Source: a virus. From it: a stretch of 27,788 nt of DNA. A model generated the notes under the pieces. That model was not told the DNA's origin and searched no databases. It was given only the letters and a program-made list of their open reading frames with translations. The position numbers were made by a program, and so were the translations under genes. The stretch covers positions 1-27,788 of the IMG/VR virus record IMGVR_UViG_3300031705_000036. The stretch is one strand, 5' to 3'. Positions 1 through 27,788 of this stretch are shown piece after piece. Every line of letters starts with the position of its first letter. Position 1 is the first letter of the stretch.

Positions 1-3000
1 AAGGCTTTCTCGAGCGCCGTTAATAGCAAAAATTGGAACAATATATTGTACTCTGCCATTTACGATGTTTCTTTCAATGGGATATTTCTTGTAATCTCTG
101 TTTATGCGATCAATTAAAACATTTCTAGTTTTATCTGCTTTAGCTATTTTATCTTCATATATTTTGTCCGCTGTTTTATTGGTAGATATTTTGCCATCAG
201 CTTCTTCATATAAATATATTTGACTTATTCTAGCTTCATAATTCTTTTTTACTTCTACTAAAACTTTTTTACCATCAAATTCAAATTCTATATCAACTTT
301 TTGAGAGTCTTTATTTAATTCTATGTTTTTTAATCTTAAATTAGGATTATTTTCGCTAAGAAACGTAAGTGTATCTCTAACTTTTTCTTCAGCCCACGGC
401 CATTTTTGTTTCTGCGCAAATTTTCTAAATTTAATATAAGGCTCAAAATATTTTTTATAATATTCTTCATAAGCGTCTGGAGCCAAGTCCTCTTCTATTG
501 TGTAAAGCACTTTATTAATTGCTTTTTGAGTAGGTTTTACATTTAATAACATTCCATATTTTAAAACTTCTTCTGGAGCATTTTTAAATATTTTATTAAA
601 ATTATTTTTATCTTTTACGCTAAACAGTACTTTACTTCCTTTTCCAACTTCAATATTAGTAGCCTGTTGGGCAGTTAGATTTTTTTGCAATCTCACTTCT
701 TGATTAGTGGCAAACTTAGCAAGCATGGTTATTAGTCCTTTAGCTGTTTGAGCAGCTTTATCTCTAGGACTGGCCATTCTTCTGCCATCAACATTGCCAA
801 TAGCTTTAAGTATAGAACTATTATCTATGCCTTTATTTTTTATATATGCTATTAAACCTGATAATCTAGTTCCTCTGTCTTGTCTTGTATATAAGTTAGA
901 ATCTTTTAAAAGATTGGTGGGTACACCAGTTGCAGTTCCTATAAGGTTTTCACTCACAGGTGATCCCTCTGCAATTGCAGCTTCAGGCAATGCCTGCCTG
1001 ATTATATCAATATTTTCTTCAATAAAGTTTATTACTTTATCAAGTTCATCTCTTGTAAAATTAGCTTTGCCATCAAACTTTTTAGCAGGTATACCAATGG
1101 CTTTTGCAAATACTTCGATGGCCGCGTTTGGTAATTTTTTAAAATTAAGTTGTTCTTCGGTAAGATTTAAATTAGCAACAGCATCTTTAAGCTCTTGCTT
1201 ACCTTCATTATTAAGAATATCTCTAACTAGCTTTCTGCCTTGCGCGGGAGCAGCAGGAGCGGATTCAACTTCGGTTTCTGCGGCAGCTTCAAATCCATCC
1301 TCGCGATCTTCTATTCTGCTTTCGCTTTTAGTTTTTTCACTTTCTTGAAATAATTCTTTTTTAGAACCTAATTTTGCAAATTGTACATCAGCAAAAACTC
1401 TTTCCCCAAATGCTTCAATACCCACCGCTGTGCCATCTGCTCGCTTTGCTTCAGGATTAAATTTTAATATTCTATTTGTTAAATTTTCAATTGTTTTTTC
1501 TGTTTCTGCTTTTGAAGTTGATATAGATCGAATGTAATTATTAATAACCCCACCTTGGTTATTTATAGCATTATATAGCTTTGGAAAAGCTCTGGGGTCA
1601 CTTTTAAAAGTTTCAAATTCTGCTTTTGTAGTAATATTTTGTGGAACAAGTTTATTAATATCTTCTAATACACTTGCTTTTTTAACAGAAAAGGTTGCTT
1701 CATTTGTTGTTAATTCAGTAGGTATAACAGCTTTTACATCTTCAGATAGTTTACCTTCTTTAATATTACGTGAATATTCCCGCATAAAATTATATACATC
1801 TTTACCCGTATTAAATTTTATTTTTTTAAATCCAAATTTTCTAAGTAATGGAGTTATATAATCACCTAATTTAGTAAATATATTATCATTATATGTAATT
1901 TGTTCTTCTAAAATCATGTCTCCAAATTGAGTTATAAACTCATCTGGATTTGCCTCCATGTATTTATCTGTATAAATGTCAATGCTTGCAATTCTTGCGT
2001 CCACTGCTGCAGCATTATCTTTACCTATTACTTTTTTAAATTCATCTACTAGTTGTTGAGGGTTAGCTTTTAATGCCTCTTGTAATATAGGATGTAGTAG
2101 CTCATGAGAAGGTTCTGTAATTGTTTTAAATTTCCCGGCAATTTCTTTATTTATATAAAGTTTACCGCCTTCAAAAAACCCACCTGAAGCACTATATTTT
2201 TTATTTTTTACATCTTTTATTTTATATTTATTTTCAAGCTCTTTTGCATTTTCTACAACTATAATCTTTGATGAGTCAATGGCTTCCACTATAGTTTGGG
2301 CAGCTCTATCAACTCTTAAATCACCAAGTTCTTTATCAATTGCATCAACTCTTTCTTGTTCAGGTTTTGTTAAAGCTGTATCACTTACTTTTTTAATTTG
2401 GTTTTCAAGTTTATTTTTTTCTTTTAATAATTCAACAGATTTAGTTTCTTGTTCTGTATTAAAATTTAAATCTTTTACTTGGTTAACTGCACCTTGTGTT
2501 GCTCTAAAGTTATTTTTAATTGTATCTCCTTCTTCTTTTGTAAGCTTACCTGATTTTACTTTTTCATTTACTTCTCTATCTACTATTTTTGTTGACTTAC
2601 TTTTTTTGCTTATATCAATAGCTGTTGTGCTATTGCTGTTTTTGTCAGAATAAACGTCTGATATACTTTTGTAATCGGAGTCTCTTACTGTTTTACCTAT
2701 TTCCGATGTTTGAATAGCCGTTTGTAAATTTAAAGCGGCGGAGCCTAAACTTAATGGAGCACTACCTAATCCAGCAAATGCTTCAAATCCAATTTCTTTT
2801 GCGTCCATTTCTTGGCCTGCAACTGCTCTACCAGCAACTTCTCCTAATCCACCACCAACAATTTCAGTTGCACCACCAGCCAATAAACCAACTTTACCTG
2901 CTAATCGCCCAGCTACCCCTTTTGCAATACCTAATGTTGCAAGTTCTACACCCGCAATTACTGCACCTCGCATTCCAGCTTTACGGCGCAAGTCAGACAT

Positions 3001-4017
3001 TTTTTCAGGATCATTTAATACAGCTCTTATTTTGTCTTTAACTTTAGGGTCATTTATGTCACCGCCAATTTCTTCCATTAGCAGCTCGTTGAATGTTAAA
3101 CCAGCTTCCATCATAGCCATTGAACCTGTAGTTATACCTACAACAGTTCCTAATGGCCCAGCAAGAGACCCAGCTAAAGCCCCTGCGGTTGCGGCCATTG
3201 CGACTTCCTCTGAGTTTTTAATTGAACTTAATTGGGAAGCTACGGAGCTAGTGAGCATGGTTGTTAACAGGCTTGGATTATATGCAGCTCCTTTTAAAAA
3301 TCCCCACATTCCTCCACCAGCTTCTTCAAATATTTTATCAAACTCCCGCATTTCAGCAGATTGAATAGTTTTTTGAGCTACTTCTTTTTGTCCATTTACA
3401 AAAGCATCAAGCTCTTCTTCATTTGCAGGATCACCAAAAAACCCGGCTAATTCAATTCCTCTGTCTGTTTGTTCACCTTGGAGCATACCATTGTTCCAGG
3501 CATTGCCTATGTCGCCTACAAAATCTACTATATTTTCATAAATATATTGCGGAGCAGATTCGTATTTTATTTCTTCATCTTCTTCTTTTTTTGTAGAATT
3601 TAATTTGTTATCAATTGCTTGTATAGAAGTCTGTTTTTTGTTTTCTTTAACTAATTGTGCATTTACTCTTTTTTCTTTTTCTTTGTCTACTCTAATTTGA
3701 ATTTCAAGATTACTTAAACCTTGTGCACTTAATTCATCAACAAGATTTTTTAGCTCTTGTATTGATTGATTTTTTGTATTATCTGCAAACAATTCCGAAG
3801 AACCATTTTCCAAATTGGAATCCATATTGGTTGCTACATTTTCCTCCACAATTGCAACCTCTTCTGGTTGTGAAGGTAATGTCTTTCCCAAATTATTTTC
3901 AGTATTAAAATCTTGTTTTTTTATATCTACTTGAGATTGTATTTCTTTTTTACTTAAACCTTCAGATTCTAATTTATCAATAAGATCTACTAATTGCTGC
4001 CTTTGATCTTCGTTCAT
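1..4017 (-). CDS. Giant internal virion (gp16-like ejection/cargo) protein with HELLH metallopeptidase motif, 3' end truncated by window
   Basis: One uninterrupted frame of 1339 codons runs from ATG at 4017 to the window edge, so the C-terminus is missing. Seen in order: two copies of a helical motif (residues 7-33 and 87-113); Gly/Ala-rich hydrophobic stretches at about 274-305 and 345-410, which look able to interact with membrane; Lys/Glu-rich probable coiled coil at about 430-590; HELLH at 638-642, with E693 in a DEF context as possible third zinc ligand; an acidic Ala/Pro linker at about 895-926; and near the end D1242 followed by E1255-V-K1257, reminiscent of a PD-(D/E)xK nuclease core. 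It is the third and largest of three consecutive genes placed like T7 gp14-gp15-gp16 or the crAss cargo proteins. I infer a protein packaged in the head and ejected with DNA. Peptidase and nuclease activities are motif-level guesses. The leader is A/T-only, without Shine-Dalgarno. Confidence 0.8.
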   Translation of the reverse strand, partial: MNEDQRQQLVDLIDKLESEGLSKKEIQSQVDIKKQDFNTENNLGKTLPSQPEEVAIVEENVATNMDSNLENGSSELFADNTKNQSIQELKNLVDELSAQGLSNLEIQIRVDKEKEKRVNAQLVKENKKQTSIQAIDNKLNSTKKEEDEEIKYESAPQYIYENIVDFVGDIGNAWNNGMLQGEQTDRGIELAGFFGDPANEEELDAFVNGQKEVAQKTIQSAEMREFDKIFEEAGGGMWGFLKGAAYNPSLLTTMLTSSVASQLSSIKNSEEVAMAATAGALAGSLAGPLGTVVGITTGSMAMMEAGLTFNELLMEEIGGDINDPKVKDKIRAVLNDPEKMSDLRRKAGMRGAVIAGVELATLGIAKGVAGRLAGKVGLLAGGATEIVGGGLGEVAGRAVAGQEMDAKEIGFEAFAGLGSAPLSLGSAALNLQTAIQTSEIGKTVRDSDYKSISDVYSDKNSNSTTAIDISKKSKSTKIVDREVNEKVKSGKLTKEEGDTIKNNFRATQGAVNQVKDLNFNTEQETKSVELLKEKNKLENQIKKVSDTALTKPEQERVDAIDKELGDLRVDRAAQTIVEAIDSSKIIVVENAKELENKYKIKDVKNKKYSASGGFFEGGKLYINKEIAGKFKTITEPSHELLHPILQEALKANPQQLVDEFKKVIGKDNAAAVDARIASIDIYTDKYMEANPDEFITQFGDMILEEQITYNDNIFTKLGDYITPLLRKFGFKKIKFNTGKDVYNFMREYSRNIKEGKLSEDVKAVIPTELTTNEATFSVKKASVLEDINKLVPQNITTKAEFETFKSDPRAFPKLYNAINNQGGVINNYIRSISTSKAETEKTIENLTNRILKFNPEAKRADGTAVGIEAFGERVFADVQFAKLGSKKELFQESEKTKSESRIEDREDGFEAAAETEVESAPAAPAQGRKLVRDILNNEGKQELKDAVANLNLTEEQLNFKKLPNAAIEVFAKAIGIPAKKFDGKANFTRDELDKVINFIEENIDIIRQALPEAAIAEGSPVSENLIGTATGVPTNLLKDSNLYTRQDRGTRLSGLIAYIKNKGIDNSSILKAIGNVDGRRMASPRDKAAQTAKGLITMLAKFATNQEVRLQKNLTAQQATNIEVGKGSKVLFSVKDKNNFNKIFKNAPEEVLKYGMLLNVKPTQKAINKVLYTIEEDLAPDAYEEYYKKYFEPYIKFRKFAQKQKWPWAEEKVRDTLTFLSENNPNLRLKNIELNKDSQKVDIEFEFDGKKVLVEVKKNYEARISQIYLYEEADGKISTNKTADKIYEDKIAKADKTRNVLIDRINRDYKKYPIERNIVNGRVQYIVPIFAINGARESL
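3679..3759 (-). repeat. N-terminal coding repeat B of the giant protein
   Basis: Second copy (QELKNLVDELSAQGLSNLEI and on, residues 87-113). The two helical copies are joined by a ~50-residue acidic, Asn-rich linker. They may be short docking helices binding the same partner twice. Confidence 0.75.
3919..3999 (-). repeat. N-terminal coding repeat A of the giant protein
   Basis: Residues 7-33 (QQLVDLIDKLESEGLSKKEI and on) match residues 87-113 in length, hydrophobic spacing and the core GLS-x-x-EIQ-x-x-VD. Part of the match persists at DNA level: acttaaacc at 3952-3960 here equals acttaaacc at 3712-3720. Period 240 nt (80 residues). Confidence 0.75.
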
Positions 4018-4028
4018 TATTAAATAAT

Positions 4029-5600
4029 TTATATATTAATTCCATTATAGGCTTCAGTATTTCCTATATTTGTTTTTTTATTTTCTTCATCTAGTTTTTT
4101 TGATTTTTCTTTATCATAATACCCTGTAAAGTCTTTAGCATCTCTTTCACTTATACCTTTAGCTTCTTGTATTTTTCTTAAAAATACTCTAATTTCTTCT
4201 CCTGGCTGAATAGTTATAGAAGAATATTTTGACCCTTTTTGTGGACTTACTTGAATATCTTGTATATTACCTTCATCATCTTTTACAATTTTTTCTATTT
4301 TAAATCCAAGTTTATTAATATTTGTTGTAAAGTTATCGCTTAACTCTCCATCATCACCTATTGCTTTTAAAGCGCCTCTAAATTGACCCACTTTAGTTTG
4401 ATCAAATCCATCAAAATTTTTTGCGGTCTCTAATAAATCCTCTTGTATTACTGTTCTTTTTTGAGCGTAATCTTTATCTGTTTTTGAAACTTTTGGAAGT
4501 GCTTTTCTAGTAAAGGTTGCAACGTTTCTTTCTCTTTGTACGTAATTATTAAGACCATAATCTATGTATGCATCTGTAAATAATTTTTTAGTTTTATCAT
4601 CCCATACAAAATTATCTGTTGGCAACGGCGTAAAAGGTATTTCTTTATCTGTTCTAGGGTCTCTTCTTCCGGGACCAATAACATTATTATACAATGCGGT
4701 AGCTTCTTCTATACTTGTTCCAGAAAGAGCATCTGCATTAGCCCTTAGCATTGTGCCGTTTTTTGCTAAAACTTTATCTACATCAATTTTATAATATTGT
4801 TCAGTTCTACCATTCCCAAGATCTTTAAAAAAAAGCTTAGGTCTTTCCCCATCACCCGATTGAAAATAATAATCATCTACTTCCTGGGTTTCATTATTTA
4901 TTAAATTAGCTCTTACATTTTCATATTGCTGCGTTTCATCAGGAACAACATTAATAGGTGAGCCACCTTTTTGTATCATTAAATCTAAATTAGCACAAGA
5001 CTCAGACCATAATAATTTTCCGTCGCCATTATAAACTTCCCATCGTTGGCTTGGTGGGTTAGATTCTAAATCTGTAACTAATTTTTTTGTTCCTTTAGCA
5101 TTACCATTTAAAACTTCCATAGCTTCTAAAGTATCTACGTTATTACCAGCAGTATCAATACCAGCCATTTTGCCTATATTTACTTTAGCTTCTTTAGCTA
5201 TTCCAGCTATTAATGCAATATCAGATATGCTTCCTTTAGATGTATTTACCATTGCATCTAAGTCAGAAACTCTTTTTTTATCTTCAGGAGTTCCGTCCCC
5301 ATTAACTATTCTTCTTTGTAGCTCTGCATATTCGGTTTTAGCTTCTCTCCATGTATCGTCCCAGTTAACTGATGGATTTGCAAATTCCTCTTGAGATTGA
5401 CCCGCGGTAAAAGCACCCACCCGCTCATCAATTTTATCGTACATTTTTTTAATCTCTTTTTTATTTTCAATTGCTGCATCAATATATCCTGTAGTTGCGC
5501 CTACAATATCATCTTGTAACTTCTGATTTATTTTTTGATCAGATAAAATTATCTCACGGTTACCATATGTTAACCTGGATCCCGCTGCTGGTCCTGCCAT
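4029..5600 (-). CDS. Internal virion protein, gp15-like position (523 aa)
   Basis: This 523-aa soluble, charged protein has no signal peptide or membrane segment. The N-terminal third (about 20-150) is helical and Lys/Glu-rich, followed by a mixed region with Gly/Asn-rich turns and a Lys-rich C-terminal tail (about 490-523). I recognise no catalytic motif. Its size and position, directly after a small membrane-associated internal protein and 11 nt before a giant multidomain protein, match the middle member of the T7-type ejection triad (gp14, gp15, gp16) and the cargo proteins of crAss-like phages. The role as an ejected internal or conduit protein is inferred from that order only. The start at 5600 follows TATAATT with no Shine-Dalgarno. 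Confidence 0.7.
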   Translation of the reverse strand: MAGPAAGSRLTYGNREIILSDQKINQKLQDDIVGATTGYIDAAIENKKEIKKMYDKIDERVGAFTAGQSQEEFANPSVNWDDTWREAKTEYAELQRRIVNGDGTPEDKKRVSDLDAMVNTSKGSISDIALIAGIAKEAKVNIGKMAGIDTAGNNVDTLEAMEVLNGNAKGTKKLVTDLESNPPSQRWEVYNGDGKLLWSESCANLDLMIQKGGSPINVVPDETQQYENVRANLINNETQEVDDYYFQSGDGERPKLFFKDLGNGRTEQYYKIDVDKVLAKNGTMLRANADALSGTSIEEATALYNNVIGPGRRDPRTDKEIPFTPLPTDNFVWDDKTKKLFTDAYIDYGLNNYVQRERNVATFTRKALPKVSKTDKDYAQKRTVIQEDLLETAKNFDGFDQTKVGQFRGALKAIGDDGELSDNFTTNINKLGFKIEKIVKDDEGNIQDIQVSPQKGSKYSSITIQPGEEIRVFLRKIQEAKGISERDAKDFTGYYDKEKSKKLDEENKKTNIGNTEAYNGINI

Positions 5601-5625
5601 AATTATATACTTTTAAATTTATTTT

Positions 5626-5730
5626 TTATCTTCTTTTTAATCCTGAAAAATCTCCTACAGGAACATTAAATGTACCTCGAGTTGGAGTAATTGAACTAAC
5701 TGTTTTAACGCCACCAGCTGGGCGGTTTAC
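5626..5730 (-). CDS. Candidate -1 frame extension of the gp14-like protein (34 codons)
   Basis: After slippage on GGGAAAG, reading from GTA at 5730 gives 34 residues and then TAA at 5626-5628. The product would be the 252-aa chain plus VNRPAGGVKTVSS and a further 21 residues, ending in SGLKRR, 286 aa in total. The stretch has no ATG/GTG/TTG start in this frame, and the -1 frame is closed by TAA at 5749-5751, only 18 nt upstream of the heptamer. It therefore cannot easily be an independent gene. Composition (Val, Gly, Pro, Thr, basic C-terminus) looks like protein, not random AT-rich spacer. It fills most of the otherwise unexplained 126-nt gap before the next gene. Alternative: a sequencing indel or a recent frameshift mutation. 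Confidence 0.6.
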   Translation of the reverse strand, partial: VNRPAGGVKTVSSITPTRGTFNVPVGDFSGLKRR

Positions 5731-5736
5731 TTTCCC
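5709..5736 (-). promoter_or_regulatory. Putative programmed -1 ribosomal frameshift site: GGGAAAG slippery heptamer plus hairpin
   Basis: On the coding strand the zero-frame codons are TTG GGA AAG TAA, so G-GGA-AAG (5736 to 5730) fits X-XXY-YYZ. This is the same heptamer used by the lambda G/GT tail genes. Five bases later (5725-5729 is the spacer) CGCCC (5724-5720) can pair with GG(U)GGCG (5715-5709), with one bulged U and a short loop. This is a GC-rich hairpin in an AT-rich genome at the usual spacing for a stimulator. The stop codon is immediately 3' of the heptamer, which often favours slippage. Seen directly: heptamer, register, hairpin and open -1 frame. Efficiency is unknown. Confidence 0.62.
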
Positions 5737-6485
5737 AATTTTGCTACTTTAGCATCTAATCCTCCTTGCATCATTGAACCACCTATTTTTGCTACTCCTC
5801 CAATAGCACCTGTAATAGCAGCTGTTCTATCTTGGTTTGCTTGGCGTTCTCTATTTGCAGCTCCTTGCATTTGATCAAAAGTTCTATCAATACCATCTTG
5901 CTGGCGTCTTTCCTTGCTACTAAATTTAAATTGCTCTCCTTCTGCCATTATACCTTGGACCCTAGATCCCTCAGCAACTGTAGCCCCTTGGACTCTTTGC
6001 GATTCTGCTAATCTTTGATTTTGTAAGTTTTCATTGCCCGCGGCTTTCATTTTTTCATTTGCAGCCTCTTGTTGCTCTATACTAGCAGAAATACCTTTTT
6101 TACTTGCTAAAGCGGCTTGGGCCAAAGCTGTTGCCCCTCCTGCGCTCGCACCACTTGCTTGCAGTGTATCTAATGTATTAGCCAATGCTATATCTGCTTC
6201 CTCAGCTTGCATTCTTGCTCCTTGAGTAGCAACTCCTAGATTATTATATGAATTAGTTAGCTCTCCACCCATGTCTTGTATAATATCACTTTGATTTGAT
6301 ATAGAAGATGCATAGGGGTTTATAACTGCTTGTCTAGAACTTTCTAAGCTATCTAATTTTTTAGCTAACCTGGCCTTTTCTCGTGCTGCTTCTCTAGCAC
6401 GCCCTTTAGCTTTACTAGCCCCAAAAATACCACTTATTATGGATGAGCCTGCGCCAATAATTGCACCTCCAACTATAAAACTCAT
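5727..6485 (-). CDS. Internal virion protein, gp14-like (252 aa, zero-frame product)
   Basis: A Gly/Ile-rich hydrophobic segment at residues 4-24 is followed by a basic Ala/Arg/Lys helix, a long Ala/Gln/Glu-rich helical region (about 45-215) and a second Gly-rich hydrophobic patch (about 222-243). The stretch near 115-170 (GGATALAQAAL, then SIEQQEA and an AESQ repeat) is typical of small internal or ejection proteins of podoviruses. It probably sits inside the virion at the portal end and inserts into the host envelope during DNA entry. It starts 4 nt after the cupin-like gene. The UAA stop at 5727-5729 directly abuts a GGGAAAG heptamer, and the -1 frame then stays open for 34 codons (separate entries). 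The family role is by resemblance and position; no biochemical signature was seen. Confidence 0.78.
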   Translation of the reverse strand: MSFIVGGAIIGAGSSIISGIFGASKAKGRAREAAREKARLAKKLDSLESSRQAVINPYASSISNQSDIIQDMGGELTNSYNNLGVATQGARMQAEEADIALANTLDTLQASGASAGGATALAQAALASKKGISASIEQQEAANEKMKAAGNENLQNQRLAESQRVQGATVAEGSRVQGIMAEGEQFKFSSKERRQQDGIDRTFDQMQGAANRERQANQDRTAAITGAIGGVAKIGGSMMQGGLDAKVAKLGK

Positions 6486-6488
6486 AAT

Positions 6489-6893
6489 TTATTTTTTTTG
6501 TTGTTCATATTCTTCTTTATTTAAAGATACTATTCTTTTTTCTAATTCTTCAATGTTTGTTGTATTATCTGGATTTTTATGAATATTAATAAAAATTGAG
6601 TCTTCATGCGCATATATAAATCTTTGAGTACCTGGTGTAGAAACAGTATAGCAAGGAGCTATATGCTCTACAACTTCATTATTGCTTTTTATAGAAACTC
6701 TACCAGTCATTAAAAACCATATATGTTTGTGATTATGAAAAGCACCCATAACAAATTGATCTTTAGACATATTCATTTGTCTTAAATAAATTTGATCCGC
6801 AAAATCATGCGTAATAGGAATTTCGTCACACTTAATTATATTTCCATTATCGTATAATATAGAAATATCGTCAGATATTTTTGTTATTTCCAT
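6489..6893 (-). CDS. Cupin-like protein (134 aa)
   Basis: This small, mostly beta protein carries a His cluster HNHKH at residues 53-57 followed by IWFLMTGRV, which resembles the first cupin motif. A later APCYTVSTPGTQ segment (about 79-90) resembles the second. The canonical Glu of motif 1 and His of motif 2 are not where expected, so metal binding is uncertain. The C-terminal 25 residues are charged and helical. It lies between the propeller-like tail protein (10 nt) and the gp14-like internal protein (3 nt), so it is co-transcribed with virion genes. Possible roles are a small tail component or a sugar/metabolite-modifying enzyme; the sequence does not decide between them. Confidence 0.6.
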   Translation of the reverse strand: MEITKISDDISILYDNGNIIKCDEIPITHDFADQIYLRQMNMSKDQFVMGAFHNHKHIWFLMTGRVSIKSNNEVVEHIAPCYTVSTPGTQRFIYAHEDSIFINIHKNPDNTTNIEELEKRIVSLNKEEYEQQKK

Positions 6894-6903
6894 TTAATTG
6901 TAT

Positions 6904-8406
6904 TTAATAAGAAGACTCTACATACTCTGAAGATACAGCAAACAATTCTTTTACGCCTCCTATATTGGTAACGTCATCGGTAGACATAGTTACCGTAGCA
7001 AAATAGCCTTTTATGCCTGTCATACTACTACCAAAAATAATTTCACCTGGTGCTACAGTACTATTGTTTGGAATAGCTGCTTTGTATTTGTTTTCTATAC
7101 GAGCAAAGCCCGCGTTATTTATAGGAGGAATTAAATTAGTTGGATATTGATTCCCATAATTGTCATAAGATCCTTCATTATAACTCCATATTGCAGGAGT
7201 GTTTGTTAATACAGGATTTGTAATTGTAGCATTTCCACCGTCTTGTGTATATAATGTATTAAAATCTACTACTGTATTTGCTAAATTAGGTCCACCAGCT
7301 CCGGTTAAATCAGAAACAATGCTGTCTACTTGCCACCCGTTATCACCTTCGTAATTAATAGTTTTAAAGTTTTTTTGCAAAGATACACTAGGATTAAATA
7401 TAAATTGAATAATAGATTTATTATTTACACCATAAAACTGTGCTCTAGGCACTATTGAAGAATTGTGTATATACATTTTACCTAAATTAAATGTATAATA
7501 AAAGTTTTTAAGGCTAGTGCCAAAATAAGGTTTATAAGTATAAAAACTTGTCCAACCAGTTACTGCTTCATCAAAAGATAATGTTTTAAATGTTGCAGCA
7601 GGATTAGATTCATTTTGTTGTAAAGAAACTATATATTGTTTTGTGTATATATCAAAAGCGCCATATGCTTTTCCTATACCAAAGGATGAGCTATCTAAAA
7701 CGCCGAACTGATCTCTAAAAAAATCAATCATACCATAATTAGATATTTCTGTTAACCCATTATTAGCAAGTCTTAATACAGCATTTCTATCTTTATCAGT
7801 AAAATATATTCTTGTACCATAAACAGCAAAGCTTTCTGGATTTCTACTTATTCCAAAATTGCCTGCGTAAGATTGATTTTGGCCAATAACTATTTTACCA
7901 GAAGTAGTTATAGCACCGCCTTCGGCTGAAAATATTGCATCTTTATCTATTAAAGATTGACTTACTTTATTTTCTTGAAATATTATTAAATTATTATCTT
8001 GAGCATATAACTTTTGAATAGAACCATTTGCAGGATCTAAAGCTTTGGTTATATCTTCGCCTACAGAAAACACATTAGTATTATTTATACCAGTAGTAGA
8101 ATTAAATATACCAGAATATATCATAGCATTAATTCTTACAGAAGCATTAGGTTCTTCTTCAACTAAATAAGCCCTAGCGCCATAGCCTACGCTTGCATTA
8201 TTATATCCTCCTCTAATTCTAGATTCTTCTACATACCAATTTTTAGGATACAATCCATTTGCATTAACAACAGCACCACTGTTTGTGGCGGCCACAGGCA
8301 TAGTGTTATCACCATTAGATCCATTCCAAACAGGATTATTACTAGCGTCTACCGTTTTTCGAAGCACAAAGCTGTTAAAGTATTTTACTTCTATTATTGC
8401 AGCCAT
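6904..8406 (-). CDS. Tail nozzle/hub beta-propeller-like protein, second part (500 aa)
   Basis: This 500-aa beta-rich protein has a series of blade-like units, for example LYAQDNNLIIFQENKV (133-148), YGTRIYFTDKD (196-206), GAFDIYTKQYIVSL (249-262) and FDEAVTGWTSFYTYKP (278-293). The GWTSFY-type and 'IYSGIFNSTTGIN' segments are familiar to me from large tail stabilisation/nozzle proteins of podoviruses related to T7 gp12 and P22 gp10, and from crAss-like muzzle proteins. It begins 37 nt after the 1532-aa nozzle protein, and looks like the part that completes a propeller in relatives where this is one polypeptide. Expected location is the distal tail. No enzymatic motif was seen. Confidence 0.65.
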   Translation of the reverse strand: MAAIIEVKYFNSFVLRKTVDASNNPVWNGSNGDNTMPVAATNSGAVVNANGLYPKNWYVEESRIRGGYNNASVGYGARAYLVEEEPNASVRINAMIYSGIFNSTTGINNTNVFSVGEDITKALDPANGSIQKLYAQDNNLIIFQENKVSQSLIDKDAIFSAEGGAITTSGKIVIGQNQSYAGNFGISRNPESFAVYGTRIYFTDKDRNAVLRLANNGLTEISNYGMIDFFRDQFGVLDSSSFGIGKAYGAFDIYTKQYIVSLQQNESNPAATFKTLSFDEAVTGWTSFYTYKPYFGTSLKNFYYTFNLGKMYIHNSSIVPRAQFYGVNNKSIIQFIFNPSVSLQKNFKTINYEGDNGWQVDSIVSDLTGAGGPNLANTVVDFNTLYTQDGGNATITNPVLTNTPAIWSYNEGSYDNYGNQYPTNLIPPINNAGFARIENKYKAAIPNNSTVAPGEIIFGSSMTGIKGYFATVTMSTDDVTNIGGVKELFAVSSEYVESSY

Positions 8407-8443
8407 ACATTGTTATTATTACTTATTTTTATTTTAAATTACT

Positions 8444-11400
8444 TTAGACTATTGCAGGTACTGTGGTTATATTAGCTGAAGTACCTAATACTTTTTTACC
8501 AGTATAATCAAACTGAGCAGCCCATTGTCTATCTATATTATTAGTGTTTTGTGCAGTACCCGTTACTGCTGTTGCAGCATTTTGTGTTCCTTGATCTGCG
8601 TTTATAGTATTAGGAGAAACGGATTTATACCCATACCAAGCACTATTTGTAGCAATATTGTTGTTATTGTTCCATTTAGTTTGCAATGCTTCATCCATAT
8701 AAAATTGACTAACATACTTCATATCCCATTCTCTTGCATAAACTTTATTTTGTGCATTCGCAGAAAGAGCTCCAGCAGACCCATTGTAGCCTAGATTTGT
8801 AACCAAATATTGATAAGAGCTAGGTACTTCTTGATTAGAATTAACATAATTTTTTGGATAATAAAAGTCTCCCCACTCTATTTTAGCACTTACAACACCT
8901 GATGCACCACCAGCTCCACCTGATGCACCACTAGACCATTTAGGGTTAGGCCATTGAGTATAACCTAAAATTATATACTCGTCATACTCATTTGGGGACA
9001 CGGCACCATATGGATACCTTGCTATTAGCCTATAGTCTCCAAATTTATCATAGAAAGTTCCATATGCTTGGCTTTCTCCTATTGCAAAGTTTTTAACAGC
9101 TTTAGTAGTTAAACTATTATTATTTTGTTCTGATGGCATTCTTACAAGACCTTCTAAAGTTGTAGCTTTTGTTGGATCAGGTGTTCCTGAAGTTTTTATA
9201 TAAGTTTGAAAACTATTAAAGTTTTCTGATTCATCACTTCGTCTTATAAAACCGGCACCTTTAGCGTTACCAGTAGGTATGTTACTGCTATAATCACTAA
9301 AAAAATTTCTAGCAGTTCCACCAGAAGTACAAGCCTTACCCTCAATATCTGTTGCAGTAACCCAATTGTTAGGATAGCCGGCACCAGTTCTATTTCTGTA
9401 TTGTAATTCTATAGGATAACCAAAGAAAGTAGACTGGCTGATGGCGGACGTTGAGGCAACGCCAGCTTGTCTTAATTCAATTTCAATTCTTATAAATCCA
9501 GTACCGCTTGTAATACCTCCATTAGCTTGGTCTTTAACAGAACATAAGCTATTGCCCAATGTATTATATGCTGTATTACTAAATATTCCTGGATTACTTG
9601 TATATCCGGGTAATTGAGCATTTTCTAATTCTTTTCGTTCTACGTAGTTATTTGAAGCATCTGGTAATGTTGGTGATAATACAAGACCTGATAATCCCAC
9701 AGGAGCTGTATTAAAAGACAAGGGTGTACTAGTAACAGAATTTGTTTCATCACTAGTCCAATAAAGATTTAGTGATCCTGTGTTATCTACACCACTACCA
9801 TTGCTACGACTACCTTGTCCAAAGCCGCAATTAACTGGTTTTTCACCAAATATAGGGGCTAAGTTGCAAATTGCTGTTAAGCCATAAGCATCGGTAAGCC
9901 TAACAGATAAATTAAAAACACCAGAGGTTTCTGTATTTACTGTTATTATACCAGATGTTTCTCCAATTTCAAAATTAGGACTTGAACCTGCTACAATTTC
10001 CCATTTTAAATTTGCTGTATTATTAGCAGCCCCTGTAGGCATCCCATTACTACCGAGTATTGTTTTTACAACATCACCAGGTGCCGCTTCTGTTAAAACT
10101 AACGGTGCACAATTTGTTATAACAGGAGCAACATTTGTTAAAGAACCTTGAGTGTTAATTGAGTTTGCGTTAGGATAGTTAGGAGTATTAAAATTAAATA
10201 AATATTCCATTTGTCCAGCATCAACTTGGTCTCTAGGACCATAATAAAAATACTCTGTTGTTTTTAAAGCGTAAGAATCATAACTTAAAGAATTTCCAGT
10301 TAAACTAGAATCTGGAAATGGACCTGTTAATATTGAATCTTTTGGGATATATTCTAAAGTAAATTTATTTGTAATATCAATACCCCCTTTAGTAATAACA
10401 CTTAATAAAAAAAGCTCTTGAGATCCTGAAGTTATAACAGGAGGAACTAAAAGTGTACCAGTAATTTCTAATCCAAAAGGATTTGTTACATAAGTTCCTA
10501 TATTATCGCTTTCTTTACCTACATAAGAAAACTCATAAAGCCCGTCTATCTGGGTTATTCCTGTATCTATTGCTAAGTTTAAATCTGATATTAAACCAGT
10601 TGTAGAAGTTTCCCAAAATATATTTATACGAGATTCAGTAGGATTTGTTTCATATACACCTAGAAAAAAATTATAAGGAGATGTTGCTGAAGAAGCACTA
10701 CCTATTGCATTATTAGGGGTTTGAGTTATTCTTCCTAAATAAGGATTTGATATTGTTTGATAAATATCAGTATAATCAATTAAAGTAGCAGCATCATTAC
10801 CTAAAACAAAATCTTGTTCTCCAATAGTATTAACTGTGTTAGATTGTGTTCCTGGATAAAATTGTTCATTAAAGTCTGTTGTAGCACCATTACCGTTTGG
10901 GGTAACTCTTCCATAAAGTTGTATACTACTTCTATATTGTTTTTGTTCTGGTCCTACTTCAGATAAATCCCTAGGTACTTTATTTATATTATCGTTTATT
11001 AAAGTAATAAAAGCGGTTGTATTAACAGGATCAGGTATTGTTCCAGCAGTACCATTAGGATATCCATTTAAAATTCCAGGTAAATATACATTATAATATT
11101 CTTGTTCAAATTGTTTAACAACAATTTTATAAGAATACCAACCTAATGGATTATAACCACCAGTACCATCTTTTTCAGGACCTTCATTTGTGTTCCCATT
11201 GTATAATCCAGGATAACCTGGTAAATCATTTAAATTAACAGTTCCCGGGATTGATTTGTTAAATTGTACTTTTAAAGCATCTCCCGGCCATGTACTAATT
11301 TTTTCAGTTTCTGAATTTACATCTGAAGAAGATTTATAAGGATGAAAATAAGTTGCACCAGCAAAAGATCCATCAATACCTAAAACATCCCCTTTATTAA

Positions 11401-13042
11401 CAGAAGATAATATAACAGTTGAAGATCTGCCAAATTTATCAGACAACACAACTCCTACTTGGTAATTTCTATTTTGCTTTAGGGTATGCATTGGATATTC
11501 AATAATGCTAGTAGAATTAGTAGTTGGGTTTGTAGCATTTAAACTAAAAGGTGCGGTTTTTCTGAAAGCACCCACATTATAATCTAATTGATTTGGAGGA
11601 GTATGCTTGTCTTGAAAATTACCATATATAACTCTGTTACCAGATATTTCCTGAGAAAAAGCTTTAACAGGCACTTTATCATATACTCTTATAAGTTGAG
11701 ATTCTGGCAAAGTTCTAAATGGCTTTCTTGACTCATATTTATAATCTATAAAATTAGCGTTTAATGGTAAATTAGATTTTAGAATTGTATCTAATACAGT
11801 TACTGCTAATCCATCTGATTCTTTGTAAAGTATATCAATTTCTTGTATTTTATAATCATCAACAATATTTGTAGACGGCAAAGGAATATTTAAAATAACT
11901 TTATTAACTTTATTTTGCATAAAATCAACTATGGTACTTCTAAAGGTATCGTTTTCATTTCCTTCTAAAAAATAACCATCTTGCTCGGGTATAAAAGCTG
12001 CTTGAGTAAATGGCCCATATGGAGAATATTCTCCATCATCAAATTTATATCTATAACTAAATCTAACAAATTTATTTTTTAAATAATCTGGATCGCCAGG
12101 ATAGCTAGCATCATAATTTGGATTTAAATTAAATGTTACTACTTCATTATTTACCCAAGTTGAGCTTGAAGACAAAGTAACTGCTGTAACCGCAGGATTA
12201 CCCGCAGATGCTGCTACACTAACAACAGTAATAGATCCTACTATGTTAGTACTAGATACAGCCGCCCCCGGTGTTATTTGTCCCTCAATACTGCTAGTTA
12301 ATATATTTATTATTGCACTTGTTCCACTACCATTAGCATTTCCTAATCCTCCGTTTGGTAAATATTTACTAACTACATCTAGCATTGATGTAGAATACAC
12401 AGGAGGAGTTTCTCCATTAGATCGATATAGATTAATGCATTGATATGGATATAATTTAGCTACAGATATTTGTTCTTCTGTAGTGTAATAATTAGATTGA
12501 AGAATCTTTATGCCATTAACTAAAACTTCTGATGCAGTAAAAGTTGCTTTAGCTATATTTAATTTTCTAGGTTGATTTCTATTATCCGTCCAAAATAATA
12601 AATTTTCTAATACATTAATTCCAATAATAGGATTTGTTTTAGAAAAGTTTAACCAGTTACTTTGATTTGTCGCAGTAGTGCCTATTAGCTGAACAATATC
12701 TTCTGTAGAAACATTATAAGAAAAAATATAATGATTTTTAATGGAATTATAAGTTTGAGAAATATTACTTGGATCTGTATAATCTGTTAAAAAAACATAT
12801 ATTATATTATTACTTACATCTGTATATTGCCCAATAACATCTACATTAGGATTGTTAGTTAAGTTTCTAAAATCAGCTATTAATTGATTTCCTCTAACAT
12901 TTTCTAAAGCACCTACATCTGGCCCCTCTGATTTACTAACTTGTATATTAATTCCTTCTCTATATTCTCCAGATGGTAATAATCTACCATCCAAATCTTG
13001 ATTCATTTTGGATTTAATAAAAGCATTTTTAACTTCAGCCAT
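8444..13042 (-). CDS. Tail nozzle/muzzle (stabilisation) protein with cadherin-like insert (1532 aa)
   Basis: This is the largest complete gene in the window. Residues 6-52 (KSKMNQDLDGRLLPSGEYRE, then INIQVSKSEGPDVGALENV) form the hallmark N-terminus of tail stabilisation/nozzle proteins in Bacteroidota podoviruses, including crAss-like phages. The next ~500 residues are beta-rich with propeller-like repeats. Around 970-1065 lies an Ig/cadherin-like module, with NLKWEIV, FEIGETSGIITV and LSVRLTDAYG in cadherin-like order. The C-terminal third is Gly/Asn/Ser/Tyr-rich and probably beta-structured. It follows the two ring proteins (5 nt) and precedes the 500-aa propeller-like protein. Inferred role: distal end of the short tail, contacting or supporting receptor-binding proteins. 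Start ATG is preceded by TAAATTAA and no Shine-Dalgarno. Confidence 0.78.
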   Translation of the reverse strand: MAEVKNAFIKSKMNQDLDGRLLPSGEYREGINIQVSKSEGPDVGALENVRGNQLIADFRNLTNNPNVDVIGQYTDVSNNIIYVFLTDYTDPSNISQTYNSIKNHYIFSYNVSTEDIVQLIGTTATNQSNWLNFSKTNPIIGINVLENLLFWTDNRNQPRKLNIAKATFTASEVLVNGIKILQSNYYTTEEQISVAKLYPYQCINLYRSNGETPPVYSTSMLDVVSKYLPNGGLGNANGSGTSAIINILTSSIEGQITPGAAVSSTNIVGSITVVSVAASAGNPAVTAVTLSSSSTWVNNEVVTFNLNPNYDASYPGDPDYLKNKFVRFSYRYKFDDGEYSPYGPFTQAAFIPEQDGYFLEGNENDTFRSTIVDFMQNKVNKVILNIPLPSTNIVDDYKIQEIDILYKESDGLAVTVLDTILKSNLPLNANFIDYKYESRKPFRTLPESQLIRVYDKVPVKAFSQEISGNRVIYGNFQDKHTPPNQLDYNVGAFRKTAPFSLNATNPTTNSTSIIEYPMHTLKQNRNYQVGVVLSDKFGRSSTVILSSVNKGDVLGIDGSFAGATYFHPYKSSSDVNSETEKISTWPGDALKVQFNKSIPGTVNLNDLPGYPGLYNGNTNEGPEKDGTGGYNPLGWYSYKIVVKQFEQEYYNVYLPGILNGYPNGTAGTIPDPVNTTAFITLINDNINKVPRDLSEVGPEQKQYRSSIQLYGRVTPNGNGATTDFNEQFYPGTQSNTVNTIGEQDFVLGNDAATLIDYTDIYQTISNPYLGRITQTPNNAIGSASSATSPYNFFLGVYETNPTESRINIFWETSTTGLISDLNLAIDTGITQIDGLYEFSYVGKESDNIGTYVTNPFGLEITGTLLVPPVITSGSQELFLLSVITKGGIDITNKFTLEYIPKDSILTGPFPDSSLTGNSLSYDSYALKTTEYFYYGPRDQVDAGQMEYLFNFNTPNYPNANSINTQGSLTNVAPVITNCAPLVLTEAAPGDVVKTILGSNGMPTGAANNTANLKWEIVAGSSPNFEIGETSGIITVNTETSGVFNLSVRLTDAYGLTAICNLAPIFGEKPVNCGFGQGSRSNGSGVDNTGSLNLYWTSDETNSVTSTPLSFNTAPVGLSGLVLSPTLPDASNNYVERKELENAQLPGYTSNPGIFSNTAYNTLGNSLCSVKDQANGGITSGTGFIRIEIELRQAGVASTSAISQSTFFGYPIELQYRNRTGAGYPNNWVTATDIEGKACTSGGTARNFFSDYSSNIPTGNAKGAGFIRRSDESENFNSFQTYIKTSGTPDPTKATTLEGLVRMPSEQNNNSLTTKAVKNFAIGESQAYGTFYDKFGDYRLIARYPYGAVSPNEYDEYIILGYTQWPNPKWSSGASGGAGGASGVVSAKIEWGDFYYPKNYVNSNQEVPSSYQYLVTNLGYNGSAGALSANAQNKVYAREWDMKYVSQFYMDEALQTKWNNNNNIATNSAWYGYKSVSPNTINADQGTQNAATAVTGTAQNTNNIDRQWAAQFDYTGKKVLGTSANITTVPAIV

Positions 13043-13047
13043 TTAAT

Positions 13048-14271
13048 TTATGATTTAATCCATTTAGATTTATTTCTCATTACTTGCACTATTTCATCTA
13101 ATTTAATATTAGACAATCTAATTTTAGCATTTCTTAGTTTTGCACTTTTTTCTCTTTTATATCTATTAACTAAATATTCAGGGGTATTTGCTTTAGTAGC
13201 CAATACAGCATGATTTATATATGAATATATTGCATCTTCGGCCATTTTAGGAACTTTCATATCCTGATCATATGCTAGACCATCAGATATATATTCTAAA
13301 ATAATAAGTTTATTTCTTAAATTACTAGAAAAAGACATTTTACCTTCTCTATTGTTTATAGTAAACCATCCGTTTGTTTGAGATGTTTCTGGATCTAATC
13401 CATAACGTTGACCTAAAAAAGATTCTATAAAACCACCTTCTCCATTAGGTACTAATCCGCTGTTTATAGCATTATTATTAACATTACCTACTATTAAATT
13501 ATCATTAGCATTAGCCCATCTTGATTCAGTTATTGAAGTAGAGTCTAAATCTTCATCAAAATTATCTTGTATAGGTATACCTTGCCAATCTTGTGGTAAT
13601 AAGCTTTCTGGATTGGATGTTAAAGTTGTAGGATATATAATATGTTTAACACCTAGATTATCAATCCAAGACATTTGAACATAATTTACATAATCTTGAG
13701 GTATTGGAATAGATAAATTAGGAGGTATAGTTGCTTCTTGTGATTTTATACTTCTTAATGTATCATAGCTAAATTCTTGTAAGGAACGCTTAGCGTGAAA
13801 TATTACATCAGTTCTTTTTACACTTGATATTATTTTACCAGCTCCAACATAACCAACCATAAAATTTGTAATTAACTCTGGTATAGTTATATATTGGTAA
13901 CCTCCATAATTGTTTTCTACAACGTTTCCAAATGTATCGTTATTTCCATAATTGCCACCGGTTAATACTTTTAATTGAATTACTATTACAGTAAATTGGG
14001 GCGGGACTGCGGTTATAGTTATAACATTATTAACAACAGTATAAGCTTGAATATATTCTGTATAAGAACCCGCTAAACCTGTTGGACTAGTAAACAATTT
14101 AAAATTATTTAATCCATAATTAAACACGTTAGGGTCAAAACTTCCAAAAACTAAATTTGTATTAAAGTTAGCTGTAAAAACATTGTTTGTTCCATCTGCA
14201 ACAAAACTTTGTGCGCCTTCGTAATATTGTCTATTGGTTTCTTGTATTAAACCACCATCAGGTTTGGCCAT
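13048..14271 (-). CDS. Neck/ring connector protein, larger (407 aa)
   Basis: The N-terminal half (about 18-125) is a beta domain with many Asn, Phe and Val residues. Residues 130-210 change to helix then strand (ITNFMVGYVGAGK, DVIFHAKRSLQEFSYD, IPIPQDYVNYVQMSWI), the pattern of head-to-tail connector or tail-tubular-A-like proteins. The C-terminal ~80 residues are helical and Lys/Arg-rich (KVPKMAEDAIYSYI, then RYKREKSAKLRNAK). Position between the 253-aa ring protein (6 nt) and the nozzle protein (5 nt) agrees with a ring protein bridging portal and tail. Assignment rests on family resemblance and order; which ring it forms cannot be told from sequence. Confidence 0.7.
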   Translation of the reverse strand: MAKPDGGLIQETNRQYYEGAQSFVADGTNNVFTANFNTNLVFGSFDPNVFNYGLNNFKLFTSPTGLAGSYTEYIQAYTVVNNVITITAVPPQFTVIVIQLKVLTGGNYGNNDTFGNVVENNYGGYQYITIPELITNFMVGYVGAGKIISSVKRTDVIFHAKRSLQEFSYDTLRSIKSQEATIPPNLSIPIPQDYVNYVQMSWIDNLGVKHIIYPTTLTSNPESLLPQDWQGIPIQDNFDEDLDSTSITESRWANANDNLIVGNVNNNAINSGLVPNGEGGFIESFLGQRYGLDPETSQTNGWFTINNREGKMSFSSNLRNKLIILEYISDGLAYDQDMKVPKMAEDAIYSYINHAVLATKANTPEYLVNRYKREKSAKLRNAKIRLSNIKLDEIVQVMRNKSKWIKS

Positions 14272-14277
14272 AATTTA

Positions 14278-15039
14278 TTAGCTTTTTTTATTCATTTCAT
14301 CCATTTGCACTTGTTGCGCGGCGGCTTGTATTATTTGGGGATCTCTTATTATTATTCCAGCATATTGTAATATTCTTAATATAATCTCAGTTTGTTCTGA
14401 TTCATGAAGTTCAAAATTTCTTGAACCTGTAGCTGGTACTGCTGCGGGATTATAAGCGCTGTTGTCATATTGATATTGCCCTAAGGTACCCACTGTAAAT
14501 CCCCACACAGGATTTAAAGGTTTTTTAATATAATCAACTTGTATATTGCTAATTATAATTGTTGGTCTAACATAAAGTAAATTATTTTCATACAAATATG
14601 TTGGAAAAGTTGTTGTGGCTTTAGTTAATTTTGATTTTTCTGAAGTATAAAAATCATTTCTTTGAAGTCTTTGAACAAGAACTTCATTATTGTGCGTTAC
14701 TTCTCCTAGTCTGTAAAAATCAACAGCAATTCCATAAGAATCTATTGTTGGTAAAGCAAAAGGTTTATCAGTGGTAGTTGCCAAAGGCTTATACTCAGCA
14801 TTACCAAATGTTTTAAATATAGCTATTTTTTCATCTATATTTTCTACTCTATCAGAATAATTAAAATCTGTTTGTGGCACACGTATTTGTTGATTTAAAT
14901 CTTCAAAGTATTTTTCAAATACTTCAAGTTGAACTTGAGTACCCACTGAATTAAATTCATCAGGGGTCATATAGCCTCTTTGTTCTTTATTTAATATCAA
15001 CAAAACTGTTTGATATACAGTATTTACATTTATTGCCAT
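14278..15039 (-). CDS. Neck/ring connector protein, smaller (253 aa)
   Basis: The N-terminal segment (VNTVYQTVLLILNKEQRGYM, then TPDEFNSVGTQVQLEVFEKY at about 24-43) is helical and typical of a conserved structural protein in crAss-like and related marine Bacteroidota phages. Beta-rich middle (about 60-180) and helical C-terminus ending in a Gln/Ala-rich helix (IIQAAAQQVQ). It is the first gene after a hairpin that separates it from the post-capsid gene and sits 6 nt before the larger ring protein. Likely a ring attached under the portal. No enzymatic motifs. Start at 15039 follows an A/T leader without Shine-Dalgarno. Confidence 0.68.
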   Translation of the reverse strand: MAINVNTVYQTVLLILNKEQRGYMTPDEFNSVGTQVQLEVFEKYFEDLNQQIRVPQTDFNYSDRVENIDEKIAIFKTFGNAEYKPLATTTDKPFALPTIDSYGIAVDFYRLGEVTHNNEVLVQRLQRNDFYTSEKSKLTKATTTFPTYLYENNLLYVRPTIIISNIQVDYIKKPLNPVWGFTVGTLGQYQYDNSAYNPAAVPATGSRNFELHESEQTEIILRILQYAGIIIRDPQIIQAAAQQVQMDEMNKKS

Positions 15040-15063
15040 TGTTTATTTTTTGTTATATAATAA

Positions 15064-15087
15064 TAGAGCCGCCAAAAGACGGCTCTA
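15064..15087 (-). terminator. Hairpin (8-bp perfect stem), weak terminator candidate
   Basis: TAGAGCCG (15064-15071) and CGGCTCTA (15080-15087) are perfect inverted repeats around an 8-nt loop, in the 68-nt gap between the 277-aa and 253-aa genes. On the transcribed strand it is followed by TTATTATATAA, an interrupted U-rich tail. It may be an attenuating terminator or an RNA-processing/stability element that sets neck-gene expression below capsid expression. Confidence 0.6.
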
Positions 15088-15107
15088 CATATTATAAATA
15101 TTACACG

Positions 15108-15941
15108 TTATGAAAGTTTTTTCTCTATAGATTTATAAATTTCTACACCTTCATCTGTTTTAAAGAATGCTGCCATAGCTGAATATGGATTTTCATCAAA
15201 AGGAACGTTAATTAATTTTCTATTATTAGAAGCCCAATTAAATGTTCTTTGATCCTGAGATAAAGATATAATACCCGCTTCAGTAGCATTTATAGCAAGA
15301 TTTCTAAGTTGTACATTATCGTCATTAGCAAGATCTATGAACAGCTCTGCGTTACGCTGGGCAAATAGTATAAGATCTCTTCTAATCTCCTTAGAACTCA
15401 TCTCAGATACCTTAGATCCAATCTCAACTCTTAATACAGCTTCTGCTATATCAATATCCATTTCTCTAGCCATGTTTAAAGCTTCAATAGTTATTACTAA
15501 ATCGTCTAATTCATCATGCGCTATTTCAACTGGATCAAATTCTTTATATTTTACATTTTTAGTAGGATGGTATAAAGAAAGCATTTTTTGTAAGTTTTGA
15601 TTTTGCTTACCAACACTTAGTGTACCATTGTGAAAAATAATATGACCTAATGTAGCTTCTCCTTTTTGATCTTGTACAAATACGGAGTTTTGATTAGTTG
15701 CATATCTTAATTCTTTTTGTTCGCCTGATTCTTCATCAAACCAAAGCAAAGGATACTTAGCGCTATGCCTCGCTGGTATTGTATATGTTATTGGAGAATG
15801 ATGTCCAAGCAAAGTATACGTTCTATCTTTAATTTCCCAACTAGGCTTTTTAGGCTGTTGAGTAGTTTTAGTAATTGGTTTTTCAATTGTTTGAGTTGCA
15901 ACCTCAACATCTTTTACTGCTGTGTTAGCTTTTTTAGCCAT
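15108..15941 (-). CDS. Conserved post-capsid protein of unknown function (277 aa)
   Basis: Residues 1-33 form a flexible Lys/Thr/Gln/Pro tail; then a beta-rich domain (about 34-135, WEIKDRTYTLLG, ITYTIPARHSAKYPLLWFDEE); then a helical domain (about 140-277) with regularly spaced hydrophobics (DELDDLVITIEALNMARE, SSKEIRRDLILFAQR). I know this family as a neighbour downstream of major capsid genes in marine phages but cannot name a function. It is flanked by hairpins on both sides (15964-16008 and 15064-15087), so it may be an independently controlled transcript. Its leader shares 19 identical bases with the leader of the scaffold-like gene. Head completion or a capsid-associated role is a guess. 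Confidence 0.75.
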   Translation of the reverse strand: MAKKANTAVKDVEVATQTIEKPITKTTQQPKKPSWEIKDRTYTLLGHHSPITYTIPARHSAKYPLLWFDEESGEQKELRYATNQNSVFVQDQKGEATLGHIIFHNGTLSVGKQNQNLQKMLSLYHPTKNVKYKEFDPVEIAHDELDDLVITIEALNMAREMDIDIAEAVLRVEIGSKVSEMSSKEIRRDLILFAQRNAELFIDLANDDNVQLRNLAINATEAGIISLSQDQRTFNWASNNRKLINVPFDENPYSAMAAFFKTDEGVEIYKSIEKKLS

Positions 15942-15957
15942 GATATAATAAAATTAA
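15939..15957 (-). repeat. 19-bp leader/start repeat, copy 1 (post-capsid gene)
   Basis: The + strand reads catgatataataaaattaa, exactly as at 18729-18747. Both copies contain the start codon (first three bases on this strand) and the 16 bases upstream of it. No Shine-Dalgarno is present. It could be a shared promoter or translation-initiation element, or the trace of a leader duplication. Confidence 0.7.
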
Positions 15958-15963
15958 ATAATT

Positions 15964-16008
15964 AAAAAAATAAAGCAAGGCGCCAAATATATGACGCCTT
16001 ATCTTTAT
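15964..16008 (-). terminator. Strong intrinsic terminator after the major capsid gene
   Basis: On the minus strand an outer stem ATAAAG/CTTTAT and an inner stem AAGGCG/CGCCTT close on a 12-nt loop, with small internal asymmetry, and run straight into seven Ts (15970-15964). It begins 8 nt after the capsid stop codon. This is the clearest terminator in the window and would end or attenuate the capsid transcript. Confidence 0.8.
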
Positions 16009-16015
16009 CAAAATA

Positions 16016-17485
16016 CTATGATGCAGTAAACAATACAAAATTGTTAGCACCTTGTACACATAAACATCTTTCAGATAAGAAGTGAACTACCATAGAGTCA
16101 ATTCCTGTAGTGTAAGCACCACCGGCAGAACCTGTAATCCAAGATTTCATTCTTCTATCTTCTGTTTCAGAAGCTCTATAACGTACGTGTAGGAATGGTC
16201 TACGAATGTTAGATCCTAAAATTTGATCGTAAACTGTAGATGTACCTGCAGGAATAAGAACTCCATCAATACCTGAAACCTGTACTCCACCTCTTGTAGA
16301 AGCATCGTTAAGATATTTCCAGTCAGTTTTGTAAAAGTCGTAAGAACCTCTTCTAAATCCTGAGAATCCAAGATTCAAAGCCATTTCTTCAGAGTTTTCA
16401 AACAATCCAAAAGCAGTACCTCCTTGTACTCCTGATGAAATAGCACCTAGCATATCATCAAAATCCAAAGAAGTTTTTCTGTTTAAGAAAAGCATGTTCT
16501 CTTCAATAGCCCCTTGAGTATCAAGATTCTTAAGAATACTGTCAAATTCTCCAAGACCAGCAGTAGCACTAAAGTTGTTTAGTACATTACCTCTAGTATT
16601 GATAGCAGCAAAAAGACCTTCAGTTCCACCAAAAGTAGGAGCAAGACCAGCGACTGCAGAACCTACGGCAGCAAGTTCACCTTCAACCATTGCCATTTCA
16701 AGATAGTCTTCAAAACGTAAACGAGTTTCAGATTCAGCTTTTAGATACCATAGGTAACCTGAAGTTCCATCTTCTGTAGCTACTTCAATCCATCCAATTT
16801 GAGCCATGTCAGATCCGTTAATTTCGTATCTGTCCTTAATAATAATAGGAGAGTTGTTAAATTGAGTGAAAGAAGGAGTAATGCTTGTAATGGTATTATC
16901 ATTTGTTCCTTTTCTGTATTCAGAACCGTAAACAAAGATTTTAAGACCAGCAAGAGCAGCTCCAGCTGCACCTAAAGTAGTTGCTACACTAGCACCAATA
17001 TAAGGAGCAACAGTAATTGTACCAAGAGCAGAACCAGCAGCATTAGAACCTGCACTAGCTGTAACTAAAGCTTTTACTTCTAGTCCATTAGTTGGATTCA
17101 TAATAACGATAGTATCTTGCACTGAAATTACGTTGTCTACAAATGTAGGACCTGCAACGGCCACAAGTGGAAAAGTTAAAGTGTTGTCACCACCAGCAGC
17201 GGTTTTAGTAACTCCATTGTAAGCAACATGTAATCTATTCTGTTCTGACCAAATAACTTGATCTGAAGTCATAGGCATTTCTGCTCCAACCATACGAAGG
17301 AATCCAGAAAGTGTTCTATTCCCATAACGCTCTACTTCTTGCTCATATATCTCAGGAAGATACTGTTGCGCAAAAGAGGAGAAGTTAGCTCCAGCAGCGT
17401 TTGTGAATTGTAAATAATTTGTTGAAAGAGCCTGTTGTTGTTGACTCGGTGTAATTGCCCCAAAGCTTGGGATGACATTTGCCAT
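16016..17485 (-). CDS. Major capsid protein, crAss-like HK97-fold family (489 aa)
   Basis: Size (489 aa) matches the capsid proteins of crAss-like phages. The gene follows terminase, portal and a scaffold-like gene in the standard packaging order. Seen: N-terminal Gln/Ala-rich arm (1-40); helix YLPEIYEQEVERYGNRTL (about 43-60); beta-rich E-loop-like region with many Thr/Val/Ala (about 75-190); long spine-like helices around 255-275; and a conserved-looking end SERCLCVQGANNFVLF (471-486) that I associate with this family. G+C is slightly higher and codon use more regular than its neighbours, consistent with strong expression. A terminator follows. Family-level identification is from memory of conserved segments; no structure prediction was possible. 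Confidence 0.85.
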   Translation of the reverse strand: MANVIPSFGAITPSQQQQALSTNYLQFTNAAGANFSSFAQQYLPEIYEQEVERYGNRTLSGFLRMVGAEMPMTSDQVIWSEQNRLHVAYNGVTKTAAGGDNTLTFPLVAVAGPTFVDNVISVQDTIVIMNPTNGLEVKALVTASAGSNAAGSALGTITVAPYIGASVATTLGAAGAALAGLKIFVYGSEYRKGTNDNTITSITPSFTQFNNSPIIIKDRYEINGSDMAQIGWIEVATEDGTSGYLWYLKAESETRLRFEDYLEMAMVEGELAAVGSAVAGLAPTFGGTEGLFAAINTRGNVLNNFSATAGLGEFDSILKNLDTQGAIEENMLFLNRKTSLDFDDMLGAISSGVQGGTAFGLFENSEEMALNLGFSGFRRGSYDFYKTDWKYLNDASTRGGVQVSGIDGVLIPAGTSTVYDQILGSNIRRPFLHVRYRASETEDRRMKSWITGSAGGAYTTGIDSMVVHFLSERCLCVQGANNFVLFTAS

Positions 17486-17498
17486 AATTAATTAATTT

Positions 17499-18731
17499 TT
17501 AATTGTTAAATTTTCTGTTTTTAATTTTAAGTTTTGAAGAGTCTACGCCAGAAAGCGCTTTTACTTTTAATCCATTAACAAAAACATCACCACTAGCAGT
17601 TTGCCTAGGTTCTGTTGTTATATTTTTAGACTTAGCAATTTGTTCTTTAATAGCATCGGTTTTACCTTGCTCATAAAAATGACTTGCCATAGTATCAGCA
17701 TTTCTAGCAGCATAAATAGCTTTGTGATAACCAGCGGGGTCTTTCATATTACCTTTTTCGTTAAGGAACGTCCCTACAAATTCAGATAAATCCTTTTGTT
17801 TATCAGCAACTGCAGATGGATCTTTAACGCCATACTTAAAATTTTTATCTCCTAATTTAAAATCAAAACCTTTGAAATCATTAGAAAAATAATTATTAGT
17901 ACTTTGCATAAAGTCGTCTCTGACTAATTCGTTAGCTTTTTCGTCTTCTTGGTATCGGTTAAAAAAGTCAGTAGCTTTTTGTTGATCTTGAGTAAGTCCG
18001 GGTCTCAACTTGATTTCCTCGTAATATTTACTTTTAGTATCTTCTAAAAAGTTTTTGGCTTTTGCAACTTCTTCTTTAAACGCAAGTTTCTTTTTGCGTA
18101 TATCTCTATCTTCATCTAATTCTGCATCATAATCAAAGTCTTCTAATAAAAGACTTACATCTTCTGAATCTAAATGAGGTTTTGTTTGTTTATAATATTC
18201 TTTAATTAATGTAGTATTATCTACTGTAGAATAATCCGCATTTAATCTAGCATAATCATTTACATCTCCACCAGTTTCTTTCATAAACTTTAAAAGTTTA
18301 TCTACTCCTTCTGGTAACTCAGGTGCGGCAGACTGAGAATCAATAGTTTTTATTTTTGCTTCTAAAGGTTCTTCTGTTTTAACTTCTTCAACTTTATCTA
18401 TTTGTTGTAATGGAGAATCTTCTACTTCTTGTTCTTCAATTTTTTCGGTAATAATTGGCTCTTCGGTGTTTCCTTTTCCCACTTCTTCGCCATTTCCGGA
18501 TGATTCATGTACATCCAATTTCGCTGTGCTTGACTCTTGAACGGCATCTTTTTGTTTTTTTAATTCTTCGTTAGGAATAATAACTTTTTGTACTGAAGGC
18601 ATTACAACACCTTGTTCGTTTCCTGGCTTTGTTAAATCTAATTTAGTTATGTTACCTTCTTGGTTAACTAACTTTTTTGGAGTTCGCTTTTTAATTTTAA
18701 ACTCTCCTTCTTGTTTTACTTCTGTTGACAT
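17499..18731 (-). CDS. Scaffold-like acidic protein (410 aa)
   Basis: Located between portal (26 nt) and capsid (13 nt), the usual place of a scaffold. The first ~130 residues are disordered, with blocks of Glu, Lys, Val and Pro (for example EEPIITEKIEEQEVEDSP). The centre (about 140-340) is highly charged and helical (RDIRKKKLAFKEEVAKAKNF), and the C-terminus (about 345-410) is basic. No Cys, no membrane segment. Composition and order fit a capsid assembly scaffold: acidic, helical, dispensable sequence with a basic capsid-binding tail. I see no protease gene or cleavage motif in the window. It shares a 19-bp leader with the post-capsid gene. Confidence 0.72.
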   Translation of the reverse strand: MSTEVKQEGEFKIKKRTPKKLVNQEGNITKLDLTKPGNEQGVVMPSVQKVIIPNEELKKQKDAVQESSTAKLDVHESSGNGEEVGKGNTEEPIITEKIEEQEVEDSPLQQIDKVEEVKTEEPLEAKIKTIDSQSAAPELPEGVDKLLKFMKETGGDVNDYARLNADYSTVDNTTLIKEYYKQTKPHLDSEDVSLLLEDFDYDAELDEDRDIRKKKLAFKEEVAKAKNFLEDTKSKYYEEIKLRPGLTQDQQKATDFFNRYQEDEKANELVRDDFMQSTNNYFSNDFKGFDFKLGDKNFKYGVKDPSAVADKQKDLSEFVGTFLNEKGNMKDPAGYHKAIYAARNADTMASHFYEQGKTDAIKEQIAKSKNITTEPRQTASGDVFVNGLKVKALSGVDSSKLKIKNRKFNN

Positions 18732-18747
18732 GATATAATAAAATTAA
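18729..18747 (-). repeat. 19-bp leader/start repeat, copy 2 (scaffold-like gene)
   Basis: Identical to 15939-15957 and in the same position relative to the start codon. The two genes it precedes encode unrelated proteins, so the identity is not explained by gene duplication. Confidence 0.7.
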
Positions 18748-18757
18748 TTAATAAAAA

Positions 18758-21169
18758 TTACGACGGCCCAAATTGTTCTAAACCAAATCCATCTAAATTA
18801 TCATTTCCTGATGATTCAAAATTTTTGGGTAATAAATCGTTTTGTCTTTGATCTATAAGTTCTGATTGTTGAGTGCCTTGTATTTTAACTCTTTGATCTT
18901 TTCGATCTTCTATTTCTTGTTCTTTTTGAGTAGTAGCTTTAGCTTGTATTTGAGCTAGTTGCATTTGATAACTAAACTCTTCAGCCATTAATTGCTTTTT
19001 AATTAACGCCTCTTGTTCCATTCTTTGTATTTCGTAATCTGATTTAGCTTTTTCTAATTGCATTTTAGTTTCAGCTAAGGCTTGGCCTTTTTGAACTTCA
19101 GCAAGTGCAGCGGCTTCAGAAGCTTTTGCGTTTGCTTCTCCCTGAGCAGCTATATTAGCTTTTTGTATTTCTTGATCTCTTTTTTGTTTTTGAGTTCTTT
19201 TTACTTTTAAAAGTTGATTAGCTAATTTAAGATTATTAACTTGTCTTATATCAATAGCGTCTTCTAAATCAATATTACCTTGCTGTAATGAAACTTGAAT
19301 ATTTTGTTCTAATTGTGCTTTTTCTTCTTCATCTGGTTCAAGTTCTAAAAATATTCCAAAATCATGCAAGCATATATTTTCTACTTCTTCTAATGTTGCT
19401 ACATTAAATGTATTTATACTACTTAATAAAGATTCACGTGTTAATGGGAATTGTAATGCATCATTTACTCTTAAGCTTATGTTTTCTGCAGTTTTAATAG
19501 TAATATACATTAAAGATTTTAATATATGTCTTGTGGCTGTATTTGAATTAGCAGCTGCCATTTTTTGCAATCCTACTAAAGCATTTTTATCTGGAGAGCT
19601 TCCATCCCTAGCTTCATTTAAGCCGGTTGTATCTCTTATCATTTGTAAATAATACTGATAAGTTTGTATTAAAGCTTGTATTTTTGCAAGACCACTAGAA
19701 GATTTTAATTCTTGTATTGGAACTTTGCCTCTATTTAATTCACCATCTTGTGTCAAAGATCTTCCAACAATGCTTCCCGTTTGGAAGTACATGTTTAATG
19801 CTTCCGCCGGGTTGTAATTCGTACCATTACCAAGATCAACCTCAGCTAGACCATCCATATCTAAATACACACCATCAGGAACTACACGAGATAATACTTG
19901 TTGTAATTTTAAATGAGTTAATTGAATCATGTCCGCAAAGCTAGTTATTCTATTAACTAAAGAATCTATTTTGCCTTTATACATTCTAGGTGCTGAAATT
20001 GCATAACTCATATTAACTTTAGTAGTATCAGAATAAGGCCTAGTCATGTTTTCTGCAAATTTCCATTCTAACACTTTACTCATTCCTAAAACCTTAGCTC
20101 CTGTATATAAAACTTCGATGCTACGAGATACTCTTTCAAAGTTATCGTTTTCTGGAGGATCAAATAAATCATCTTTTTCAATAGTTTTTTCAAGACCTTG
20201 ATCTGTTTTTTTAATTTTAAATACTTGATTTGTATAAGTTTTATATTCAAAAAACAATATTGATACTAAGTTATTATCATCTTGACCTCCATAATTTCTT
20301 ACATAATTAGTGTTAGCAGGACCTTTATATTTTTGTATTTCTTGTAAGTCTTGGTCTGTTAAATAAGAGAATTGTCTTTTTATTTCAGCTATGCTTAAAT
20401 TTTTAACTTCTCCTACGTAATATATATCTTCAAAATTAGGATCTTCTGTATAAGAATAAACTATTGCCGCAGGATCTACATAATCAACTGTAACACCTTC
20501 CGATAGATTAAAACTTGTTTTTGAAGCCCCAATTCCTAATACTGCTAAATCATATGCAATACGTCTTTGATCTTCTTTATATTTATTAGCAGCAAAAACA
20601 TTTTCTATTAATTCTTCTTCAGCAATTTCAACAGCTTGTTTGTAATTTAGCTGCATTACTAATTCTAATTCTTCTTTGCTTTTTGGAAGATTTTCTGGAT
20701 TAGAAGTATTATAAAGATCTGCTCCTGTTGTTTGTTTAATATTTTCAACAAAAGACTGTGAATACATATCTTCCATTATGCTAGCAGCATATCTGGTTCT
20801 TTCTTTTAATGCAAATGGATCAGTAGCAAAAGATTTTATTTTATAACCTTTTTCTGTCATGCCGTTCACTACAATATCAACAAACTTAGGAATAACTGGT
20901 ACTATTTTCCAATCTAAATTTAAATAAGATAAATCACCGTTTATAGACAATTCATTTTTATATTTTGAAACAGGTTGCTCTCCTCTAGCATATAATCTTA
21001 GACTATGATAGTTTTGATAATTTTGCAAATATCTATCGCCACCTATATCTTGTTTAAACCATTCGTTTTCAATGGCTTGAGCCACTTGTAATCCATAGTC
21101 ATAACTATTCTTTACTGAATCTGGTACTACCTGATCTGGGAATGAACTGTTATAATTTGTGTAAACCAT
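18758..21169 (-). CDS. Portal protein with long C-terminal coiled coil (803 aa)
   Basis: Follows terminase by 4 nt. Length about 800 aa is usual for crAss-like portals. Features: N-terminal segment with ARGEQPVSKYK and WKIVPVIPKFVDIVVNGM (about 60-105) typical of these portals; central clip/wing region with MYKGKIDSLVNRITSFADMI and LQQVLSRVVPDGVYLDM; an Asp/Asn-rich region with TTGLNEARDGSSPDKNALVG; then about 110 residues of uninterrupted Ala/Gln/Glu/Lys helix (about 655-764), resembling an internal barrel/coiled coil; and a flexible acidic tail. It forms the dodecameric DNA gateway at one capsid vertex and docks TerL during packaging and the ring proteins afterwards (established for the family). 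Confidence 0.88.
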   Translation of the reverse strand: MVYTNYNSSFPDQVVPDSVKNSYDYGLQVAQAIENEWFKQDIGGDRYLQNYQNYHSLRLYARGEQPVSKYKNELSINGDLSYLNLDWKIVPVIPKFVDIVVNGMTEKGYKIKSFATDPFALKERTRYAASIMEDMYSQSFVENIKQTTGADLYNTSNPENLPKSKEELELVMQLNYKQAVEIAEEELIENVFAANKYKEDQRRIAYDLAVLGIGASKTSFNLSEGVTVDYVDPAAIVYSYTEDPNFEDIYYVGEVKNLSIAEIKRQFSYLTDQDLQEIQKYKGPANTNYVRNYGGQDDNNLVSILFFEYKTYTNQVFKIKKTDQGLEKTIEKDDLFDPPENDNFERVSRSIEVLYTGAKVLGMSKVLEWKFAENMTRPYSDTTKVNMSYAISAPRMYKGKIDSLVNRITSFADMIQLTHLKLQQVLSRVVPDGVYLDMDGLAEVDLGNGTNYNPAEALNMYFQTGSIVGRSLTQDGELNRGKVPIQELKSSSGLAKIQALIQTYQYYLQMIRDTTGLNEARDGSSPDKNALVGLQKMAAANSNTATRHILKSLMYITIKTAENISLRVNDALQFPLTRESLLSSINTFNVATLEEVENICLHDFGIFLELEPDEEEKAQLEQNIQVSLQQGNIDLEDAIDIRQVNNLKLANQLLKVKRTQKQKRDQEIQKANIAAQGEANAKASEAAALAEVQKGQALAETKMQLEKAKSDYEIQRMEQEALIKKQLMAEEFSYQMQLAQIQAKATTQKEQEIEDRKDQRVKIQGTQQSELIDQRQNDLLPKNFESSGNDNLDGFGLEQFGPS

Positions 21170-21173
21170 TTAT

Positions 21174-23393
21174 TTAAATTATTTTAGATGTAATACCATC
21201 ATTATTATATTTTTTTATTCCTATATCCATAGGCTTAAAAACTCTTTTAGCAGAAGGTGCGTATTTGTTTTTATTACAAGCCATTATAGCTAATCCTGAA
21301 CTAATAGAAGCATCATATTTTGTTCTATTATTTAAATTAAACTTAGACCAGTCATTAAGCGTTCTTAAAAAATACATATCACCATAGGCATCATTATTAA
21401 ATCCTACGTAAGCGTCTATATAGCTTTCTATAGCGGCAGCATGCGCCTGTTTCATATCTTCACTTGAATTTGGCACGCCTCCAATTTCTTTTTCCGTAAT
21501 AGATAATTTATTATAATTTTTATCAGGTCTATTTATTGAGTATCCTCTATAACCTCTTCTTTTTAAATAATATAATAATCTTGGTTTATTATTTTCCGCA
21601 AGTATAGGCATTCCATAAAACACTAAAGCCATTAATACATCTTCAAAAAATGTTTCTGCATTATCAGGTCTTGCAACATATTCTAAAAAAAACATATTAG
21701 GCGGAATATCTTCCATAGAAAACTTTGTTAATCCGTGCAAAGATCCTTTAGATCCTCTGCCATCTACTGTGCCTGATATATCATAACTGTCACATCCAAA
21801 TGCTCCGCAATGTTCATTGCCTGGATGCTTAGCCCCATTTTTTAAAATAATTTTGTTTTGCATGTTATTATCCGGTACCCAGGAAATAAAAAATCTTCCT
21901 TTATTGTTTGGAACAAACATTACTTTAGTATCTCGTACTCCGCCAAACCATTGAAAATTACCTTGTGTTATTAAACTTGACTTAGTAATTTCTTCATTAT
22001 AATCTATTTGTTCGTAAATCTTAGTTAGATTAAATAAAGATTGTTTGGTTTCATCCCTAAATGCATGTTGCATAGTTCTGGGAAATTGTCTATAAAATTC
22101 ATTTAAAGCATCTTGATCTGTTTTTAAACCATCTACTTCATTTTGCCAATAATCTATTACACCTATATCTACTTCACTTTTATCTATACTAGTTACTGGT
22201 GTTTTTGGTGTATCGAATATAGGTACTCCATATTTATCAATGAATCCTTCGTAATTCCATTCCATAGGTATGAACAAAGAATATAATCCTGAGCTAGTCT
22301 GACCGTTGCGGTTTCTTTTAGTAACACTTGAATTTTCATATAATCTTTTAAAATTTTCTCCCCCTTTATCTAATGCGTTTGATGTTGATCCCATCATACA
22401 CTTACCAACTATTCTGCTACCTAGTCTTAATGTAGTTTTAGTTACTCTCCAGTTATTTAATATATTATCAGGTCTTTCCCATTTACCAGATTCATCATGT
22501 ACTAATAGCTTGAGTTTTTCACCGTCATAACTGTTATCTCCTGTATTCTTCCAGTCAATAGTAGTATCTAATCCTTCAATATCTTTTAACTGCTCGTTTA
22601 ATTCTATTTTTCTTCTAGTTAATTTCGAGGCAGGGACCCTGTACGCAAGCTCCGTCTTCGGCCTGTCCATCCCGTCTTGTACCGGCTTGAAGAAGAACGG
22701 ATAGTTCGTGGATATTGGTACAACTTTGTCGGTAAACATTTTTTTTGCATCAGCACCCGTTTTCGATAAAATTCCAAATCTAGCATCGCTTGATATTGTT
22801 GCCTGGCTAACAGTCTCTGATGATGCCATGAAGCTAAACCCAGACCGTCTATTCTTGAGGTAGCATATACCGTAACACCTACTGTCGGCCTTACAGGCTT
22901 CCCAAAATATGTAGAATAGTCTGTTAGATTCCCTGAACTCTGCGGCCCCAACATCAATCTTGGTCCACTGCAAGTACATGTAATGAGAACCAGTAATGTA
23001 AGTAGGGGTGCCATTATTGTAGAACGAAAACCCTTCTTCTCTAGCTTTAAATTCATTCTCTATATAGTTATACCATTGTTCTTTAAAATTGTCAGGATAA
23101 TTATTCCAATCAAAAACACTTTTAATTTTGCTTAATGCTTTAGGATATTCAAACTTTTCCCAATGCTGCTCAGCTTTTACATTACTTTTTTTATAAGCTT
23201 TGTTAATTATTGGTAAACCAATCCGAAAGCCTTGTATATCATATATTGCACCTACAGTGCCATTTTTACTTATAACTACTAAATCATATTCTTTATTATA
23301 ACCGTACTTAAAACTTTTTAATCTATTTAATCTTTTTAAAGTATTAGGTCTTATGTGATCATCTACTATTGAATATAACGTTTGTTGATACAT
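21174..23393 (-). CDS. terL: Terminase large subunit, ATPase plus nuclease (739 aa)
   Basis: Packages DNA into the prohead using ATP and cuts it when full. ATPase motifs: Walker A-like KNRRSGFS (180-187), Walker B LLVHDE (296-301), coupling motif GSTSN (335-339). RNase H-like nuclease: D535 in FGCDSYD, E600 in ILAENN and D694 in YDASISSG are plausible metal ligands. The first ~120 residues contain a conserved N-terminal region (YNYIENEFKAREEGFSFYNN, about 108-127). The start codon overlaps the stop of the 88-aa gene (TAATG), implying translational coupling. Oddity: codons for about residues 138-258, around Walker A, are much richer in G+C than the rest. The tail after the nuclease is short and basic. 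Confidence 0.93.
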   Translation of the reverse strand: MYQQTLYSIVDDHIRPNTLKRLNRLKSFKYGYNKEYDLVVISKNGTVGAIYDIQGFRIGLPIINKAYKKSNVKAEQHWEKFEYPKALSKIKSVFDWNNYPDNFKEQWYNYIENEFKAREEGFSFYNNGTPTYITGSHYMYLQWTKIDVGAAEFRESNRLFYIFWEACKADSRCYGICYLKNRRSGFSFMASSETVSQATISSDARFGILSKTGADAKKMFTDKVVPISTNYPFFFKPVQDGMDRPKTELAYRVPASKLTRRKIELNEQLKDIEGLDTTIDWKNTGDNSYDGEKLKLLVHDESGKWERPDNILNNWRVTKTTLRLGSRIVGKCMMGSTSNALDKGGENFKRLYENSSVTKRNRNGQTSSGLYSLFIPMEWNYEGFIDKYGVPIFDTPKTPVTSIDKSEVDIGVIDYWQNEVDGLKTDQDALNEFYRQFPRTMQHAFRDETKQSLFNLTKIYEQIDYNEEITKSSLITQGNFQWFGGVRDTKVMFVPNNKGRFFISWVPDNNMQNKIILKNGAKHPGNEHCGAFGCDSYDISGTVDGRGSKGSLHGLTKFSMEDIPPNMFFLEYVARPDNAETFFEDVLMALVFYGMPILAENNKPRLLYYLKRRGYRGYSINRPDKNYNKLSITEKEIGGVPNSSEDMKQAHAAAIESYIDAYVGFNNDAYGDMYFLRTLNDWSKFNLNNRTKYDASISSGLAIMACNKNKYAPSAKRVFKPMDIGIKKYNNDGITSKII
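22621..22980 (-). other. High-GC tract inside terminase gene (recombination/co-conversion candidate)
   Basis: By direct count this 360-nt tract has about 46% G+C, with its first 60 bases at 58%, while the 60 bases at 22561-22620 have about 28% and those at 23041-23100 about 25%. The low-coordinate border at about 22621 is abrupt. Codons switch from the AT-ending set used elsewhere to TTC, TAC, AAG, GAC, GCC and AGG. The reading frame and protein motifs are intact. Confidence 0.75.
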
Positions 23394-23659
23394 TATTTAG
23401 ATCTGCTTTCAGCAAAACCGCCAAATTTATTAGCTTGCTTTGTATTATCTTCTAACATTTTTTCTTCTTGCTCTATTCGAGTTAATATTTCAAACGCATC
23501 AAATATTGCTAGTTTTTTAGTTGCAGCAGCATTTTTAAGTCTATCTGCAGATATATCATCACCTGAATCTACAATTGCTTCTTTAGCTACTTTAATTAAT
23601 TCCTCAACTGCTAACTGCCCAGCCTGGATTATATTCAACTTCGTCTCCTTTGTATTCAT
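23393..23659 (-). CDS. Small helical protein next to terminase, possible small terminase subunit (88 aa)
   Basis: All-helical, charged protein with AGQLAVEELIKVAKEA, then DISADRLKNAAATKKLAIFD and an Asp/Glu-rich helix (AFEILTRIEQEEK). It overlaps the GroES-like gene at its 5' end and TerL by one base (TAATG). I chose ATG 23659 over the in-frame ATG 23677 because it has the AT-rich leader (TTATTAAAT) typical here and shortens the overlap. Position directly upstream of TerL and the helical make-up would suit a small terminase subunit, but I see no helix-turn-helix pattern that proves it. Confidence 0.7.
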   Translation of the reverse strand: MNTKETKLNIIQAGQLAVEELIKVAKEAIVDSGDDISADRLKNAAATKKLAIFDAFEILTRIEQEEKMLEDNTKQANKFGGFAESRSK

Positions 23660-24209
23660 ATTTAATAACAATATCATTTGATTTCATACAGTATAAACGC
23701 TCGTTATCTATTATAAACTCCCATTCGCCATTTGGTGTAAACCCTACTAGGTCACCAGAGCTAATATCAAGCGCATTTAAAGAGCTATTGTCATATTTTA
23801 ATATACCAATAAGGCTCTGTTCTTTATCTTGCTTTAAATAGTCATTATTTAAAATAGGTTTAACAAAGCATCTGTCTCCAAAAGCTTTCCATTTACTATT
23901 TTTTTTATGCAAATAAATTTGATCTATTTGACAAAAATACAAATTATCTTTAAAATATTTGCTACTATTTTTTTCTTTACCTCTTATATCATAATATCTT
24001 CTAAAAACATTGTGATGTATTATTATTTCATCACCTATTTTTATTAAAGTTTTATATGCTAATGGTACAGAAATTACTTTAGCTTTTTTATTTATAAATT
24101 TAAAAGATTCTATACTAGAATTTAATATTAAATTTTTATCGTTTATTTTTAAAGTGTTGTTATATCTTTCTCCTATTGGTTCAACAATAAAATCGTATAC
24201 ACTATTCAT
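23604..24209 (-). CDS. Tandem GroES-like co-chaperonin-fold protein (201 aa)
   Basis: Two GroES-like beta domains can be seen. Domain 1 (about 1-100) has YDFIVEPIG, AKVISVPLAYK and IKIGDEIIIHHNVFR, matching the opening strand and the 'GD-V-hydrophobic' turn of GroES. Domain 2 (about 110-186) has FGDRCFVKPI, then ISSGDLVGFTPNGEW and the closing IDNERLYCMKSNDIVI, which is the GroES ending with its acidic-Asp-Ile signature. T4 gp31 and marine phage co-chaperonins are precedents for phage GroES proteins that help host GroEL fold capsid protein. The proposed role here is capsid folding. No GroEL gene is in the window. It overlaps the 76-aa gene by 8 nt. Confidence 0.72.
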   Translation of the reverse strand: MNSVYDFIVEPIGERYNNTLKINDKNLILNSSIESFKFINKKAKVISVPLAYKTLIKIGDEIIIHHNVFRRYYDIRGKEKNSSKYFKDNLYFCQIDQIYLHKKNSKWKAFGDRCFVKPILNNDYLKQDKEQSLIGILKYDNSSLNALDISSGDLVGFTPNGEWEFIIDNERLYCMKSNDIVIKYEYKGDEVEYNPGWAVSS

Positions 24210-24432
24210 ATTCTAAATTATATTCAACAGATACCGCCATGTTAGTATTAAACTTCTTCCACGGCAATACCTCGTTGTTTTTTTTAATAAAAATATTATA
24301 AGAACCATCAGTATCTTCAAATATGATATAAGCTATTTTATGTCCCCCATAGACTTCTTGTCCAACGGAGTAGTGCATGGCATCATTTTTATAATCAGAA
24401 CCAATGCTGATCTTCCTTATAATACTAGACAT
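24202..24432 (-). CDS. Small conserved phage protein, unknown function (76 aa)
   Basis: Mixed beta protein with YSVGQEVYGGHKIAYIIFED and YNIFIKKNNEVLPWKKFN. I have the impression of a family common in marine Bacteroidota phages in which the VGQ-V-GG-KI region starts a small beta barrel. No catalytic residues can be proposed. It lies 1 nt after the 90-aa gene and overlaps the GroES-like gene, so it belongs to the same transcript. Confidence 0.7.
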   Translation of the reverse strand: MSSIIRKISIGSDYKNDAMHYSVGQEVYGGHKIAYIIFEDTDGSYNIFIKKNNEVLPWKKFNTNMAVSVEYNLEYE

Positions 24433-24433
24433 T

Positions 24434-24706
24434 TTATTGCTTTACTTCTTCAGAACTTTCTATTTCAGAATATTCACCTGTTTCTAAATCAATGCTAATT
24501 GCACCGTACTCTTTTTCTAATTCTTTTTTATACTCTTCCATTTCTTGGCTTATACCAGCGTATTCATGTAGTAATACGTGTTTTTGATTTTCAACAAACC
24601 CAACATCTCTTAAAAGATTATTCATTTTTGTTTGTTGTTCTTTAACTTTAGAAAGTTGCTCTTCTGTTACTTTGTTTTTCTTTACTTCTGTTTTTACTTT
24701 TGTCAT
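24434..24706 (-). CDS. Small coiled-coil phage protein, unknown function (90 aa)
   Basis: Lys/Glu/Gln-rich helices (about 1-35 and 45-68) with heptad-like hydrophobics, then a conserved-looking short beta element, KEYGAISIDLETGEYSEI (about 65-82), and an acidic tail. No known function. Its leader (24707-24736) consists almost entirely of four TTTAA repeats and lacks a Shine-Dalgarno sequence. Confidence 0.75.
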   Translation of the reverse strand: MTKVKTEVKKNKVTEEQLSKVKEQQTKMNNLLRDVGFVENQKHVLLHEYAGISQEMEEYKKELEKEYGAISIDLETGEYSEIESSEEVKQ

Positions 24707-24710
24707 TTGA

Positions 24711-24730
24711 TTTAATTTAATTTAATTTAA
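24711..24730. repeat. (TTTAA)x4 pentanucleotide repeat in a gene leader
   Basis: Four exact tandem copies of tttaa form most of the 30-nt gap between the 249-aa and 90-aa genes. Read on the coding strand this is a run of TTAAA units ending 5 nt from the ATG. It may act as an unstructured A/U-rich initiation leader. Copy number could vary between isolates. Confidence 0.85.
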
Positions 24731-24736
24731 CTTATT

Positions 24737-25486
24737 TTAATATAATGCTATAATAGTTGTTGCTGTAGTTGCAGCATCAGTTGTGTATACTTTTCTAAAT
24801 AATCCGTCTAATGTTGTTCCTTGCAATATACCATTTAAGGTAATGGTTTGATTAGGTGGTGCTGAAGCTAATTCTACTTTAACAGCACTTCCTCCAGCTG
24901 CTCCATTAATATATAATCCAAAAGCATCACCACCTGACTGTATATCAGCTTCATAGATACCGTTTGTTGCTGCGCCTGTACCTCCGCTAAAAGGTCTTTG
25001 TAAATCTGTTGCAGCTATAGTAACTGTTAAGGCTCCCGTTATAGCATTACCATCATTACTAGCCGTAAAGGCAGCTGTAATAGATGCTGCATCAAAAATT
25101 ATTGTTTGTGCCGCGACTCCCATATTAGGACCTGCACCTGGATTTACTGGAGCGGTAACTACAGCCGCTTGGGCTGAACCAGCTGCCCGTGTTGATGCAA
25201 CAACACAATTAATTATTGTTCCTGCATTATCTGTAGTTAATCTGTAAGATACGCCTTTATCTTTATTTTGATAACCTGCAGTAGGCCTTTCTTGAGCAGA
25301 ACCTAAAAAAGTACCGCCTGAAGCAAATGCTATTACAGTTGTACTAACAGGAATATTTCCAGAAAGAGTTGATGCAAATTGACCCACTGGTATTCCAGCG
25401 GCGGTTGCTCCTGGTGATCTCAGGGTTGCTGATGTTAATAACGCAACGGCGTTAGTGTACATAGTACTTTGATTTTGTGGATACAT
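24737..25486 (-). CDS. Ala/Gly/Thr-rich probable virion protein (249 aa)
   Basis: Low-complexity, beta-prone sequence dominated by Ala, Gly, Thr and Ser, with a single Cys and few charges. Segments such as STTVIAFASGGTFLG, AAFTASNDGNAITGALTVTI and NQTITLNGILQGTTLDGLFR suggest beta-sandwich or trimeric fibre-like repeats. No signal peptide. The composition is that of head fibres or decoration proteins, but I do not recognise the family. Starts 4 nt after the holin gene. Confidence 0.7.
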   Translation of the reverse strand: MYPQNQSTMYTNAVALLTSATLRSPGATAAGIPVGQFASTLSGNIPVSTTVIAFASGGTFLGSAQERPTAGYQNKDKGVSYRLTTDNAGTIINCVVASTRAAGSAQAAVVTAPVNPGAGPNMGVAAQTIIFDAASITAAFTASNDGNAITGALTVTIAATDLQRPFSGGTGAATNGIYEADIQSGGDAFGLYINGAAGGSAVKVELASAPPNQTITLNGILQGTTLDGLFRKVYTTDAATTATTIIALY

Positions 25487-25490
25487 GTTT

Positions 25491-25871
25491 TTATTTTGTT
25501 TTATCTTTTATTTTTTCAAAAGTACGTAAACCCCCAAGGCCTAACATACCCAATAGTACAGTCATTAAATGCTCCATTTGTAATGCCGGAGGAGCGTCCG
25601 CTGTTTTTGTAATCCAAATAAATAAATCTCTTATTACAAAGTTGTAAGCTAATGCAACTCCGCATATCCAACCTATAAAAGGCCTCCAGCCTGCAACAAA
25701 TAATGTTCTATGTCCGGCTTCAATTTCATTTATTTTAGTTTGTAATTCAATAATTTCATTAGGGTCTAATTCTTTGCCCTTAATAGCTTCTCGAATTTCC
25801 CACGCTAAATTACCAGCTGCGGATTTTTTATTATCTCCGCCTTTTAAAAGACCTACTAGTAATTTCCACAT
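25491..25871 (-). CDS. Holin, GTA-type 3-TM family (126 aa)
   Basis: Matches the pattern of the 'holin of 3TMs, for gene-transfer release' family (PF11351): amphipathic charged N-terminus (about 20-52), then AGWRPFIGWICGVALAY (60-76) leading into the main membrane segments (about 66-88), and the signature VLLGMLGLGGLRTFEKIK (105-122) at the end. It would form pores in the inner membrane to time lysis. It lies in a run with a mini metallopeptidase and an EF-hand protein, so this may be the lysis cassette. No classical lysozyme or amidase is visible next to it. Confidence 0.88.
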   Translation of the reverse strand: MWKLLVGLLKGGDNKKSAAGNLAWEIREAIKGKELDPNEIIELQTKINEIEAGHRTLFVAGWRPFIGWICGVALAYNFVIRDLFIWITKTADAPPALQMEHLMTVLLGMLGLGGLRTFEKIKDKTK

Positions 25872-25872
25872 T

Positions 25873-26037
25873 TTACTTCTTCATATTTTTTTCAATTGCT
25901 TTCTGACGAGTAGTTTCGTAAGAACTCATACTTCCATCCTTATCTAAATCGCCTTTCATTTCCATTGCGCTTGCTCTTTTAGCCATTGGATTAATATTTA
26001 AAAGATTTGCCGCGTGTTTTGACATAAATGTACTCAT
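25873..26037 (-). CDS. EF-hand loop mini-protein (54 aa)
   Basis: Residues 30-41 read DLDKDGSMSSYE, a complete EF-hand/dockerin-type calcium loop: Asp at 1, 3 and 5, Gly at 6, Ser at 7 and 9, hydrophobic Met at 8, Glu at 12. It is followed by a helix (TTRQKAIEKN). The N-terminal half has a short helix (MSKHAANLLNI). I chose ATG 26037 and not the longer frame starting at 26154, because the extra 39 residues lie entirely inside the preceding peptidase gene, are unusually basic and have no leader; 26037 has the usual ATAATATT leader. Ends 1 nt before the holin gene. Function unknown; calcium binding is inferred from the loop. Confidence 0.72.
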   Translation of the reverse strand: MSTFMSKHAANLLNINPMAKRASAMEMKGDLDKDGSMSSYETTRQKAIEKNMKK

Positions 26038-26041
26038 AATA

Positions 26042-26356
26042 TTATTTTTTTGTTTTGTTATATGCTTCTTTTTCCCAAGGAAGTTCTTTAGCACCTTCTT
26101 GCATTTTACTTCTAGAATATGTTTTACCTTTCCAGTAAACATTTTTATCGTCATAATCTAAATCTCCTCGTTTAAATTGATCTATATGTACCATTTCATG
26201 GCCAACTACTTTATCAATTTTTTTTGGATTTAAATTTTTATTAACTAATATAGTTCCATTATTATTAGCTTTGCCTAAAACATCATCTCCTAAATCTACA
26301 CTATATATAGGTGTATTATCTTGATTATAAGGTGGTGTGTTTAATTTAAACGCCAT
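26042..26356 (-). CDS. Mini HExxH zinc metallopeptidase-like protein (104 aa)
   Basis: Contains VGHEMVHIDQ with HEMVH at 53-57. ELPWEKEAYN at 91-100, with E97 followed by Ala, is a good third-ligand candidate, giving a gluzincin-type layout in only ~104 residues. The N-terminal part (about 10-50) has two beta hairpins (PIYSVDLG, NGTILVNKNL) as seen in compact Zn peptidases. No signal peptide. Overlaps the 51-aa gene by 11 nt and is 4 nt from the EF-hand gene. Proteolysis of a virion or host envelope target during assembly or lysis is possible; the substrate is unknown. Confidence 0.72.
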   Translation of the reverse strand: MAFKLNTPPYNQDNTPIYSVDLGDDVLGKANNNGTILVNKNLNPKKIDKVVGHEMVHIDQFKRGDLDYDDKNVYWKGKTYSRSKMQEGAKELPWEKEAYNKTKK

Positions 26357-26501
26357 AAGGAAATTTTTTATTTAAAGCTTCTTTTCTTTTTTGGCAACCA
26401 CAAGGTTTTTTTAAATTTTTAGAAATTAAACCTACAACACTTTTAACACCTGTTACGGTTGTTATTTTTTCAATTGTATCGCCTAGCCCCGTTGCTTTCA
26501 T
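26346..26501 (-). CDS. Small CxC protein (51 aa)
   Basis: ATG 26499-26501 to TAA 26346-26348 encodes a 51-aa protein: an N-terminal helix-rich part (GLGDTIEKITTVTGVKSVVG), then KKPCGCQKRKEALNKKFPY with a Cys-Gly-Cys at 34-36 and basic surroundings. I recall small proteins with this GDTIEKIT...CGC-KRKE-LN--FPY pattern as frequent in phages of marine bacteria, with no assigned function. The cysteines could hold a metal in an oligomer. Its 3' end overlaps the peptidase start by 11 nt, and a hairpin (26519-26538) lies just upstream. Confidence 0.72.
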   Translation of the reverse strand: MKATGLGDTIEKITTVTGVKSVVGLISKNLKKPCGCQKRKEALNKKFPYGV

Positions 26502-26518
26502 ATAAATAAGATTATATA

Positions 26519-26538
26519 CCTCTTACCAGAGCAAGAGG
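26519..26538 (-). terminator. Hairpin between the 126-aa gene and the lysis-like cluster
   Basis: CCTCTT (26519-26524) and AAGAGG (26533-26538) form a 6-bp stem with an 8-nt loop, 15 nt after the stop of the 126-aa gene. On the transcribed strand it is followed by TATATAATCTTATTTAT, only partly U-rich. It may be a modest terminator/attenuator that lowers expression of the downstream cluster. Confidence 0.5.
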
Positions 26539-26553
26539 CATATGAATTAATAA

Positions 26554-26934
26554 TTAGGCAGTATAAGCAACTGAGGTTACAAATATTTGTAAGTTGCCAA
26601 CTAAAGGAGCTTGTCCTGGAGCTGGTACACCAGTTGTTTGATCTTTTCCAAAACCAACAGAAGCTTTTACTCCACCTGGATTAGCGGTTAAAGCTCTGTT
26701 AACTGTTTGAATTGTTGGAGTTCCTGAGGTAATTGTTGGTATACCTGCTCCTGCATTAGATGTTGAAAGAACAAATGCAATTTGTGAAGTTGCAGTGTTT
26801 TTTAATTCTACAGTTAATGTAGCTGTTCCAGTAACGTAAGTTACCGCACTGATCTGATCTACGTTTACTAAGTACTCTCCTTCTGTAGTAGGAGCCGCTG
26901 TGTTAGTAACGTTAAATGATAAAAATTTAGCCAT
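26554..26934 (-). CDS. Small beta-rich protein, probable virion/decoration protein (126 aa)
   Basis: Thr/Val/Ala-rich beta protein starting MAKFLSFNVTN. Later segments EYLVNVDQISAVTYV, TATLTVELKNTATS and LVGNLQIFVTSVAYTA alternate hydrophobic and small polar residues. I recall similar small 'MAKFL...V' proteins in flavobacterial phages, without known function. Codon use resembles that of the capsid gene, and the 36-nt leader is an A/C-rich, probably unstructured sequence without Shine-Dalgarno. Both features suggest strong expression, as for a structural protein. A hairpin follows the stop. Confidence 0.7.
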   Translation of the reverse strand: MAKFLSFNVTNTAAPTTEGEYLVNVDQISAVTYVTGTATLTVELKNTATSQIAFVLSTSNAGAGIPTITSGTPTIQTVNRALTANPGGVKASVGFGKDQTTGVPAPGQAPLVGNLQIFVTSVAYTA

Positions 26935-26970
26935 TGTGTTTGTTTTTGTTATTGTTGTTGTTTTTGTTTG
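26935..26970 (-). promoter_or_regulatory. CAA-rich unstructured translation leader of the 126-aa gene
   Basis: On the coding strand the 36 bases before the ATG are only A and C apart from one T, with repeated AAC/CAA units. There is no Shine-Dalgarno. Such leaders are known to favour initiation by lack of structure; here this is inferred. Confidence 0.5.
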
Positions 26971-26987
26971 CTAGGGTTTATACAGTC

Positions 26988-27788
26988 CTATCTGTTTTTT
27001 CTAATTTTTTTATTTGCTTCTCTGTTAGCTTTATTGTTTTTTTGTACTTCTATTCTTGATTTAAGTTTACCGGCCTTTTTTTCTAACCTAGCTTTTTTAT
27101 CAATTGAAATGGCTCGGCTAGACTTTGCACTAGTTTGTTTTGCTTTTGTATCAGCGGATTCAGCTTTTTTAGAATCTATGCTTTTAATTGTTTTATTTGT
27201 TGATCTTTTTGTTGAAGCAGCTTTTGAATTTAGTTTTTGCAATCTAATTTCTTTTCTAGACATTTTACCTTCTTTTTTGCTAGCCTCTTTCTGACCTTTA
27301 ATTGCTTTTCTAGACATTGATTTAGCAGACTTTGCATCAAGTATATCTTTTTTTCCAACTTTTCCCGCTGTTATTGTTTGCCCCTTAGGATCAACTTTAA
27401 GCTGTGATAATTTAGATTTTGCCTTAGCAACTTCTTCTGTATTTGGGCCTTTAATACCTGCGTTAACTGATTTGTTAGAACTTCCTCTCATTTGAGAACC
27501 AGGTACTTTTCCACCTTTTAATTGTCTTTTAGCTTCTGTAGTAAATTCAGATTGAGATAAACTACCGTAGGTGTCCATGTCTCTTTTTGCATAAGCATCT
27601 TTAAAACTTCTTCCCCCATTTCCCCCTTCTGGCGGTGGTGGTGGCGGATCAGCTAGTACTTTTGGCTTAAGAGTAGTGTGATCAAAAAACTGGAACCCGG
27701 TTGTGTTTTTACCGGTGCTAGGATAAATTCCTTTTCCTGCGCTTTCACTTGGAGTTCGCCGTTTATTAGATTCATTTTGCGCGTCTAT
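26988..27788 (-). CDS. Lys-rich protein, 5' end truncated by window (at least 266 aa)
   Basis: The frame is open from the window edge to TAG at 26988, so the true start lies outside; the ATG at 27576-27578 is internal. Visible order: charged N-terminal part, GFQFFDHTTLKPKVLADP, a run of six Pro, a Gly-rich spacer, then FKDAYAKRDMDTYGSLSQSE (about 63-82 of the visible part), then about 190 residues of Lys/Ser/Ala-rich, strongly basic sequence ending KKIRKNR. The tail resembles histone-H1-like tails in composition. I have the impression that the Pro-run and KRDM-TYG-L elements recur in marine Bacteroidota phages, function unknown. Could be a DNA-associated internal protein; not certain. Confidence 0.7.
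   Translation of the reverse strand: MDAQNESNKRRTPSESAGKGIYPSTGKNTTGFQFFDHTTLKPKVLADPPPPPPEGGNGGRSFKDAYAKRDMDTYGSLSQSEFTTEAKRQLKGGKVPGSQMRGSSNKSVNAGIKGPNTEEVAKAKSKLSQLKVDPKGQTITAGKVGKKDILDAKSAKSMSRKAIKGQKEASKKEGKMSRKEIRLQKLNSKAASTKRSTNKTIKSIDSKKAESADTKAKQTSAKSSRAISIDKKARLEKKAGKLKSRIEVQKNNKANREANKKIRKNR

Follow-up and report, generated by a model that had tools for sequence, protein, structure and literature searches.

Introduction

Frameshifting in phages is known from tail chaperones, major capsid and tail-shaft proteins, a few enzymes, and IS elements. The frameshift of the phage lambda G/GT tail-assembly chaperone and its relatives was reportedly described by Xu, Hendrix and Duda in 2004, and the frameshift attachment of phage Ig-like domains by Fraser et al. 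in 2006. According to the available part of a 2016 recoding review (PMC5009743), the heptamer G_GGA_AAG is highly shift-prone in E. coli, and lambda G/GT makes a -1 shift at this heptamer close to the 3' end of the upstream gene, with a low level of the longer product expected and with conservation across divergent phages. The same part of the review describes minor, C-terminally extended virion proteins, formed by frameshifting near the 0-frame stop, in T7/T3 gene 10 (10A/10B), Lactobacillus phage A2, and Listeria phages PSA, A118, and A500. Furthermore, it presents phage Ig-like domains as exchangeable C-terminal modules, the attachment of which varies among phages between a -1 shift, a +1 shift, and in-frame fusion. 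The internal virion protein gp14 of T7 is present in eight copies in the core, and the outer-membrane channel consists of six (PMC11784390). The T7 gp14 papers PMC8954989 and PMC11784390 make no mention of frameshifting, and the word "ejection" is not found in the available part of PMC5009743. We found no earlier report of frameshifting in an ejection-type or internal virion protein in the open-licence literature, the silence of which is not proof.

The locus described here lies in a window of 27,788 nucleotides, which is the whole stretch of viral DNA that was analysed (IMG/VR record IMGVR_UViG_3300031705_000036). A programmed -1 ribosomal frameshift probably adds a tail of 34 residues to part of a probable gp14-like virion protein; we put the probability of this reading at about 90%. 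All the traits of lambda G/GT listed above recur at the locus. However, the site belongs to a helical virion protein encoded before gp15/gp16-like genes, a short, diverse, and swappable tail takes the place of the T domain, the stop codon adjoins the heptamer, and the hairpin stem differs in each relative. A chaperone of the lambda G/GT type, encoded between the major tail protein and the tape measure, does not fit the locus: the genome is of the podovirus type and has no tape measure, and its terminase, portal, and virion genes match those of podovirus-type Flavobacterium and Cellulophaga phages. The locus shares with gene 10 of T7/T3 and with A2, PSA, A118, and A500 a (here predicted) minor extended form and a shift near the stop, but the proteins there are major capsid or tail-shaft proteins, whereas the protein here probably belongs to the internal ejection type, and neither the sites nor the tails are related. 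As in the Ig-like domains, the modules are exchangeable, and the mode of attachment appears indifferent to -1, +1, or in-frame joining; nevertheless, the tails of 15–49 residues are too short for Ig-like domains, and S74-like domains occur in 0-frame relatives.

Results

The 252-residue gene ends with the codons AAA TTG GGA AAG TAA (Table 1). The first-pass annotation of the window had listed four elements, all of which are present: the heptamer GGGAAAG in the X_XXY_YYZ register abutting the UAA stop, a GC-rich hairpin with a stem that begins at the fifth base past the heptamer, a -1 frame of 34 codons without its own start, and a -1 stop that closes this frame upstream. No ATG, GTG, or TTG was found in the overlap of the 0 and -1 frames. 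The -1 frame runs from GTA (5730–5728) to AGA, followed by the stop TAA (5628–5626), and its predicted product includes the segments TVSSITPTR and GTFNVPVGDFSGLK. Taken alone, this is one suggestive site. Two other genes of the window end with A_AAA_AAA; we do not claim them as further frameshift sites, because their -1 frames comprise 3 codons in one case and, in the other, 25 codons that overlap the next gene.

Table 1. Features of the locus in window coordinates; all lie on the minus strand.
Feature	Position	Strand	Basis or remark
0-frame gene, 252 aa, probable gp14-like internal/ejection virion protein (body)	5727..6485	-	Homologues, model, fold matches
Slippery heptamer G_GGA_AAG, X_XXY_YYZ register, adjoining the 0-frame stop	5730..5736	-	Heptamer class kept in 28 tailed homologues
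0-frame stop UAA	5727..5729	-	Read from sequence
Predicted -1 frame tail, 34 codons VNRPAGGVKTVSSITPTRGTFNVPVGDFSGLKRR and stop UAA	5626..5730	-	Full product 286 aa
Upstream -1 frame stop	5749..5751	-	Overlap kept to 18 nt, independent start excluded
Stem-loop CCGCC-CAGCU-GGUGG, presumed frameshift stimulator	5711..5725	-	-6.7 kcal/mol; weak alone, recurrent in homologues
Downstream gene, 523 aa, gp15-like by position	4029..5600	-	PHROGs and Pfam gave no match
Downstream gene, at least 1339 aa, cut by window end	1..4017	-	gp16-like by position and size

A tblastn search with three different queries against 50,697 phage records returned no homologue of the 252-residue protein, and isolates were therefore unusable for comparison. 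Homologues were gathered from viral contigs and genome contigs, and the removal of duplicates left 218 distinct loci. In most of these, the next gene starts at most 35 nt downstream and nothing is left over, whereas in 31 of the 218 a -1 tail of 15–49 codons fills the gap to the next gene. The 31 tailed homologues come from many metagenomes and have body identities of 0.38–0.94. A canonical in-register heptamer is located 0, 3, or 6 nt before the stop in 28 of them (GGGAAAG in 15, AAAAAAG in 5, GGGAAAT in 4, GGGAAAC in 2, and GGGAAAA in 2); the other three have T_TTT_TAR (L004 and L445) or GGG GAA GAC TAG (L609). Among the first 193 classified loci, and with kinship ignored, a heptamer within 9 nt of the stop occurs in 25 of the 27 loci whose gap measures 45 nt or more and in 4 of the 166 without such a gap (Fisher p=4.6e-25). 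Since related sequences are not independent, independent pairs were also counted on a tree, with 8.7 pairs in the same direction and 0.5 in the opposite one (median p 0.008; about 20 state changes).

The heptamer is rare elsewhere in the homologous genes, where GGGAAAN in the frameshift register occurs twice among 46,855 other codons. All GGGAAA cases have a G directly ahead of GGA, even though the codon that this G closes specifies 11 kinds of amino acid (P, A, M, V, L, W, G, T, K, E, and S) and third-position G otherwise has a frequency of 11%; the rough log10 product of these frequencies is -28, with rows that are not independent. In some homologues A_AAA_AAG stands in for G_GGA_AAG. Slipperiness, rather than amino acid sequence, is what is conserved, and third positions near the site are under nucleotide constraint. 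The first-pass annotation had proposed to test whether heptamer, stop, and -1 extension are conserved together with synonymous constraint; among the homologues, heptamer and -1 tail do occur together. It had also held that homologues without heptamer and extension would speak against frameshifting. Most homologues are of this kind, and the tail is thus dispensable across the family, yet heptamer and tail are gained and lost together; their joint presence and absence supports the link between them, and we judge the absence of both to be the wrong test.

The pattern also bears on the possibility that the -1 tail is the relic of a recent indel, natural or introduced by assembly, in a gene that was once longer and in which the heptamer is incidental. 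A tail in the +1 frame, as in one relative, or in the 0 frame, as in some others, is what an indel might leave. However, the same arrangement recurs in 31 distinct homologues, nearly always with the same heptamer class, and the tails are under frame-preserving constraint. The junction, at which the first-pass annotation had considered an indel, is identical in a second IMG/VR contig (L001) that differs from the window by 1 base in 1,400. Together with the persistence of the arrangement in divergent relatives, this identity excludes an assembly indel, within the limits of what assemblies can show. On the sequences compared, the family pattern already refutes the indel relic as a whole, and we give it next to no credence.

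The tails of the 31 homologues were compared with 44,242 six-frame open reading frames of the loci using phmmer, and each of the 22 non-self matches was to a -1 tail of this gene. For the tail of the window itself, the near-identical L001 was the only significant homologue in this search, and this tail is probably coding, as judged from the pattern of the family. In alignments of related tails, differences at positions 1, 2, and 3 of the -1-frame codons number 70, 63, and 107 (p=9e-4), counted from frame-blind nucleotide alignments, as protein-guided alignments gave bias, and 14 of 20 indels have lengths divisible by three. In nearly all tailed loci, 4–25 nt separate the -1 stop from the following ATG (25 nt in the window), and in tail-less loci a median of 11 nt separates the 0-frame stop from it. 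Three loci deviate: the tail of L102 overlaps what may be an earlier ATG in frame, and in L048 and L149 the next start was missed by the length rule used. The tails form several families and are rich in glycine, threonine, serine, asparagine, and proline. The basic KRR end, which had been proposed as a feature of the extended form, is not conserved, and the net charge of the tails ranges from -4 to +6 among homologues.

The hairpin of the window is no better than those of dinucleotide shuffles (z -0.06), and it is convincing only across the family. The 42 nt past the heptamer have a mean folding energy of -7.8 kcal/mol in tailed loci and -0.9 kcal/mol in tail-less ones (p=6e-17), with mean z-scores of -0.78 and 0.16, respectively (p=1e-4). 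The GC content is 0.53 in the first 24 nt, compared to 0.32 across the rest of the tail. The position of the stem is fixed and its sequence varies by locus, with CCGCC/GGUGG in the window, AACCCC/GGGGUU in L118, GGGCC/GGCCC in L136, GCCCA/UGGGC in L042, and GCCC/GGGC in L083. Such a GC-rich hairpin directly after the stop in nearly all tailed loci could also belong to a non-coding RNA element, such as a terminator, regulatory hairpin, or processing site, next to a -1 frame that is open by chance, and a single open stretch of 34 codons is not itself improbable. Nevertheless, the -1 frame is open for 15–49 codons and reaches the next gene in 27 of 27 loci, the tail matches are restricted to this frame, and differences are in excess at third positions. 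Moreover, a hairpin of this kind would need no in-register heptamer, no U-runs were found after the stems in the homologue sequences, and an Rfam scan gave no match at the gathering threshold. A non-coding element is thus extremely unlikely. The initial reading of the site as a programmed -1 frameshift is strongly supported by the comparison of the 31 homologues, in which co-occurrence, third-position constraint, hairpins, and tails confined to the -1 frame point in the same direction.

Of the 28 frameshift genes, 22 use UAG as the 0-frame stop, compared to 19 of 190 others. UAG is a stop codon that is read by one release factor only. Slow termination may possibly be helpful, or the G may be part of the stem region. 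The excess of UAG would also suit synthesis of the tail by stop readthrough, and transcriptional slippage, in place of ribosomal -1 slippage, is conceivable at the five A_AAA_AAG sites. However, a readthrough product would remain in the 0 frame, which closes within 3–33 codons past the stop in tailed homologues; reinitiation is opposed by the finding that the -1 frame of 28 of 31 tailed homologues lacks an ATG close to the junction; and GGGAAA contains no long homopolymer for transcriptional slippage. Strict adherence to the X_XXY_YYZ register speaks for tandem tRNA slippage, and these other routes to the tail are very unlikely. A Shine-Dalgarno-like GGAG at -25 to -5 is slightly over-represented (11 of 28 compared to 27 of 190), but we do not claim it as an upstream stimulator because it is confounded by GC content.

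Unrelated tails occur on near-identical bodies (L123 and L124, 87%; L445 and L538, 89%), and related tails occur on distant bodies (L013 and L123, 56%; L538 and L549, 55%; L083 and L102, 66%). The tails thus behave as swappable C-terminal modules. Tail type is not linked to the type of the downstream gene, as related tails precede genes of the MSYRNP-, MGAYENP-, and MGYxIPGADF-types. Some tail-less homologues end in a 0-frame S74-like domain (SDRRLK...GVMSDEIP...VDYSKIDVEFK; Pfam E=0.02–0.05, below the cut-off), which occupies the position of the frameshift tail in L068, L067, L238, L076, L015, L060, and others. Other tail-less relatives, such as L454, have short 0-frame tails. Matches between the tails and the 0-frame C-termini of tail-less homologues are mostly of low complexity, and only that to L454 is plausible. 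The C-terminus of the protein is thus an exchange point, and the slip site one way to join a module to some of the molecules. Module swapping, like the conserved heptamer and hairpin and the coding in the -1 frame, is visible in the genomes themselves.

In L566, which was left out of the 31 tailed loci since its tail is in the +1 frame, a tail-like sequence (NSASSITPASNSLVG...) follows GGG TAA C, and the next gene starts after a gap of 126 nt; the arrangement reflects a +1 shift site or else an indel. The syntenic cultured relative Elemovirus elemoA encodes gp23, a virion structural protein (L390, 34436–35044), with similar motif spacing. The match is weak (HMM E=0.16), and the 0-frame end of gp23, ...TPTTPLFQ, recalls the end TNPLFQ of the -1 tail of L013.

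The terminase, portal, major structural, and tail genes on the minus strand of the window are related to those of Flavobacterium (Elemovirus), Cellulophaga, and Tenacibaculum phages (PHROG). The terminase has 61% identity to that of Podoviridae sp. ctfjg026 and about 46% to that of Elemovirus. The virus group is uncultured and widespread, with Bacteroidetes-type bacteria as hosts. Structural genes of 1532 and 500 residues are located upstream of the 252-residue gene. The succession of products of 252, 523, and at least 1339 residues after the tail tube genes resembles T7 14-15-16, and similar gene order and sizes are found in Elemovirus and MW202828. The latter two genomes (L390 and L389, respectively) also carry phage-encoded GroEL and GroES genes several kilobases upstream of the terminase. 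At 26042–26356 on the minus strand, the window contains an open reading frame of 104 residues with a GHEMVH motif, like a small metallopeptidase, which overlaps the open reading frame 25873–26154 in another frame.

The AlphaFold model of the 252-residue protein is nearly all helical, with a disordered hydrophobic N-terminus (mean pLDDT 67, pTM 0.29). With this low-confidence model as the query, the top viral fold matches are named "internal virion protein" (probabilities of 1.00, with E=1.9e-3, and 0.60), and further viral matches come from the cyanopodophage P-SSP6, P60, and LKA1. A fold search of the PDB returned generic coiled coils only, and searches of PHROGs and Pfam with the single 252-residue protein returned no match. 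Pfam T7_gp14 (PF24072) was reached at E=0.021–0.26, below the cut-off, PHROG 805, used as a test for internal virion proteins, gave E=0.059 in 1 of 35 and did not reach significance, and hhalign against T7 gp14 gave a probability of 0.5%. The protein thus resembles T7 gp14 in its position before gp15/gp16-like genes, its helices, its hydrophobic N-terminus, and possibly its fold, but not in significant sequence similarity. The initial gp14-like ejection label is moderately supported, by gene order and by weak Pfam and fold matches; a significant sequence match to T7 gp14 did not emerge.

The frameshift may also be real in a protein that is not of the ejection type, for example a tail-associated fibre, an adaptor, or a scaffold. 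S74-like chaperone domains are usual on fibres, and the sub-threshold S74-like domain at the C-terminus of some homologues, together with the missing sequence match to T7 gp14, would be in keeping with such a role. Set against it are the gene order that mirrors T7 14-15-16, the hydrophobic N-terminal stretch of an all-helical model, and internal virion proteins as the best viral fold matches. We consider a fibre, adaptor, or scaffold unlikely, although a serious contender, and the 252-residue protein is probably a gp14-like ejection protein, as suggested by gene order and by weak profile and fold matches.

Discussion

In the mechanism that we propose, ribosomes that reach the last two sense codons of the gene, GGA AAG, would meet the compact GC-rich hairpin a few bases downstream. 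A fraction of them would slip back by one base, re-pairing from GGA to GGG and from AAG to AAA, and translate the tail of 34 residues in the -1 frame, with KLGK-VNRPAGG as the junction predicted for tandem slippage, while the remainder would stop at UAA. The outcome would be a major form of 252 residues and a minor form of 286 residues of the probable gp14-like internal virion protein. Across the family as a whole, sites of this kind would join a swappable C-terminal module. We infer that frameshifting takes place and that both forms enter the virion.

The tail would then act on a subset of the gp14-like copies, where it may face the envelope at ejection or adapt the symmetry mismatch of the core. 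Given the eight copies of T7 gp14 in the core and six in the channel, a minority form would mean few special copies per virion, which may be turned towards the host envelope, the portal, or DNA. More speculatively, and with low confidence, interchangeable tails on a few copies of a ring-forming ejection protein might produce an outer-membrane channel that is asymmetric or adapted to the host, and the slip site might serve as a standard socket for the exchange of tails. This offers a testable answer to the change in gp14 copy number between core and channel, a question left open in PMC11784390. If it is correct, the rate of frameshifting could be the means by which a phage determines how many special copies it has.

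The finding is larger than first noted, as the comparison of homologues indicates that a whole gene family of uncultured podovirus-type phages has a conserved programmed -1 frameshift. Throughout this large virus group the signal is found again, tied to swappable C-terminal modules, and gene callers consequently miss 15–49 residues of a virion protein in many genomes.
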